A DNA stretch of 64,000 nucleotides, taken from contig NZ_PTJD01000003.1 in assembly GCF_002934625.1 (NCBI RefSeq), forward strand, positions 248,001 to 312,000, written 5' to 3'. The stretch is from Kineococcus xinjiangensis (lineage in GTDB: Bacteria; Actinomycetota; Actinomycetes; Actinomycetales; Kineococcaceae). The number at the start of each line of letters is the position of its first letter. Positions within the stretch are counted from its first letter, which is position 1. The position numbers and the translations under genes were made by a program. Under the pieces are notes generated by a model. It made no database searches and was not told where the DNA came from. It saw only the letters and a list, made by a program, of their open reading frames with translations. This document shows positions 1 through 64,000 of this stretch, in pieces.

Positions 1-1197
1 GTGGCCGGGGACGCCCTCGTGGTGGACCGTCGTCGCCTCCCGCCACGTCGTGAAGCGGGTGACGCCCTCGGGCACCGCCCACCACATCCGCCCCGGGCGG
101 CTGAAGTCCTCGCTGGGGCCGGTGTAGTAGATGCCGCCGCTGGTGGTGGGGGCGATGCGGCACTCCAGCCGCCGGACCTGCTCGGGGATGTCGAAGTGCG
201 TCCCCGCCAGCGCCTCCACCGTGGCGTCGGAGCGGGCCTGCATCCAGTCCCGGAACGCCTCCGCGCCCTCGATGCTCAGCGCAGGGTCGGCGTCGAGGGC
301 GGCCACGGCCTCGGCGACGCCGCCCCCGGGCACGACCTCCGCCGCCACCTGCCGCATCTCCTCGCGGATGCGGGTGACCTCCTCCAGTCCCCAGGCGTAG
401 GTCTCGGCGAGGTCGACCTGCGCACCCAGGAAGTAGCGCGACCAGAGCCGGTAGCGGTCGGCGCCGGCCGCGTCGGCCTCCGGCGCCCTCGGCAGCAGCT
501 CCTCCTGCAGGGTGCGCGCGAGGTCCGCGTAGGCGCCGGCCGCGGCGCGTGCGCTGGTCCGCAGCCGCTCGCGCGTGGCGTCCGGCAGTGTGCCCGCCGT
601 CGGGGCGGCGGCCGCCGCGAAGGCGTCGAAGAACCCACCGGGGCGGCCGTAGGCGGCTGCCTCCGCGGCGCAGTCCACCACCTGCCGGCGGGCGGCGACC
701 CGGCCCGCCGCGGCGGCGGTGCGGAGGGACTCCACGTAGCCGGTCACGGCGGCGGGCACGTCCGCGAGGCGCCGGGCGACCTCCTCCCACTGCTCCGGGG
801 TGTCGGTGGGCAGCAGGTCGAAGACCATGCGCAGTTCCTGCACGGGGCTGGCGATCACGTTCAGCGGGGCCAGCGTCTCGCCCGCCTCGTGCAGCTCCAG
901 GTCCAGGCCGAGGCGCTCCCGCAGCGCCGCCACCGTCACGCGGTCCACGTCGTCCACCGGCTCGGCGTCGCGCAGCCGCGCCAGGGTGCACCGTGCGAGG
1001 TCCGCGAGCGCTTCCGCGCCGGCGGGGGAGCGGTCGCCCAGCCCGGGGGCCACCTCCGCGGCGCCGATGGACAGGGCGAACAGGGGCTCCAGCTCCAGCG
1101 CGGCCTCGAAGTGGGACTCGGCCAGGGCGTCGACGGCGGTGCGCGGGCGTGCGGGGCCCTCGGAAGTGGCGTGCTGGGAGGTCTGCTGCTGGCTCAC
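1..1197 (-). CDS. DUF885 family protein (C-terminus beyond window)
   Basis: The 399 codons present run from a GTG at 1197 to the left edge, so the 3' end is missing. The protein is soluble and Ala-rich and ends in the window with the motif HEGVPGH, the metal-binding-like signature of the DUF885 family, which is related to M3-type zinc peptidases. It also carries the family segment GGIYYTGPSEDFSRPG just before it. No signal peptide is seen, so it is probably cytoplasmic. A TAGGCT hexamer lies 6 nt upstream of the GTG with no Shine-Dalgarno sequence, which suggests a leaderless transcript. Peptidase activity is only inferred from the family; the substrate is unknown. Confidence 0.8.
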   Translation of the reverse strand, partial: MSQQQTSQHATSEGPARPRTAVDALAESHFEAALELEPLFALSIGAAEVAPGLGDRSPAGAEALADLARCTLARLRDAEPVDDVDRVTVAALRERLGLDLELHEAGETLAPLNVIASPVQELRMVFDLLPTDTPEQWEEVARRLADVPAAVTGYVESLRTAAAAGRVAARRQVVDCAAEAAAYGRPGGFFDAFAAAAAPTAGTLPDATRERLRTSARAAAGAYADLARTLQEELLPRAPEADAAGADRYRLWSRYFLGAQVDLAETYAWGLEEVTRIREEMRQVAAEVVPGGGVAEAVAALDADPALSIEGAEAFRDWMQARSDATVEALAGTHFDIPEQVRRLECRIAPTTSGGIYYTGPSEDFSRPGRMWWAVPEGVTRFTTWREATTVHHEGVPGH

Positions 1198-1237
1198 CCG
1201 GCGAGCCTAGGGTCCTTCCCGCGGATCCGCGGCGCGC

Positions 1238-2272
1238 TCAGGAGCCGCTCGGCTCGTCCTCCCGCGAGGAGGTGGCGCGCAGGCTGCCGGCGTGGGCCTT
1301 CGCCGAGGGGTCGCGGCGCGACTTCGCCAGGCTCGCCACCGTGGTGATGGTGAGGATGACGCCGATGACGACGAGGGACACCGGCGTGGAGATCTGCGGG
1401 GCGGAGTGCCAGATCGTGTGGGCCCAGTGCAGGACGAGCTTGAGGCCGATGAACGCCAGCACGAGCGCCAGACCGGTCGAGAGGTAGACCAGCCGGTCCA
1501 GCAGGCCCTGCACGAGGAAGTACAGCGCCCGCAGGCCGAGCAGGGCGAAGGCGTTGGCGGCGAAGACGATGAACGCCTCCTGCGTCACCCCGAAGACCGC
1601 GGGGATGGAGTCCAGGGCGAACAGCAGGTCCGTGCCGCCGATGGCGATGAGCACGACGAACAGCGGGGTCACCACCCGCTTCCCGTCCAGCCGCACCGTC
1701 AGCTTCCCGCCGTGGTACTCCGAGGTGGTGGGCAGCACCCGCTTCGTGGCGCGCACGAGCGCGTTGTCCTCGACGTCAGGGTCCTCGTTGCGGTGCCGGA
1801 AGAGCTGCACGGCCGTCCAGATCAGCAGCAGCCCGAACACCAGGAACATGAAGGAGAACAGGTTCAGCAGGGCCGCGCCGACCGCGATGAACGCCGCCCG
1901 CATGATGAGGGCGAGGACGATCCCGAAGGTGAGCACCTTCTGCTGGTGCTCCGCGGGCACGGCGAACGTCGTCATGATGATGACGAAGACGAAGAGGTTG
2001 TCGACGGAGAGGCTCTTCTCCACGAGGTAGCCGGCGAAGTACTCGGTGCCGTACTGCCATCCGGCGAGAGAGCCCAGCACCACGCCGAAGGCGATGGCGA
2101 TGCCGATGTAGAACACCGACCAGACCGTCGCCTCCTTGAACCCCACCGCGTGCGGGCGCAGCGCCCCCACGGCCAGGTCGAGCGCCAGCAGCGCCAGGAT
2201 GACGCCGATGGTGACGGCCCACGCCGCACCGGTGACCTCCACGGAAACCTCCTTGCTCGGGTTTGCCTCCAT
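1238..2272 (-). CDS. TerC family integral membrane protein
   Basis: This 344-residue protein has about nine hydrophobic segments and the two acidic membrane motifs of the TerC/Alx family, SVDNLFVFV near residue 89 and ALDSIPAVFG near residue 220. Members are linked to tellurite resistance and, in better-studied cases, to manganese export and metal loading of secreted enzymes. The hydrophilic C-terminal tail is rich in Arg, Ser and Asp. The start at 2272 has GGGAG about 4 nt upstream. I looked for a yybP-ykoY manganese riboswitch ahead of it and saw none; a terminator of the upstream gene lies there instead. The transported ion cannot be read from the sequence. Confidence 0.9.
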   Translation of the reverse strand: MEANPSKEVSVEVTGAAWAVTIGVILALLALDLAVGALRPHAVGFKEATVWSVFYIGIAIAFGVVLGSLAGWQYGTEYFAGYLVEKSLSVDNLFVFVIIMTTFAVPAEHQQKVLTFGIVLALIMRAAFIAVGAALLNLFSFMFLVFGLLLIWTAVQLFRHRNEDPDVEDNALVRATKRVLPTTSEYHGGKLTVRLDGKRVVTPLFVVLIAIGGTDLLFALDSIPAVFGVTQEAFIVFAANAFALLGLRALYFLVQGLLDRLVYLSTGLALVLAFIGLKLVLHWAHTIWHSAPQISTPVSLVVIGVILTITTVASLAKSRRDPSAKAHAGSLRATSSREDEPSGS

Positions 2273-2333
2273 GCTCCCGACGAGTCACCCCGCCCGCCAC
2301 CCGGTGACGTCCGTCCCCGGGTGGGGGGCGAAC

Positions 2334-2379
2334 GGCGGACGGGGCCGGGAGGACTCGCGCCCTCCCGGCCCCGTCCGCC
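2334..2379 (-). terminator. 19-bp stem terminator after siderophore-binding gene
   Basis: Arms 2334-2352 and 2361-2379 are perfect reverse complements (19 bp) around an 8-nt loop. It lies just downstream of the stop of the lipoprotein gene and ahead of terC. There is no clear U-tract, as is common in high-GC actinobacteria. Confidence 0.75.
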
Positions 2380-2393
2380 GCCTCGGCGTCCCG

Positions 2394-3428
2394 TCAGGCG
2401 GGCACGTCCTGCGCCGCAGCCGACAGCTCCGCCACGTAGCGGTCCAGGAACCACGGCACGTTGAGCACGCTCGGGGCGGAGGTGGCGGTGATGTACGTCT
2501 TGTCCTCCATCCACACGACCGCGCCGTTGCGCACGGCGGGGATGGTGCCGTAGACGGGGTCGGCGGCGAACTGCGCCAGCGGCAGGACGTCGGCGTAGCC
2601 GACGAGGATGTCGGAGTCGACGTCGTGGACGCGCTCCTTGCTCACCTCGGAGTAGAAGGTGGTCGCGCCCTCGGCGAGCTTCGCCACCCCCGGGGGGACG
2701 GCCAGGCCCATGTCCACGAGCAGGTCGACGCGCGAGTCGCCGGGCAGGTACACGCCGAGGTTGCCGTCCGTGGCGTAGGTGTAGGTGAAGGTCTTGCCGG
2801 CGAGCTCGGGGCGCGCCTCGGCGGCGGCCGTGAGGGCGTCCTGGGTCTGCTCCACCAGCGCCTCGGCCTCCTCCTCCTTGCCGACGGCCCTGCCGACGAT
2901 GGTGGCCTGCTCCTGCCAGGTCGTCTTCCAGGCCGCCTCGGGGTAGGCGACGGTGGGGGCGATCTGCTCGAGCTTGGCGTAGTCGTCGGGCGTGATGCCG
3001 GACTGGACGGCGACGATGAGGTCGGGGCGGGAGGCCGCGATCGACTCGAACGGGACCTCGCCGTTGTCGGCGCTGGGGTGCAGCTCGGTCTTGGCGGGGT
3101 CATAGTGCCCCTCCCACCACGGGTAGGTGCCGTCGGCGTCCGCGCCGTAGTCGCCCTTCGGGACCGCCACCGGGTCCACCCCGAGGGCCCACAGGACGTC
3201 GGCGGAGCCCCATCCGATGACGACGACGCGCTCGGGCTGCTCCTCGATCTCGGTCGCGCCGAGGGCGTGCTCGATGGTGACCGGGAACGCGCCGGTGGAT
3301 GCGCTCTCGGTGCCGCCCGCCGCCGGGCTGGAGGTGCTCGGCGCGTCCGAGCCGCAGGCGGCGAGGGCGAGGGACAGGGCGGCGGTGGCTGCAGCGGTGA
3401 GGGCGCGGCGGCGGTCCAGCAGGGGCAC
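2394..3428 (-). CDS. iron-siderophore ABC transporter substrate-binding lipoprotein
   Basis: The protein has 344 residues with an N-terminal signal and lipobox ending at Cys25 (ALAAC), so it is probably a membrane-anchored lipoprotein. The body is a FecB/FhuD-type class III binding fold: the segment PERVVVIGWGSADVLWALG is typical of its first lobe. It would capture ferric siderophore and hand it to a FecCD-type permease, but no permease or ATPase gene is next to it, so it is an orphan binding protein here. The GTG start at 3428 has GGAGA upstream. Two DtxR/IdeR-like iron boxes at 3463-3481 and 3493-3511 sit where its promoter must be, implying repression when iron is plentiful. Confidence 0.9.
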   Translation of the reverse strand: MPLLDRRRALTAAATAALSLALAACGSDAPSTSSPAAGGTESASTGAFPVTIEHALGATEIEEQPERVVVIGWGSADVLWALGVDPVAVPKGDYGADADGTYPWWEGHYDPAKTELHPSADNGEVPFESIAASRPDLIVAVQSGITPDDYAKLEQIAPTVAYPEAAWKTTWQEQATIVGRAVGKEEEAEALVEQTQDALTAAAEARPELAGKTFTYTYATDGNLGVYLPGDSRVDLLVDMGLAVPPGVAKLAEGATTFYSEVSKERVHDVDSDILVGYADVLPLAQFAADPVYGTIPAVRNGAVVWMEDKTYITATSAPSVLNVPWFLDRYVAELSAAAQDVPA

Positions 3429-3462
3429 GGGTTCTCCGGAGGTCGCGGAACGGGTCCGTCGG

Positions 3463-3511
3463 TCAGGTACGGCTCACCTAACCACAGCCACTGTAGGAAT
3501 GCCTAACCTCA
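3463..3511 (-). promoter_or_regulatory. tandem DtxR/IdeR-like iron boxes
   Basis: Two 19-bp sites match the actinobacterial iron box TTAGGTTAGGCTAACCTAA. The site at 3463-3481 agrees at 15 of 19 positions and the one at 3493-3511 at about 13 of 19. They are 11 bp apart, directly upstream of the siderophore-binding lipoprotein gene. Control by an IdeR/DtxR-type repressor is inferred from the match and the gene's role. Confidence 0.75.
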
Positions 3512-3528
3512 CCCGTGTGGTGATGATC

Positions 3529-3864
3529 TCAGCGGGGCAGGCCGCTGCGCCGCCACCCGTCGATGCCCTTGTACTGACCGCGCAGCAGCTGGTGCGCACG
3601 GTCCGTCCACGCCGAGGTGACCAGCGGCTGCGGGCGCGGCCCCGACCGCGCGCGGGTGCGGGCCAGCGCACCCACCACCGCGGTCAGCGCCGCCAGCTCC
3701 TCCTCGTCGAGCGTGCCCCGCACGATGCGCAGCGCGCTCTCGGCGACCGCGCCGTCCCGCACCGTCCCGCTCTCCAGGGGGGCGCGGCGCCGGTCCGGCC
3801 CCTGGAACGGCAGCTGCCGCACGCGCCGCTCCGGCGAGTGGGCCCGCGTCGCACGGGCGCTCAC
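3529..3864 (-). CDS. accE5: acyl-CoA carboxylase epsilon subunit
   Basis: A 111-residue protein whose start GTG (3864) overlaps the stop of the carboxyltransferase gene as GTGA. After a variable basic N-terminus it has the epsilon-family block [20 protein letters not shown] at about residues 45-64, followed by [11 protein letters not shown]. The small epsilon subunit bridges alpha and beta subunits in actinobacterial acetyl/propionyl-CoA carboxylases. Its position directly after accD matches the accD5-accE5 arrangement of mycobacteria and streptomycetes. The biotinylated alpha subunit for this pair is not adjacent. Confidence 0.88.
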
Positions 3865-5501
3865 AGCGGGATGTTCCCGTGCTTCTTCGCCGGCAGGCTG
3901 GCGCGCTTGGTGGTCAGCGCCCGCAGCGCCCGCACCACGTGCGCACGCGTCGAGCTGGGCTCGATGACGGCGTCGACGTAGCCGCGCTCGGCCGCCACGT
4001 ACGGGTTGGCCAGCGTCTCCTCGTAGTCGGCCACGAGGTCGGCGCGCACCTCCTCCGCGTCCTCCCCGGCCTCGGCCAGCGTCTTGCGGTGCAGGATGTT
4101 CACCGCGCCCTGCGCGCCCATCACCGCGATCTGCGCCGTCGGCCACGCCAGGCACACGTCGGCGCCCATCTCCTTGGAGCCCATCACGATGTACGCGCCG
4201 CCGTACGCCTTGCGCGTGATGACCGTCACGAGCGGCACCGTCGCCTCGGCGTAGGCGTAGAGCAGCTTCGCGCCGCGGCGGATGATGCCGTTCCACTCCT
4301 GCTCGGTGCCCGGCAGGAAGCCCGGGACGTCCACGAACGTCAGCACCGGCACGTTGAAGGCGTCGCACATCCGCACGAAGCGGGCGGCCTTCTCGCTGGC
4401 GTCGATGTCGAGCGTGCCGGCCAGCTGCTGCGGCTGGTTCGCCACCACGCCGACGCTGCGGCCCTCCACCCGCCCGAAGCCGACGATCACGTTGGGCGCG
4501 AACAGCTCCCCGAGCTCGAGGAACTCCGAGTCGTCGAGGACGTGGGCGATCACCCGGTGCATGTCGTAGGGCTGGTTGGCCGAGTCCGGCACCAGCGTGT
4601 CCAGGTCCAGGTCCTCCGGCAGCGCCTCCAGCGCCACCTCCACCCCCGGCAGCACCGGCGGGTCCGTGAGGTTGTTGCTGGGCAGGTAGGACAGCAGCTC
4701 CCGCACGTAGGCGATCGCGTCCTCCTCGTCCACCGCCAGGTGCTGCGCCGCGCCGCTGCGGCTGTTGTGGGTGCGCCCGCCGCCCAGCTCCTCGAAGCCG
4801 ACGTCCTCGCCCGTCACCGTCTTGATGACGTCAGGGCCCGTGACGAACATGTGCGAGGTGCCGTCCACCATGACGGTCACGTCGGTGAGGGCGGGGGAGT
4901 ACACCGCGCCGCCCGCGCACGGGCCCATCACCAGCGACACCTGCGGGACCACGCCGGAGGCCGCGACGTTGCGCCGGAAGATCGACGCGTACTGCACCAG
5001 GGAGACCACGCCCTCCTGGATGCGGGCGCCGCCGGAGTCGTTGATGCCGACGACCGGGCAGCCCACCCGCAGCGCGAAGTCCTGCACCTTGATGATCTTC
5101 TGCCCGTGGACCTCGCCGAGGGAGCCGCCCAGCACCGTGAAGTCCTGCGCGTAGACGGCCACGGTGCGCCCGTCGACCGTGCCGTAGCCGGTGACCACCC
5201 CGTCGCCGTAGGGGCGGGAGCGCTCCATCCCGAAGTTGGTGGAGCGGTGCCGCGCCAGGGCGTCCATCTCCACGAAGGAGTCCTCGTCCAGCAGCAGGGC
5301 GATGCGCTCGCGGGCGGTGAGCTTGCCCTTGGCGTGCTGGCGCTCCACGGCCCGCTCGGAGCCCGCGTGCACGGCCTCCTCCGTGCGGCGCCGCAGGTCG
5401 GCGAGCTTGCCCGCCGTGGTGTGCAGGTCCGGCCTCGCGGTCCTGCCGGCGGTCCGCCCCCCGGTGGTGGCGGCGACGTCGGTGTCCTGGGTGCTCGTCA
5501 C
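3861..5501 (-). CDS. accD5: propionyl/acyl-CoA carboxylase beta subunit (carboxyltransferase)
   Basis: This 546-residue protein is full length for an AccD5/PccB beta subunit, which transfers carboxyl from biotin to propionyl- or acetyl-CoA to give (methyl)malonyl-CoA. Both crotonase-like halves are present; the oxyanion-hole glycines are visible in [11 protein letters not shown] (N-terminal half) and [15 protein letters not shown] (C-terminal half). The acyl-CoA choice depends on one pocket residue I did not try to assign. The GTG start at 5501 has TACAGT 8 nt upstream and no SD, so the transcript may be leaderless. It is divergent from birA, which biotinylates its partner alpha subunit; this pairing is conserved in actinobacteria. 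Confidence 0.93.
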
Positions 5502-5595
5502 GGGGGTGAACTGTAGTCGCCGCCGCGGTGGTCGCAGCCCGCTCGCGACCGCCGCCGGCTGCGCCCCGGCACGTCAGCGCCGTAGCGTGGGGCGG

Positions 5596-6564
5596 GTGAC
5601 GACGCAGGGCGGACCCCCCGCCGGCCCCGGTTCCGAGCCCCCCGCCGAACCCGCCGCCGCGGCCTGGAGCGACCTCGACCGCCCCCCGCTGCGCACGCCC
5701 GCGCTGCGCCGCGCGCTGTGCGGGGAGGGCGGCTGGCGCAGCCTCGACGTCGTGGCGGGCACCGGCTCCACCAACGCCGACCTCGCCGCCCGCGCCCGGG
5801 AGGGGGAGGCCGGCGGGGCCGTCCTCGTCGCCGAGCACCAGAGCGCCGGCCGTGGCCGCCTCGGCCGGGACTGGGTGGCACCGCCGCGCTCGGCGCTGAC
5901 CGTCTCCGTGCTGCTGCGTCCCCGGGTGCCCCCGGCGCGCTGGGCGTGGCTGCCGCTGCTCACCGGCCTGGCGGTCGCCGACGCGCTCGTCGCGGTCGCG
6001 GGCCTGCCGGCGCGGCTGAAGTGGCCCAACGACGTCCTCGTGCCCGTCCGCGGCCGCGGCACCGGGGCCGTCAGCACCGAGTCGAAGGTGTGCGGGGTGC
6101 TCGCGGAGGCCGTCGGCGACGGTGCCGTGGTCCTCGGGGCCGGTCTCAACGTCTCCCAGCGCGACGACGAGCTGCCCCCGCCGCCGGCGACGTCCACGGG
6201 CGCCACCGCGCCGCCGCCCACCTCCCTGCTGCTGGCCGGCGCCGCCACCCTCGACCGCGACACCCTGCTGCGGGCCTACCTGCGGGCGCTGCGCCGCCGC
6301 TTCGACGACTGGGAGGCGGCGGGAGGGGATCCCACCGCCAGCGGTGTGGGCGCCGCCTACCGCGAGGCGTGCAGCACGCTCGGGGCCGAGGTCCTCGCGG
6401 AGCTGCCCGGCGGGCCGGTGCTGGCCGGGCGGGCGGAGGAGGTCGACGACGAGGGCAGGCTCGTGGTGGCTGAACTCGGCGGCGGGGACGCTTCAGCGGG
6501 CGGCGTGCCCGGTCGCACCGCGCTCGCGGCCGCCGACGTCGTGCACGTGCGCCGCGCCGGCTGA
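5596..6564 (+). CDS. birA: biotin-[acetyl-CoA-carboxylase] ligase
   Basis: A 322-residue class I BirA without an N-terminal DNA-binding domain. It activates biotin with ATP and attaches it to the lysine of biotin carboxyl carrier domains such as that of the accA1 product at 38.9 kb. Signature motifs are GTGSTN near residue 57, GRGRLGRDW near 89, and KWPNDVL near 142. The GTG at 5596 is chosen because TAGCGT lies 7 nt before it with no SD, a leaderless arrangement, and because family homology begins soon after. The last 72 bp overlap, tail to tail, the coding end of the GtrA gene on the other strand. Confidence 0.95.
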   Translation: MTTQGGPPAGPGSEPPAEPAAAAWSDLDRPPLRTPALRRALCGEGGWRSLDVVAGTGSTNADLAARAREGEAGGAVLVAEHQSAGRGRLGRDWVAPPRSALTVSVLLRPRVPPARWAWLPLLTGLAVADALVAVAGLPARLKWPNDVLVPVRGRGTGAVSTESKVCGVLAEAVGDGAVVLGAGLNVSQRDDELPPPPATSTGATAPPPTSLLLAGAATLDRDTLLRAYLRALRRRFDDWEAAGGDPTASGVGAAYREACSTLGAEVLAELPGGPVLAGRAEEVDDEGRLVVAELGGGDASAGGVPGRTALAAADVVHVRRAG

Positions 6565-7164
6565 GGGCGCGTCCGTCGCGGTGGTGATCCCGGCGCCGGC
6601 GTCACCGGCGGTGGGGCCCTCCGCGGTGGCCTCGTCCCCGGTGGTGGCCGCCGCGGCGGCGCTGGGCACGTCCGCGGCCGGCCGGACGAAGACGAAGGTC
6701 CGGTACGCGTAGAAGCGGAAGGCCGTGCCGAGGACCAGGCCCACCCCGTTGCCCGACACGTTCTGCGCCAGCGGGGAGCGCAGCCCCAGCACGTACACGG
6801 TGAAGCCCAGGCACGCGAGGGCGATGAGCAGCCCGCAGGCGTTCATCACGCCGAAGAGCACCAGCTCCCGGAGCTTGCCGGGCTGGTTGCGGTGGCGGAA
6901 CGTCCAGTAGCGGTTGCCGAGCCAGGAGCAGAGCGTGGCGACCGCCACGGAGATCACCTTCGCGGTGAGCGGCTTGTGCCACAGCAGGCCCTGACCGTCG
7001 GGGCCGGCGAAGCACAGCAGGTTGTACACGCCGATGTCGACGACGAACGCGACCGCGCCGACGACGCCGAACTTGGCGACCTCGCGCACCACCACGTCGA
7101 AGGTCGTCCGCAGCCTCGCCGCCAGACCCCCGGGGCCCTTCCGGCCGTCGTCCGCCTGCGCCAC
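6493..7164 (-). CDS. GtrA family membrane protein
   Basis: A 223-residue protein with four predicted membrane segments of the GtrA/PF04138 family (FGVVGAVAFVVDIGVYNLL at about 33-51; NRYWTFRHR; FGVMNACGLLIAL). GtrA proteins are thought to help flip polyprenyl-linked sugars across the membrane. The tail after about residue 165 is a low-complexity Ala/Thr/Gly extension that runs into the 3' end of birA on the other strand. The GTG start at 7164 has AGGAG about 10 nt upstream; the open frame continues further up but without family similarity. The birA-GtrA-purK neighbourhood matches Rv3279c-Rv3277-Rv3276c in Mycobacterium, from recall. Confidence 0.88.
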   Translation of the reverse strand: MAQADDGRKGPGGLAARLRTTFDVVVREVAKFGVVGAVAFVVDIGVYNLLCFAGPDGQGLLWHKPLTAKVISVAVATLCSWLGNRYWTFRHRNQPGKLRELVLFGVMNACGLLIALACLGFTVYVLGLRSPLAQNVSGNGVGLVLGTAFRFYAYRTFVFVRPAADVPSAAAAATTGDEATAEGPTAGDAGAGITTATDAPSAGAAHVHDVGGRERGATGHAAR

Positions 7165-7300
7165 GGTGGGGAGTGCTCCTGCTCGTCGTCGACTGTCGGG
7201 TCCGGTTCCGGGCGAAGCGACCCGCACCGCGCCCCTGCGGGCAGTGTGCCGCACGGGCGCCCGGCAGCGCGCACGGGCGCGGCGGCCGCGCCCGCCGGGG

Positions 7301-7414
7301 TCACCCCTTCGGCTGCCGCTCCACCTCGGGGCGGGCGCCGAGGCGCGTCTCCATGTGCATGGCACCGAGGATGCCGGTGACGACGAGCGCGACGCAGGCG
7401 ATGAGCGTGAACAT
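7301..7414 (-). CDS. 37-residue single-pass membrane peptide
   Basis: A short frame (ATG at 7414) encodes a peptide with one hydrophobic helix at residues 2-20 ([16 protein letters not shown]) and a basic tail. It has a strong Shine-Dalgarno sequence, GAGGGAG, 5 nt before the ATG, which supports translation. No family is recognised. A structured leader (7454-7509) lies upstream, and purK starts divergently. It could act as a small regulatory membrane peptide, but no function is assigned. Confidence 0.5.
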
Positions 7415-7453
7415 GGATCTCCCTCTCGGCCGGTGCTCCCGGCCCTCGACTGC

Positions 7454-7509
7454 ATGCCGGAGCCCCCGCCCGGCGGGGCAAGCCTCTCGCGAGGATGCGG
7501 GTCCGGCAT
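7454..7509 (-). ncRNA. candidate structured 5' leader of the small membrane peptide gene
   Basis: Read on the minus strand, arms 7509-7502 and 7461-7454 form a perfect 8-bp closing stem. Inside are two hairpins: CCTC-GCGA-GAGG with a GNRA-type tetraloop (7494-7483), and a 6-bp GC stem (7478-7473 with 7469-7464). This three-way-junction layout lies 40 nt upstream of the peptide's start codon. I do not recognise it as a known riboswitch class. It may equally be a chance GC-rich fold. Confidence 0.35.
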
Positions 7510-7618
7510 CTCCGGACACGCCGGTCGCACCGAGCGTTGTCAAGACTTCACCGACGGTCGATCCCCGCCACCCGCGGGCGCCACGACCCCCGGGGAACAG
7601 GCCCTAGGCTCCTCGGAC

Positions 7619-8833
7619 GTGACGACACAGCCCCACGATCCGCCGCCCTACGCACGCCCCGGGGGGTTCCCGGTGGTCGGTGTCGTCGGTGGCGGCCAGC
7701 TCGCCCGGATGATGCAGCCGCCGGCCGTCGCGCTCGGCGTGCGCCTGCAGGTCCTGGCGGAGTCCCCGGCGGCCAGCGCCGCGCAGGTCATCAACCCCGC
7801 CCCGCTCGGCGCCGCCGACGACCTCGACGCCCTGCGCCGCTTCGCCGCGGAGTGCGACGCCGTGACGTTCGACCACGAGCACGTCCCCACCGAGCACCTG
7901 CGCGCCCTGCAGGAGGCCGGGGCCTCCGTCCAGCCGGGCCCCGACGCCCTCGTCCACGCCCAGGACAAGATCGTCATGCGCCGCCGGCTCACCGCCCTCG
8001 GCGTGCCCTGCCCGCGGTGGGCGGAGGTCGCCGACGCCGCCGGACTGCGCCGCTTCGGCGACGAGACCGGCTGGCCGGTGGTGCTCAAGACCCCCCGCGG
8101 CGGCTACGACGGCAAGGGCGTCCTCGTCGTCGACGGACCCGAGGGCGACTGGCGCGCGACGGCCGACGCCTGGTGGGAGCGCGGCCCGCTGCTGGCCGAG
8201 GAGCGCGTCGACTTCACCCGCGAGCTCGCCGCGCTCGTCGCCCGCAGCCCCTCCGGGCAGGCGGCGGCGTGGCCGGTCGTGCAGACCGTGCAGGCCGGCG
8301 GCGTCTGCCGCGAGGTCGTCGCCCCCGCCCCGGACCTCGACCCCGGCCTCGCCGCCGGCGCCACGGACACCGCCCTGCGCATCGCGGAGGGCCTCGGCGT
8401 GACGGGCGTGCTGGCCGTGGAGATGTTCGAGGTGCAGCGCGACGGGCGCACGGAGGTCCTCGTCAACGAGCTGGCGATGAGGCCGCACAACTCCGGGCAC
8501 TGGAGCATCGACGGGTCGGTGACGTCGCAGTTCGAGCAGCACCTGCGCGCGGTGCTGGACCTGCCGCTGGGCGACCCCCGGCCGCGGGCGCCGTGGACGG
8601 TGATGGTCAACGTCCTCGGCCGCCGCGACCCGGAGCCGCGCCACCTCGACCTCTTCCGCTCCTACCTGCACGTCATGGCGCACGACCCCGCCGTCAAGGT
8701 GCACCTGTACGGCAAGGAGCAGCGGGCCGGGCGCAAGCTCGGGCACGTGACCGCCTACGGCGACGACCTGGACGCCGTCCTCGACCGCGCGCGGCACGCC
8801 GCCGCCTTCATCGCAGGGGAGATCGACGCATGA
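7619..8833 (+). CDS. purK: 5-(carboxyamino)imidazole ribonucleotide synthase
   Basis: A 404-residue ATP-grasp enzyme that carboxylates AIR with bicarbonate and ATP to N5-CAIR in purine synthesis. The N-terminal dinucleotide-like motif [10 protein letters not shown] (about 24-33), the ATP-grasp segment [10 protein letters not shown], and the C-terminal [18 protein letters not shown]-type block (here [13 protein letters not shown]) are all present. The GTG at 7619 has TAGGCT 8 nt upstream and no SD, suggesting a leaderless mRNA. Its stop overlaps the purE start as ATGA, so the two consecutive pathway enzymes are translationally coupled. Confidence 0.95.
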
Positions 8834-9378
8834 GCATCGCCGGGAGCGCCACCCGACCCGTGGTCGGTGTCGTCATGGGGTCCGACTCCGACTGGCCGGT
8901 GATGGAGGAGGCCGCGAAGGCGCTGGCCGAGTTCGGCATCGCCCACGAGGTGGACGTCGTCTCCGCGCACCGCATGCCGCACGAGATGGTGGCGTGGGGC
9001 TCCTCCGCCGCCGAGCGGGGCCTGCGCGTGGTCATCGCCGGGGCCGGTGGCGCCGCGCACCTGCCGGGGATGCTGGCCAGCGTGACGCCGCTGCCCGTCA
9101 TCGGCGTGCCCGTCCCGCTGCGCCACCTCGACGGCATGGACTCGCTGCTGTCGATCGTGCAGATGCCCGCGGGAGTGCCCGTGGCGACGGTCTCGGTCGC
9201 CGGGGCGCGCAACGCCGGGCTGCTGGCCGTGCGGATCCTCGCCGCCGGTGAGGGGGAGGAGGCCGCGCGGCTGCGCGAGCGCATGGTCGCCTTCCAGGGC
9301 GAGCTGCGCGACGGCGCCCACGCCAAGGGCGAGAAGCTGCGCGGCCGGCTGCGCGGCGGTGTCGGCTTCGGGGCCTGA
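8830..9378 (+). CDS. purE: 5-(carboxyamino)imidazole ribonucleotide mutase
   Basis: A 182-residue class I PurE that converts N5-CAIR, the purK product, to CAIR. Motifs GSDSDWPVM (near 17), SAHRMP (near 44) and [11 protein letters not shown] (near 73) match the active-site loops. The ATG at 8830 overlaps the purK stop. A bidirectional hairpin terminator follows at 9413-9457. Confidence 0.95.
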
Positions 9379-9412
9379 CCGCCTCCCGCGTCGCGGCGCA
9401 CCACCTGCAGAG

Positions 9413-9457
9413 GACCCCTTCCGGGCCGCCGAACGCCTCGGCGCCCCGGGAGGGGTC
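9413..9457. terminator. terminator between purE and the LCP gene
   Basis: Arms 9413-9425 and 9445-9457 pair over 13 positions with one mismatch, around a 19-nt loop that can itself pair. It separates two convergent genes and could serve both. Confidence 0.6.
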
Positions 9458-9475
9458 GTCGGTGTCCGGGGCGGA

Positions 9476-10696
9476 TCAGCCGGCGAGGGCGCGCAGCTGC
9501 TCGGTGTCGTCGGCCTTCAGCGCCTCGAACATCGCCACCGCCCGCTCGGTGTCCCACTTCACCGCCGTGCCGGCCGGGGTGCGCAGGGCGGGGTCCCCGA
9601 TCGGCACCGTCATCGAGATGCCCGCGGTCGAGGCCGCGGCGCGCATCCCGCGGGCGAACGTCAGCAGCGTCCAGGGCGTGGCGCGCTCGTCCAGCACCAG
9701 CGCCGAGCCCCCGGCGGAGGCCAGCGGCACCGCGCGCAGCGGGTTCGCCAGGGTGGCCGGGCTCGCCCCCTTCGCCATGATCGCCGCCAGCAGCTCCCGC
9801 TGGCGCTGGACGCGACCCAGGTCGCCCAGGGGGTCGGAGTAGCGGTAGCGGGCGAAGCCCAGGGCGGTGGGGCCGTCCATCGTCTGGCAGCCCGCGGCGA
9901 GGTCCAGACCGGCGCGCTCGTCCCGCACGGGGCTGGGAACGCACATGTCCACCCCGCCCACCGCGTCGACGATGCGGGCGAACCCGCCGAAGCCGGTCTC
10001 CACGTAGTGGTCGACGCGCAGGCCGGAGACCTCCTCCACCGTCTGCACCAGCAGCTGCGGCCCGCCGATCGAGAACGACGAGTTGATCTTGTTGCGGCCG
10101 TGTCCGGGGATCGGGACGTAGCTGTCGCGCGGGATGCTGATGAGCGCCGTCGGCCCGCCGGAGTCCGGCACGTGCAGGAGCATGATCGTGTCGGTGCGGT
10201 GGCCCTCGTCGTTCCCCGTGGACAGCTCCTGCCGCTGCGCCTCGTCCAGGCCGGCCCGGGAGTCGCTGCCCACCACGAGGAACGTCGTGCCGGGGGTGTC
10301 GGCGGGGCTCGCGGCCGGCAGGGCCGACACCTCCGTCACCTTCGCCCACGCCGTGGCGCCGAGCGCGACCGGGTAGGCCACGAGGAGCACCGCGAGCAGC
10401 AGCAGCAGCCGGCCCGGGCGCGGGCGGCGTCGACGCCGGACGGTCGTGGCCACCGGGCGGGCCGGCCGCTGCGGGGCCGGCCCGTGGGCGGGAGGCTGCG
10501 GCGGGTGGCCGCCCCGCCCCTGCGGCCGCGGGCCGTCGAGGCGGGGGGTGCCGGCGGCGCGCGGCATCACGCGCGTCTCCTCCAGCGGCGGGACGGGCGC
10601 CTCCAGGCGCCGCGGAACCCCCGGCCGGCCGCCCGGGGGTGTCCGCGGGATGCGGCGGGTCGGCTGGTCGTCGCGGTAGGGCGGGTCCGCTGGCAC
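9476..10696 (-). CDS. LytR-CpsA-Psr (LCP) family wall-polymer ligase
   Basis: A 406-residue protein with a long Pro/Arg-rich cytoplasmic N-terminus, one membrane helix at about 95-115, and an extracellular LCP domain. Core motifs include VVGSDSRAG, HRTDTIMLLHV, SIPRDSYV, and the arginine-bearing block GFARYRYSDPLGDLGRVQRQR. LCP enzymes move lipid-linked glycopolymers, arabinogalactan in actinobacteria, onto peptidoglycan, which fits the galactan genes at 48-60 kb. The GTG at 10696 has TACTGT 6 nt upstream and no SD, another leaderless candidate. Confidence 0.93.
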   Translation of the reverse strand: MPADPPYRDDQPTRRIPRTPPGGRPGVPRRLEAPVPPLEETRVMPRAAGTPRLDGPRPQGRGGHPPQPPAHGPAPQRPARPVATTVRRRRRPRPGRLLLLLAVLLVAYPVALGATAWAKVTEVSALPAASPADTPGTTFLVVGSDSRAGLDEAQRQELSTGNDEGHRTDTIMLLHVPDSGGPTALISIPRDSYVPIPGHGRNKINSSFSIGGPQLLVQTVEEVSGLRVDHYVETGFGGFARIVDAVGGVDMCVPSPVRDERAGLDLAAGCQTMDGPTALGFARYRYSDPLGDLGRVQRQRELLAAIMAKGASPATLANPLRAVPLASAGGSALVLDERATPWTLLTFARGMRAAASTAGISMTVPIGDPALRTPAGTAVKWDTERAVAMFEALKADDTEQLRALAG

Positions 10697-10783
10697 CTGT
10701 CAACAGTACGGCGGGACGACGGCGCGACGGGGCAGCGCTCGCGGACGTGCCGCACGCGGCGCGTGCACTTCTCGTGGAGGAAC

Positions 10784-10806
10784 CGCCCGCCCGGGGGAGG
10801 CGGGCG
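10784..10806 (-). terminator. hairpin after UDP-glucose dehydrogenase gene
   Basis: A perfect 8-bp GC stem (10784-10791 with 10799-10806) and 7-nt loop lies 18 nt beyond the stop of the minus-strand gene. Confidence 0.5.
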
Positions 10807-10824
10807 CCGCGCCCCGGCCCGGCG

Positions 10825-12144
10825 TCAGCTGCGCGGCCGGCCCAGGGCGCGGTAGGTCCAGCCCGCCGCGCGCCAGCGGGCCGGGTCCAGGGCGTTGCGC
10901 CCGTCCAGGATGCGCTGCCCCCGGACGACGCGGGCCAGCGCGACGGGGTCCAGGTCGCGGTAGACCTGCCACTCGGTGAGCAGCAGGACCACGTCGGCGC
11001 CCGCGGCGGCCTCCTCGGCGGTCTCGGCGTAGCTGATGTCGGGCAGCGCCTTGCGGGCGTTGTGGAGCGCGGCGGGGTCCGTCAGGACCACCTCCCCGCC
11101 CTGAAGGCGGATCTGCGCCGCGACGTTGAGCGCGGGGGAGTCGCGGATGTCGTCGGAGTTCGGCTTGAAGGCGGCCCCGAGGACGGCGACGCGCTTGCCG
11201 ATGAGGGAGCCGTCGCAGACCTCGCGGGCCAGGTCCACCATCCGGATGCGCCGGCGCATGTTGATGGAGTCGACCTCCCGCAGGAAGGTCAGGGTCTGGT
11301 CCGCGCCCAGCTCACCGGCACGGGCCATGAACGCACGGATGTCCTTGGGCAGGCAGCCGCCGCCGAAGCCGAGACCGGCGTTGAGGAACTTCCGCCCGAT
11401 GCGGTCGTCGTGCCCGATGGCGTCGGCCAGGGAGGTGACGTCCGCGTTGACCGCCTCGCACAGCTCGGCCATCGCGTTGATGAAGGAGATCTTGGTCGCG
11501 AGGAAGGAGTTCGCGGCGACCTTGACCAGCTCCGCGGTCTGGTAGTCGGTGGTGACCAGGGGGGTGTTGCGGCTCAGCGGGGTGGCGTAGCACTCGTCGA
11601 GCAGGGCCTTGGCGCGCTCGCCGGCCCCGCCCTCCGGCAGGCCGTAGACGAAGCGGTCGGGGGTGAGGGTGTCCACCACGGCGTGGCCCTCGCGCAGGAA
11701 CTCCGGGTTCCAGGCCAGCAGGGCCTGCGGCTGCGCCTCCGCGACCATCGCCGCCAGCCGCGAGGCGGTGCCGACCGGGACGGTGGACTTGCCCGCCACC
11801 AGCTCGCCCGGGCCCAGGTGCGGCAGCAGGGCGGTCACGGCCGCGTCGACGAAGCGCAGGTCCGCCGCGAACTCGCCCCTCTTCTGCGGGGTGCCCACGC
11901 AGACGAAGTGGATCTGCGACCCGGCGGCGTCCGCCATGTCGGTGGAGAAGCGCAGGCGGCCGGAGGCCACCGTCCGCTCCAGCAGCTCGGGCAGGCCGGG
12001 CTCGAAGAACGGTGCCTGCGCCGCCTGCAGGGACGCCACCTTCTCCGCGTCCACGTCGATGCCCACCACGTCGTGGCCGAGCTCAGCCATGCAGGCGGCA
12101 TGCACCGCACCGAGGTATCCACAACCGATCACCGTCACGCGCAT
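10825..12144 (-). CDS. ugd: UDP-glucose 6-dehydrogenase family protein
   Basis: A 439-residue nucleotide-sugar dehydrogenase that would oxidise UDP-glucose to UDP-glucuronate with two NAD+. The Rossmann motif GCGYLGAVHAA (7-17) opens the protein; the substrate loop NPEFLREGHAV, and the catalytic-cysteine block GFGGGCLPKDIRAF are intact. The final domain holds FKPNSDDIRDSP. Other family members act on UDP-ManNAc or GDP-Man, but these motifs fit the UDP-glucose class best. The ATG at 12144 has TACTCT 6 nt upstream without an SD. It lies among other envelope-glycan genes. Confidence 0.92.
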   Translation of the reverse strand: MRVTVIGCGYLGAVHAACMAELGHDVVGIDVDAEKVASLQAAQAPFFEPGLPELLERTVASGRLRFSTDMADAAGSQIHFVCVGTPQKRGEFAADLRFVDAAVTALLPHLGPGELVAGKSTVPVGTASRLAAMVAEAQPQALLAWNPEFLREGHAVVDTLTPDRFVYGLPEGGAGERAKALLDECYATPLSRNTPLVTTDYQTAELVKVAANSFLATKISFINAMAELCEAVNADVTSLADAIGHDDRIGRKFLNAGLGFGGGCLPKDIRAFMARAGELGADQTLTFLREVDSINMRRRIRMVDLAREVCDGSLIGKRVAVLGAAFKPNSDDIRDSPALNVAAQIRLQGGEVVLTDPAALHNARKALPDISYAETAEEAAAGADVVLLLTEWQVYRDLDPVALARVVRGQRILDGRNALDPARWRAAGWTYRALGRPRS

Positions 12145-12335
12145 CTGCGCAGAGTAGTGCGCGCGCCGCGGGGGCCGGAGCCGCAGGTGCGGGGAACGGG
12201 CCCCGGCGACGGGCGGCCGTGCCGGCAGGGACGGCCGTGTGCCCGGCACCCCGGCCCATCGGCGACACTGGACGTGCCATCCGCCGCGCCACCGCGCCCG
12301 GTGAGCGGCGGCACCGAACCCTGGAGAGGCAGCAC

Positions 12336-13424
12336 ATGCGCTCGAGCCCCGGACTGACCGCCCTCGCCGCTCTCGTCACGAGCGCCTGCCTCGGCGCCGC
12401 GGGGACGGTGACGGCACACGCCGCACCCGGCGACCCGGTTCCGCAGGCCGGGCCCACCGTGGACCGCGTCTGGGGGCCGAGCCGGATCGAGACCGCCGTC
12501 AGCGCCTCCGTCCTCGCCTACGGGCAGAAGGGCGCGGCCAACGTCGTCCTCGCCCGTTCCGACGCCTTCGCGGACTCCCTCGCCGCGGGCCCCCTCGCCT
12601 CCGACCGCGGCGGCCCCCTGCTGCTCACGCCGCCCGGCAGCCTCGCCCCCGAGGTCGCCGCCGAGATCCGCCGGGTGCTCGCCGACGGCGGCACGGTCTA
12701 CCTCCTCGGCGGCACCAGCGCCCTGTCGGCCGGTGTGGAGACGGCGGTGCGCAACCTGGGCGTGCGGGTGCAGCGCGTGCAGGGTGCGGACCGCTACGCC
12801 ACGGCCGTGGAGGTCGCCAAGCTGATGCCCGCCGCACGGCACGCCGCGCTCGTGACCGGCCGCAACTTCCCCGACGGTCTCGCGGCCGGCGCACTCATGG
12901 GCGTGCAGGAGGAGGGCACGGACCACACCACCGGCGTCGTGCTGCTGACCGACGGCGAGGCCCTGCCGCCCGTCACCCGCGACTACATCGACCAGCGCGG
13001 CTTCGGCCGCCAGGACAGCTACGTCGTGCCCATCGGCGGGGAGGCCGTGCGGGCCTCGCGGCCGCTGCCCGTGGAGGTCGAGCGGGTGGCCATCGCCGGC
13101 AACGACCGCTACGACACCGCGGCCCGTGTGGCCAGGCACTTCGTCTCCACCGGCCCGTTCTTCCGCACCCCGGGCAACTCCGTCGGGGTCGCCACCGGCG
13201 AGGACTGGCCCGACGCCCTCGCCGGCTCCGCCGTCATGGGGTACACCGCGGGACCGCTGCTGCTCACGAGGCCGAACTCCCTGCCCGCGGAGACGGCCGG
13301 CGCGCTCAACGCCCTGCGCGACGACGCCCGCAACGCCGGCGGGGTGACCATCGCGCTCGTCTTCGGCGGGCCGCGGGCGGTCGCCGACAGCCAGCTCGGG
13401 CAGATCAGCGCCGCCCTGGGCTGA
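12336..13424 (+). CDS. secreted protein with cell-wall-binding repeats (CW_2)
   Basis: A 362-residue exported protein. A signal peptide ends near residue 29 (TAHA-AP). The mature part contains three copies of the about 95-residue cell wall binding repeat 2 (PF04122), each beginning with a R(I/Y)-x-TA motif (SRIETAVSAS, DRYATAVEVA, DRYDTAARVA) and carrying a D-x-(W/F)-P/A-DALA segment. These repeats bind wall polymers in clostridia. There is no added catalytic domain, so it is likely a surface or wall-associated structural protein. GGAGAGG precedes the ATG at 12336. Confidence 0.88.
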   Translation: MRSSPGLTALAALVTSACLGAAGTVTAHAAPGDPVPQAGPTVDRVWGPSRIETAVSASVLAYGQKGAANVVLARSDAFADSLAAGPLASDRGGPLLLTPPGSLAPEVAAEIRRVLADGGTVYLLGGTSALSAGVETAVRNLGVRVQRVQGADRYATAVEVAKLMPAARHAALVTGRNFPDGLAAGALMGVQEEGTDHTTGVVLLTDGEALPPVTRDYIDQRGFGRQDSYVVPIGGEAVRASRPLPVEVERVAIAGNDRYDTAARVARHFVSTGPFFRTPGNSVGVATGEDWPDALAGSAVMGYTAGPLLLTRPNSLPAETAGALNALRDDARNAGGVTIALVFGGPRAVADSQLGQISAALG

Positions 13425-13430
13425 CTCCCC

Positions 13431-13467
13431 GGTGCCGCCCGGGGGCTCAGGCCCGCCGGGCGGCACC
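13431..13467. terminator. bidirectional terminator after CW_2 gene
   Basis: A 12-bp perfect stem (13431-13442 with 13456-13467) encloses a further GGGC/GCCC stem with a TCAG loop. It begins 7 nt after the CW_2 gene stop and overlaps the last codons of the convergent DUF2304 gene. Confidence 0.65.
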
Positions 13468-13848
13468 CGGGCCGTCGCCGCCGTCCTCGCGGCGGGGCGG
13501 GCCCGAGCGCGCGGCCACCGGGGGCACGGCCTCGTCGAGGGCGAGGCGCCGCACGAGGGCCGTCACCTGCGCCTCCAGCAGTCGCGACTTGCGGTACGAG
13601 GAGACGACGAAGCCCAGGAAGGCGATCACCAGGCAGTAGAGCAGCAGGTCGGTGCCGCGGCCGACGCCGACCGCCCGGGCGACCGCGGTGACCACGGCCG
13701 GGGCGAGGATGCTGGCGATCGCGAGGACGACGAGCAGGGCGAGCAGCAGCCGCCGCACCGCCTGGTGGCGGTCGCCGGCGGTGCTGCGCACGAGGAGCGC
13801 CCCCGTCACCAGCACGGCGGTGATGAGCAGGACCTGGATGCCGAGCAC
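13447..13848 (-). CDS. DUF2304 family membrane protein
   Basis: A 133-residue protein with three hydrophobic segments (about 3-20, 33-56, 66-84) followed by a short cytoplasmic helix, RKSRLLEAQVTALVRRLAL, and a charged tail. This is the DUF2304 layout. Such genes usually sit next to a GT2 dolichol-phosphate-mannose-synthase-like gene, as here (13900-14700), suggesting a shared role in lipid-linked sugar formation. The exact role is unknown. Confidence 0.85.
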   Translation of the reverse strand: MLGIQVLLITAVLVTGALLVRSTAGDRHQAVRRLLLALLVVLAIASILAPAVVTAVARAVGVGRGTDLLLYCLVIAFLGFVVSSYRKSRLLEAQVTALVRRLALDEAVPPVAARSGPPRREDGGDGPGAARRA

Positions 13849-13899
13849 GTTCTCCTCCTGCGTTCGTTCCCCCGCGGGGCCCTCCTCGGCGGGGCCCGC

Positions 13900-14700
13900 C
13901 TAGCCGAGCAGCGTCTCGACCAGGATGTTCACGCTGTTGAGCAGGGACTGCCCCTTCGAGCGGGAGTAGTCGGTGTAGAGGATCTCCACCGGGTGTTCCG
14001 CCCACCGCAGGTCCGAGCGGCCCACCTGCGCCACGATCTCCGAGGCGTGGGCCATCCGATTGTGCCGTAGCGACACCGTCTGCGCGGCGCGCCGGGACAG
14101 CACCCGCAGCCCGTTGTGGGCGTCGGTGAGCCGGACGCCGGTCGTGCGGTTGGTGAAGGCCACGGCGGTGCGCAGGACGACGCGGCGCAGCGGGTCGACG
14201 CGCGTGCGCCGGTCGAGGAACCGCGAGCCGAACACGACGTCGAGGTCCTCGCGCTCCAGGCGCGCCACCATCTCCGCCGCGTCCTCGACCCGGTGCTGCC
14301 CGTCGGCGTCGAACGTGACGACGCTGCGCATGCCCGGGTCCCGCAGCGCGTAGTCGAAGCCCGTCTGCAGTGCCGCGCCCTGGCCGAGGTTGAGGCAGTG
14401 GCGCACGACGACGGCCCCGGCCTCGGCGGCGGCCTGGGCGGAGGCGTCGCGGCTGCCGTCGTCGACGCAGACGACGTTGGCGAAGCGCTCCTGGACCCTG
14501 CTGACCACCTGCCCGATGACGGACGCCTCCTGGTACAGGGGGACGACGACCCACGTCGCGGGGTGGCGCAGGTCGGCGACGTCCGCGCGTGCCGGCGCCT
14601 CGTCGGGCAGCGTCATCGCGGTCAGGGCCTCCGTGGTCGGCGTGGCGGGCGTCTCCCCGGCGCCGCGTGCGCGCGGCGGGCCGGGTGTCGTGCCCATCAT
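13900..14700 (-). CDS. GT2 glycosyltransferase (polyprenyl-phosphate sugar synthase-like)
   Basis: A 266-residue GT-A enzyme resembling dolichyl-phosphate mannose/glucose synthases. It has VVVPLYQEASVIGQVV, VVCVDDGSRDAS, NLGQGAALQTGFDYAL, and the metal-binding motif FDADGQH, then a conserved FGSRFLDRR. No membrane segment is present. The ATG at 14700 is followed by a second ATG; another possible start is 14616 with GGAGG upstream, giving 238 residues. It is probably co-transcribed with the DUF2304 gene 51 nt downstream. The sugar donor and acceptor are not evident. Confidence 0.88.
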   Translation of the reverse strand: MMGTTPGPPRARGAGETPATPTTEALTAMTLPDEAPARADVADLRHPATWVVVPLYQEASVIGQVVSRVQERFANVVCVDDGSRDASAQAAAEAGAVVVRHCLNLGQGAALQTGFDYALRDPGMRSVVTFDADGQHRVEDAAEMVARLEREDLDVVFGSRFLDRRTRVDPLRRVVLRTAVAFTNRTTGVRLTDAHNGLRVLSRRAAQTVSLRHNRMAHASEIVAQVGRSDLRWAEHPVEILYTDYSRSKGQSLLNSVNILVETLLG

Positions 14701-14788
14701 GGCGCGCCTCGCCGGCTGCGCCGACCACGGGCGCGCCCGCGCCGCGGCGTGGCGCGGTGCGGCCGCAGGGGTCGGGGAGGATGGGCCC

Positions 14789-16612
14789 GTGGCCTCCCTC
14801 CTCTCCACCGTGCGAGCCCTCCTGGCCCTGCTGCCGGACGGCAGCAAGCGCTTCGTCGTCGCCTACAGCGCAGGGCAGGCCCTCCTCGCGGTGCTGGACG
14901 TGGTGGCGCTGGGACTGCTGGCCCTGCTCCTGCCCGTGGCGGTGGGAGGCGACCGGGAGCTGGCCGTGGCCCTGCCGGGGATCGGCTCCACCGTCTCCAC
15001 CGGGCAGCTCATCGCCCTGATCAGCGTGGTGAGCGTGCTGCTCATCGCCAAGAGCCTGGCCAGCCTGCTGCTGGTGCGCTGGGGGGTGGTGCGCTTCGCC
15101 GAGCACGAGGTCGACGTGGCGGACCGCCTCGTCCGTGCGTACCTGTCCGCCTCGTGGAGCTACCGGCTGCGGGCGAGTTCCGCCAAGGCGGTGCGCGTCG
15201 TCGACGAGTCGCTGAACCAGTCCTTCAACGGCTTCCTCATGCCGTTCACGAGCCTCGTCGCGGAGTTCGCGTCGCTGACCGCCGTGGGCCTGGTGATCCT
15301 GGTCGCGGCGTGGCAGACGGCGGTGCTGGCCGCGGGGTACTTCGCCGTCGTGGCGGTTCTGCTGTACGCGGTCATCGCCCGGCGGGCCGCCGCGGCGGGG
15401 CGCACGGCGACGGCCACGAGCACCGAGACGATCCGCATCGTGCAGGAGTCCTTCGCGGCGACGAAGGACATCGCGGTGCTCGGGCGGGGTGAGCAGCTGG
15501 CGCAGGTGGCGCGCGGGGTGCGCACCCGCAGCGCGCGGGCCCGGGGCCTGGCCTTCTTCTACTCCGTCGGGCCGCGCTACGTGCTGGAGGCCGCGCTGCT
15601 CGGCGGGTTCCTGCTGGTGGGCGGGGTGGCGGTGCTGACGCAGGGCGTGGAGGCGGCGGTCTCCGCGCTGGGGCTGTTCGCCGTGGCGGGCTTCCGCGTC
15701 GTGCCGTCGCTGACCCGGCTGCAGTCGGTGCTGGCCACGATGCACGCCCACGAGCCGAACGCGCTGGAGGTGCTGGAGGCGCTGCGGGAGACCGGCGCCG
15801 CTGCGGCCGTGCTGCCGCTGCCGACGCGGCGGGAGGGGATCGAGGACCCGCTGCCGGCGGGGGCGGTGGACATCTCGCTGCACGGTGTGGGCTTCGCGTA
15901 CCCGGGCAGCGACCGCCCGGCGCTGCGCGGGGTGGACCTGCACGTGCCGGCGGGGGCGCGGGTGGCGCTGGTGGGGCGCTCGGGGTCGGGCAAGTCCACG
16001 CTGGTGGACCTGGTGCTGGGCCTGCACACCCCGACGGAGGGCGAGCTGCTCGTGGGCGGCCGCCCGCTGCGGGAGGTGCTGGAGGCGTGGCGCTCGCGGA
16101 TCGGCTACGTCCCGCAGGACGTGGCGCTGCTGGACGCCAGCGTCGCCCGCAACGTGGCGCTGAGCTGGCGCGACGAGGACGTCGACCAGGAGCGGGTTCG
16201 GCGGGCCCTGCGCTCGGCGCAGCTGCTCGACGTGGTGGCGCAGCTGCCGGAAGGGCTGGACGCCCAGGTGGGTGAGCGGGGGGTGCGGCTGTCGGGCGGG
16301 CAGCGCCAGCGCCTGGGGATGGCGCGGGCGCTGTACACCGACCCGCACGTGCTGGTGCTGGACGAGGCGACGTCCGCGCTGGACGCCTCGACGGAGGCGG
16401 GGGTGATGCAGACGGTCGCCGCGCTGCACTCGGACGTGACGGTGCTGGTGGTGGCGCACCGGCTGGCGACGGTGCGCGACTGCGACGTGGTGGTGCTGCT
16501 GGAGGACGGGGCCGTCGCGGCCGTGGGCACGTTCGACGAGGTGGTGGCGGCGGTGCCGGACTTCGCCGAGCAGGCGGTGCTGTCGGGGCTGGCCCGGCCC
16601 AGCGGGCGCTAG
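14789..16612 (+). CDS. ABC transporter, fused permease/ATPase (lipid-linked glycan flippase type)
   Basis: A 607-residue half transporter. Six membrane helices occupy about residues 20-330, and the ATPase follows with Walker A GRSGSGKST near 398, Q-loop YVPQDVALLD, signature LSGGQRQRLGMARAL, Walker B VLVLDEATSALD and H-loop VVAHRLATV. The arrangement matches type IV exporters such as MsbA or the PglK flippase. Neighbouring glycosyltransferases suggest export of a polyprenyl-linked saccharide; this is inference. The GTG at 14789 has GGGGAGG 8 nt upstream. Confidence 0.92.
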   Translation: MASLLSTVRALLALLPDGSKRFVVAYSAGQALLAVLDVVALGLLALLLPVAVGGDRELAVALPGIGSTVSTGQLIALISVVSVLLIAKSLASLLLVRWGVVRFAEHEVDVADRLVRAYLSASWSYRLRASSAKAVRVVDESLNQSFNGFLMPFTSLVAEFASLTAVGLVILVAAWQTAVLAAGYFAVVAVLLYAVIARRAAAAGRTATATSTETIRIVQESFAATKDIAVLGRGEQLAQVARGVRTRSARARGLAFFYSVGPRYVLEAALLGGFLLVGGVAVLTQGVEAAVSALGLFAVAGFRVVPSLTRLQSVLATMHAHEPNALEVLEALRETGAAAAVLPLPTRREGIEDPLPAGAVDISLHGVGFAYPGSDRPALRGVDLHVPAGARVALVGRSGSGKSTLVDLVLGLHTPTEGELLVGGRPLREVLEAWRSRIGYVPQDVALLDASVARNVALSWRDEDVDQERVRRALRSAQLLDVVAQLPEGLDAQVGERGVRLSGGQRQRLGMARALYTDPHVLVLDEATSALDASTEAGVMQTVAALHSDVTVLVVAHRLATVRDCDVVVLLEDGAVAAVGTFDEVVAAVPDFAEQAVLSGLARPSGR

Positions 16613-16628
16613 GGCCACGGTGGGCGGG

Positions 16629-16650
16629 CGCCGCGCACGGCCGTGCGGCG
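16629..16650. terminator. hairpin between convergent ABC and GT4 genes
   Basis: An imperfect GC hairpin of about nine pairs with a 2-nt bulge fills the 39-bp gap between the two convergent stops. Confidence 0.4.
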
Positions 16651-16651
16651 C

Positions 16652-17719
16652 TCAGCGCAGCCGGCGGTAGACCTCGTCGAAGGCGTCCGCGACCGCCCCG
16701 GCGCTGAAGCGGGCCCGCACGGGGGCGGCGACGGCCTCGGGGGGCAGCTGCTCGGCGCGGGCGCGCTGGACGGCGTCGGCGAAGGCGGCGGGGGAGCGGT
16801 CGGCGACGAGGTGCACGCCGGGCCCGGCGAAGTCGCGCATGCCGCCGCGGGCGCCGAGGACGGCGGGGCGGCCGTGGACGGCGGCCTCGGCGCCGGCGAC
16901 GCAGAAGGTCTCGTAGCGGCTGGGCAGCAGGAAGACGTCGGCGGCGGCCCACTCGCCGGCGAAGGCGGGCGGCGCGAGGCGGCCGAGGAGGTCCAGGCGC
17001 TCGTCGACGCGCAGCGCCGCGGCGCGGGCGAGGACCTGCTCCCGCAGCGGGCCGGAGCCCACCCATCGCAGGGTGGCGTCCTCCCCGCGGGCGACGAGCT
17101 CGGCGAGGACCTCGACCGCGAGGACGGGGTCCTTGACGGGGCGCAGGTTGCCCACGGCGAACAGGCGCAGGCCCTCGCCGGTGCGGGCGGGAGGCGGGGC
17201 GTCGGGTGCGGGGACCACGTTGGGCACGACGTCGCAGCCGCGGCCGCGCCGGAAGGGGGCGACGGCCCCGGCGAGGTAGCCGCTGACGGCGGTGACGGCG
17301 GCGGGCAGCGCGAGGACGGAGCGCAGCCGGGCCAGCCGCTCCCACAGCGGGCCGCCGGAGGAGGGGTCGGACACCCCCGACCAGTGCTCCGTGTGCACCC
17401 AGGGGGTGCGCCGGCGCCGCAGGGCGGGTGCCAGCGGGGCGGTCAGCAGGGCGGTGGAGAACGCCGAGGTGTGCAGCACGTCGGCGCCGGCGGCTGCGTC
17501 GAGGACGGCGGCGAGACCGCGGCGCAGGGAGCGGGGGTCGCGCCGGTCGAGGACGAGGCGGTGCTGGCCCGGTCCGGCGGGGGTGCCGGGCCCGGCGGCC
17601 AGGTGCAGGACGTGCACGTCGTGGTGGCGCCGCAGGGCCTCCACGTGGCGCTGGACGAACACCCCCTCCACGCCGTCCTCCACGCTGGGGTACCACGTCG
17701 TGACCATCGCGATCCGCAT
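16652..17719 (-). CDS. GT4 family glycosyltransferase
   Basis: A 355-residue GT-B enzyme. The N-terminus MVTTWYPSVEDGVEGVFVQRHV is the acceptor-side glycine loop region (GxxxF), and the C-terminal half has FAVGNLRPVKD and the donor-binding E-x7-E region in SRYETFCVAGAEAAVHGRP. The family uses NDP-sugars with retention of configuration. It is divergent from a second GT4 gene at 17789, and both sit with the flippase and LCP genes. Sugar specificity is unknown. Confidence 0.9.
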   Translation of the reverse strand: MRIAMVTTWYPSVEDGVEGVFVQRHVEALRRHHDVHVLHLAAGPGTPAGPGQHRLVLDRRDPRSLRRGLAAVLDAAAGADVLHTSAFSTALLTAPLAPALRRRRTPWVHTEHWSGVSDPSSGGPLWERLARLRSVLALPAAVTAVSGYLAGAVAPFRRGRGCDVVPNVVPAPDAPPPARTGEGLRLFAVGNLRPVKDPVLAVEVLAELVARGEDATLRWVGSGPLREQVLARAAALRVDERLDLLGRLAPPAFAGEWAAADVFLLPSRYETFCVAGAEAAVHGRPAVLGARGGMRDFAGPGVHLVADRSPAAFADAVQRARAEQLPPEAVAAPVRARFSAGAVADAFDEVYRRLR

Positions 17720-17788
17720 CCGGCTCCCTCCGCCGGGCGCACAGTCTGCCGCCCGGGGGCGGGCCGCCCGCTGGGTAGGGTGCCGCCC

Positions 17789-18955
17789 GTGCCGGCCCCA
17801 CTCGTCCGCATCGCCACGAGGACCTACCCCCCGGACGCCGGTGCGGCCGCGTTCCGGCTGCAGGCCCTGGCGCGGGCGCTGGTGGCGGCGGGGGCGGAGG
17901 TGGAGGTGGTCACGGTCCGCCCGCCGGGGGCCGATCGGGGACCGGCCGACCGCGGGGTCGAGGTGCGCCGCGCGCCCGTGCTGCGCGACGCGCAGGGTGC
18001 CGTGCGCGGCTACGTGCAGTACCTGAGCTTCGACGTGCCGCTGACCGCGCGCCTGCTCCTGGGGCGCCGGCCCGACGTGGTCGTGCACGAGCCGCCGCCG
18101 ACGACGGGGCTGGCGACGCGGCTGGGCAGCCTGGCGCGGCGGGTTCCCTACGTCTCCTACGCCCCGGACGTGTGGTCGGTGGGGGCGGCGGCGGCGGGTG
18201 CCCCGGGGCCGGTGCTGCGGGCGCTGCGGGTGGCGGAGGCCGCGGCGCTGCGGGGGGCGGCGGCGGTGGTGGCGGTGACCGAGGCGATGGCCGCGGAGGT
18301 GCGGGGGCTCGGCGTGCCCGCGGAGCGGGTGCACGTGGTGGGCAACGGGGTGGACACCGCGGTCTTCCACCCCGGCGCGGCCCCGCCTCCGGGGGCGCCG
18401 GTGGGGACGGGGCTGCTCGCGGTCTACAGCGGCACCATGTCGGAGTGGCAGGGTGCGGACGTGTTCGTGCGGGGCTTCGCGCGCGCGCTGGCGGAGCTGC
18501 CCGGGGCGCGGCTGGTGATGCTCGGCGGCGGGGTGGACGTGCCGCGCCTGCGCCGCCTGGCCGCGGACCTCGCTCCGGCGGCGGTGGAGCTGCCCGGGCC
18601 GGTGCCCGCGGAGGTCGCGGCGGGATGGCTGGCCCGCGCCGACGTGGCGCTGGCGTCGCTGCGGCCGGGGTCGGGCTACGACGCGATGGAACCCACGAAG
18701 ATCGCTGCGGCGGCCGCGTGCGGCACGCCCGTGCTGTTCGCGGGCTCGGGGCGGGGCCGCGCCGTCGTCGCCGAGCACGACCTCGGGGTGGTGGCCGAGC
18801 ACGATCCCGACGCGGTCGCCGCGGCGCTCGCGCGCACGGGGCACCCCTCGGCGCAGCGGCGTGCGCAGGTGCGGGAGTGGGCGCTGCGGCACGGTTCGCT
18901 GACCGCCGCCGCGGGTCGCGCCGCCGCGGTGGTCCTGCGGGTCGCCCGCGGCTGA
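17789..18955 (+). CDS. GT4 family glycosyltransferase
   Basis: A 388-residue GT-B protein. It has the N-terminal segment TYPPDAGAAAFRLQALARAL, an internal VVGNGVDTAVFHPG, the linker LLAVYSGTMSEWQGAD, and the donor-site block AMEPTKIAAAAACGTPVLF. WbuB-like or PimB-like transferases share this layout. The GTG at 17789 is preferred over an in-frame GTG at 17780 because TAGGGT (17776-17781) lies 7 nt upstream of the former, as in other leaderless genes here. The acceptor is not known. Confidence 0.88.
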   Translation: MPAPLVRIATRTYPPDAGAAAFRLQALARALVAAGAEVEVVTVRPPGADRGPADRGVEVRRAPVLRDAQGAVRGYVQYLSFDVPLTARLLLGRRPDVVVHEPPPTTGLATRLGSLARRVPYVSYAPDVWSVGAAAAGAPGPVLRALRVAEAAALRGAAAVVAVTEAMAAEVRGLGVPAERVHVVGNGVDTAVFHPGAAPPPGAPVGTGLLAVYSGTMSEWQGADVFVRGFARALAELPGARLVMLGGGVDVPRLRRLAADLAPAAVELPGPVPAEVAAGWLARADVALASLRPGSGYDAMEPTKIAAAAACGTPVLFAGSGRGRAVVAEHDLGVVAEHDPDAVAAALARTGHPSAQRRAQVREWALRHGSLTAAAGRAAAVVLRVARG

Positions 18956-18977
18956 GTCCGCCCGGGGTGCCGGCCGG

Positions 18978-19000
18978 CGCGGCTGCGGCCGTCAGCCGCG
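18978..19000. terminator. terminator between GT4 and Lrp genes
   Basis: A perfect 8-bp stem (18978-18985 with 18993-19000) with a 7-nt loop lies between the convergent stops and overlaps the stop codon of the regulator gene. Confidence 0.5.
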
Positions 19001-19510
19001 CTGCTGGGGTTGCGCCGGCCTGCCCGCGCGTCCGCGGCCCCGTCCCGCCGTCAGCGCCGCCAGCAGCGGGGCGACGCGGTAGGGCACGGGCGTCGTCAGC
19101 GCGATCTCGGTGGTGGTGCGCACCACCCCCGGCACGGCGAGCACCTCCTGCACGAACGCCTGGAGTTCGGCGTTGCCGGGGCAGGCGACGCGGACGACGA
19201 GGTCGCTGGCGCCGGTGGTGATGCAGATCTCCAGCACCTCGGGGAAGCGGGCCAGGGCGTCGATGATCTCCTGGAGCCCGCCCTGCGCCAGTTGCAGGTG
19301 CAGGAACGCCGTGACGGGCAGCCCGAGGCGCTCCAGGTCGACCCGCACGTCGTAGCCCTGGAGCACGCCCGTCTCCGACAGGCGGGACAGCCGGGCCATC
19401 ACCGTGTTGCGGGCCACCCCGGTGAGGGCGGCGAGTTCGCTGATGCCGCGGCGGGGGTCCTCGGACAGCGCGGCCAGCAGGTCCGCGTCGAGCCGGTCGA
19501 TGCTGCTCAC
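18992..19510 (-). CDS. Lrp/AsnC family transcriptional regulator
   Basis: A 172-residue regulator. The N-terminal winged helix-turn-helix spans about 5-60 (DPRRGISELAALTGVARNTVMARLSRL), and the C-terminal RAM/AsnC ligand domain follows (FLHLQL, FPEVLEICITTGASDLVVRV). These proteins sense amino acids and form octamers. It is divergent from the indolepyruvate oxidoreductase gene, so it likely controls that aromatic amino acid breakdown enzyme and itself through the palindrome at 19545-19561. The GTG at 19510 has GGGAGG upstream; an in-frame GTG at 19519 is a less favoured choice. Confidence 0.92.
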   Translation of the reverse strand: MSSIDRLDADLLAALSEDPRRGISELAALTGVARNTVMARLSRLSETGVLQGYDVRVDLERLGLPVTAFLHLQLAQGGLQEIIDALARFPEVLEICITTGASDLVVRVACPGNAELQAFVQEVLAVPGVVRTTTEIALTTPVPYRVAPLLAALTAGRGRGRAGRPAQPQQRG

Positions 19511-19544
19511 GGACGTCACCTCCCTGGGCTCTTCGCGGTCCGGC

Positions 19545-19561
19545 CTGAGCATATTGCTCAG
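19545..19561. promoter_or_regulatory. Lrp-type operator palindrome
   Basis: CTGAGCATATTGCTCAG is a perfect 17-bp palindrome with an AT core, close to the Lrp/AsnC consensus. It lies 35 bp before the regulator's start and 114 bp before the oxidoreductase start, and it overlaps a possible minus-strand -10 element (CAATAT). Confidence 0.75.
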
Positions 19562-19675
19562 TTGCCGCACACGTTGTTGACGCATCCGCACGCACGGTCG
19601 CACATTGGCTCCTCCAGGCACCAGTGCGGGTGCCTGGACTGCGCGCTGCGCAGGGCGCCGCTGGAGGTGGTCCAC

Positions 19676-22600
19676 GTGATCGAGACGGTGGAGCTGGCCG
19701 GGGCTGGGGAGCCGCGCTCCCTCGACCTCGGGGACCGGTACCGGCCGGGAACCCGACCCGTGCTGCTGACGGGCGTGCAGGCGGTGGCCCGCCTCCTGGT
19801 GGAGCAGCACGTGCGCGACGCCCGGGCGGGGCAGCGGACGGCGACGTTCGTCTCCGGCTACCAGGGCAGCCCGCTGGCGGGCATCGACAAGGCGCTGACG
19901 TCGGTTCCGGCGCTGCGGCGCGAGCACGACGTGCGGCTGGTGCCCGGCGTCAACGAGGAGCTGGGCGCCACGGCGGTGTGGGGCAGCCAGACGGAGCTGC
20001 CGGCGGGCACGCGCACCCACGACGGCGTGCTGGGCGTCTGGTACGGCAAGGGCCCGGGCGTGGACCGCTCCGGCGACGCCATCCGGCACGCCTCCATGTA
20101 CGGGGTGCACCCGCGTGGCGGCGTGCTCGCACTGGCCGGCGACGACCCCGCCTCCAAGTCCTCCACGGTGCCGTGCGTCAGCGAGCGGACCCTCGCCTCG
20201 TTCCAGGTGCCGGTGCTGTACCCGCGCAACGCGGAGGAGCTCGTCACCCTCGGCCTCTACGGCGTCGCCCTCTCGCGCGCCTCGGGCTGCTGGGTCGGTC
20301 TGAAGATCGTCTCCGACGTGGCCGACGGGCTGTTCACCGTCGACCGCGACTTCGCCGCCCTCGACGTGCGCATCCCGCGCATCGAGTGGCAGGGCCGGCC
20401 GTGGGAGTACGTCCAGCGCCGGATGGCCAACCCCACCGACAGCCTCATCGCCGAGGCCGACCTCGTCGGTCCGCGCTGGGCGGTGGTGGAGGAGTTCGGC
20501 AACCTCAACCCGCTCGACGAGGTCACCGTCGACCCGGCCGACGCGTGGTTCGGCATCGCGGCGGCGGGCGCGCAGTACGACTCCGTGCGGCAGGCCCTGG
20601 CCGACCTCGGCCTCGACGACGCCCGCCTGGAGCGCGCCGGGATCCGGCTGCTGCGCATCGGGATGCCGTTCCCCCTCAGCCGCGGCCCGCTGGAGCGCTT
20701 CGCCCGCGGGCTGGAGCAGCTCCTCGTCGTGGAGGAGAAGACGGCGTTCGTCGAGACGCAGGTCCGCGACCTCCTCTACGGCCGCAGCGGCGCCCCGGCG
20801 GTGCTGGGCAAGAAGGGCCCCGACGGGCGGGCGCTCATCCCCGCCGGCGGTGCGCTCACCGCCGACTCCCTCGCGGCGCCGCTGCGCTCGCTGCTGCGGC
20901 GCCGGGTGGACCTGACCCCGCCGGCGCGGACGCCGCGCACGACGCTGAGCCTGACCCCCGTCGACGCCTCGGCCGCGCGCAAGCCCTACTTCTGCAGCGG
21001 CTGCCCGCACAACCGCTCCACCGTGCTGCCGGAGGGGTCCATCGGCGGCGGCGGCATCGGCTGCCACACCATGGTGACGATCGCCTCGCGGGAGTCCTCG
21101 CAGGTGACGGGGCTGACCCAGATGGGCGGCGAGGGTGCGCAGTGGATCGGCCAGGCGCCGTTCACCGACGTGCCGCACATCTTCCAGAACGTCGGCGACG
21201 GCACGTTCTTCCACTCCGGCCAGCTCGCCCTGCAGGCCTGCGTCGCCGCCGGGGTCAACATCACCTACAAGGTCCTGCACAACCAGGTCGTCGCCATGAC
21301 CGGCGCGCAGCACGCCGAGGCGTCGCTGTCGGTGCCGGACCTCACCCGGAAGCTGCACGCCGAGGGCGTGAAGAAGGTCGTGGTGTGCGCCGAGGAGCCG
21401 GAGCGCTACGGCCGCGGCGCGAAGTGGGCCCCCGGCACGTTGGTGTGGCACCGCGACCGCCTCGACGAGGCACAGCGGATGCTGCGCGAGGTTCCCGGCG
21501 TCACCGTCATCATCTACGACCAGATGTGCGCCGCGGAGGCCCGCCGCCTGCGCAAGCGCGGGCAGCTGGAGCAGCGCTCGAAGCGCGTCCTCATCAACGA
21601 GGCCGTCTGCGAGGGGTGCGGGGACTGCGGCCGCAAGAGCAACTGCCTGTCCGTGCAGCCGGTGGACACCGAGTTCGGCCGCAAGACCCGCATCGACCAG
21701 ACCTCGTGCAACACCGACTACACGTGCCTGGAGGGCGACTGCCCCTCGTTCGTGACGGTGCAGGTTCCGGTGACGAAGAAGTCCGGCGGGAAGAAGCCGC
21801 GCACGTCGGCCGGGGCACCGCCGCAGGCGCCGGCGGTGCCGGACCCGCAGTTGCCGGTCCCGAGCCCGACGTACGACGTGTTCCTCGCCGGCGTCGGCGG
21901 CACGGGCATCGTCACCGTGAACGCGGTGCTGGCCACCGCGGCGCTCGTCGACGGCCTGCGCAGCGCCGGCCTGGACCAGACGGGGCTGTCGCAGAAGGCG
22001 GGCCCGGTCACGTCGCACCTGCGGCTGTCCGCCCCGGGTGCGCTCGGCACCGGCGACGTCGCCAACCGCGTCAGCGCCGGGCACGCCCACGCGCTGCTGG
22101 CGTTCGACCTGCTCGTGGGGACGGACGCCAAGAACCTCCCCGTCGCCAGCCAGGCGAGCACGGTCGCCGTCGCGTCGACGAGCAAGACGCCGACGGGGGA
22201 GATGGTCTACGACCCGGGCGTGCGCTACCCGCAGGAGCGGGAGCTGCTGGACAGGCTGACCCGCTCCACCGCGCAGGTGCACACCCTCGACGCCCTCGGC
22301 GCGGCGGAGGTGCTGTTCGGCACCACGACCGTGGCGAACCTCCTCGTCGTGGGCGCCGCGTTCCAGGCGGGGGCGCTGCCGCTGCGCGCGGCGAGCATCG
22401 AGGAGGCGATCCGCCTCAACGGCGTGGAGGTCGCGAAGAACGTCGCCGCGTTCCGCTGGGGACGTCTCGCCGTCGCCGACCCCGCCGCCTTCGCCGCCGC
22501 GACCGCTCCCGCCACCGCGGAGCGCCAGGTGCCCGACGGCTCGCGGTTCCTCGACGGCAGCCCCTTGGCGGGGGAGACCCGCCGGCTCGCGGGGATCCGC

Positions 22601-23212
22601 GCCGCCGCGCTGCGCGACTTCGGCGGCGACGACCTCGCCCGCCGCTACGTCGACCTGGTGGAACTGGCGTGGGAGGCCGAGCGGCGCGCCGGCCAGGCCA
22701 CGCGGTTCTCGGAGGCGGTCGCGTCCTCCCTGCACCGGTTGTGGGCGTACAAGGACGAGTACGAGGTCGCCCGGCTGCTGACGGACCCGCAGCTCATCGC
22801 CGACCTGATGGCGCAGGTCCCGGGTGCGACGGGGCCGACGTTCAACCTGCACCCGCCGGCGCTGCGGGCGATGGGCCTCAAGCACAAGATCCACCTGGGG
22901 CCGCGGTTCGCCCCGGCGATGAGGGCGCTGGCCAGGGCGAAGGTCGTGCGGGGCACGCCCCTGGACGTCTTCGGCTACGCACGGGTCCGCCGGGTGGAGC
23001 GCGCCCTCGCGGCGGAGTTCGAGGCGCTGGTGCGGCACCTGGCTGCCGGTCTCGACGCCGCGGGGTACGAGGCCGCCTGCGAGGTCGTGGAGTCGGCGGA
23101 ACTGGTCCGCGGCTACGAGGACATCAAGCTGGACAGCGTGCAGCGCTACCGCGACCGCCGTGCGGAGCTCGGGTCCCCGCTGCCGGAGCCGGTGGTGAAG
23201 CTGCTCGGCTGA
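19676..23212 (+). CDS. fused indolepyruvate ferredoxin oxidoreductase
   Basis: At 1178 residues this is the long single-chain form of the enzyme, which oxidatively decarboxylates arylpyruvates from aromatic amino acid transamination to aryl-acetyl-CoA and reduces ferredoxin. The N-terminal pyrimidine domain holds GYQGSPLAG; a TPP-binding domain holds GCHTMVTI and NVGDGTFFHSG; a ferredoxin-like cysteine cluster C645, C648, C651, C657 is followed by CNTDYTC...DC; and a C-terminal gamma domain begins LAGVGGTGIVTVNAV. The GTG at 19676 has GGAGG 8 nt upstream. Divergent from an Lrp regulator, which supports amino acid control. Confidence 0.93.
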   Translation: MIETVELAGAGEPRSLDLGDRYRPGTRPVLLTGVQAVARLLVEQHVRDARAGQRTATFVSGYQGSPLAGIDKALTSVPALRREHDVRLVPGVNEELGATAVWGSQTELPAGTRTHDGVLGVWYGKGPGVDRSGDAIRHASMYGVHPRGGVLALAGDDPASKSSTVPCVSERTLASFQVPVLYPRNAEELVTLGLYGVALSRASGCWVGLKIVSDVADGLFTVDRDFAALDVRIPRIEWQGRPWEYVQRRMANPTDSLIAEADLVGPRWAVVEEFGNLNPLDEVTVDPADAWFGIAAAGAQYDSVRQALADLGLDDARLERAGIRLLRIGMPFPLSRGPLERFARGLEQLLVVEEKTAFVETQVRDLLYGRSGAPAVLGKKGPDGRALIPAGGALTADSLAAPLRSLLRRRVDLTPPARTPRTTLSLTPVDASAARKPYFCSGCPHNRSTVLPEGSIGGGGIGCHTMVTIASRESSQVTGLTQMGGEGAQWIGQAPFTDVPHIFQNVGDGTFFHSGQLALQACVAAGVNITYKVLHNQVVAMTGAQHAEASLSVPDLTRKLHAEGVKKVVVCAEEPERYGRGAKWAPGTLVWHRDRLDEAQRMLREVPGVTVIIYDQMCAAEARRLRKRGQLEQRSKRVLINEAVCEGCGDCGRKSNCLSVQPVDTEFGRKTRIDQTSCNTDYTCLEGDCPSFVTVQVPVTKKSGGKKPRTSAGAPPQAPAVPDPQLPVPSPTYDVFLAGVGGTGIVTVNAVLATAALVDGLRSAGLDQTGLSQKAGPVTSHLRLSAPGALGTGDVANRVSAGHAHALLAFDLLVGTDAKNLPVASQASTVAVASTSKTPTGEMVYDPGVRYPQERELLDRLTRSTAQVHTLDALGAAEVLFGTTTVANLLVVGAAFQAGALPLRAASIEEAIRLNGVEVAKNVAAFRWGRLAVADPAAFAAATAPATAERQVPDGSRFLDGSPLAGETRRLAGIRAAALRDFGGDDLARRYVDLVELAWEAERRAGQATRFSEAVASSLHRLWAYKDEYEVARLLTDPQLIADLMAQVPGATGPTFNLHPPALRAMGLKHKIHLGPRFAPAMRALARAKVVRGTPLDVFGYARVRRVERALAAEFEALVRHLAAGLDAAGYEAACEVVESAELVRGYEDIKLDSVQRYRDRRAELGSPLPEPVVKLLG

Positions 23213-23234
23213 GGTCGGCGGTGCGCTCGGAGCG

Positions 23235-23271
23235 CCGGCCTCCGTCCCGGGGTTCCCGGGACGGAGGCCGG
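23235..23271 (+). terminator. terminator after indolepyruvate oxidoreductase
   Basis: A 16-17 bp perfect stem (23235-23250 with 23256-23271) with a 5-nt loop begins 22 nt after the stop codon. Confidence 0.75.
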
Positions 23272-23352
23272 AACGGCAGGACCCGCATCGCTTCCGCGGC
23301 GGGCGATGGATGGCTGTGCGATGCCCGGTGTGGTCCGGAAGGGGGATGGCGA

Positions 23353-23730
23353 GTGACGATGCGCGGGTCGAACCGCTGGGCCCTGCTCCCCGTCACCGTC
23401 GCCGCCTGCGCCCTGGCGCACCTGTACGGGCAGGAGCAGCCGGAGCTCCCGGTCCTCGCGGCGATCTTCGTGATCATGTCTGTGAGGTCGCTGCTGATGA
23501 AGGTGGACGTCGACGGCGAGGAGCTCCGGAGCGTGGAGTTCCTCCGCACCCGGCGCCTGGAGGTCCGCGACGTCGAGGGCGTGGAGGTCGCGGTGCGCGG
23601 CCGGGCGTTCGCTCCTGAGCTCCACATGGGGGACGGACGGAGGATCTTCCTCTCCGGGTTGAGCAGCGGGCTGAGCGGCGCGGAGGAGCAGGCGGAGATG
23701 CTCCGGGACGCGTTGCGCCTCGGCCGGTGA
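23353..23730 (+). CDS. small membrane protein with PH-like domain
   Basis: A 125-residue protein with two hydrophobic segments at about 10-22 and 33-48, followed by a soluble part rich in beta strands (VDGEELRSVEFLRTRRLEVRDVEGVEVAVRGRAFAPEL). This resembles the bacterial PH-domain membrane proteins of actinobacteria, but I cannot confirm the family. The GTG at 23353 has a GGGGGA stretch upstream; an ATG at 23359 is possible. Function unknown. Confidence 0.6.
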   Translation: MTMRGSNRWALLPVTVAACALAHLYGQEQPELPVLAAIFVIMSVRSLLMKVDVDGEELRSVEFLRTRRLEVRDVEGVEVAVRGRAFAPELHMGDGRRIFLSGLSSGLSGAEEQAEMLRDALRLGR

Positions 23731-23847
23731 GGTCCCCGGGAACGGTCCTCGCGCCCCCGAGGTGGGCACTGGCGCCTCGCCCGGGAGCACTTCGCCCGGG
23801 AGCGCCTCGTCAGGGCGGCGACGCCTCGCTCGACCGGGGCGGGGCCG

Positions 23848-24147
23848 TCAGCGGGTGCCGGGGTGCGCGGGTCCGTCGTCGCCGGGGACGGCGTCCTGGA
23901 GGTCCTCGTCGCTGATCCGGACGCCGGCGGTCGGGTCGCCCTGGCCGGTGCCGTCGGCGACGTCGTCCTGCTGGCCGAAGGGGTCCTGGGGGTCGCGTGC
24001 GGGAGCCGGGAGGGGGCCGGAGTTCGACGCCCGCGCGTTCTCGCGGCTGCCCTGGTCCTGGACCTGGCGGACCTCGGCGTTGTCGAACACGTCGACGGTG
24101 TCGTCGCTGGGGGTGGTGCCGGTCGGGGCGTCGCTGTTCTGGCTCAC
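23848..24147 (-). CDS. small acidic hypothetical protein
   Basis: A 99-residue, strongly acidic, low-complexity protein rich in Asp, Gly, Pro and Gln (for example PSDDTVDVFDNAEV and PFGQQDDVADGTGQGDP). No hydrophobic segment or known domain is visible, and it is probably disordered. The GTG start at 24147 has AGGGTGG about 8 nt upstream. Codon use is consistent with coding, but the assignment is uncertain. Confidence 0.5.
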   Translation of the reverse strand: MSQNSDAPTGTTPSDDTVDVFDNAEVRQVQDQGSRENARASNSGPLPAPARDPQDPFGQQDDVADGTGQGDPTAGVRISDEDLQDAVPGDDGPAHPGTR

Positions 24148-24244
24148 GAGGAACCACCCTCCGGCCCGCGAGGGTCGACCGCCACCTGAGCGGGCCCTTC
24201 GGGCCGGTGCGCACGGTGGCAGCCACGGCATCCCCTCCCTCTCG

Positions 24245-24385
24245 GTGAGCTGGACGAGCCACCACCGGGTCGAGATCACGGCTCCCACCCGTCTACCGGT
24301 CGTGATGGCGGAGGACGCGCCGTCCGAGGGCTGCATCGCCGAGGAGCACGTCCAGCGACCGGGCGGGCCGCTGATCGTCGAGTGA
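24245..24385 (+). CDS. possible 46-residue hypothetical protein
   Basis: A short open frame from GTG 24245 with coding-like third positions in its latter half (MAEDAPSEGCIAEEHVQRPGG). It lacks a Shine-Dalgarno sequence and any known domain. It may be a real small gene or chance. Confidence 0.25.
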   Translation: MSWTSHHRVEITAPTRLPVVMAEDAPSEGCIAEEHVQRPGGPLIVE

Positions 24386-24398
24386 CGGGGGGCCGAGC

Positions 24399-24668
24399 TC
24401 AGCCGCCGTAGCGGGCGGCGGCGCGCTCCCTGGCCTTCGCGGTCTCGACGTCCCGGTCCTTGGGCGGGGCGGTGGTGACGAGCTCGCCCAGCAGGCGGCG
24501 GGTCACCTCCGCCACCTCGGCCACGGCGCGGTCGAAGGCGGCGGCGTTGCGCTGGGACGGGCGCACCGTCCCCGAGACCTTCCGCACGTACTGCAGCGCG
24601 GCGGCCTCGACCTCCTCGTCGGTGGCGGGCGGGGCGAAGTTGTGCAGCGGGCGGATGTTGCGGCACAT
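24399..24668 (-). CDS. DUF2277 family protein
   Basis: An 89-residue protein beginning MCRNIRPLHNFAPPATDEEV, the hallmark of DUF2277. Members are short, soluble, helical, and have a conserved N-terminal Cys; their function is unknown. The ATG at 24668 has TACGCT 6 nt upstream and no SD, so it is a leaderless candidate. It is divergent from the LacI gene. Confidence 0.88.
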   Translation of the reverse strand: MCRNIRPLHNFAPPATDEEVEAAALQYVRKVSGTVRPSQRNAAAFDRAVAEVAEVTRRLLGELVTTAPPKDRDVETAKARERAAARYGG

Positions 24669-24724
24669 GCGGGCAGCGTAGGTGCGGCCTCCGACGCCCG
24701 GCTGCACCGCGCGTGGGAGGTGAG

Positions 24725-24773
24725 TTGACAGGCTCGGGAGCGGGACGCACGATAAGCTCTCTACAACGTTGCA
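24725..24773 (+). promoter_or_regulatory. LacI gene promoter with operator
   Basis: A perfect -35 TTGACA at 24725-24730 is followed by a weak -10 (CACGAT at 24748-24753, 17-bp spacer). A palindromic core CAACGTTG (24764-24771) lies just downstream, at or past +1. The same core occurs at the sugar-uptake operon promoter (26011-26018), so the regulator probably represses itself. Confidence 0.7.
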
Positions 24774-24812
24774 CACGGCGGTTGCCCTGCGACGACGAGC
24801 CGCGGAGGGGCC

Positions 24813-25865
24813 ATGACGACGACGAGTGCGGGACCCCTTCCGCAGGCGGAGGGACGTCGTGGTGCGGGGGCCGCCACGCTGCGGGACGTCGCGCGCCTCG
24901 CGGGCGTCTCCATCAAGACCGTGTCCAACGTGGTCAACGACTACCCCCACGTCCGCCCCACCACCCGGCAGCGGGTGGAGGAGGCGATCCGGACGCTGGA
25001 CTACCAGCCCAACCTCACGGCCCGGACGCTGCGCTCCGGTCGCACCGGGGCCCTGGCCCTCGCCGTGCCGGAGCTGCGACTGCCCTACTTCGCCGAGCTC
25101 GCCGACGAGGTGATCCGCGCCGCGGAACGGCGGGGGATGGTCGTCCTCATCGAGCAGACCAACCGCGACCGCCAGCGCGAGGTCGACCTGCTCGCCAGCG
25201 CGCGGCTGCGCATGGTGGACGGCCTGCTCTTCAGCCCGCTCGTCCTCGGCATCGAGGACGCCGCTCTCATCGAGATCGACACGCCGCTCGTGCTCCTCGG
25301 CGAACGGATGTTCCACCCGTCGGTGGACCACGTGACCATGCGCAACGTGGAGGCCGCCCGGGCCGCCACGGAGTACCTCCTCCACCGCGGGCGCCGGCGC
25401 ATCGCCGTGGTCGGCGTCCATCCGGGTGAGGTCATCGGCACCGCCGGCCTGCGCCTGCGCGGCTACCGCGAGGCCCTGGAGCATGCGGGCATCGAGGTGG
25501 ACGAGCGGCTCTTCGGCGTCGCGGACCTCTGGCACCTGCGCGAGGGCGACGAGGCCACCAGGACCCTGATCGACTCCGGCGTCGACTTCGACGCGGTGTT
25601 CGCCTTCAACGACACCCTGGCGCTCGGGGCGATCCATGCGCTGCGCTCGGCGGGCCGGGAGGTTCCCGACGACGTGGCCGTCATGGGCTTCGACAACTCC
25701 GACGAGGGCATGTACTCGATACCGGGCCTCACCACGATCGACCCCGGCCGGCGCCGGATCGCGGAGTCCGCCGTGGACGTGTTGCTGAACCGGATCGAGA
25801 ACCGCGGATCGGCGGCCAGACACGTCGAGGTCGGCTTCAGCGTGGTCGTGCGCGAGTCCGCCTGA
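24813..25865 (+). CDS. LacI family transcriptional regulator of arabinoside uptake
   Basis: A 350-residue repressor. The N-terminal helix-turn-helix and hinge (TLRDVARLAGVSIKTVSNVVNDYPHV, residues 22-47, then LDYQPNLTARTLRSGRTG) are canonical. The C-terminal half is a periplasmic-binding-protein-like ligand domain (AFNDTLALGAIHAL, VAVMGFDNSDEG). The ligand is likely arabinose or an arabino-oligosaccharide, inferred from the GH51 enzyme in the downstream operon. Matching operators precede this gene and the operon. Confidence 0.92.
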   Translation: MTTTSAGPLPQAEGRRGAGAATLRDVARLAGVSIKTVSNVVNDYPHVRPTTRQRVEEAIRTLDYQPNLTARTLRSGRTGALALAVPELRLPYFAELADEVIRAAERRGMVVLIEQTNRDRQREVDLLASARLRMVDGLLFSPLVLGIEDAALIEIDTPLVLLGERMFHPSVDHVTMRNVEAARAATEYLLHRGRRRIAVVGVHPGEVIGTAGLRLRGYREALEHAGIEVDERLFGVADLWHLREGDEATRTLIDSGVDFDAVFAFNDTLALGAIHALRSAGREVPDDVAVMGFDNSDEGMYSIPGLTTIDPGRRRIAESAVDVLLNRIENRGSAARHVEVGFSVVVRESA

Positions 25866-25886
25866 CCCACTGCTCCACCCCTTGCC

Positions 25887-25909
25887 TTCCCGGTCGCATC
25901 GGCCGGGAA
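25887..25909 (+). terminator. terminator after LacI gene
   Basis: TTCCCGG (25887-25893) pairs with CCGGGAA (25903-25909) around a 9-nt loop, 22 nt after the stop. Confidence 0.5.
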
Positions 25910-25973
25910 TCACCTTGCGCTGCAACGAGAATGTGATGCGTGCTGCGCGGGTGAACCGGTTCCCCGGGGCGGC

Positions 25974-26020
25974 TTGACAGGGGGCTGGTGGGTACGCATG
26001 ATTGCCCTCACAACGTTGTA
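25974..26020 (+). promoter_or_regulatory. promoter and operator of arabinoside uptake operon
   Basis: TTGACA (25974-25979), a 17-bp spacer and CATGAT (25997-26002) form a good sigma-70 promoter. The palindrome ACAACGTTGT (26010-26019) covers the expected start of transcription, a position suited to repression by the LacI protein. The gene-free stretch 25866-26286 therefore holds a terminator, this promoter and a leader of about 270 nt in which I see no further clear element. Confidence 0.8.
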
Positions 26021-26286
26021 AACGAGAAGTTCCCGGGTGCGGCCACCGCCCACCGGAGGGCTCTCGAGGGTCGAGGAGGACCCGGTAGCACCACCGTTCC
26101 GCGCCACCCAGAACGATTTCCGCAAGACCCGGGAACCCGTGCCCGTGCCCGCCACCGGCGGATCGAGCGGGCGGGAACCCGCTCCGCAGCGAGACGCCCC
26201 AGCCGACGGCAGCGCCCACCGGGCCCGCCGCCACCACGAGCCGAGCACGACGACGCAGTCCGTGCGGCCACACCGAGAGGGAGCAC

Positions 26287-27660
26287 ATGAACACGAAGGT
26301 TGCAGCCGCCGTCCTCAGCGCCGGAGCGCTCATCGCCTCGCTGAGCGCGTGCGGCGGTGGTGGCGGTGGCGGTGGCGGCGGTGCGGCCGGTGCCGCCTCC
26401 GACGCCAAGGCCAAGTGCAGCGTCCCGGTGACCCACGCGGACGCGCCGCAGGTCACCGTCTGGGCGTGGTACCCGAACATGGAGTCGGTCGTCAAGAACT
26501 TCAACGAGTCGCACGAGGACGTCCAGGTCTGCTGGACCAACGCCGGCCAGGGCGCCGACGAGTACAACAAGTTCCAGACGGCGGTCTCCGCCGGCCGGGG
26601 CGCCCCCGACGTCATCATGCTCGAGGCGGACACCGTCCCCGTCTTCGCCATCCAGGACGCCCTCGTGGACCTGACGGAGTACGGCGCCGAGGAGGTCAAG
26701 GGCAACTTCAGCGAGGGTGCGTGGAAGGACGTCTCCAGCGGGGACGCCGTGTACGCCATCCCCGTCGACGGCGGTCCCATGGCGATGATGTACCGCAAGG
26801 ACATCTTCGAGAAGTACGGCATCACCCCGCCCACGACGTGGGACGAGTACCGCGCCGCGGCCGAGAAGATGAAGGCGGCCGGCGGCCCCCTCTTCGGTGA
26901 CTTCCCGAGCAACGTCCCCGCGCCCACCGTCGCGCTCATGGAGCAGGCCGGCGCCAAGCCGTGGGAGTACGACGCCTCGGACAAGACCAACCTGAAGATC
27001 GACCTGGACTCCGAGCCGGCCAAGAAGGTGCTGGACTACTGGGGCGGCCTCGTCCAGGACGGCCTGGTGGGCAAGCAGGACCAGTTCACCACCGAGTACA
27101 TCTCCGGTGTCGTGAACGGCGACTACGCCACCTACATCTCCGCCGCCTGGGCCCCCGGCTACCTCACCGGTGCCGGTGCCGGTGCCGGCGACGACAAGGG
27201 CAACTGGGCCGTCGCCCCGCTGCCCCAGTGGGACCCGGCCAACCCCGTCGCCGTCAACTGGGGCGGCTCGACCTTCGCCGTGACCAGCCAGGCGGAGAAC
27301 AAGGAGCTCGCCGCGAAGGTGGCCATGGAGCTCTACGCGGACGACGCGTCGCTGGAGCAGGGCGCGAAGGACCAGATCATCTTCCCGCTCAACCAGAGCG
27401 TCCTGAACGCGGACTGGTTCATCAACAACGAGTCCGAGTTCTTCGACGGCCAGACCGCCAACAAGGACGTCTACATCCCTGCGGCCAACGCCTACAAGGG
27501 CTCCACCTACAGCCCCTACTCGACCAGCTTCTACGCCGAGTTCACCAAGCAGATCACGGCCATGAACAACGGCGAGAAGACCGGCTCGCAGGCGGCCGAG
27601 GACCTGCACAAGGCCATGGTCGCCTACGGCAAGCAGCAGGGCTTCACGGTCCAGGAGTGA
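26287..27660 (+). CDS. sugar ABC transporter substrate-binding lipoprotein
   Basis: A 457-residue lipoprotein: signal peptide with lipobox LSAC (Cys22), then ten consecutive glycines, a flexible tether. The mature part is a family 1 extracellular solute-binding protein (VTVWAWYPNMESVVKNFNE, a MYRKDIFEKYGITPPTTWDEY block). It would bind arabinose-containing oligosaccharides, inferred from the GH51 enzyme. GAGGGAG precedes the ATG. Two strong hairpins follow before the permease gene and may favour higher binding-protein output. Confidence 0.92.
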   Translation: MNTKVAAAVLSAGALIASLSACGGGGGGGGGGAAGAASDAKAKCSVPVTHADAPQVTVWAWYPNMESVVKNFNESHEDVQVCWTNAGQGADEYNKFQTAVSAGRGAPDVIMLEADTVPVFAIQDALVDLTEYGAEEVKGNFSEGAWKDVSSGDAVYAIPVDGGPMAMMYRKDIFEKYGITPPTTWDEYRAAAEKMKAAGGPLFGDFPSNVPAPTVALMEQAGAKPWEYDASDKTNLKIDLDSEPAKKVLDYWGGLVQDGLVGKQDQFTTEYISGVVNGDYATYISAAWAPGYLTGAGAGAGDDKGNWAVAPLPQWDPANPVAVNWGGSTFAVTSQAENKELAAKVAMELYADDASLEQGAKDQIIFPLNQSVLNADWFINNESEFFDGQTANKDVYIPAANAYKGSTYSPYSTSFYAEFTKQITAMNNGEKTGSQAAEDLHKAMVAYGKQQGFTVQE

Positions 27661-27669
27661 CCTGCTCAC

Positions 27670-27784
27670 GGTGGTCGCGCCCCGCGTGAGCGCGACGCGA
27701 CCACCCTGAGCGAGCAGCAGGCGCGGCCCATCGAGCCGGCGATGGGTACGTCCCCGGGGAGGGTGCCTGGCACCCTCCCCGGGG
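27670..27784 (+). other. two intercistronic hairpins between binding protein and permease
   Basis: The first hairpin pairs 27670-27679 with 27696-27705 (10 bp). The second pairs 27752-27767 with 27769-27784 (16 bp, effectively a 5-nt loop). They sit inside the 164-nt gap of an operon and probably act as partial terminators or 3'-end stabilisers. Confidence 0.6.
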
Positions 27785-27824
27785 CGGCACCGGCGATCCC
27801 CCAGCGCACGAAGGCGAGACGGTC

Positions 27825-28787
27825 ATGGCAGCACAGACGGACCTGCGGGCGGCGCCCCCGCCGCCCCGGGAACGCCCCGGCGCACGCGGCAGCGGCCGGC
27901 CCGCCGGCGGTTGGCGGCAGCGCGAGGACGCGAAGGGCTGGCTGTTCATCGCCCCCTTCGGCGCGGTCTTCATCGTCTTCCTGGTGGCGCCGCTTGCCTA
28001 CGCGTTCTACCTCAGCCTCTTCACCAAGGGCCTGGCGACCGGGACGAAGTTCGCCGGCCTCGACAACTACACCCGCGCCTTCACCGACCCCGCCTTCCTC
28101 AAGGGCCTGTGGTTCGTGGTGAAGTTCTCGCTGGTCCTCATCCCGGTCCAGATGGCGGTCTCGCTCGCCGCCGCACTCGTCCTGGACGGCATGACGAGCA
28201 AGTTCAGCCGCTTCTCCCGGCTGATGATGTTCGTGCCCTACGCGATCCCGGCGGTCATCGGCGCCCTCATGTGGGGCTTCCTCTACAGCCCCAACTTCGG
28301 CCCGGCGCAGCAGCTCTTCGGGTTCTTCGGCCTCGACGCCCCGGTCATGCTGAGCCCCGACAACGTCTTCGGCGCCCTGATGAACGTCGTGACGTGGCAG
28401 TGGGCCGGCTACTACATGATCGTCATCTACGCCGCCCTGCAGGGCATCGACCCCTCGATCTACGAGGCCGCCAAGATCGACGGCGCCTCCTCGTGGCAGG
28501 TCGCCCTGCGCATCAAGATCCCGATGGTGGCCTCGGCGCTGGTGCTCATCCTGGTCTTCGCCGTCATCGGCACCCTGCAGTTCTTCACCGAGCCGCAGAT
28601 CCTCGGGCGGATCTCCAACGGGGCGATCCCGCCGGACTTCACGCCGAACATGTACGCCTTCACCACGGCCTTCGCCTTCGCCCAGTTCAACTACGCGTCG
28701 GCGATCTCCTTCTCCCTCGGTGCCGTGGTCTTCATCGGCGTGTACATCTTCCTGTTCGCCACCCGCAAGCGGGGGAGCTTCCTGTGA
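27825..28787 (+). CDS. sugar ABC transporter permease (MalF-like)
   Basis: A 320-residue inner-membrane permease with a basic, Pro-rich N-terminus and six helices from about residue 42. The cytoplasmic EAA loop that contacts the ATPase is clear: EAAKIDGASSWQVALRIKIP near residue 215. It pairs with the second permease, with which it overlaps by GTGA. No ATPase gene is in the operon. Confidence 0.93.
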   Translation: MAAQTDLRAAPPPPRERPGARGSGRPAGGWRQREDAKGWLFIAPFGAVFIVFLVAPLAYAFYLSLFTKGLATGTKFAGLDNYTRAFTDPAFLKGLWFVVKFSLVLIPVQMAVSLAAALVLDGMTSKFSRFSRLMMFVPYAIPAVIGALMWGFLYSPNFGPAQQLFGFFGLDAPVMLSPDNVFGALMNVVTWQWAGYYMIVIYAALQGIDPSIYEAAKIDGASSWQVALRIKIPMVASALVLILVFAVIGTLQFFTEPQILGRISNGAIPPDFTPNMYAFTTAFAFAQFNYASAISFSLGAVVFIGVYIFLFATRKRGSFL

Positions 28788-29710
28788 CCGTCCTGACCAC
28801 CCCCGCCGGAGCCTCCAGCACCCGCACCCCGGACGAGGCTCCCCGCAGGCAGCGCGCCGCACGGCGCCCGAAGATGCTGAGCAACCTGTTCCTCGTCGCG
28901 CTGATCCTGTACTTCGCGCTCCCGCTGTGGTGGCTGCTGGTCGCCAGCACCAAGGACACCACCAGCCTGTTCGCCAGCCCGCACGGCGCCCTGTGGTTCG
29001 GCGACGGCTTCCACCTCGTGGAGAACCTCCGCGCCCTCTTCGCCTACGACAACGGCATCTACCTGCGCTGGATGGGCAACTCCTTCCTCTACGCGCTGGC
29101 CGGCGGCCTCGGCTCCACGGTGCTGGCGGTCCTCGCCGGGTACGGCTTCGCCAAGTTCCACTTCAAGGGCCGCAACCTCGCCTTCTCCATCCTGCTCGGC
29201 GCGGTCATGGTGCCGGCGACGGCGCTGGTCATCCCCACGTTCGTCCTGCTGTCCGAGATGGAGCTGACGAACACGCCCTGGGCCGTCATCCTGCCCTCGC
29301 TGCTCAACCCGTTCGGCGTCTACCTGATGCGGGTCTACGCCGCCGAGGGCGTCCCCGACGAGCTGCTGGACGCCGCGCGGGTCGACGGGGCCGGGACGTT
29401 CCGCACCTTCTTCCAGGTGGCCCTGCCGCTGCTGCGGCCCGCGATCGTGACCGTCCTGCTGCTGTCGGTCGTCGCGACCTGGAACAACTACTTCCTCCCG
29501 CTGGCGATGCTGTCGGACTCCACGCTGTTCCCCGTCACGGTCGGCATCGGGCTGCTGCAGGGCCTGGCCGGCGCGAACAACGGCGGTGGGGAGTCCCTCT
29601 GGATGCTCATCGTCGTGGGCTCCCTCGTCTCGATCATCCCGCTCATCATCGCCTTCCTCTCCCTGCAGAAGTACTGGCAGGGCGGCCTGGCGATCGGCAG
29701 CCTCAAGTAG
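28784..29710 (+). CDS. sugar ABC transporter permease (MalG-like)
   Basis: A 308-residue permease with six helices. The EAA-type loop reads ELLDAARVDGAGTFRTFFQVALPLLRP near residue 190, and the C-terminus ends with the QKYWQGGL-AIGSLK signature of MalG-type subunits. The GTG at 28784 overlaps the previous stop. Together with the MalF-like subunit it would form the channel; the energy-coupling ATPase must come from elsewhere, such as a shared MsiK-type protein. Confidence 0.93.
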   Translation: MTVLTTPAGASSTRTPDEAPRRQRAARRPKMLSNLFLVALILYFALPLWWLLVASTKDTTSLFASPHGALWFGDGFHLVENLRALFAYDNGIYLRWMGNSFLYALAGGLGSTVLAVLAGYGFAKFHFKGRNLAFSILLGAVMVPATALVIPTFVLLSEMELTNTPWAVILPSLLNPFGVYLMRVYAAEGVPDELLDAARVDGAGTFRTFFQVALPLLRPAIVTVLLLSVVATWNNYFLPLAMLSDSTLFPVTVGIGLLQGLAGANNGGGESLWMLIVVGSLVSIIPLIIAFLSLQKYWQGGLAIGSLK

Positions 29711-29795
29711 GACCCGTGCCCGCCGCCGGCTCCGCACCCCGTCTCCACCCCTCCCGCGCCACCCGAGCGCGACACCACGACCGCGAGGACTTCCC

Positions 29796-31307
29796 ATGGC
29801 CACCGCACGCCTGACCATCGACCCCCGCTTCCGCGTCGGGGAAGTCAACCGCCGAGTGTTCGGCTCCTTCGTCGAGCACCTCGGGCGCTGCGTCTACGAC
29901 GGCATCTACGAGCCCGGCCACCCGAGCGCCGACGAGGACGGCTTCCGCGCCGACGTGCTGGAGCTCGTGCGGGAGCTGGGCGTCTCCACCGTCCGCTACC
30001 CCGGCGGCAACTTCGTCTCCGGCTACCGCTGGGAGGACGGGGTCGGGCCCCGGGAGGAGCGCCCGCGCCGCCTGGACCTGGCGTGGCACTCGCTGGAGAC
30101 GAACCAGGTGGGCCTGCACGAGTTCGCGCGCTGGAACGCCAAGGCGGGCAGCGAGCTCATGCTCGCGGTGAACCTCGGCACCCGTGGCGTGCAGGAGGCG
30201 CTGGACCTGCTGGAGTACAGCAACGTCCGCTCCGGCTCGGCGCTGTCCGACAAGCGCATCGCCGACGGCACCGCGGAGCCGTTCGACGTGCGGATGTGGT
30301 GCCTCGGCAACGAGATGGACGGGCCGTGGCAGCTCGGGCACCGCAGCGCCGAGGACTACGCCAAGCTCGCCTCCCAGACCGCGAAGGCGATGCGCCAGCT
30401 CGACCCGCGCATCCAGCTCGTCGTCTGCGGCAGCTCCAACCGGCAGATGCCCACCTTCGGCGCGTGGGAGCGCACCGTCCTGCAGCACACCTACGCGGAC
30501 GTGGACTACATCTCCTGCCACGCCTACTATTTCGAGCGCGGCGGGGACCTCGCGAGCTTCCTCGCCTCGGCGGTGGACATGGACCGATTCATCGAGGACG
30601 TCGTCGCCACCGCGGACTCCGTCAAGGCGGAGCTCGGCAGCTCGAAGACGATCGAGATCTCGTTCGACGAGTGGAACGTCTGGGACCAGGACCGCTTCGA
30701 GAACGTCGACAAGATCACCGACATCGAGCAGTGGCCGTACGCGCCGCGGCTGCTGGAGGACGTCTACACCGTCGCCGACGCCGTCGTCGTCGGCAGCCTG
30801 CTCGTCTCCCTGCTCAAGCACTCCGACCGGGTCACCTCGGCCAGCCTCGCCCAGCTCGTCAACGTCATCGGCCCGATCATGACCGAGCCCGGCGGCCCCG
30901 CGTGGCGGCAGACGACGTTCTTCCCCTTCGCGCTCACCTCCCGCCTGGCCCGGGGGAGCGCGCTGCGCGTGGAGCTGGAGACCCCGGCCTACCGGACCGG
31001 CGCCTACGGGGAGGTGCCGCTGGTCGACGCGGTGGCCACCCACGACGAGGAGACGGGCGCGACCACCGTCTTCCTCGTCAACCGCAACCTCGCCGAGGCG
31101 ACGACGGTCACGGTGGACGTCTCCGGCCTCGGGAACGTGCGGATCGTCGAGACCCACACCCTCAACGACGACGACCCCTACGCGCAGAACACCCTGGAGG
31201 AGCCGGACCGGGTGGTGCCCGTGGAGAACAAGAGTGCGGCCCTCGAGGAGGGCGTCCTCACCGTCGAGCTGCCGCCGGTGTCCTGGACGGCGATCGCGCT
31301 GGGCTGA
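29796..31307 (+). CDS. abfA: GH51 alpha-L-arabinofuranosidase
   Basis: A 503-residue intracellular glycosidase (no signal peptide) that removes terminal arabinofuranosyl units from imported oligosaccharides. It has the usual length of GH51 enzymes. The acid/base Glu173 is in GNEMDGPWQLGH and the nucleophile Glu292 in SFDEWNVW; the block GNFVSGYRWEDGVGP is also typical. AGGA lies about 6 nt before the ATG at 29796. As the last gene of the LacI-controlled operon it defines the likely substrate. Confidence 0.95.
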   Translation: MATARLTIDPRFRVGEVNRRVFGSFVEHLGRCVYDGIYEPGHPSADEDGFRADVLELVRELGVSTVRYPGGNFVSGYRWEDGVGPREERPRRLDLAWHSLETNQVGLHEFARWNAKAGSELMLAVNLGTRGVQEALDLLEYSNVRSGSALSDKRIADGTAEPFDVRMWCLGNEMDGPWQLGHRSAEDYAKLASQTAKAMRQLDPRIQLVVCGSSNRQMPTFGAWERTVLQHTYADVDYISCHAYYFERGGDLASFLASAVDMDRFIEDVVATADSVKAELGSSKTIEISFDEWNVWDQDRFENVDKITDIEQWPYAPRLLEDVYTVADAVVVGSLLVSLLKHSDRVTSASLAQLVNVIGPIMTEPGGPAWRQTTFFPFALTSRLARGSALRVELETPAYRTGAYGEVPLVDAVATHDEETGATTVFLVNRNLAEATTVTVDVSGLGNVRIVETHTLNDDDPYAQNTLEEPDRVVPVENKSAALEEGVLTVELPPVSWTAIALG

Positions 31308-31338
31308 GGCGGGCCACCACCGCCGCGACGACCGCCGC

Positions 31339-31374
31339 CGACCCGGTGCTCCTCAGCCGAGGAGCACCGGGTCG
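31339..31374. terminator. bidirectional terminator after abfA
   Basis: A perfect 15-bp stem (31339-31353 with 31360-31374) and 6-nt loop separates convergent abfA and MOSC genes and overlaps the final codons of the latter. Confidence 0.75.
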
Positions 31375-32084
31375 CCGAGCGCGACGGAACCACCGCGCAC
31401 GACCTCGGCCTGCAGTCCGAACTCGACGTCGTGCACGGCGCCGAGGGTCTTCAGCACCTGCGGCGCGCGGGGCAGGGCCTCCTGGGCGGCGGTCACCATG
31501 ACGCAGCGCGGCATGGGCTCGGTGAGGCGGAGGACCACCTCCGCCCCCAGGTGCAGCTCGCGGCCGAGCCAGCGGTCCTCCACGAACCCCTCGGCGTCGC
31601 CGGTGTCCACGACGACGTTGGCCCGGAAGCGGGCGGGATCCACCGGCTCCCCGAGCAGCCCGGCGAGGCGGCGCAACGCCGCGGTGGTCACGACGTGCAC
31701 GGGGGAGTCGTCGTGGTGGGGCTGGGTCGTCTCCGGCCGCAGCGCCAGCGGCGCACCCAGCAGGGCGCTGAGCTCCGCGTCGGTCCCCGGCTCCCCGGCC
31801 GGCAGTTCCCGGCCGTCGGGCAGCCGCACGAGCGGACCCTGCGGCGCGAGCCGGGCGCGCAGGTGCAGGAGGCCGTCGACGGCGCGGAACCTGCGCGAGT
31901 TCTTCCCGCTGCCGAGGCGGCCGTCCTCGGTGTACACGGCCCAGCAGCGGTCGCCCTCCAGGCGGGTGCCGAACCGCGCCCGGGGCAGGGACTCGCCCAG
32001 CAGCGACTTCACCGGGTACCGCGCCAGCGCCCCGACGTGGCCCGCCGCCCCGGTCGACCGGTCGTCCTGCTCCGCCGCGCGCAT
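31353..32084 (-). CDS. MOSC domain-containing protein
   Basis: A 243-residue protein with an N-terminal MOSC beta-barrel (ALARYPVKSLLGESL) and a C-terminal MOSC domain whose conserved cysteine is in EPMPRCVMVT. The family binds molybdenum cofactor and includes the mARC and YcbX reductases of N-hydroxylated compounds. There is no ferredoxin domain, so a separate electron donor would be needed. TAGCGT lies 6 nt before the ATG with no SD (leaderless candidate). Confidence 0.88.
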   Translation of the reverse strand: MRAAEQDDRSTGAAGHVGALARYPVKSLLGESLPRARFGTRLEGDRCWAVYTEDGRLGSGKNSRRFRAVDGLLHLRARLAPQGPLVRLPDGRELPAGEPGTDAELSALLGAPLALRPETTQPHHDDSPVHVVTTAALRRLAGLLGEPVDPARFRANVVVDTGDAEGFVEDRWLGRELHLGAEVVLRLTEPMPRCVMVTAAQEALPRAPQVLKTLGAVHDVEFGLQAEVVRGGSVALGDPVLLG

Positions 32085-32093
32085 GCCCCGACG

Positions 32094-33131
32094 CTAGCCG
32101 ACCGCCCGCGCCGGCTCGGGGGAGCGCAGCGCCGCGACGGCCCGCTCGACGTCCTCCGCCGCGAGGTCGGCGTTGATCCGCGCACCGGCGGCGGCGCCGG
32201 CGGCCGCGGCGGTCACGACCTGCGCACGGGCGTCGCAGACGTTGCCCGCCGCCCACACCCCGGGCACGGAGGTCAGCCCGCCCCCGTCCACCTCGACCTG
32301 CACCGCGACCACCGCACCGTCCACGGTCAGCGGCGACAGCGCCGCCCCCAGCGACTCGAGCACGGCGCTGCGGGCGACGAAGCGCGGCGCCACCGCGAGC
32401 GCCCGGCGGGGCACGACCTCCCCGGAGCGCATCCGGACCCCGGTCAGCTCGTCCCCGGCCACGACGAGCCCGGCGACCTCGCCCTCGACGAGGCGGATGC
32501 CGCGGGCCCGGAGCTCCTCCCGCTCCGCGGCGCCCGGCGCCGGTGCGGTGTGCTGGAACAGCACCACGTCGGGCGTCAGCTGCCGGAACAGGTGCGCCTG
32601 GTGCAGCGCAGCGGGGGACCCGAGGACGCCGACGGGGGTGTCGCGCACCTCCCAGCCGTGGCAGTAGGGGCAGTGCAGCACGTCGCGCCCCCACCGTTCG
32701 CGCAGGCCGGGGACGTCGGGCAGCTCGTCCACCAGGCCGGTCGCCACCAGCAGCCGCCGTGCGCCGACCTCGCGGCCGCCGGCCAGCCGCACCGCGAAAC
32801 CGCTGCCGTCGCGGGCTGCTCCGTCGACGCGTCCGCGGACCACCTCCGCCCCGTAGCGGCGGACCTCCGCCCGGCCGCGGGCCAGCAGGTCGGCGGGGGG
32901 GAGCCCGTCGTGGCCGAGGAAGCCGTGCATCGCCGCCGCGGGGGCGTTGCGGGGTTCCCCGGCGTCCACCACCAGCACCGACCGCCGCGAGCGCGCCAGC
33001 TGCAGCGTCGCGCTCAGCCCCGCCGCCCCGCCGCCGACCACCACCACGTCGTAGCCGTCCCGCGCCGGCCCCCGCTCCCCGGCGACCGCCCTCTCGTCCC
33101 CGCGCACCGCGACCACCCCTCCCGTTCCCAC
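32094..33131 (-). CDS. thioredoxin-reductase-like FAD/NAD(P)-dependent oxidoreductase
   Basis: A protein of about 345 residues. The FAD-binding motif VVVVGGGAAGLSATLQLARS opens the fold, the redox pair is CPYC near 154-157 (within HCPYCHGWEV), and the second FAD block is GVWAAGNVCDARAQVVTAAAAG. CPYCHG rather than CATC marks the branch of small flavoproteins outside true TrxB. Two starts are plausible: 33131 with GGAGG 8 nt upstream, or 33107. It is divergent from an XRE-cupin regulator that probably controls it. Confidence 0.88.
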   Translation of the reverse strand: MGTGGVVAVRGDERAVAGERGPARDGYDVVVVGGGAAGLSATLQLARSRRSVLVVDAGEPRNAPAAAMHGFLGHDGLPPADLLARGRAEVRRYGAEVVRGRVDGAARDGSGFAVRLAGGREVGARRLLVATGLVDELPDVPGLRERWGRDVLHCPYCHGWEVRDTPVGVLGSPAALHQAHLFRQLTPDVVLFQHTAPAPGAAEREELRARGIRLVEGEVAGLVVAGDELTGVRMRSGEVVPRRALAVAPRFVARSAVLESLGAALSPLTVDGAVVAVQVEVDGGGLTSVPGVWAAGNVCDARAQVVTAAAAGAAAGARINADLAAEDVERAVAALRSPEPARAVG

Positions 33132-33174
33132 GTCGACCACCTCCGCACCGAACGCTCCGCCCGGGTGGGCGGTC

Positions 33175-33202
33175 TTGACAAGCACGGTTGCCGGAACGGC
33201 AA
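33175..33202. promoter_or_regulatory. divergent promoter with TTGCCG-N3-CGGCAA operator
   Basis: TTGACA at 33175-33180 is a -35 for the XRE gene. The palindrome at 33188-33202 (arms TTGCCG and CGGCAA, 3-bp spacer) lies between it and the expected -10, so a protein bound there would block transcription. It is the only strong palindrome in the 79-bp divergent gap. Confidence 0.6.
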
Positions 33203-33210
33203 ATAGGTGC

Positions 33211-33807
33211 GTGAACGGTGCGGACGGCGGCGGGCTGGGCGAGGTCCTGGCGGGAGTGGGACCGCGGTTGCGCGCCGCCCGCGGCAAGCGCGAGCTCACC
33301 CTCGCCGCCGTGGCCGCCGCGACCGGCATCTCCGTCAGCACCCTCTCCCGGCTGGAGTCGGGCGCGCGGCGGCCCGCGCTGGAGTCGCTGCTGCCCCTGG
33401 CCCGCCTCTACGGCACGACCCTCGACGACCTCGTCGGCGCCCCCGCCGTCGAGGACCCGCGCGTTCCGCAGCGGCCCGTCACCCGCAACGGCACCACCCA
33501 CGTCCCCCTCACGCGGGAAGCGGGTGGCGTGCAGGCGTACAAGCTGGTCCTGCCCGCCCGCCCCGCCGAACCCGACCTGAAGGTCCACGAGGGTTACGAG
33601 TGGATGTACGTCCTCTCCGGCCGCCTGCGGCTGGTGCTGGGGGAGCACGACGTCGAACTCGGCAAGGGGGAGGCCGCCGAGTTCGACACCCGCGTGCCGC
33701 ACTGGTTCGGCAGCGCCACGAACCGGCCCGTGGAACTGCTCAGCCTGTTCGGCCCGCAGGGGGAGCGCATGCACGTCCGCGCCCGGCCCACGCGGCGCGG
33801 CGGCTGA
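33211..33807 (+). CDS. XRE family regulator with cupin domain
   Basis: A 198-residue regulator. Residues about 17-72 are a helix-turn-helix (LRAARGKRELTLAAVAAATGISVSTLSRLESG), and the C-terminal half is a cupin_2 barrel (HEGYEWMYVLSGRLRLVLGEHDVELGKGE ... VPHW). Such proteins usually sense a small metabolite. The GTG at 33211 has no SD; the promoter is so close that transcription would start near the codon. It likely autoregulates and controls the divergent flavoprotein. Confidence 0.9.
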   Translation: MNGADGGGLGEVLAGVGPRLRAARGKRELTLAAVAAATGISVSTLSRLESGARRPALESLLPLARLYGTTLDDLVGAPAVEDPRVPQRPVTRNGTTHVPLTREAGGVQAYKLVLPARPAEPDLKVHEGYEWMYVLSGRLRLVLGEHDVELGKGEAAEFDTRVPHWFGSATNRPVELLSLFGPQGERMHVRARPTRRGG

Positions 33808-33841
33808 GCCGGTCGCCGCCCCCGCGGAGGAGAGGAATCCC

Positions 33842-34504
33842 TCAGCGGCAGCCGCAGAGTGCGAGCACCCGCTCCAGCCGGTGGTCGTCGACGCTGCGCA
33901 GCGGCGGGAGCAGCAGCGTCGTGATGCCGCACTCGACGGCGGCTCCGTCGGGCCCGGAGCGGTCGCCGACCATCAGGGTGTCCTCGGCCGCGGCGCCCAG
34001 GGCGTGCAGGGCGGCCGTGAACACCGCCGGATCCGGTTTCTGCGCGCCCTGCTCGAAGGAGAGGACGAACGCGTCCACGAGGCCGCCCAGGCCCGCCTCG
34101 GTGAAGGCCGGGCGGATGTCGAAGTGCACGTCGCTCAGCACCGCCACGCGGACCCCCGCGTTCCTCAGCCGCTGCAGGGCCCCGGCGACGTCGCCAGCGA
34201 AGCGGTTGTGGCGGTGGTCGGACTCCACCGCGTACAGGGCCCGCGCGACCTCCGGGTCCAGACCGGCGTCGGCGAAGACCCCGAAGTAGGTGCGCCGGTG
34301 CAGCTCGGCGTCGCAGTCCACCCCCGGCGCGTCCAGCCGGGCCTCCCCGGGATCGACCGCCTCCAGCGCCTGCAGCACCTGCTCGACGTGCGCGGCGGAG
34401 TGCTCCCGCCCGGCCAGGCGCAGCCCCTCCTCCACCCAGGCCCGCCACGACAGCGTGGTGACCAGCGTGCCGCGCCAGTCGAGGATCACCGCGGAGAAGG
34501 TCAC
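33842..34504 (-). CDS. HAD superfamily hydrolase with altered motif I
   Basis: A 220-residue HAD protein. Motif I reads DWRGTL (nucleophile Asp9) instead of the phosphatase DxDGT: the general acid/base Asp is replaced by Arg. Motif II is LSDVHF, motif III Lys is in AQKPDPAVF, and motif IV is MVGDRSGPDG. The substitution suggests a non-phosphatase or a slow phosphatase. The start GTG overlaps the stop of the methyltransferase gene, so the two are coupled. Confidence 0.85.
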   Translation of the reverse strand: MTFSAVILDWRGTLVTTLSWRAWVEEGLRLAGREHSAAHVEQVLQALEAVDPGEARLDAPGVDCDAELHRRTYFGVFADAGLDPEVARALYAVESDHRHNRFAGDVAGALQRLRNAGVRVAVLSDVHFDIRPAFTEAGLGGLVDAFVLSFEQGAQKPDPAVFTAALHALGAAAEDTLMVGDRSGPDGAAVECGITTLLLPPLRSVDDHRLERVLALCGCR

Positions 34505-35373
34505 GGCCGAGTGTCCCGCAGGCGGTCCGCTCCTCGGCCGAGGGGCTTGGTGGCGGTGAGGGAGAACGTCAGGGGCAGCCGGTCTCCGCCGACGGGCAGG
34601 ACGTAGCCCCCGGCGGTCTCCACCATCTGCGGCAGGGCCCGCCACGGGATGGTGCGGTGCTCGGCCAGGGAGGTCAGGGTCAGCCCGGCGTCGAGGAGGG
34701 CCTGCACGATCTCGGCGAGGGAGTGCTGCCACTCGTAGGTGTCGGCGTGCTGCAGCCGCACGTCGGCGTCGGCGTAGGTGGTGCCGTCGTCGTAGTGCTG
34801 GGGCCCGCCGGTCGGGAAGTACGGGTGGGTCAGGACCAGTGCCCCGTCGGAGCGGTCGTCGTCGACGGCGCTCAGGACCGGGTGGGCGTCGCGGACGGCG
34901 AAGAGCCCGCCGGGGCGCAGCAGACCCGCCACGACCCGGGCCCAGCGCGTCAGGTCCGGCAGCCAGCACAGGGCACCGACGCCGGTGTAGACGACGTCGA
35001 AGCGGTCGCCGCAGGCGTCGAGCGCGGAGTCGACGTCGGAGTCGAGGAAGGTGGCAGCCAGGCCCGCGCGGGCGGCGACGTCCCGGGCGGCGGCCGTGGA
35101 CGCGGAGGAGAAGTCGATGCCGGTGACGCGGGCACCGAGCCGCGCCCACGACAGGGTGTCCAGCCCGATGTGGCACTGCAGGTGCACCAGGTCCAGACCG
35201 GCGGGCGAGCCGCCGGGCAGGTGCGGGGCCATCAGCGCCAGGTCGTCGCGGACGATCGAGGTGGTCCGGGTGGGGTCGGCGATGAAGTCCTCGACGCCGT
35301 AGGCGATGAGGTGGGAGGCGACGCGTTCGTCCCAGTTGGCCCGGTTGGCGGCGACGGCGGCGGTCTCACTCAT
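34501..35373 (-). CDS. class I SAM-dependent methyltransferase
   Basis: A 290-residue methyltransferase. The SAM-binding region is somewhat altered: DLVHLQCHIGLDTLSWARLGARVTGIDFS near 60-88, followed by FDVVYTGVGALCWLPDL and LLRPGGLFAVRD. The family is common in actinobacteria with unknown acceptors. TACCGT lies 6 nt before the ATG at 35373 with no SD (leaderless candidate). It overlaps the HAD gene by 4 bp. Confidence 0.88.
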   Translation of the reverse strand: MSETAAVAANRANWDERVASHLIAYGVEDFIADPTRTTSIVRDDLALMAPHLPGGSPAGLDLVHLQCHIGLDTLSWARLGARVTGIDFSSASTAAARDVAARAGLAATFLDSDVDSALDACGDRFDVVYTGVGALCWLPDLTRWARVVAGLLRPGGLFAVRDAHPVLSAVDDDRSDGALVLTHPYFPTGGPQHYDDGTTYADADVRLQHADTYEWQHSLAEIVQALLDAGLTLTSLAEHRTIPWRALPQMVETAGGYVLPVGGDRLPLTFSLTATKPLGRGADRLRDTRP

Positions 35374-35477
35374 GGGGGCACGGTAGGAGGCCACCGGCCC
35401 CGGCCGCCCCTGAATTCCTCTGGCGCCCCGCGCCGCGCGTCCCCTCCCCGGCCGCCGGTCGGGCAGGATCGGGTGAC

Positions 35478-36059
35478 GTGCCGACCACCACGTCACCCGC
35501 CCTGCGGACCGGCAGCTTCTCCGGACGGAGCCAGCCGGTCCTCGAGGCGGGCACCGCCCTGCTCCGTCCGTGGACCCCGGTGGACGTTCCCGCCGTCGTC
35601 GCGGCCTACGAGGACCCGGCCATCCAGCGCTGGCACGCCCGCACCATGAGCCGGGCCGAGGCCGAGGCGTGGGTCGGGCACTGGGCGGGTCGGTGGGCGC
35701 AGGAGAGCGGCGGCGGCTGGGCCGTGGAGGTGGACGGGCAGGCGGCGGGACAGGTGAGCCTGCGCCGCATCGACCTGCACGAGGCCTGCGTGGAGCTGTC
35801 CTACTGGATGCTGCCGGCCGTGCGCGGCAGGGGCGTGGCCACCGCCGCGCTGACGGCCCTCACGCAGTGGGCCTTCGACCTCGGGGTGCACCGCGCCCAG
35901 CTGGACCACTCCACGCGCAACGCCGCATCGTGCCGGGTGGCGACGAAGGCGGGCTACGCGGCCGAGGGGACCGCGGTGCAGCGGGGGCTGCACGCCGACG
36001 GGTGGCACGACATGCACCTGCACGCCCGGGTCAGCGCTGCGGCCGCGCGAGAACGCTGA
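35478..36059 (+). CDS. GNAT family N-acetyltransferase
   Basis: A 193-residue acetyltransferase of the RimJ/RimL type (Acetyltransf_3). Visible features are LLRPWTPVDVPAVVAAYEDP, ELSYWMLPAVRGRGVATAAL with the acetyl-CoA loop R-G-R-G-V-A, and NAASCRVATKAGYAAEG. The substrate is unknown. The GTG has a CAGGAT hexamer 8 nt upstream and no SD. Confidence 0.88.
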   Translation: MPTTTSPALRTGSFSGRSQPVLEAGTALLRPWTPVDVPAVVAAYEDPAIQRWHARTMSRAEAEAWVGHWAGRWAQESGGGWAVEVDGQAAGQVSLRRIDLHEACVELSYWMLPAVRGRGVATAALTALTQWAFDLGVHRAQLDHSTRNAASCRVATKAGYAAEGTAVQRGLHADGWHDMHLHARVSAAAARER

Positions 36060-36075
36060 CCGCACCGCGCTCACC

Positions 36076-36116
36076 GCGCCCGGCGCCACGGGGACGCCGG
36101 GGCACCCGCCGGGCGC
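36076..36116. terminator. terminator between GNAT and CoA-lyase genes
   Basis: A perfect 10-bp GC stem (36076-36085 with 36107-36116) with a 21-nt loop lies between convergent stops. Confidence 0.5.
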
Positions 36117-36119
36117 CCC

Positions 36120-36947
36120 TCAGTCGACTGCGGCCCGCAGCACGGCCTCGGCGTGGCGCAGCACCGGGGCGTCGACCATCCGCCCCTCGAACGCGAACAC
36201 GCCGTGACGGCCCTCTGCGGCGTCGAGCACCCGCCGCGCCCAGGCGACCTCCTCCGCCGGCGGGCGGAACGCCTCCCGCACCACCGCCACCTGCGTCGGG
36301 TGGATGCACGCCTTGGCGGCGAAACCCGTCGCGGCGGCCTCCTCGGACTCCACCCGCAGCCCGTCGAGGTCGGGGATGTCGAGGTACACGGCGTCGACGG
36401 CCGCCACACCGTGCGCCCCGGCCGCGAGCAGCACGGAGGAGCGCGCGTGCCGGGCGACGTCGCGGTAGCCGCCGTCGGCGCGGCGGCTGGAGCGCCCGCC
36501 GAGGGAGGCCAGCAGGTCCTCGGCCCCCCACATCAGCGCCGCGGCACCGGCCGCGGCGATCTCCGGGGCCGCGAGCACGCCCCGGGCCGTCTCGCACAGC
36601 GCGACGACCCGCAGCGGGGCCAGCGCCCGCACCTGCTCCGCCGACTCGGCCTTCGCCAGCATCACCAGGTCGAACGGTGTCGCCGCCACCGCCTCGAGGT
36701 CGCGGTCCTGCTCCTCGCCGGCCGCGTTGACCCGCACGAGGGTCCGGGCGGGGTCGAGGTCGGCCGCGCGCAGGGCGCGGCGCGCGGCGTCCCTGGCCTC
36801 CGGCCGCACCCCGTCCTCCAGGTCGAGGATCACCACGTCCGCTGCGGCGGCGGCCTTCCCGAAGCGCTCGGGGCGGTCGGCCGGGCAGAAGAGCAGCGCG
36901 GGCCCGGCGAACGGGTTCCCGCCCGGCCCGGCGGTGGCGCTGCTCAC
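36120..36947 (-). CDS. CitE-like 3-hydroxyacyl-CoA lyase (HpcH/HpaI fold)
   Basis: A 275-residue TIM-barrel lyase. Metal and substrate residues are in ILDLEDGVRP, LVRVNA, VALCETARGVLAAPEI, WGAEDL and CIHPTQ. It matches the position and size of Rv2498c, reported as a stereospecific (R)-HMG-CoA lyase of leucine breakdown, from recall. Its GTG start overlaps the MaoC gene stop by 4 bp. It would cleave (R)-HMG-CoA to acetyl-CoA and acetoacetate. Confidence 0.88.
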   Translation of the reverse strand: MSSATAGPGGNPFAGPALLFCPADRPERFGKAAAAADVVILDLEDGVRPEARDAARRALRAADLDPARTLVRVNAAGEEQDRDLEAVAATPFDLVMLAKAESAEQVRALAPLRVVALCETARGVLAAPEIAAAGAAALMWGAEDLLASLGGRSSRRADGGYRDVARHARSSVLLAAGAHGVAAVDAVYLDIPDLDGLRVESEEAAATGFAAKACIHPTQVAVVREAFRPPAEEVAWARRVLDAAEGRHGVFAFEGRMVDAPVLRHAEAVLRAAVD

Positions 36948-37438
36948 GCCGCCCCGTCCGGGCGGCGCAGGATGAGCGCTGCGCGCACCGCCACGGCCAC
37001 CACGACGTCGTCCTGGTTGCGGGCGGTGTGCTCGAACGTCACGACGCCCTCCCGGGGCCGGCTCGACGAGAGCCGCTTCTCCCGCACCACCGTCTCACCG
37101 TAGATGGTGTCGCCGTGGAACACCGGCGCGGGGAAGCGGACCTCGGAGAAACCCAGGTTCGCCACCGTGGTGCCCTGCGTGAGCTGGGCGACGGACAGGC
37201 CGACCAGGGTGGACAGGGTGAACAGGCTGTTGACCAGCCGCTTGCCGAACGGCTGCGTGGAACTCCACGCCTCGTCCAGGTGCAGCGCCTGCGGGTTCAT
37301 CGTGAGGGTGGAGAACAGGACGTTGTCCGCCTCCGTCACCGTCCGCCCGGGCCGGTGCAGGTAGCGCACCCCCGTCGTCAGCTCCTCGAACCACAGGCCC
37401 CGCTGCTCCACCTCGCGCACGCCGGCCGCCTCCGCCAT
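36944..37438 (-). CDS. MaoC family dehydratase
   Basis: A 164-residue hotdog-fold hydratase. It has NVLFSTLTMNPQALHLDEAW (the hydratase-2 motif with catalytic Asn/His positions) and FGKRLVNSLFTLSTLVGLSV. In the homologous mycobacterial block (Rv2499c) the enzyme is thought to hydrate 3-methylglutaconyl-CoA to the (R)-isomer. GGGAGGAG precedes the ATG at 37438. Confidence 0.9.
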   Translation of the reverse strand: MAEAAGVREVEQRGLWFEELTTGVRYLHRPGRTVTEADNVLFSTLTMNPQALHLDEAWSSTQPFGKRLVNSLFTLSTLVGLSVAQLTQGTTVANLGFSEVRFPAPVFHGDTIYGETVVREKRLSSSRPREGVVTFEHTARNQDDVVVAVAVRAALILRRPDGAA

Positions 37439-37496
37439 CGCCGCTCCTCCCTCGTCCACTGCCCGCTCCTCCGCTGCCCGTCGCACGCCGCTGCGC

Positions 37497-38693
37497 TCAG
37501 GCCGGCTTCGGCAGGCCGAGCAGGCGGCCGATGAGCATCCGCTGCACCTCGCTGGTGCCCTCGCCGATCTCCAGGATCTTGGCGTCGCGGTAGAAGCGGC
37601 CGACGAGGCTCTCGTTGGAGAAACCCTTGCCGCCGAACACCTGCACCGCCTCGCGGGCCGTGGTGGCCGCCGCCTCGCTGGCGAACAGCTTGGCGATGTA
37701 GGCCTCCTGCGAGTACGGGCGGCCCTGGTCGGCCAGCCACGCCGCGCGCCACACCGCGTCGCGGGCGAGCTGGGCGCGGACCGCCATGTCGGCGATCTTG
37801 AAGGAGATGCCCTGGTAGGTGCCGATGGCCCGGCCGAACGCCTCCCGCTCGCCGGCGTAGCGCAGGCACTCGTCGAGGCAGCCCTGGATCATCCCGACGG
37901 CCAGCGCGGCGATGGCGACCCGTCCGCCGTCGAGGGCGCCGAGGAAGTTGCGCAGCCCCTGCCCGCGCTCGCCCAGGGTGTGGGAGACGGGGACGCGGCA
38001 GTCGCGGAAGACGAGGTTGCGGTTGTCGATGGTGCGCCAGCCGACGAGGTCGTTGCGCTCCTGCGGCTCGAACCCGGGGGTTCCGGCGGGGACGATGATG
38101 GTGGTGATCTCCGGGCGCCCGTCGGGCTGCGTGCCGGTGACGGCGGTGACGGTGCAGTGCGAGGTGATGGGGCTGCCCGCGTTGCCGATCCACGACTTGC
38201 TGCCGTTGATGACCCACTCGTCCCCGTCGAGCTCCGCGCGGGTCTTCATGCCGACGGTGTCGCTGCCGCCGCCCGGCTCGGTGAGGCCGAAGCCGGCGAC
38301 CTTCTGCCCCGTGAGCAGGTCGGGCAGCCAGCGCTCCTTCTGCTCCGGCGTGCCCCAGCGCGCGATCGGGGCGGCGCCGAGACCGGTGGAGGACTCCAGG
38401 GTGATGCCCAGGGACTGGTCGGCCCGGCCGACCTCCTCGATGGCGAGGCAGAGCTCCAGCAGGCCGCCGCCGCTGCCGCCGTACTCCTCGGGGAAGGAGA
38501 GGCCGAAGAACCCCTCACGGCCCATCGCCTGGATGATCTCGACCGGGTACTCCCCGGTGCGGTACATGTCCGCGGCGACGGGGGTGATCCGCTGCTGCGC
38601 GAACTCGTGCACGCGCGCGCGCAGGTCCTGCTGCTCCTTGGTGAGCTCGAAGGACAGGCCGGTGTTGGCGGCGGGGTTCGTCTGGGGGCTCAT
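37497..38693 (-). CDS. acyl-CoA dehydrogenase (isovaleryl-CoA type)
   Basis: A 398-residue flavoenzyme. It has the substrate/FAD loop GFGLTEPGGGSDTVGMKTRAEL, NGSKSWIGNAGS, and the C-terminal QVFGGKGFSNESLVGRFYRDAKILEIGEGTSEVQRMLIGR. The catalytic base is the Glu in EIGEGTSE-type members or at an earlier position; I did not resolve it. Its place between accA1 and maoC matches fadE19 and suggests isovaleryl-CoA oxidation. Confidence 0.93.
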   Translation of the reverse strand: MSPQTNPAANTGLSFELTKEQQDLRARVHEFAQQRITPVAADMYRTGEYPVEIIQAMGREGFFGLSFPEEYGGSGGGLLELCLAIEEVGRADQSLGITLESSTGLGAAPIARWGTPEQKERWLPDLLTGQKVAGFGLTEPGGGSDTVGMKTRAELDGDEWVINGSKSWIGNAGSPITSHCTVTAVTGTQPDGRPEITTIIVPAGTPGFEPQERNDLVGWRTIDNRNLVFRDCRVPVSHTLGERGQGLRNFLGALDGGRVAIAALAVGMIQGCLDECLRYAGEREAFGRAIGTYQGISFKIADMAVRAQLARDAVWRAAWLADQGRPYSQEAYIAKLFASEAAATTAREAVQVFGGKGFSNESLVGRFYRDAKILEIGEGTSEVQRMLIGRLLGLPKPA

Positions 38694-38808
38694 CGTTCGG
38701 GCTCCTCGCCTCGGGTGGTCGTCGGGGTGGGGAACCGCGGGTCCGGGTGGGGCCCGCGGTGGTGGCCGGGGTGCTGGTGGCGCTCCGGCCGGGAGTTCGC
38801 CGACCGGC

Positions 38809-38852
38809 TGGTCGTGAACTCGTGGATCGTGAACTCGTGGGTCGTGTGCTCG
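38809..38852. repeat. three imperfect 15-bp direct repeats
   Basis: Units at 38809-38822, 38823-38837 and 38838-38852 share TGG-(A/G)-TCGTGAACTCG with a few changes. They lie in the 178-bp gap between accA1 and the acyl-CoA dehydrogenase gene. They could be a protein-binding array or a slippage product. Confidence 0.6.
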
Positions 38853-38871
38853 CGGCTCGTCGGGCGGGCCG

Positions 38872-41001
38872 TCAGCCGGTCCCGCCGTCCGCGGTCACCT
38901 CGGCGACCGGGTGCCCGAGGGCGATGCGGTCACCGACCGCCACGTCCACGGACGCGACGACGCCGTCGACGGGGGAGCGCAGGGGGAGCTCCATCTTCAT
39001 CGCCTCCATCACGACGAGGACGTCGCCGGCGCTGACCGCCTGCCCCTGGGTGGCGTTCACGGCGACGACGGTGCCCGGCATCGGCGCCGTGAGGGCGCCA
39101 CCGCCCGTGGCGGCGGCCTCGCCTCCCGCAGCCAGTTCCGGGCGGGGGAACGAGACGACCTCACCGCGGTGGACCACGGTGACCTCCCGCGCCCCCACCT
39201 CGACGAGCAGGTCGTGCACGGTGCCGTCGATCTCCAGGCGCAGCGCCGGCGGCTCGGCACGGCCCGCCGGCCGGACCTCCCAGCGCCGCCCGGAACCGCC
39301 CGCGTCGGCGGAACCCTCCAGGGAGACCGAACCTCCGGTGCGGTCCACCCGCAGCGTCGCCGTCCCGCCGTCGTGGACCAGCCGGACGGCGACCTCCACC
39401 GGCCGGCCGCCGAGGCGCCAGCCGTCCCCGGTGGCGAAGGGCGAGCGGTCGCCGTGCGGTTCTCCGGAGCGCGCCTGCCCGTGACCCCACCCGTGGCCCT
39501 GCCCCGCCGCGTCCGCGACGGCCCAGGCGGCGGCGCACAGCGCCACGTCCGGCTCGGGGCGCGGGAACGCGCCGGGGTTGCGGTCCAGCCACGCCGTGTC
39601 GATGTCCGCGGCCGCGTAGGCGTCCGAGGCCGTCAGTCGCCGCAGGAACCCCGTGTTCGTCGTCAGGCCCGTGATCGCGGTGGCGTCCAGCGCGGCCAGC
39701 AACCGGCGCCGGGCGGCGTCGCGGTCGGGCCCGTGCACGACGACCTTGGCGAGCATCGGGTCGTACCAGGTCCCCACCTGCTGACCGGAGCGCAGCGCCT
39801 CGTCGACGCGGGCCCGCTGCGGCCAGCGCACCGTGCGGGCGGTTCCGGCCTGCGGGAGGAACCCCGCGTCCGGGTCCTCGGCGTAGACCCGCACCTCGAT
39901 GGCGTGCCCGTCGAGGCGCACGTCCTCCTGCCCGAACGGCAGCGGCCGGCCCTGGGCCACGTCGAGCTGCAGGCGCACCAGGTCCAGCCCGGTGACGAGC
40001 TCCGTGACGGGGTGCTCCACCTGCAGGCGGGTGTTCACCTCCAGGAAGTAGAAGTCCTCCCCGTCGACGAGGAACTCCACGGTGCCGGCGTTGACGTAGC
40101 CGACGTGGCGGGCGAGCCGCACGGCGGCGCCGGTCACCGCCTCGCGCACGTGCTCCGGCAGCGTCGCGGCGGGAGCCTCCTCGACGACCTTCTGGTGCCG
40201 TCGCTGGACGGAGCAGTCCCGCTCGAACAGGTGCAGCACGCAGCCGTGCGCGTCGGCGAGGACCTGCACCTCGATGTGCCGGCCCCGCTCGACGTAGCGC
40301 TCCAGGAGCATGGTGTCGTCACCGAAGGCGGCCATCGACTCCCGCCGGGCGGCGGCGAGCGCATCGGTCAGCTCCGCGGCGCTGCGCACGATGCGCATGC
40401 CCTTGCCGCCGCCACCCGCCGCGGCCTTCACCAGCAGGGGCAGCCCCACCTCGGCCAGCGCCTGCTCCAGCACCTCCGCGGCCTCGGTTCCGCTGGGCAG
40501 CTCCAGCGCCGGTACGACCGGCACGCCCGCCGCGACCGCGATGCGCCGTGCCTCGTCCTTGCGGCCCATGAGGTCGATGACGTCGGCGGAGGGGCCCACG
40601 AAGACCAGGCCCGCGTCGGCGCAGGCGCGCGCGAAACCGGCGCGCTCCGAGAGGAACCCGTACCCGGGGTGCACGGCGTCGGCGCCGGCGGTCCGTGCGG
40701 CGGCGAGGAGGGCGGGCACGGACAGGTAGGACTCCGCGGCCGGGGCGGGACCGAGGCGCACCGCCGTGTCGGCCTCCGCCACGTGCGGGGCGTCGCGGTC
40801 GGCGTCGGAGTAGACGGCCACCGTGCGCAGGCCGGCCTCCCGTGCGGCGCGCAGCACGCGCACCGCGATCTCGCCGCGGTTGGCGACGAGCAGGGTGCCG
40901 AAGGGACGGCAGGCCGGGGCGGTCACGGGCCCCGGGGCGGTGGCCGTCTCGTCGGGGGACGTCACGGGGGAGTTCGCGGGGGACGTCGTGGAGGTCGTCA
41001 T
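38872..41001 (-). CDS. accA1: biotin-dependent acyl-CoA carboxylase alpha subunit (methylcrotonyl type)
   Basis: A 709-residue fusion of biotin carboxylase and biotin carrier. ATP-grasp motifs include VANRGEIAVRVLRAAREAG, HPGYGFLSE, AAAGGGGKGMRIV, and EVNTRLQVEHPVTE. The C-terminal carrier domain holds the biotin lysine Lys669 in EAMKME, which BirA (5596-6564) would modify. It carboxylates biotin, and the accD1 product at 41006 transfers it to 3-methylcrotonyl-CoA. The two genes are 4 bp apart. Confidence 0.94.
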   Translation of the reverse strand: MTTSTTSPANSPVTSPDETATAPGPVTAPACRPFGTLLVANRGEIAVRVLRAAREAGLRTVAVYSDADRDAPHVAEADTAVRLGPAPAAESYLSVPALLAAARTAGADAVHPGYGFLSERAGFARACADAGLVFVGPSADVIDLMGRKDEARRIAVAAGVPVVPALELPSGTEAAEVLEQALAEVGLPLLVKAAAGGGGKGMRIVRSAAELTDALAAARRESMAAFGDDTMLLERYVERGRHIEVQVLADAHGCVLHLFERDCSVQRRHQKVVEEAPAATLPEHVREAVTGAAVRLARHVGYVNAGTVEFLVDGEDFYFLEVNTRLQVEHPVTELVTGLDLVRLQLDVAQGRPLPFGQEDVRLDGHAIEVRVYAEDPDAGFLPQAGTARTVRWPQRARVDEALRSGQQVGTWYDPMLAKVVVHGPDRDAARRRLLAALDATAITGLTTNTGFLRRLTASDAYAAADIDTAWLDRNPGAFPRPEPDVALCAAAWAVADAAGQGHGWGHGQARSGEPHGDRSPFATGDGWRLGGRPVEVAVRLVHDGGTATLRVDRTGGSVSLEGSADAGGSGRRWEVRPAGRAEPPALRLEIDGTVHDLLVEVGAREVTVVHRGEVVSFPRPELAAGGEAAATGGGALTAPMPGTVVAVNATQGQAVSAGDVLVVMEAMKMELPLRSPVDGVVASVDVAVGDRIALGHPVAEVTADGGTG

Positions 41002-41005
41002 GGGG

Positions 41006-42604
<1,599 letters not shown>

Positions 42605-42667
42605 GCCCGACGCTCCTCCCGCATCGTCGGCGGGCCCCGTCGCCCGCCCGGCCGCGCTACGCTGCCG

Positions 42668-42683
42668 TTGACGTAAACGTAAG
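42668..42683. promoter_or_regulatory. candidate LiuR/MerR operator
   Basis: The 16 bp TTGACGTAAACGTAAG has a partial inverted repeat with ACGT half-sites and resembles the published LiuR motif from recall. It lies in the gap between accD1 and the MerR gene and overlaps a minus-strand -10 (TACGTT) whose -35 is TTGCAC (42699-42704) at 17-bp spacing. Confidence 0.6.
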
Positions 42684-42714
42684 CTTCCTGGGCCGACGGT
42701 GCAAGGGGGTCGCG

Positions 42715-43164
42715 GTGGACACGACGGCGGAGGCCGGCAGCGGGCGTGCCGAGGGCGGGACGCGGACCGCGGAACCCCCGGGCGGGACGCACACCATCGC
42801 CCAGGTGGCGGAGGAGTTCGGCATCACCCTGCGCACCATCCGCTGGTACGAGGACCAGGGCCTCATCAGCCCCGAGCGCCGCGGGCAGCAGCGGCTCTTC
42901 CGCCCCCGCGACCGGGTCCGCCTGGCCCTGGTCCTGCGCGGCAAGCGGCTCGGCTTCTCCCTGGAGGAGATCCGCACCATCCTCGACATGTACGACGCCG
43001 AGCCCGGCGAGACCGGCCAGCTGCGCTACCTGCTGGAGCAGATCCACCGCCGCCGCGCCGAGCTGCTCCAGCGCCAGCGCGACCTGCAGCAGACCCTCGC
43101 CGAGTTCGACGAGCTCGAGCAGCGCTGCCGCGACGACCTCGGCCGCCTGGAGAGCAGCGGCTGA
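42715..43164 (+). CDS. MerR family regulator (LiuR-like)
   Basis: A 149-residue regulator. The winged helix occupies about 24-92 ([44 protein letters not shown], in part), and a coiled-coil dimer helix rich in Arg/Gln/Glu follows (about 105-145). No metal-binding cysteine pair is present. Position and family fit LiuR-type regulators of branched-chain amino acid catabolism. The GTG at 42715 has AGGGGG upstream. Confidence 0.88.
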
Positions 43165-43243
43165 CACCCGCAGCCGCTCGGGCCCACCCACCGCTCGCGC
43201 CGGCCGGGTCGCGCGGCACGGCGCCGCGGGTGACGCTGCTGGG

Positions 43244-44221
43244 GTGGCCCCCGCCCCCACCCCACGGCCCCTCTCCGCACCCACCCTCCCGGCCGGCCTG
43301 CCGGAACGGATCCGCCGCGGCTTCCGCTCCCGCGTCTCCGGCGACCCCACCGGGGCGCCCGACTGGGTGCGCGACATCGCCACCGTGGGGGAGGGCCCCG
43401 GCTGGTTCGAGCCCGGCGGCCTCGTCTGGGAGGTCCACGGCGACACCTCGACCCTCGTCGGCGGGGTCGCGGCCCTCCTCGGCCAGGGTGCCCACCCGCT
43501 CGCCCTCGCAGGGGTGCAGCGCCACTCCGCCTACCGGCAGGACCCCTGGCTGCGCCTGGCCGGCACCGCGCGCTGGCTGGTGGTGAGCACCTTCGGCTCC
43601 ACCCAGCTCGCCGAGCGCGAGGCGGCGCGCGTGCGCTCCCTGCACACCCGCGTCCGGGGCAGCGACGACGCCGGGCGCCGCTACGCCGCCTCCGACCCCG
43701 CCCTGCTGCGCTGGGTGCACCTGGCCTTCACCGACGCCTTCCTCGCCGCCCAGCTCGCCGTCGGCGCCGACCTGGCGCCCCGCTTCGGCCGGCGCTGGCC
43801 CGACGCCTACGTGGCCGACTGGAGACGCAGCGCCGAGGCGCTCGGCGCCCGCGACCTGCCCACTACCCGGGCGGAGCTCGCCGAGGCGCTGGCGGCCTTC
43901 GCGCCCGCGCTCGAGCCGGTGCCCGCCGACCTGCACGAGTTCCTCGCGTCCCCGCCCGGGCTCAGCCGCCCGGAGCGCCTCTTCTACGCGGGCCTGCACG
44001 CAGCCGCGGAGCAGGTGCTCTCCCCGGTCGTCGCCCCCTTCGCCGGGGTCGCCGGCCGGGACGGCGGCGGGTCGCGGGGCCGGGCGCGGCTGTGGCGGAC
44101 GAGGCTCCAGCTGCGCGCGCTCGAGGTGGTGCTCGGCCCGTACAGCGCCTCGGAGGCGGCCGCCCGCCACCGCCTCGGGATGGGACCCGCCCCGGCCTGG
44201 CTGGCGGAGGCGGCCGCCTGA
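43244..44221 (+). CDS. oxygenase MpaB family protein (DUF2236)
   Basis: A 325-residue protein with family marks FEPGGLVWEVHGDTSTLVGGVAALLGQGAHPLALAGV, WLVVSTFGST, and LLRWVHLAFTDAFLAA. The family includes a fungal oxygenase of mycophenolate synthesis and the rubber oxygenase Lcp; conserved His/Arg residues bind haem in Lcp, but whether it does here is unknown. It starts 79 nt after the MerR gene and may be co-transcribed. The start is weakly supported; the GTG at 43244 has no good SD. Confidence 0.82.
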   Translation: MAPAPTPRPLSAPTLPAGLPERIRRGFRSRVSGDPTGAPDWVRDIATVGEGPGWFEPGGLVWEVHGDTSTLVGGVAALLGQGAHPLALAGVQRHSAYRQDPWLRLAGTARWLVVSTFGSTQLAEREAARVRSLHTRVRGSDDAGRRYAASDPALLRWVHLAFTDAFLAAQLAVGADLAPRFGRRWPDAYVADWRRSAEALGARDLPTTRAELAEALAAFAPALEPVPADLHEFLASPPGLSRPERLFYAGLHAAAEQVLSPVVAPFAGVAGRDGGGSRGRARLWRTRLQLRALEVVLGPYSASEAAARHRLGMGPAPAWLAEAAA

Positions 44222-44240
44222 GGGGGCCGGGCCGATCTCC

Positions 44241-45011
44241 CTACCGCGGCGCCATCCGCAGCGCGCCGTCCATGCGGATCGTCTCGCCGTTGAGGTAGTC
44301 GTGCTCCACCACCATCGCGACGAGCTGGGCGAACTCGTCCGGGCGGCACAGCCGCTTCGGGAACGGCACGCTCGCCGCCAGCCCCGCGCGGAAGTCCTCG
44401 TCCACCCCCGCCAGCAGCGGCGTGTCGACGATGCCGGGCGCGATCGTCACCACCCGGATGCCCGAGGAGGCCAGGTCGCGCGCCAGCGGCAGGGTCATCC
44501 CCGCCACCGCCGCCTTCGACGCGGAGTACGCCGCCTGCCCGATCTGCCCGTCGAACGCCGCCACCGACGCGGTGTTGACGATGACGCCGCGCTGCCCGTC
44601 GGCGCCGGGCTCCGCCGCGGCCATCGCCTCCGCCGCCGCGACCACCACCGCGAACGTCCCCACGAGGTTCACCTCGACCACGCGGCGGAAGAGGTCCACG
44701 TCGTGCGGGCCGGAACGGCTGAGGACCCGAGCGCCGGGCGCGATCCCCGCGCAGTTCACCGCCACCCGCAGCGGCAGCCCGGAGGCGGTGACCTGCTCCA
44801 CCGCCGCGCGCACCTGCAGCGGGTCCGTCACGTCGGCCGGCACGAGGGTCACGCCGTCGGCGACCCCGCCCGCGGCCGTGGCGGTCTCCACCCCCGCCGG
44901 CAGGTCGAGGGCGAACACCCGGGCCCCCCGCGCCGCCAGGGTCCGGGCCGTCGCGGCCCCCAGACCGGAGGCCCCGCCGGTGACGAGGGCTGCCGAACCG
45001 GTGCACTGCAT
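44241..45011 (-). CDS. short-chain dehydrogenase/reductase (3-hydroxyacyl-CoA type)
   Basis: A 256-residue SDR. NAD(H) motif TGGASGLG is at 11-18, NCAGIAPG near 86, and the catalytic Ser-Tyr-Lys triad lies in NTASVAAFDGQIGQAAYSASKAAV. The FDGQ segment and length match 3-hydroxyacyl-CoA dehydrogenase type 2 (HSD10-like). It may belong to branched-chain acyl-CoA oxidation nearby but is on its own transcript. GGAGG precedes the ATG. Confidence 0.9.
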   Translation of the reverse strand: MQCTGSAALVTGGASGLGAATARTLAARGARVFALDLPAGVETATAAGGVADGVTLVPADVTDPLQVRAAVEQVTASGLPLRVAVNCAGIAPGARVLSRSGPHDVDLFRRVVEVNLVGTFAVVVAAAEAMAAAEPGADGQRGVIVNTASVAAFDGQIGQAAYSASKAAVAGMTLPLARDLASSGIRVVTIAPGIVDTPLLAGVDEDFRAGLAASVPFPKRLCRPDEFAQLVAMVVEHDYLNGETIRMDGALRMAPR

Positions 45012-45181
45012 GGGGAGACCTCCAGCCTCGCGGCGCCCGCTCCGTCGCGGCCGCCTCTCGGCGGACGAGGATAGGGGCCGCCCGGCTCCGCGGCGGGGCC
45101 GCCGGGGGAGGTGGGCAGGCGTGGGTGGAGGAGACGCGGGCGGCGCGCCCTCCTACGCTGTAGCGGGGCCCGAGGTGGCCG

Positions 45182-47701
45182 GTGCCCGCGCTCAGGAGCC
45201 GCGGGCCGCGACGGACCGGGAGCGGTGTGCAGGCGGCAGGGGAGCGGGACCGGCGCACGCCGGTCGTCGAACGGGTGCAGGCGCTGGCCGCACGGCTGCT
45301 GCAGGCGCCGTGGGCCCACCTGACGCTGTTCCGGGCGGCGCCGGAGCCCGGGGAGGACGCCCGGACCCTCTCCCGCGTGGTCGCCGCCGAGGCGAAGCCG
45401 GTGCTGGTGGCCGACGCCCCCGCCGACGCCCGCCTCGCCGACGTGCCGGGGGTCCGCTCGGGGCGCATCGCCTCCTACCTCGGGCTGCCCCTCGTGCGCG
45501 AGGACGGCAGCACGGCCGGCGTGCTGGGTGTGGCGGAGACCGAGCCGCGGACGTGGACGGTCGCGGACGTGGCGCTGCTGGAGCAGCTCGCCGCCTCCGC
45601 CCTGGCCGAGCTGGAGCTGTCCGCGCTGGCCCTGCAGGTGGAGGCCGACCGGCTGCGCTGGGCGCTGGCCATCGACGCCGCCGGGGTCGGCGGCTACGAC
45701 TGGGACCTGCGCACCGGCGAGCTCACCTGGGACGCCCGCCTCATCGAGCTCTTCGGCTACGACGAGGCCAGCTTCGACCACAGCATCGCCAGCTTCGAGG
45801 CGCGGGTGCACCCCGACGACCGCGCCCGCGTCAGCGCCGAGCTGGGCGCCGCCATCGAGGCCTGCGCGTCCTTCGAGCTGGAGTACCGCATCGTGCGCCC
45901 CGACGCGCTGGTGCGCTGGGTGCAGGCCCGCGGCCGGGTGCTCGCCGACGCCGACGGCGCCCCCGCCCGTGTCCTCGGCGTCGCCTACGACAGCACCGAC
46001 GCCAAGGACGCCCAGGCGCGCGTGGTGCGGGTCCTGGAGGCGATGCACGAGGGCTTCGCCGCCCTCGACCGGGACTGGCGCGTCACCTACGCCAACCCCC
46101 AGGCCCTCGCGATCCTCGGCATGCGCCTGGAGGACGCCCTCGGCAGGGACCTGTGGACGCTGTTCCCCGCACTCCTCGGCACCCCCGCGGAGCGGGCGTA
46201 CCGGGAGGCCATGAGCAGCGGGGAGGTCCGCACCTTCGAGACCTACTACCCGGCGCCCCTGGACGCATGGTTCGAGATCCGGGCGTGGCCCGGCCCCGAC
46301 GGGCTGTCGGTGTACTTCGAGGACGTCACCGAGCGCCGCGCGGCCCGGGTCGCCGCCGAGGCCGCCACCCGCCGCCTCGCCCTGCTCTCCGACGTCAGCG
46401 CGGAGCTCGCCGCCACCCTCGACGCCGAGGTGGCCGTCGCCCGACTGGCGCAGATGGTGGTCCCCGCGCTGGCCGACTGGTGCATCGTCACCCTCGTCGG
46501 CGACGACGACCAGGCGCTGCGCGACGTGGGCTGGTGGCACGCCGACGACGAGGCCCGCCCCCTCGTGGAGCGCTACGCGCAGCTGCGGTTGCAGGCGCTC
46601 AGCGACGCCTCCTACGTCGCCCGGGCCCTGCGCACCGGGCAGCCCGCGCTCGTGGAGCCGCCCGCCTCCGAGGCCATCGCCCAGTACCTCGGCCGCGGCG
46701 AGGCCCGCGACCTCCTCCTGCGCCTGGCCCCGGTGGGCGCGGCGGTGCTGCCCCTGCGGGGACGCGACCGCACCGTCGGCCTGCTCACCGTCTTCACCGA
46801 CGCGCAGCGCGGACCGCTCGGCGCGGAGGACCTCGCCACCGCCCGCGAGGTGGCGGCACGGGCGGGCCTGGCGCTGGACAACGCCCGCCTCTACGCCCAG
46901 CAGCGCCGGCTCGCCGAGGAGCTGCAGCGCAGCCTGCTCAGCGCCCCGCCCGAGCCCGACCACCTGCAGCTCGTCGTCCGCTACGAGCCCGCCGCCGAGG
47001 CCGCGCAGGTGGGCGGCGACTGGTACGACGCCTTCCTGCAGTCCGACGGCTCCACCGTTCTCGTCATCGGCGACGTCGTGGGCCACGACACCGCCGCCGC
47101 GGCCGCGATGGGGCAGCTGCGCAGCCTGCTGCGCGGCATCGCCTTCACCACCGAGGAGGGCCCGGCCCGGGTGCTGCAGCGGCTGGACCGCGCCGTCGAG
47201 GGACTGCAGGTCGGCACCACCGCGACCGCCGTCGTCGCGCGGCTGGAGCAGGACGAGGACCTGCGCTCGCGCCGGCGCGCCCGGCTGCGCTGGTCCAACG
47301 CCGGGCACCCGCCGCCCGTGGTCGTCCACCCCGACGGGCGCATCGAGGTCCTCGGCGGGGAGGAGGCCGACCTCCTCCTCGGGCTGTGGGCGGCGGTGGA
47401 CCGGGCGGAGACCACGGCGGAGCTGGAGTGGGGCACCACCGTCCTCCTCTACACCGACGGCCTCGTCGAGCGGCGCGGGCAGTCCCTCGACGAGGGCACC
47501 GCCGCCCTGTGCGAGGTGCTGGCGGAGGTCTGCGGCGGCACGCTGGACGAGCTCTGCGACGGCGTGCTGGAGCGGCTGCGCCCGGAGGTCCCGGAGGACG
47601 ACGTGGCGCTGGTCGCGGTGCGCCTGCACCGGCAGGACCGGCCGCGGCCGGCGGAGGCGGGCCCGAACAGGGTTCCGCCGGAGGTCCCGCCCGCCCCGTA
47701 G
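45182..47701 (+). CDS. GAF-PAS-PAS-GAF-SpoIIE protein phosphatase
   Basis: An 839-residue sensor phosphatase. A GAF-like domain is at about 20-145 (IASYLGLPLVREDGSTAGVLGV), PAS domains at about 155-280 and 280-395 (GYDWDLRTGELTWDARLIELFGY; a second with YANPQALAILGM), a second GAF at about 410-560, and the PP2C/SpoIIE domain after about 585 with metal-binding motifs VGGDWYDAF, VIGDVVGHD, LYTDGLVERRG and EDDVALV. Such proteins act on anti-anti-sigma factors. TACGCT lies 22 nt before the GTG and GAGGTGG is the SD. No partner anti-sigma gene is adjacent. Confidence 0.92.
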   Translation: MPALRSRGPRRTGSGVQAAGERDRRTPVVERVQALAARLLQAPWAHLTLFRAAPEPGEDARTLSRVVAAEAKPVLVADAPADARLADVPGVRSGRIASYLGLPLVREDGSTAGVLGVAETEPRTWTVADVALLEQLAASALAELELSALALQVEADRLRWALAIDAAGVGGYDWDLRTGELTWDARLIELFGYDEASFDHSIASFEARVHPDDRARVSAELGAAIEACASFELEYRIVRPDALVRWVQARGRVLADADGAPARVLGVAYDSTDAKDAQARVVRVLEAMHEGFAALDRDWRVTYANPQALAILGMRLEDALGRDLWTLFPALLGTPAERAYREAMSSGEVRTFETYYPAPLDAWFEIRAWPGPDGLSVYFEDVTERRAARVAAEAATRRLALLSDVSAELAATLDAEVAVARLAQMVVPALADWCIVTLVGDDDQALRDVGWWHADDEARPLVERYAQLRLQALSDASYVARALRTGQPALVEPPASEAIAQYLGRGEARDLLLRLAPVGAAVLPLRGRDRTVGLLTVFTDAQRGPLGAEDLATAREVAARAGLALDNARLYAQQRRLAEELQRSLLSAPPEPDHLQLVVRYEPAAEAAQVGGDWYDAFLQSDGSTVLVIGDVVGHDTAAAAAMGQLRSLLRGIAFTTEEGPARVLQRLDRAVEGLQVGTTATAVVARLEQDEDLRSRRRARLRWSNAGHPPPVVVHPDGRIEVLGGEEADLLLGLWAAVDRAETTAELEWGTTVLLYTDGLVERRGQSLDEGTAALCEVLAEVCGGTLDELCDGVLERLRPEVPEDDVALVAVRLHRQDRPRPAEAGPNRVPPEVPPAP

Positions 47702-47711
47702 CGCGACAGCC

Positions 47712-47797
47712 GACAGCCGGCCTGCGCGCCGGACCGCGGTTCCGGCGGGTCGCGCCGTCCGCAGCGGGTGTCGAGGCGTGCCCGCAGGCCGGCTGTC
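47712..47797 (+). terminator. large inverted repeat after phosphatase gene
   Basis: A perfect 15-bp stem (47712-47726 with 47783-47797) encloses 56 nt that contain a further 7-bp hairpin (47727-47733 with 47741-47747). It starts 11 nt past the stop and may be a terminator or a structured RNA. Confidence 0.5.
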
Positions 47798-47952
47798 ACG
47801 CCCGCGCCGCCGGTGGCAGGACGGGCCCCGCCACCGCCCGCGTGGTGGGTCCGGTGCGGCTCGGGGCCCCGCTAGGGTGAGGCGGCCCCGGCTGCGGGTG
47901 CCGGTCCCGGATGGAAGGTCGCCCGCGTGCACGTCGCTCCCGTGGCGCTCCG

Positions 47953-49986
47953 GTGAGCTGGGCAGGTGCGGTTCCGGCGCTGCTGCTGGGGGCGCTGGTG
48001 CTCCTCCTGCCGGGCGTGCTGGTCCTGCGCGCCCTCGGCCAGCGCGGCCTGGCGGTGGCGGGTGCGGCCCCGGCCGTGTCCGTCCTCCTCGTCGGTGCCG
48101 CCGCGGTCGTGGCGCCCCGCGCGGGCCTGGGCTGGGGCGCGGCCCCGGTGGTGCTGGTCACCGGCGGCGCCGCGCTGGCCGCCTGGCTCTGCTCCCTCCT
48201 GCTGGGCGTGCTCGACGCCCGCGCTCCCGCCGCCGGCCCGGACCACCCCGAGCGGGGCCCCGACGTCGCCGGACCCCGGGCCCGCAGGCCCACATCGCAC
48301 GGTCCCGACGTCGAGGGCCCCGACGGGCGCCGGGTGCTGGCCGCCGCGGCCGGCGGCCTGGCGATCGCCGCGGTGCTGGCCGCCGCGTCGGTGCACCGGG
48401 GGCTGGGCCGCCCCGACGCCGTGTCGCAGACCTTCGACGGGATGTTCCACCTGAACGCCCTCCAGCGGGTCGCCGACACCTCCAACGCCTCGCCGGAGTC
48501 GGTGGCGCGGCTGACCGCCCCCTTCGCCGAGGACGTCTACTACCCCGCCGGGTGGCACGCGGTCGGGGGGCTGCTGGTGGAGGCCGGGGTGCCGCCCGTC
48601 GTGGCCGCCAACGCGCTGGTGCTGCTCATCGCCGGGCTGGTCTGGCCGCTGGCGTGCGTGCTGCTGGTGCGGCGCCTCGCCGGGGCCCGCCCGCTGCCGG
48701 TGCTGCTGGCGGCGGTGCTCAGCCAGGCGTTCGTGGCGTTCCCGTGGCTGATCGACCGCTGGGGGGTGCTGTGGCCGCAGACGCTGGGCACGGCGCTGCT
48801 GCCCGTGGTCCTCGCCGCGCTGCTGCACGCGAGCGCGCCGGCCCCGGTCGCGGGCGGCGCGCAGCCGGCGGCGGGGGAGCGGGTCCGCTCGCTGCTGGTC
48901 GCCGTGGCGGCTCTCGCCGGCACCGCCCTGGCGCACCCGGGGTCCTTCCTGCTCGCGGTCCTGCTGGCCGCGGCGCTGCTGCTGGCCACGGCGCTGCCGG
49001 CGGCACTGTCGCCGTGGCGCGGCGGTCGCGCGCAGTGGCGGGCGCTGGCGGCGACGGGCGCGGCGGCCGCCCTGGTGGCGGCGGGTGCGGTGGCGGTGGG
49101 CCCGCGGGTCTTCGCGATGCGCACCGCCGACTGGCCCGCGACGCGCGGCGTGGCCGACGCCGTGGGGGAGGTGCTGCTCAACGCCCCCGCGGGTGCCTCC
49201 CGCAACGTCGTCGTCTCGGCGCTGGTCCTCCTCGGCCTGGTGGTGGCGCTGCGGCGGCCGCGGTGGCGGTGGCTGGCGGTGGGGCACCTCCTCGTCGCGG
49301 CGCTGGACGTGATCGCCGCGGGCACCGACGCGCCGTTCTCGCAGCTGCTGACGGCCCCCTGGTACAACGACCGCTTCCGCCTGGCCGCGACGGTCCCGGT
49401 GACGGGGGTGGCGCTGGCGGTGCTCGGGACGCTGTGGGTGGCGCGCCTGCTGCGCCGGTTCCGCTCCCGCCACGCGGTGCCCGCCGTGGCCGCCGCGCTG
49501 GCGCTGGCCGCGGCTGTGCCGCAGGTGCGCGGCAACGGCGACCAGCTGGGCCTGACCAACGTCCGCGTCGAGCGGCACCCGATGCGGTCGCTGGTGGACC
49601 CGGACGAGCAGCGCTTCCTGGAGGACCTGCGCCGCCACGTGCCCGAGGGGGCGGTGGTGGCGGGCACGCCGTGGGACGGCAGCGCCTTCGCCTACGCCCT
49701 CTCCCGCGGGGTGGAGGTGCTCTACCCGCACATGCGCGGCGAGCTCGGGGAGGACGCGCGCTACCTCGCCGACCACCTCCAGGACGCGGCCACGGACCCG
49801 CTGGTGTGCCCGATGCTGGAGCAGCGGCGGGTCCGCTACGTGCTGGACATGGGGCGGCTGTGGGACCCGCCGGCCCTGGCCCCGGCCGGGTACACGGCCT
49901 TCAGGCTGTTCCAGGACAGGCCGGGCTTCCGCCTCGCCGCCTCGGAGGGGGACGTGCGCCTCTACGAGATCACCGCCTGTGGCTGA
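47953..49986 (+). CDS. DUF6541-like polytopic membrane protein of wall polysaccharide locus
   Basis: A protein of about 677 residues with at least 12 hydrophobic segments followed by a soluble C-terminal domain that ends in VRLYEITACG. Conserved-looking loops are SQTFDGMFHLNALQRVADTSNASP and YYPAGWHAVGG, which recall GT-C glycosyltransferases and the actinobacterial DUF6541 family. The family name is from memory. The start is unsure: GTG 47953 overlaps the stop of a nine-codon frame (47927) as GTGA; an ATG at 47911 is in frame but has no SD. Its end overlaps or abuts the next gene. Confidence 0.85.
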   Translation: MSWAGAVPALLLGALVLLLPGVLVLRALGQRGLAVAGAAPAVSVLLVGAAAVVAPRAGLGWGAAPVVLVTGGAALAAWLCSLLLGVLDARAPAAGPDHPERGPDVAGPRARRPTSHGPDVEGPDGRRVLAAAAGGLAIAAVLAAASVHRGLGRPDAVSQTFDGMFHLNALQRVADTSNASPESVARLTAPFAEDVYYPAGWHAVGGLLVEAGVPPVVAANALVLLIAGLVWPLACVLLVRRLAGARPLPVLLAAVLSQAFVAFPWLIDRWGVLWPQTLGTALLPVVLAALLHASAPAPVAGGAQPAAGERVRSLLVAVAALAGTALAHPGSFLLAVLLAAALLLATALPAALSPWRGGRAQWRALAATGAAAALVAAGAVAVGPRVFAMRTADWPATRGVADAVGEVLLNAPAGASRNVVVSALVLLGLVVALRRPRWRWLAVGHLLVAALDVIAAGTDAPFSQLLTAPWYNDRFRLAATVPVTGVALAVLGTLWVARLLRRFRSRHAVPAVAAALALAAAVPQVRGNGDQLGLTNVRVERHPMRSLVDPDEQRFLEDLRRHVPEGAVVAGTPWDGSAFAYALSRGVEVLYPHMRGELGEDARYLADHLQDAATDPLVCPMLEQRRVRYVLDMGRLWDPPALAPAGYTAFRLFQDRPGFRLAASEGDVRLYEITACG

Positions 49987-50047
49987 GCCGCCCGTGGCCG
50001 AACCCAACCGCCCCGAACCGAACCGCCTGGACCTGAGAGGAGCGGCC

Positions 50048-52012
50048 GTGCCGAGCACTGAGAGCCGCGCCACCGCCCCGCGCGTGGTGGCCGTCGTCGT
50101 CGCCCACGACCGCCGCGAGCTGCTGCTGGCGGGCCTGGCCGCCCTGGCCGGGCAGACGCGGCGCCCCGACGCGGTCGTGGTCGTGGACAACGCCTCCTCC
50201 GACGGCAGCGCCGGGGCCGTCGAGGCCGCCCGCGACTCCCTCGGCTTCGGCGCCGCGCTGGAGGTCCTGCGCCTGGAGCGCAACACCGGGGGAGCCGGCG
50301 GCTTCGCCGCGGGGCTGGCCAGGGCGGTGCGCGCCCACGCCGCCGACCTGGTCTGGCTGATGGACGACGACACCGTGCCGCGCCGGGAGGCGCTGGCCGC
50401 CGCGCTCGCGGCGCGCGAGGCCGTGCCCGGGGAGCCGCCCGCGGTGGTGGCGAGCCGGGTGGTGTGGACGGACGGGCGCGAGCACCCCATGAACACCCCT
50501 CGCCGCCGCCCGCGCGCCTCCCGCGACGAGCTCACGGCGGCCGCCGCGGCCGGTGGCACCCCGGTGCGCTCGGCCTCCTTCGTGGCGATCCTCGTCGACG
50601 CGGCGGCGGTGCGGGCCGACGGCCTGCCCGTGGCCGACTTCTTCCTCTGGAACGACGACTTCGAGTACACGACCCGGCTGCTGCGCCGCCGCCGCGGCCT
50701 CGCGGTGGCCGCCAGCACCGTGGAGCACCGCACCCGCGTCTTCGGCGGGACCGACGCGGACCCCGGCGAGCGCTTCGTCCTCGAGGTCCGCAACAAGCTG
50801 TGGACGTACCTGCGCTGCCGGACGCTGGAGCCGGTGGAGCTGGCGCTCTACGGCGGGTCGACGCTGCGTCGCTGGGCGCGCACGATCGCGCGCTCGCAGC
50901 GGCGGGGCGTGCTGCTGCGGGGCCTGGCGGGCGGCCTGGCGCAGGGCCTGGGCCGGGCTCCGCGCCCGACCGCCGAGGTGCTGGCCGGGCTGGGGGAGGT
51001 CTCGGCGGACGTGGCGGCGGTCGAGGCCGCGGCGGGGCGCTCCACGGGCACCGCCGAGGTGCCGGTCGAGGCGGTCGAGGAGGCCCTGCTGCCGCCGTTC
51101 TCGGTGCTGCTGCCCGTCTGGGCCGGTGACGAGCCCGCCCAGTTGCGCCGGGCCCTGGCCAGCGTCACCGCGGAGCAGGAGCTGCGCCCGGCGGAGGTGG
51201 TGGTCGTCCGCGACGGCCCCGTGCCCGCCGCGCTGCAGGAGGTGCTTGACTCGCTGGGGCGGATCTCGGGCGGTGTGCCCGTGCGGGTGCTGCCCCTGCC
51301 GCGCAACGTGGGGCTGGCGCGTGCGCTGGAGGAGGGCCTGGCCGCCTGCGCCCACGACGTGGTGGCGCGGATGGACGCCGACGACATCAGCCTGCCGCAC
51401 CGCTTCGCCGTGCAGCTGCCCCTGCTGGCCGGTGGGCCCGGCCGGGCGGGCGCGGACCTGGTGGGGGCGGGGCTGCTGGAGATCGGTCGCGACGAGCACG
51501 ACGTCGTCGGACGGCGCACGCCCCCGACGGGGGCGGCGCGGATCGCGGCGTACGCCCGCTTCCACGACCCGTTCAACCACCCGACGGTCGTCTACCGCCG
51601 CTCCGCCGTGGCCGCCGCTGGGGGCTACCGGGACCTGCCGCTGCTGGAGGACTACTGGCTCTTCGCGCGGATGATCGGGGCGGGGGCGGCGGTGGTCAAC
51701 GTCGCCGAGCCGCTGGTCCTCTACCGGGTGGGCAGCGCGGGGGCCGGTTCCTACGCGCGCCGCGGCGGGCTGCGGCTGTGGCGCTCGGAGGTGGAGCTGC
51801 AGGCCCACCTGCGCCGCGAGGGGTTCACCACCGGTGCGCAGTGGGCCCGCAACGTGGCCGTGCGCGGCGGATACCGCTTCGTGCCGGAGGGGCTGCGCCG
51901 GGTCGCGTACCGGCGCCTGATCGCCGGCGGGGGTGTCGCGGGAGGGCGGGGCGCGCCCGGGCTCGCCGCCGGGGCGCTTCACGGATCGCGCACATCGCAC
52001 CGGATACCCTGA
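50048..52012 (+). CDS. double GT2 glycosyltransferase (GlfT1-like domain plus second GT2 domain)
   Basis: A 654-residue protein with two GT-A modules. The first (about 12-280) has VVDNASSDGS, NTGGAGGFAAG, the metal triad DDD at 106-108 and WNDDFE at 201-206, resembling the galactofuranosyltransferase GlfT1. The second (about 351-600) has FSVLLPVW, RDG at 388-390, DADD at 443-446 and YRDLPLLEDYWLF, as in AmsE-like enzymes. It would start galactan synthesis on the lipid linker. The GTG at 50048 is chosen for AGAGGAG 6 nt upstream; an in-frame GTG at 49979 overlaps the previous gene. Confidence 0.9.
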   Translation: MPSTESRATAPRVVAVVVAHDRRELLLAGLAALAGQTRRPDAVVVVDNASSDGSAGAVEAARDSLGFGAALEVLRLERNTGGAGGFAAGLARAVRAHAADLVWLMDDDTVPRREALAAALAAREAVPGEPPAVVASRVVWTDGREHPMNTPRRRPRASRDELTAAAAAGGTPVRSASFVAILVDAAAVRADGLPVADFFLWNDDFEYTTRLLRRRRGLAVAASTVEHRTRVFGGTDADPGERFVLEVRNKLWTYLRCRTLEPVELALYGGSTLRRWARTIARSQRRGVLLRGLAGGLAQGLGRAPRPTAEVLAGLGEVSADVAAVEAAAGRSTGTAEVPVEAVEEALLPPFSVLLPVWAGDEPAQLRRALASVTAEQELRPAEVVVVRDGPVPAALQEVLDSLGRISGGVPVRVLPLPRNVGLARALEEGLAACAHDVVARMDADDISLPHRFAVQLPLLAGGPGRAGADLVGAGLLEIGRDEHDVVGRRTPPTGAARIAAYARFHDPFNHPTVVYRRSAVAAAGGYRDLPLLEDYWLFARMIGAGAAVVNVAEPLVLYRVGSAGAGSYARRGGLRLWRSEVELQAHLRREGFTTGAQWARNVAVRGGYRFVPEGLRRVAYRRLIAGGGVAGGRGAPGLAAGALHGSRTSHRIP

Positions 52013-52051
52013 CGCCACCATGCGAGGGCTGACGAGCGGTACCACGAGTAG

Positions 52052-55407
<3,356 letters not shown>

Positions 55408-55412
55408 GCGGG

Positions 55413-56312
55413 GTGACCGGCGCTCCGGCGGGCGCGCGCCCCCGGGCGGGGGAGGACGGCTTCGAGATCCCCGGCCGCGGCCGCGGGCTGCTCGACGTCC
55501 TGCAGCGCCGGTACCTGCTGCGGCTGCTGGTCCGCAAGGAGCTGCGGGTCCGCTACCAGGGTTCCGCGCTGGGGCTGCTGTGGTCCTACGTGAAGCCTGC
55601 GGTGCAGTTCTGCGTCTTCTTCTTCGCCCTGGGCGTCTTCCTCAAGGTGGGCCAGGACGTCGAGAACTTCGCGGTGTACCTGTTCGCCGGGATCGTCGTC
55701 ATCAACTACTTCTCGGAGACGTTCGGCAACGCCACCCGGGCGGTGGTGGGCAACGCACCGCTGGTGAAGAAGATCTACCTGCCGCGGGAGCTGTTCCCCG
55801 TCGCCTCGGCGTGGGTGGCGGCGGTGCACTTCCTGCCCCAGTTCGTGGTCCTGCTCATCGGCACGCTGATCGCGGGCTGGCGGCCGACCCTCGGCCAGCT
55901 CGCGGGCGGGGCGCTCGGGTTCGCGATCATCGTGGTGCTCGCGGTCGGCCTCGGGCTGCTCTTCGGGGCGATCAACGTGCTCTACCGGGACTTCGAGAAC
56001 ATCGTCGACCTGCTGCTGCTCGTCGTGACGTGGACCTCACCGGTGCTCTACACCTGGGTGCACGTCCGCGACGCCATCCGCCGGGCCGAGCTGCCGGACT
56101 GGCTGCTGACGGTGTACCAGCTCAACCCCGTCACCTCGGCGGTGGAGCTGTTCCACTACGGCTTCTGGTACGGCGCGACGACGAAGCCCTACGAGCTGCC
56201 GCCGAACCTGCTGTGGAACGGCCTGCTGTCCCTCGGCATCGCCGTCGCCGTCCTCGTCCTCGGCCAGTTCACCTTCCGCCGGCTCGAGGGCCGCTTCGCG
56301 CAGGAGCTGTAG
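55413..56312 (+). CDS. wzm: polysaccharide ABC exporter permease (Wzm)
   Basis: A 299-residue ABC-2 permease with six helices. RKELRVRYQGSALGLLWSYVKP near 45 and YLPRELFPVASAWVAAVHFLPQFV are typical of Wzm/TagG-type proteins. With Wzt it would export the lipid-linked galactan. It follows glfT2 by 5 bp; the GTG at 55413 lies after AGAGGG. Confidence 0.93.
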   Translation: MTGAPAGARPRAGEDGFEIPGRGRGLLDVLQRRYLLRLLVRKELRVRYQGSALGLLWSYVKPAVQFCVFFFALGVFLKVGQDVENFAVYLFAGIVVINYFSETFGNATRAVVGNAPLVKKIYLPRELFPVASAWVAAVHFLPQFVVLLIGTLIAGWRPTLGQLAGGALGFAIIVVLAVGLGLLFGAINVLYRDFENIVDLLLLVVTWTSPVLYTWVHVRDAIRRAELPDWLLTVYQLNPVTSAVELFHYGFWYGATTKPYELPPNLLWNGLLSLGIAVAVLVLGQFTFRRLEGRFAQEL

Positions 56313-56318
56313 GAGACC

Positions 56319-57062
56319 GTGACCACGATGAGCAGCACCCGCCGGACGAGCACCACCATCGCGGTGCAGTCCGTCTCCAAGCGCTTCGTGCTGCGCCACG
56401 ACCGCAGCCTGAAGAACCTCGCCGTCTCCGCCTTCCGCGGCAAGGACCTCGGCAACTCCTTCCTCGCCCTCGACGACGTCGGCTTCGAGGTGGGGGAGGG
56501 GGAGGCCGTGGCCCTGCTCGGCCTGAACGGCTCCGGCAAGTCGACCCTGCTGAAGCTCATCTCCGGGGTGATGAGCCCCGACGCCGGCCAGGTCCTCCTG
56601 CGCGGGCGCATCGCCGGGCTCATCGAGGTCGGGGCGGGCTTCCACCCGGACCTCACCGGCCGGGAGAACGTCTACCTCAACGGGGCGATCCTCGGCATGG
56701 ACGAGGCCACGATCAAGCAGCGCTTCGACCAGATCGTCGCGTTCTCCGAGATCGAGCGCTTCATCGACACCGAGGTCAAGTTCTACTCCTCGGGGATGTT
56801 CCTGCGCCTCGCCTTCGCCGTGGCCGTGCACACCGACCCCGAGATCTTCCTCATCGACGAGATCCTCGCCGTCGGGGACGCGCCCTTCCAGCAGAAGTGC
56901 CTCGGCCGCATCCGGGAGCTGCGCGAGGAGGGCCGCACCCTCGTCATCGTCAGCCACGACCTCGACATGGTCTCCACGCTGTGCTCGCGCGGCGTGGTCC
57001 TGGAGCAGGGGAGGCTCGTCGCCGACGAGGACATCCACGCCGCGGTGGGCCGGCTGCGGTGA
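56319..57062 (+). CDS. wzt: polysaccharide ABC exporter ATPase (Wzt)
   Basis: A 247-residue ATPase. Walker A GLNGSGKST is near 68-76, the unusual signature FYSSGMFLRLAFAVA takes the place of LSGGQ as in Wzt/TagH, and Walker B is IFLIDEILAVGD. There is no C-terminal carbohydrate-binding extension, as in the mycobacterial orthologue Rv3781. Its stop overlaps a possible PAP2 start as GTGA. Confidence 0.94.
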   Translation: MTTMSSTRRTSTTIAVQSVSKRFVLRHDRSLKNLAVSAFRGKDLGNSFLALDDVGFEVGEGEAVALLGLNGSGKSTLLKLISGVMSPDAGQVLLRGRIAGLIEVGAGFHPDLTGRENVYLNGAILGMDEATIKQRFDQIVAFSEIERFIDTEVKFYSSGMFLRLAFAVAVHTDPEIFLIDEILAVGDAPFQQKCLGRIRELREEGRTLVIVSHDLDMVSTLCSRGVVLEQGRLVADEDIHAAVGRLR

Positions 57063-57139
57063 GCAGCGCCCCGCAGGCACCACGGACCAGCAACCACACC
57101 GATCAGGACCGCGCCGCGAGGCGGGGGAGGACGGACGAC

Positions 57140-57781
57140 GTGACGACGAGCGAGGCGGCCACGAGCGGGGCGGCGGTGATCGAGGAGGCGGTGATCGAGG
57201 AGGCCGCGGCGACCGGAGCGGCCCTGCCGGTCGAGGCCCCGCCGACGAACGCCGACCTGCGGCTGCTGCTGGCGGTGCAGTCGCGCCTGCGCACCCCCGC
57301 GGTGGTGCGCACGGCGCAGCTGATGAGCCACGCCGGTGAGCACGCGGCGGTCTGGATCGCCGCGGGCGCCGCCGGTGCCCTCGTCGACCGTGGGCGGCGC
57401 CGGGAGTGGGTGGAGGCGACCGCCGCGGTCGTGGCCGCCCACGGGGCCAGCGTCGTGCTGAAGCGGGTCACCCGCCGGACCCGCCCGCAGCACCCGCACC
57501 TGCTGGTGCACGCGGGAACGCCCAGCCGCTGGAGCCTGCCCTCCTCGCACGCCACCTCCACCACGGCGGCGGTCGTGGCGTTCGGGCGCCTCCTCGGCGC
57601 GCGGCGGCTGGCGCCGCTGACACCGGCGATGGCGCTCTCGCGCCTCGTCGTCGGCGTGCACTACCCGAGCGACGTCGCCGCCGGCAGCGCCCTCGGCGCC
57701 GCGGTGGCCGGGGTCGCCCCGCGGGTGCTGCGCCTGCTGCCCGCCCCGCTCGGCCGCACCCGCGCGGACCGCCGCCGGTGA
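57140..57781 (+). CDS. PAP2 family phosphatase
   Basis: A 213-residue phosphatase with all three PAP2 motifs: KRVTRRTRPQ, PSSHAT and SRLVVGVHYPSD. It is predicted to have several membrane segments. In mycobacteria the equivalent (Rv3807c) sits between glfT2 and ubiA and is proposed to dephosphorylate decaprenyl-phosphoryl-5-phosphoribose. The GTG at 57140 has GGGGGAGG 9 nt upstream; an in-frame GTG at 57059 overlapping the wzt stop would add 27 residues. Confidence 0.92.
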   Translation: MTTSEAATSGAAVIEEAVIEEAAATGAALPVEAPPTNADLRLLLAVQSRLRTPAVVRTAQLMSHAGEHAAVWIAAGAAGALVDRGRRREWVEATAAVVAAHGASVVLKRVTRRTRPQHPHLLVHAGTPSRWSLPSSHATSTTAAVVAFGRLLGARRLAPLTPAMALSRLVVGVHYPSDVAAGSALGAAVAGVAPRVLRLLPAPLGRTRADRRR

Positions 57782-58692
57782 GCACCGCAGCCCTCGTCAA
57801 GGCCGGCCGCCCCCGCCAGTGGGTCAAGAACGTCCTCGTCGTCGCGCCGCTGCTGCCCGCCGGGTGGTCGCAGCTCGACGGGGAGGCCTTCCTGGGTGTC
57901 GCCGTGGCGTTCGGGGTCTTCTGCCTCGTCGCCAGCGCCATCTACATGATCAACGACGTGCGGGACGTCGAGGCCGACCGCGCCCACCCGAAGAAGCGGT
58001 TCCGGCCGATCGCCTCCGGCGCCGTGGCCCCCCGCACGGCAGCCGTCACGGCCGTCGTGCTCCTCGTCGTCGCCCACGCGATCGCCGCCCTCTGGGGACT
58101 GCGGGGCGCCCTGTGGGGCTTCACGGGGGCGGAGGGGAGCTGGGACTACGACCTCCTCGTCGTGATGGCGATCTACACCGTCATCCAGCTCGCGTACTGC
58201 TTCGGCGTCAAGCACGAGCCCGTCGTGGAGCTGGCCTGCGTCGCCTCCGGCTTCCTGCTGCGCGCCCTGGCCGGCGGGACCGCGGCGGGCATCCCGCTGT
58301 CGGAGTGGTTCCTCATGACCACCGCCTTCGGCTCCCTGTTCATGGCCGCCGGCAAGCGCTACGCGGAGTCGCGCCAGGGGGAGCTGACCGGGCGGCAGGT
58401 GCGGCGCGTGGTGCAGCGCTACACCCCGACGTACCTGCGCTTCGTGTGGACGCTGTCCGCCACGGTCGTCGTCACCGCCTACTCGCTGTGGGCGTTCACG
58501 GCGCTGTCCAACTCCAGCCAGCGCTGGGCCGTGGTCTCCATCGTCCCCTTCGTCCTGGCGATCATGCGCTACGCCGTGGACGTCGACCGCGGGGAGGCCG
58601 AGGAGCCGGAGGAGATCGTCCTCCACGACCGGGTCCTCCTCGTGCTCGGCCTGGTCTGGGTCGCGGTCCTCCTGGTGGCGGTGTACCTGTGA
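57778..58692 (+). CDS. ubiA: decaprenyl-phosphate phosphoribosyltransferase (UbiA family)
   Basis: A 304-residue UbiA-fold membrane enzyme that moves 5-phosphoribose from PRPP to decaprenyl phosphate, the first step to the arabinose donor DPA. Motifs are RPRQWVKNVLVVAPL at the start, NDVRDVEADRAHPKKRFRPIASG near 60, and a second region with YCFGVKHEPVVELACVASGFLLRALAGG. Size and place match Rv3806c. GTGA overlap on both sides. Confidence 0.94.
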   Translation: MSTAALVKAGRPRQWVKNVLVVAPLLPAGWSQLDGEAFLGVAVAFGVFCLVASAIYMINDVRDVEADRAHPKKRFRPIASGAVAPRTAAVTAVVLLVVAHAIAALWGLRGALWGFTGAEGSWDYDLLVVMAIYTVIQLAYCFGVKHEPVVELACVASGFLLRALAGGTAAGIPLSEWFLMTTAFGSLFMAAGKRYAESRQGELTGRQVRRVVQRYTPTYLRFVWTLSATVVVTAYSLWAFTALSNSSQRWAVVSIVPFVLAIMRYAVDVDRGEAEEPEEIVLHDRVLLVLGLVWVAVLLVAVYL

Positions 58693-59153
58693 CCGACCAG
58701 CCCGCGAACGCGTCCGTCCCGCAGCCGTCCCGCCTGGAGACCCTGATGCGCAGCGACCGGGCCGGGGAGGTCTTCCGCTTCCTCGTCACCGGCGGCATCG
58801 CCTACCTGGCCGACGTGCTGATCTTCAACGTGCTGCTCTTCAGCGGCGTGCACCACCTCACGTCCCGGGTGGTCTCCAGCGTCATCGCGATCGGCATCGC
58901 CTTCCTCGGCAGCCGGTACTACACGTGGGCGCACCGGCGCAGCGAGCACCCGGGCCGCGAGTACGCCATGTTCTTCCTCCTCAGCGCCGTCGCCGCCGGC
59001 ATCCAGGTGCTCTGCCTGTACATCTCCCACAACGTGCTGGGCTTCACCAGCGCGCTCGCGGACAACATCTCCAGCAACATCATCGGCATGGCCCTCGCGA
59101 TGGTGTTCCGGTTCCTGACCTTCCGCTCGCTGGTCTTCCCCGACCGCTCCTGA
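58689..59153 (+). CDS. GtrA family membrane protein
   Basis: A 154-residue GtrA protein with four membrane helices (FRFLVTGGIAYLADVLIFNVLLF; SRYYTWAHRR; FFLLSAVAAGIQVLCLY). It is the second GtrA in the window. Its place between ubiA and a GT87 gene suggests a role in flipping a decaprenyl-phosphate sugar; a mycobacterial GtrA protein (Rv3789) near the DPA genes has such a proposal. GTGA and TGATG overlaps tie it to its neighbours. Confidence 0.92.
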   Translation: MTDQPANASVPQPSRLETLMRSDRAGEVFRFLVTGGIAYLADVLIFNVLLFSGVHHLTSRVVSSVIAIGIAFLGSRYYTWAHRRSEHPGREYAMFFLLSAVAAGIQVLCLYISHNVLGFTSALADNISSNIIGMALAMVFRFLTFRSLVFPDRS

Positions 59154-60445
59154 TGCGGCGCGTGCTCCGGCGCCTGGCGGCCGGGCGCGCCGGTCTCGTG
59201 GTGCCGGTCGCGCTGGCCGTCCTCTGGTGCGCGGTGGTCGTCACCACCCACCTCACGGCGCAGTGGTGGCAGCCCGGCTACGACCTGGCCGTCTACCGGC
59301 GCGGGGCGCGCGACCTGCTCGCCGGCCGCGACCTGTACCTGGCGGCCACCGACCGCGGGCACTACTTCGTGTACCCCCCGCTGGCGGCGGTGCTCATGGT
59401 GCCGCTGCTGCTGCTGCCGCCCTCCGCGGCGCTGCTCATCTGGGACGCGGTCCTGGTGGTGGCGGTGGTCCTCGGCACCGGCTGGCTGCTGCGGGCCGTT
59501 CCCGTCCGCGCCGGGGCCGGGCCGCGCGCACCGCTGGTCACGGGCCTGTCGCTGGCGGCGGTCCTCGTCAGCGACCCGTTCCGGGAGTCGGTGGTGCTGG
59601 GCCAGATCAGCCCGCTCGTCGTCCTGGGGCTGGTGGTCGGCTGCCTGCTGGGCGGGCGGCGCGGCGCGGTGCTGGCCGCCCTGGCGGCGTCGGTCAAGGT
59701 GACGCCCGCCCTGGTGCTGACCGCCGCGGTGAACCGGACGGCGCGGCGGGCCTTCGCGGTGCGCGTCGGCGTGGCCGGGATCGCCCTCACGCTGCTGGGG
59801 GCCGTGGCGGCGCCGGCCTCCTGGCGGCACTACTTCACGGACCTGCTGTGGAACTCAGCGCGGGTCGCGGCGCCGGACACCCCGACGAACAACTCCCTGG
59901 CGGGGGCCCTCGCCCACGTCGGCGTCCCGGGCCCCACGGCGCTCGTCGCGGGCGCGGCGCTGTCCGTCCCGCTGCTGGTGGTGCTGCTGCTCGCCGCGCG
60001 GCGCACCGACTGGTCGGGTCCCGCCGACCGGATGCGCTTCGGGCTGCTCGTCAGCCTCGTGGCCGTCCTCGTGACCCCGGTGGCGTGGACGCACCACGCG
60101 CTCGCCGCCCCGCTGGCGGCGGTGGTGCTGCTGGCGGCCCGGCCGCGCGGCCTGCGGCTGGCCGTGGTCGTGGTGGTGGGGCTGCTGCCGTGGCTGCCGC
60201 CGGTGCTGGAGGTGGCGGCGGACCTGAGGGGCGGCTGGCGGGTGCTCAGCGCCCCCCTGGCGCTGACGCGGCCCCTGTCCCTCCTGGTGCTCGTGGCGCT
60301 GCTCCTGCCCGGCAGGCGGGTCCTGGACCTGGACGCCGCCGCGCCGGCCGCGGGGGGCCGCGCGGACGTGCCGGTGCGACCGAGGGGCGTGCTGCCGGAG
60401 CGCCCGAGCGCAGCGCCCGGCTCCGCGGGGGCGGGTCAGGCCTGA
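59153..60445 (+). CDS. GT87 family membrane glycosyltransferase
   Basis: A 430-residue GT-C protein with 9-10 helices. The first loop has GYDLAVYRRGARDLLAGRDLY with the acidic residue expected for GT-C catalysis, followed by FVYPPLAAVLMVPL. These fit the DUF2029/GT87 family, whose best-known members are mannosyltransferases using polyprenyl-phosphate sugars. In this locus it may add arabinose or mannose to the galactan. ATG overlaps the gtrA stop. Confidence 0.9.
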   Translation: MRRVLRRLAAGRAGLVVPVALAVLWCAVVVTTHLTAQWWQPGYDLAVYRRGARDLLAGRDLYLAATDRGHYFVYPPLAAVLMVPLLLLPPSAALLIWDAVLVVAVVLGTGWLLRAVPVRAGAGPRAPLVTGLSLAAVLVSDPFRESVVLGQISPLVVLGLVVGCLLGGRRGAVLAALAASVKVTPALVLTAAVNRTARRAFAVRVGVAGIALTLLGAVAAPASWRHYFTDLLWNSARVAAPDTPTNNSLAGALAHVGVPGPTALVAGAALSVPLLVVLLLAARRTDWSGPADRMRFGLLVSLVAVLVTPVAWTHHALAAPLAAVVLLAARPRGLRLAVVVVVGLLPWLPPVLEVAADLRGGWRVLSAPLALTRPLSLLVLVALLLPGRRVLDLDAAAPAAGGRADVPVRPRGVLPERPSAAPGSAGAGQA

Positions 60446-60475
60446 GGCGGGACCCGGGTCGGGGTGGGCTGGACG

Positions 60476-61075
60476 TCAGGGCAGGTGCAGGTCCGAGGGC
60501 AGCCCGCCCCTGCGCAGGGTGCGGATGTCGTCCGTGGAGCGCAGTGCCGCGAGGACGTCGGGGTGGGGCCGGACGTGGATCACCGGGTGGTCGCGCTCAC
60601 CGAGGTCCGGGCGCACCGGCCAGGCCAGGCGCTCGCCGTCCAGGGAGAACTGCGCGTCCAGGCCGGGCTCGTTCCCGCGCGGGTCCTGGCGGTGCCAGGT
60701 GCCGTGCAGGTGGACGGCCACGAGCCCGTGCACCACGAACGTCTTCCCGTCGTCGGTGAGCCGCTGGTAGCACAGCCCCGCGGGCACCCCGCCGGCTCGC
60801 AGGAGGGCGGCCAGCAGGTGGGCCTTCGCGTAACAGAGGCCGACCCCCTCGCGCAGGACCTCCGGGGCGGTGACGGTCACGCGGGGGTCGTCGGCGTCGA
60901 AGGAGTGCCGGATCCGGTCGCGGACGTGCTCGAAGGCCCCGCGGGCGAAGGCGTCGTCCTCGGCGTGGCGGGTGCGCAGGTCGGCGGCGAGCCGTGCGAC
61001 CGCGGGATGCCCGCTGTCGACGACGTCGTCGCCCGACAGGTACGCGGACGGCTCCACGGCGGTGAGCTGCGGCAC
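60476..61075 (-). CDS. transglutaminase-like domain protein
   Basis: A 199-residue cytoplasmic protein with a transglutaminase-like fold. The triad is visible: Cys in GVGLCYAKAHLLAALLRAGGVPA, His in FVVHGLVAVH and Asp in WHRQDPRGN. Such proteins are usually proteases or amidases rather than cross-linkers. The GTG at 61075 has GGAGAA about 3-4 nt upstream; a longer frame to 61120 has no support. Substrate unknown. Confidence 0.85.
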   Translation of the reverse strand: MPQLTAVEPSAYLSGDDVVDSGHPAVARLAADLRTRHAEDDAFARGAFEHVRDRIRHSFDADDPRVTVTAPEVLREGVGLCYAKAHLLAALLRAGGVPAGLCYQRLTDDGKTFVVHGLVAVHLHGTWHRQDPRGNEPGLDAQFSLDGERLAWPVRPDLGERDHPVIHVRPHPDVLAALRSTDDIRTLRRGGLPSDLHLP

Positions 61076-61163
61076 GGGTTCTCCTCGACAGGGGAGAGCC
61101 AGCATACTCATGCAGCTCAACGCATGTGCATTCGATCGCGCGGGGTGCGTCGGCCTCCCCGCG

Positions 61164-61187
61164 CCCCGGAAAGGACCCTTTCCGGGG
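61164..61187 (-). terminator. second hairpin after pssA
   Basis: Perfect 10-bp stem (61164-61173 with 61178-61187) with loop GACC. It repeats the core of the larger palindrome at 61198-61237. Confidence 0.6.
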
Positions 61188-61197
61188 TGGGGAACGT

Positions 61198-61237
61198 CCT
61201 CGTGCCCCCGGAAAGGGTCCTTTCCGGGGGCACGAGG
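61198..61237 (-). terminator. 40-bp near-perfect palindrome after pssA
   Basis: Arms 61198-61216 and 61219-61237 pair over 19 bp, leaving 2 nt at the centre. It is 24 nt beyond the pssA stop on the minus strand and is most simply a terminator. Outer arms 61154-61167 and 61236-61249 can also pair (14 bp), competing with it. Confidence 0.7.
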
Positions 61238-61261
61238 GGCGCGGGGAGGCGCGAGGGGGTG

Positions 61262-61828
61262 CTACCGCCGCCGCGGGTCGGCTGCGTGCAGGATCGCGAC
61301 CGCCCCGCGCCAGCTCCCCGCGAGGTTGGGGAACGGCACCGTGCTGATCATCAGCGCACCGGCGGCGAGGGCCGTGCCCAGCACCAGCGGCGCCTGCGCG
61401 TGGGAGAGCACGGACAGCATCATCAGCAGCCCCGCGACCGGGATCGGCAGCCCCACGAAGCAGGTGCTCTGCTTCACCAGCGGGAACCGGGCCAGGCGCC
61501 ACGCCCCCGCCAGGAGGAAGCCCACCGCCGCCGCCAGACCCACCACGGGCAGCTCGTGCAGCGCCCCCGCGTACAGCGCCATCGCCGGCACCACGCCGAA
61601 GGACAGCAGGTCCGCCAGCGAGTCCAGCGTCGCCCCGAACCCCTCGTCCTGCCGGCCCCGGCGCGCCACCGGCCCGTCGACGAGGTCGCACAGCGCGCCG
61701 ATGGCCACCAGCAGCGCCGCGACCGCGAAGTCGCCGTTGAGGACGGCGAGCAGGCCGAGGAAGCCGGCCACCAGGTTCGCGCTCGTGATCGCGTTCGCCA
61801 GCGTCACGCAGTCGCGTGAACTGCTCAT
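61262..61828 (-). CDS. pssA: CDP-diacylglycerol-serine O-phosphatidyltransferase (PssA-like)
   Basis: A 188-residue CDP-alcohol phosphatidyltransferase with five or six helices. The family motif D-G-x2-A-R-x8-G-x3-D-x3-D is intact in DGPVARRGRQDEGFGATLDSLAD near 52-74. It would join serine to CDP-diacylglycerol to give phosphatidylserine. Its ATG overlaps the stop of the decarboxylase fusion, which uses its product; this context favours PssA over other alcohol transferases. Slightly short for the family. Confidence 0.9.
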   Translation of the reverse strand: MSSSRDCVTLANAITSANLVAGFLGLLAVLNGDFAVAALLVAIGALCDLVDGPVARRGRQDEGFGATLDSLADLLSFGVVPAMALYAGALHELPVVGLAAAVGFLLAGAWRLARFPLVKQSTCFVGLPIPVAGLLMMLSVLSHAQAPLVLGTALAAGALMISTVPFPNLAGSWRGAVAILHAADPRRR

Positions 61829-63069
61829 CCTCCGGGGCGGTAGCGGGCGAGGGGGGTGATCCCCGCGCGGACACGGTCACCAGGGCGCACCAGGACGTGG
61901 ACGCCGCCCTCCGGCAGCAGCACGTCCGTGCGGGAGCTCAGGTGGATGAGGCCGATGCGCTGACCGGTCTCCACCTGGTCACCCGGCTGGATCCAGCTGG
62001 AGATCTTGCGGGCGATCAGCCCCGCCATCGGCACGACGACCACGCGGCCCGAGGGCCCGTCGATCGCGATGCGCGTGCGCGTGTTGTGCCCGGCACGGGA
62101 GAACAGGGCCGGGGCGAAACCGCCCTCGACGAACTCCATCTCCGCCACCTTGCCCTCCACGGGGCTGCGGTTGACGTGGACGTTGTGCAGGTTGAGGAAC
62201 GTGGCGATGCGCACGGCCCGCCCGCCCGGCAGCCACGGCTCGTCCACCGACTCGTCCACGCTGCGCACCACGCCGTCCGCGGCGGCGTAGACCACGCCCG
62301 GCTCCGCGGTGAGCGGGCGCTCCGGGTCGCGGAAGAACGCGGTGAACCCGGCGGCCGCACCCAGCGCCAGCCAGCCGCTGCGCCGCCGCTTCAGCAGCAG
62401 GGCCGCGCCCAGTGCCGCCGAGGGGACGATGTAGCGCCGCCCTTCCGACCACGTCCGGCGGGTGAGGGGCAGCAGGGAGCCGGTGGGCTCCTCCGCGCGC
62501 ACCTCCGCACCCGCCGAGCACCCGAACAGGAACGCCGGCGGGAAGTTCAGCAGCGAGACCCGCCGCCGCACGTGCGGGAAGCGCCGGCGCAGCTCCGCCT
62601 GCACGAAGGGGGAGTACTGCAGCACCAGCGCCACCCCGTGCAGCCGCAGCGCCCGGGGGATCTGGTCGAGGATGCGCTGGCGCAGCTCCGGCTCCAGCGA
62701 GGTGTACGGCAGGCCGGAGACGACGATGTCGGCCCGCTCGCCGCGCAGGTGCTCGTGCAGGTTCTCCGCCGAGTCGCACACCACCTGCAGCCGGGGGTCG
62801 TCGAAGCGCTGCGTGAGCAGCTCCGCGAGGTGGGGGTCGATCTCCAGGGCGAGCAGCCGGGCGTCCGGGCGCAGCCGCGCGAGGATCTCCCCGGTGTAGA
62901 CGCCGGTGCCCGGGCCGAGCTCCACGACGAGGTCCGCGCCCGGCACGTCGGCCAGGTCGAGCATGTCCCGCACTGCCGTGCGGGACGTCGGGAGCACCGC
63001 CCCGACCCTCCTCGGGTGCGTCACGAAGGCCCTCAGGAAGCTCAACCGGTCAGCGAATTGCCGTCTCAT
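61825..63069 (-). CDS. fused phospholipid N-methyltransferase and phosphatidylserine decarboxylase
   Basis: A single 414-residue frame joins two enzymes. Residues 1-195 are a PmtA-like methyltransferase: FLRAFVTHPRRVGAVLPTSR, SAM motif VELGPGTG at 49-56 and VVSGLPY at 116-122. Residues about 205-414 are a small-type phosphatidylserine decarboxylase: FFRDPERP at 245, ADG with Asp265, HNVHVNRSPVEGKV with His295/His298, AGLIARKI and the cleavage region RIGLIHLSSRTDVLLP, where the usual G-S is S378-S379. A hydrophobic stretch (214-245) links them. It would decarboxylate PS to PE and then methylate PE. GGAAGGGA precedes the ATG. Confidence 0.9.
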   Translation of the reverse strand: MRRQFADRLSFLRAFVTHPRRVGAVLPTSRTAVRDMLDLADVPGADLVVELGPGTGVYTGEILARLRPDARLLALEIDPHLAELLTQRFDDPRLQVVCDSAENLHEHLRGERADIVVSGLPYTSLEPELRQRILDQIPRALRLHGVALVLQYSPFVQAELRRRFPHVRRRVSLLNFPPAFLFGCSAGAEVRAEEPTGSLLPLTRRTWSEGRRYIVPSAALGAALLLKRRRSGWLALGAAAGFTAFFRDPERPLTAEPGVVYAAADGVVRSVDESVDEPWLPGGRAVRIATFLNLHNVHVNRSPVEGKVAEMEFVEGGFAPALFSRAGHNTRTRIAIDGPSGRVVVVPMAGLIARKISSWIQPGDQVETGQRIGLIHLSSRTDVLLPEGGVHVLVRPGDRVRAGITPLARYRPGG

Positions 63070-63193
63070 TCGTTCCCTTCCAGGACCGGCGCGGGCCGTC
63101 GAGGCCCGGTGCGCCGGTGCAGCGTGGCGTGAATCAGCACCATGGCATGCCCGCGCGCCCTCCGTGAACCCTTCCGGCGCTGGGCGAGAGCGG

Positions 63194-63232
63194 CCGGCGG
63201 GCAGTGGACCGGGCCACTGCGGGCCCCGCCGG
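63194..63232 (-). terminator. hairpin after membrane glycosyltransferase gene
   Basis: A 7-bp stem (63201-63207 with 63214-63220) inside a second 7-bp stem (63194-63200 with 63226-63232) lies 18 nt past the stop on the minus strand. Confidence 0.5.
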
Positions 63233-63249
63233 GCTCCTCGGGCGGGCCC

Positions 63250-64000
63250 TCACCGCCGCACGAACTCCCGCACCGTCCAGTCCGCCAGGTCCACCCGGTC
63301 GACCTGGCGGTACCGCCGCGCCAGCAGTTCCAGCTTCCGCCGATCGCCCGGCTCCGCCGCGATCATCGCTCCCGGGCGGCCGATCACCCACACCCGCTCC
63401 ACGTCCGCCATGGCGCGGGAGATCCCCTCCGGGCCGTGCTCCACGCCGACGAGGGTCGCCGACTCCTCCGGGCCGCGGGCCAGCGCCACGTCCGCCAGGC
63501 CGGCGAACGCCTCCGGGTGCGACTGCACGACGACCCGGTAGCGGTACTCCCCGTTCGGGACGAACAGCACCGCATCGCCGGGGCGCGCCCGCTCCGCCAC
63601 CAGCGCCGCCACGCCCCGCACGTCCTCCGCGTGGCCGACCGGCCCGCGCAGCGCCAGCTGACGGGGCAGGCCGGTCGCCGCCAGCGCCGCCACCAGCGCC
63701 ACCGCCGGCAGCAGCCGCCACCCGCCCCGGGCGCGCGCGCCGGGAGCCGGGCCCCGCCGCGCGAGCAGGCTCCCCGCGCCGAGGGCCGCCACACCCGCCA
63801 GCAGCAGGCACAGCCCCGGCAGCGTCGGCACCAGGTAGCGCGTCGTCCACAGCGGGTGCACCTGCGCCAGCGCCCACAGCAGCGGAACCGGCAGCGCCCC
63901 CCACGCCGCACCGAGCAGCGCCAGGCGCCGGTGCCGCCCCGCGGCGAGGACGAGCGCGGCGGCGCCCACGAGCAGCAGCGCGCCCGGGCGCGAGCCGGCC
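63250..64000 (-). CDS. polytopic membrane protein, C-terminal part (GT-C glycosyltransferase-like)
   Basis: The frame is open to the right edge, so the N-terminus is missing; 250 residues are present. Three or more membrane helices (for example LLLVGAAALVLA, LLWALAQVHPLW, LCLLLAGVAALGAG) are followed by a soluble domain with DVRGVAALVAERARPGDAVLFVPNGEYRYRVVVQSHP and an end VREFVRR. The loop TTRYLVPTLPGLCLLLA is typical of ArnT/PMT-like glycosyltransferases of family 39 in actinobacteria. Substrate unknown. Confidence 0.75.
   Translation of the reverse strand, partial: AGSRPGALLLVGAAALVLAAGRHRRLALLGAAWGALPVPLLWALAQVHPLWTTRYLVPTLPGLCLLLAGVAALGAGSLLARRGPAPGARARGGWRLLPAVALVAALAATGLPRQLALRGPVGHAEDVRGVAALVAERARPGDAVLFVPNGEYRYRVVVQSHPEAFAGLADVALARGPEESATLVGVEHGPEGISRAMADVERVWVIGRPGAMIAAEPGDRRKLELLARRYRQVDRVDLADWTVREFVRR

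Follow-up and report, generated by a model that had tools for sequence, protein, structure and literature searches.

The window analysed here, a 64,000-nucleotide stretch of Kineococcus xinjiangensis DNA, raises the question of what a single protein with two GT2 glycosyltransferase domains does at the head of a set of galactan genes. The fused gene (50048..52012, + strand; 654 aa), delimited by its open reading frame, Pfam, alignment and an AlphaFold2 model, directly follows a gene for a DUF6541 membrane protein (47911..49986, +; PF20176, 523.6 bits). Downstream on the same strand, Pfam and NCBIfam identify glf, encoding UDP-galactopyranose mutase (52106..53293, +; TIGR00031, 309 bits, over the cut-off), a wzm-like ABC permease gene (55440..56312, +; approximate start) and a wzt-like ABC ATPase gene (56319..57062, +), and Pfam identifies glfT2 (53290..55407, +; PF17994 and PF19320), encoding the galactan polymerase. 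Beyond these lie genes for a PAP2 phosphatase (57206..57781, +; approximate start), a UbiA-type decaprenyl-phosphate phosphoribosyltransferase (57754..58692, +; NF008978, 401 bits, over the cut-off in the Pfam and NCBIfam searches), a GtrA-like membrane protein (58719..59153, +; approximate start) and a GT87 membrane glycosyltransferase (59150..60445, +; approximate start). Galactan start-up, as the excerpts consulted describe it, is known from mycobacteria and corynebacteria, with WbbL and GlfT1 as separate proteins there.

The reading frame from the GTG at 50048 to 52012, taken from the window sequence, is open for 654 codons, and a likely ribosome-binding site read directly from the same sequence, GAGAGGAG (50035..50042, +), stands ahead of this GTG. 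An in-frame GTG further upstream, at 49979, would give a 677 aa version, but 50048 is the better start because the alignable part of the orthologues begins at about residues 1-12 of the 654-aa form. Matches spanning both halves occur in 11 of 39 related genomes, in one frame each: nine are from the same family and two from another family (f9). The nine come from a set of 11 genomes that belong to another genus of the family, in which no spanning match was found in G002 and G005, both fragmented assemblies. Throughout the same-family copies and the two f9 genomes, the matched stretch is free of stops short of its natural end.

The preliminary description had placed two GT2 modules, each with its own acidic motif, in this 654-residue chain, and Pfam together with AlphaFold2 confirms two complete GT-A domains with the motifs at D106-D107-D108 and D443-A444-D445-D446. 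Both halves contain GT2 stretches by Pfam (two for PF00535, the best at 362-461, and two for PF13641, the best at 11-242), and each half belongs to GT2/GT-A by scoring above the PF00535/PF13641 gathering score and having both an acidic metal motif and an acidic catalytic position. The N-terminal GlfT1-like GT-A domain with its C-terminal helices (aa 11-330; 50078..51037, +; Pfam, NCBIfam, alignment and model) carries its metal motif at 50363..50371 (+), invariant in 20 of 20 aligned rows. Its W201-N-D-D-F-E206 (50648..50665, +) is the probable catalytic-base motif from the alignment, with W201, D203, D204, F205 and E206 invariant in all 20 rows; W103 and H227 (50726..50728, +), the latter 23 residues after D204, are equally invariant. 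In the C-terminal GT-A domain (aa 349-626; 51092..51925, +; Pfam, alignment and model), D443, D445 and D446 of the metal motif (51374..51385, +) are invariant in 23 of 23 aligned rows, two of which are diverged paralogues. The wider R-x-D-A-D-D pattern likewise keeps its R, first D and last two Ds in 23/23, and at the probable catalytic-base position E534-D535 (51647..51652, +; alignment) D535 is invariant in 23/23 and E534 nearly so.

Both sets of catalytic residues are intact among 12 aligned fused proteins, so that the loss of catalytic residues in one half, which would have counted against the preliminary description, is not seen. We therefore reject a dead pseudo-domain in either half on the strength of these invariant acidic and catalytic positions; both halves look active from their sequences. 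AlphaFold2 likewise returns two confidently folded GT-A domains (mean pLDDT 89.2, pTM 0.65), with their mutual placement less certain than each fold. Among the solved-structure matches listed for the N half, the best is Nocardia brasiliensis GlfT2 (9nj0; Z 22.8, rmsd 3.2 over 280 residues, 19% identity), while the C half is about equally like many GT2 enzymes by fold (Z 20-23). The whole model matches K4CP (2z86) and PmHS2 (8vh7) best, and a search of solved structures by single protein sequence gave one weak match; such fold matches are no proof of function.

How close is the N half to GlfT1? Its best NCBIfam model is GlfT1 (NF050113), at 76.3 bits against a cut-off of 330 (77.2 bits on repeat scoring), and that of the C half is the exopolysaccharide enzyme EpsE, at 46.5 bits against 450. 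Because both scores fall under their cut-offs, neither half is a curated equivalog, and the Pfam and NCBIfam searches gave no AmsE-named match for the C half, which had been described as AmsE-like. In hhalign, the N profile scores highest with two families of f45 genomes (248.5 and 235.6) and with GlfT1 (226.7), and lower with GlfT2 (127.4), WbbL (104.9) and C (47.9). A tree of N, the GlfT1-like families and GlfT2 as the sole other GT2 puts the N halves in a clade of their own (20 rows, support 100/99). A clade of N and GlfT1 alone is rejected at p-AU 0.023, a moderate result from a test made after the tree was seen.

The profile searches thus agree with the earlier label of a GlfT1-like module, but not in the sense of an orthologue: at 76 bits against 330 and in a separate clade, the N half is not a GlfT1 member by either cut-off or clade. 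In the strict sense it groups away from GlfT1, an outcome that would count against the preliminary description. True GlfT1 was accordingly rejected as its identity. GlfT2 was rejected as well, since Pfam does not find Glft2_N and GlfT2_domain3 in the fused protein; both are matched in the downstream glfT2. We regard the N half as a third, separate GlfT1-like lineage that could nevertheless work like GlfT1.

To compare the C half with WbbL, we built a reference from five GT2 genes that adjoin rmlD in genomes with GlfT1 (f22), taking a position beside rmlD to mark wbbL. The resulting 5-row profile finds nothing in the window's genome at E 1e-15, and hhalign finds no specific likeness between C and WbbL (probability 65%, score 40.5), so that we reject the C half as WbbL by descent. 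A weaker WbbL-like GT2 is encoded elsewhere in 6 of 21 genomes with N or C (60-131 bits, vs 572 in G067), and a separate second-sugar enzyme is therefore possible in those six. As this search took in one genome with a true WbbL (G067), it shows that a close WbbL is absent elsewhere and makes no pattern of exclusion. Of 29 genomes with N or C, 24 have an RmlC match, over the cut-off in only 8; at E 1e-10 there is none in the other five (G014, G061, G079, G096 and G275, the last 81% complete). RmlD is not matched at E 1e-30 in 4 of 11 tested genomes with N or C (G003, G061, G116 and G275). Given these gaps in the rhamnose genes, rhamnose is unlikely as the donor of C in general, though possible in the window's family; RmlC, RmlD and a wecA-type gene are present elsewhere in the window's own genome.

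We then asked which genes accompany the two halves in 296 genomes of the class, with limits of at least 403 bits for N, 348 bits for C and 240 bits for GlfT1. N was found in 16 genomes, C in 17, GlfT2 in 63 and GlfT1 in 28. All 16 N genomes have GlfT2, against 63/296 overall (Fisher p 3e-12, uncorrected for kinship), the weakest GlfT2 match among them being 53 bits (G285). None of the 16 has GlfT1 at 240 bits or above, which indicates that N replaces other GlfT1 rather than accompanying it. C is present in 15 of the 16 N genomes and N in 15 of the 17 C genomes. N stands without C once, in a genome that is 72% complete (G051), and C without N in G015 and G033, of which G033 also lacks GlfT2; a weaker C-like gene in G160 (276 bits) was left out of the C count. 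In N's stead, G015 has a true GlfT1, which at 378 bits exceeds the cut-off and is divergent beside C-glf-glfT2; C is thus found together with initiating transferases of both kinds.

At the survey limits, 20 of the GlfT2 genomes lack both N and GlfT1. The five f45 stretches fetched from this group that have glf-glfT2-wzm-wzt carry two tandem GlfT1-like GT2 genes ahead of glf, in place of N and C (L077 9266-10821, L078, L079, L095 and L096), a further arrangement of galactan start genes. Some GlfT1-bearing genomes also have a second, diverged GlfT2-like gene near wzt-glfT1 (L097 5110-6807, L098 6436-8097), with the main GlfT2 elsewhere in the same genomes.

In mycobacteria, the order of action is WecA, WbbL, GlfT1 (which adds two Galf), GlfT2 and Wzm-Wzt, according to the excerpts consulted of two papers (PMC10951656, PMC7168186). 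By analogy, a WecA-type enzyme would transfer HexNAc-1-phosphate onto polyprenyl phosphate, and the C-terminal GT2 domain would add a second linker sugar onto prenyl-PP-HexNAc. This would be the step of WbbL in mycobacteria and probably that of a TagA-type enzyme in the f6 genomes discussed below. The N-terminal GlfT1-like domain would then add the first Galf residue(s) from Glf-made UDP-Galf, GlfT2 would polymerise, Wzm-Wzt would export, and the fusion could let a short intermediate be handed from one site to the other. The acceptors, the donors, the order of the two steps and the hand-over are inferred. We consider the N half probably the galactan-initiating Galf transferase, and give the C half slightly better than even chances of being the second-linker-sugar transferase; that both assignments hold together is about an even call.

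For the fused protein as a whole, we put forward, at roughly even odds, a bifunctional enzyme of the lipid-linked linker of cell-wall (arabino)galactan. It is consistent with the complete GT2 domains, the conserved pairing and recurrent fusion, the lack of overlap with GlfT1, the strict company of GlfT2 in the survey, the wecA-type neighbour in Micrococcaceae and the locus order DUF6541-fusion-glf-glfT2-wzm-wzt. Counting against it, the wecA-type gene of the window's genome is on another contig (C1:387025), and the part consulted of a Corynebacterium glutamicum two-hybrid table lists no GlfT1-WbbL interaction (PMC4213368). The earlier suggestion of two successive transfers at the linker end is the reading that the evidence favours most, and it is upheld in part: the catalytic residues are kept, the pair tracks the galactan genes and there is a wecA-type neighbour, but identity with WbbL and GlfT1 by descent does not hold. 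With a C half that lacks WbbL likeness and an N half from a separate GlfT1-like lineage, the fusion is not WbbL and GlfT1 joined by descent.

Alternatively, both domains may act after the linker as Galf (or hexose) transferases, with N adding the first Galf and C the second. The neighbouring glf would supply UDP-Galf, some genomes with both halves seem to lack dTDP-rhamnose synthesis (no RmlC match in 5/29, no RmlD in G061 and G275, at the thresholds above), and mycobacterial GlfT1 alone makes two different linkages, as the excerpt consulted states (PMC7168186). By profile, however, C is far from all Galf transferases (it scores 48 with N, 46 with GlfT1 and 28 with GlfT2), and in G015 it lies beside an over-cut-off GlfT1 that would not need a second Galf transferase. 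We consider this alternative unlikely, though it fares best among those we weighed. Slightly less probable still is that N starts the galactan while C decorates or ends the chain with a side sugar or cap. This would suit the EpsE match of C, although that match is far under its cut-off, and the occurrence of C without GlfT2 in G033; against it, the adjacency to and repeated fusion with an initiating transferase, together with the wecA-type neighbour, point to the start of the chain.

The wecA-type neighbour was seen in Micrococcaceae, where sua5 and a wecA-type gene flank the fused gene in 24 of 25 loci (the exception is L186), with all three genes on one strand ahead of atpB. The end of the fused gene and the wecA-type start are 3 bases apart in one Sinomonas locus (L217). 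Two of these loci (L217 and L231) were searched with Pfam and NCBIfam and the remainder with tblastn, and the 25 are not independent, as they comprise 10 Rothia, 5 Sinomonas, 3 Kocuria and 7 others. A wecA-type gene was found in 25 of 25 genomes tested, in each case under the curated cut-off, which was made for enterobacterial WecA. Two f6 genomes have, between their sua5 and wecA-type genes, one gene of the WecG/TagA family and one of the GlfT1 family (244-245 bits, below the cut-off), whereas in the window's genome the sua5-wecA gap holds nothing extra. As the gap may be empty or hold either TagA and GlfT1 or the N-C fusion, its contents suggest that C is a counterpart of TagA or WbbL. In G061, however, the gap holds phosphatase-like and GlyA-like genes (read by eye), and it is thus not reserved for glycan genes.

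The two f6 genes lie on the other strand between sua5 and the wecA-type gene (L066 8375-12342, L067 7921-11869), a pair that suggests a teichoic-acid-like linker carrying Galf. Between the fusion and the wecA-type gene, Kocuria, Rothia, Arthrobacter and relatives often have a UDP-GlcNAc 4,6-dehydratase-like gene (L231 10004-12091, L234, L237, L244 and others), and the first linker sugar may accordingly be a modified HexNAc. This same gene, present in many Micrococcaceae loci, could instead point to another WecA-dependent wall polymer served by the fused enzyme, with the galactan genes as mere neighbours, and the Micrococcaceae loci with a wecA-type gene have no glf or glfT2 within the fetched stretches. 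Such a role seems improbable to us, given that every N genome in the class survey has GlfT2 and that the N half falls in the GlfT1-like part of GT2.

We also investigated how the two halves are arranged across actinobacteria. Of 80 named loci, the best 80 of at least 373 and a selection that favours fused copies, 75 are fused and 5 split. The fused loci belong to Kineosporiaceae, Promicromonosporaceae, Micrococcaceae, Nocardioidaceae, Intrasporangiaceae and Actinomycetaceae, as well as Geodermatophilaceae (metagenome genomes) and, once, Microbacteriaceae; no family name is attached to four of them. Among 38 fetched stretches, N and C are fused in f1, f9, f38 and one f45 genome, adjacent and co-directional in f8, f12, f17, f19, f20, f43 and another f45 genome, separated by a DUF6541 gene and on opposite strands in f4, and at a distance of kilobases in f35 and f32. 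In every case seen in these stretches and the named loci, N comes first whenever the halves are fused or neighbours on one strand. One f17 genome has a second GT2 paralogue resembling the C half, situated between its N-C pair and glf (L083 5318-6157).

When 54 fused and 16 split rows are placed on one joint tree (70 rows), the fused or split state needs 8 changes, at least 6 of them forced by starred branches, and joining or splitting has therefore happened repeatedly. As this is a quick tree with four long branches flagged, we claim no single origin or direction for the fusion. The fusion is a conserved pair and no accident. An assembly or frameshift artefact joining two genes, an idea to which the two separate genes in many relatives might lend colour, can be dismissed, as fused copies occur in unrelated assemblies of eight named families with the frame open through the joint.

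If the linker assignment is right, it would have consequences beyond this locus. Tentatively, and with less confidence than in the assignment itself, we propose a separate, widespread galactan start in actinobacteria of non-mycobacterial type, in which a two-headed enzyme or its split halves would build the whole link between HexNAc and galactan, with a second sugar that is not necessarily rhamnose. Such a route would explain the absence of a close GlfT1 and a close WbbL in these genomes. No description of the N-C pair was found in the titles and abstract openings of the papers listed in literature searches on GlfT1, galactan start-up and fused actinobacterial GT2 proteins. The pair offers candidate genes for the linker and galactan start in at least eight other actinobacterial families, where linker chemistry can be tested; a second sugar other than rhamnose would mean a wall linker more diverse than has been assumed. 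Having both domains fused by nature would also make the protein a convenient tool for studying the hand-over of a short lipid-linked intermediate.

The locus in the window itself is probably one for arabinogalactan. About 11-16 kb past the window, AftA and a single Emb-type arabinosyltransferase are encoded side by side (L280 13170-18184, G000:C3), which makes arabinogalactan likely in this organism. A title cited in PMC7601052 and PMC2587704, in the parts consulted, reports arabinogalactan in Kineococcus aurantiacus. This setting does not hold generally: besides the reference G067, an Emb match was found in only 2 of 24 genomes, the window's own and G018; Emb was not found in three other genomes of the window's family, which we count against the linker assignment. 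Elsewhere in the window, a single 414-aa frame (61825-63069, -) has a methyltransferase-like domain followed by a phosphatidylserine decarboxylase domain, next to a CDP-alcohol phosphatidyltransferase gene.

Among known systems, GlfT1 (NF050113; Rv3782 of mycobacteria) is like the N half in being a GT2 of GT-A fold with GGAGGF and DDD motifs, and both accompany Glf, GlfT2 and Wzm-Wzt, the N half in genomes without GlfT1. Unlike GlfT1, the N half is fused to a second GT2, scores far under the GlfT1 cut-off and forms a separate clade. It also has W-N-D-D-F-E where the inspected GlfT1 sequences have GDE and the window's GlfT2 has WDDAEY. GlfT2 resembles it through the 9nj0 structure match, the best among those listed; however, the fused protein has neither of the GlfT2-specific domains, and the gene for a true GlfT2 is the second one downstream. 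WbbL and the C half are both GT2 enzymes with the same proposed step, the addition of the second linker sugar, but share no specific sequence likeness, and the rhamnose genes were not found in all C genomes. A GT2 replacement of WbbL has a precedent, as Klebsiella O7 ORF3, an adapter rhamnosyltransferase, is described in the excerpt consulted as doing WbbL's job without significant WbbL likeness (PMC11231755). ORF3 differs from the C half in being a separate protein for another polymer.

In domain count, the fusion is most like K4CP (2z86) and PmHS2 (8vh7), which likewise combine two GT-A domains in a single chain of comparable length. The likeness is limited to architecture, as the domain arrangement differs from both (rmsd 17 over 435 residues for 2z86_A). 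K4CP, a chondroitin polymerase, and PmHS2, a heparosan synthase, are alternating polymerases. Rather than polymerising by alternation as they do, the fusion would, as we propose, make two single steps.
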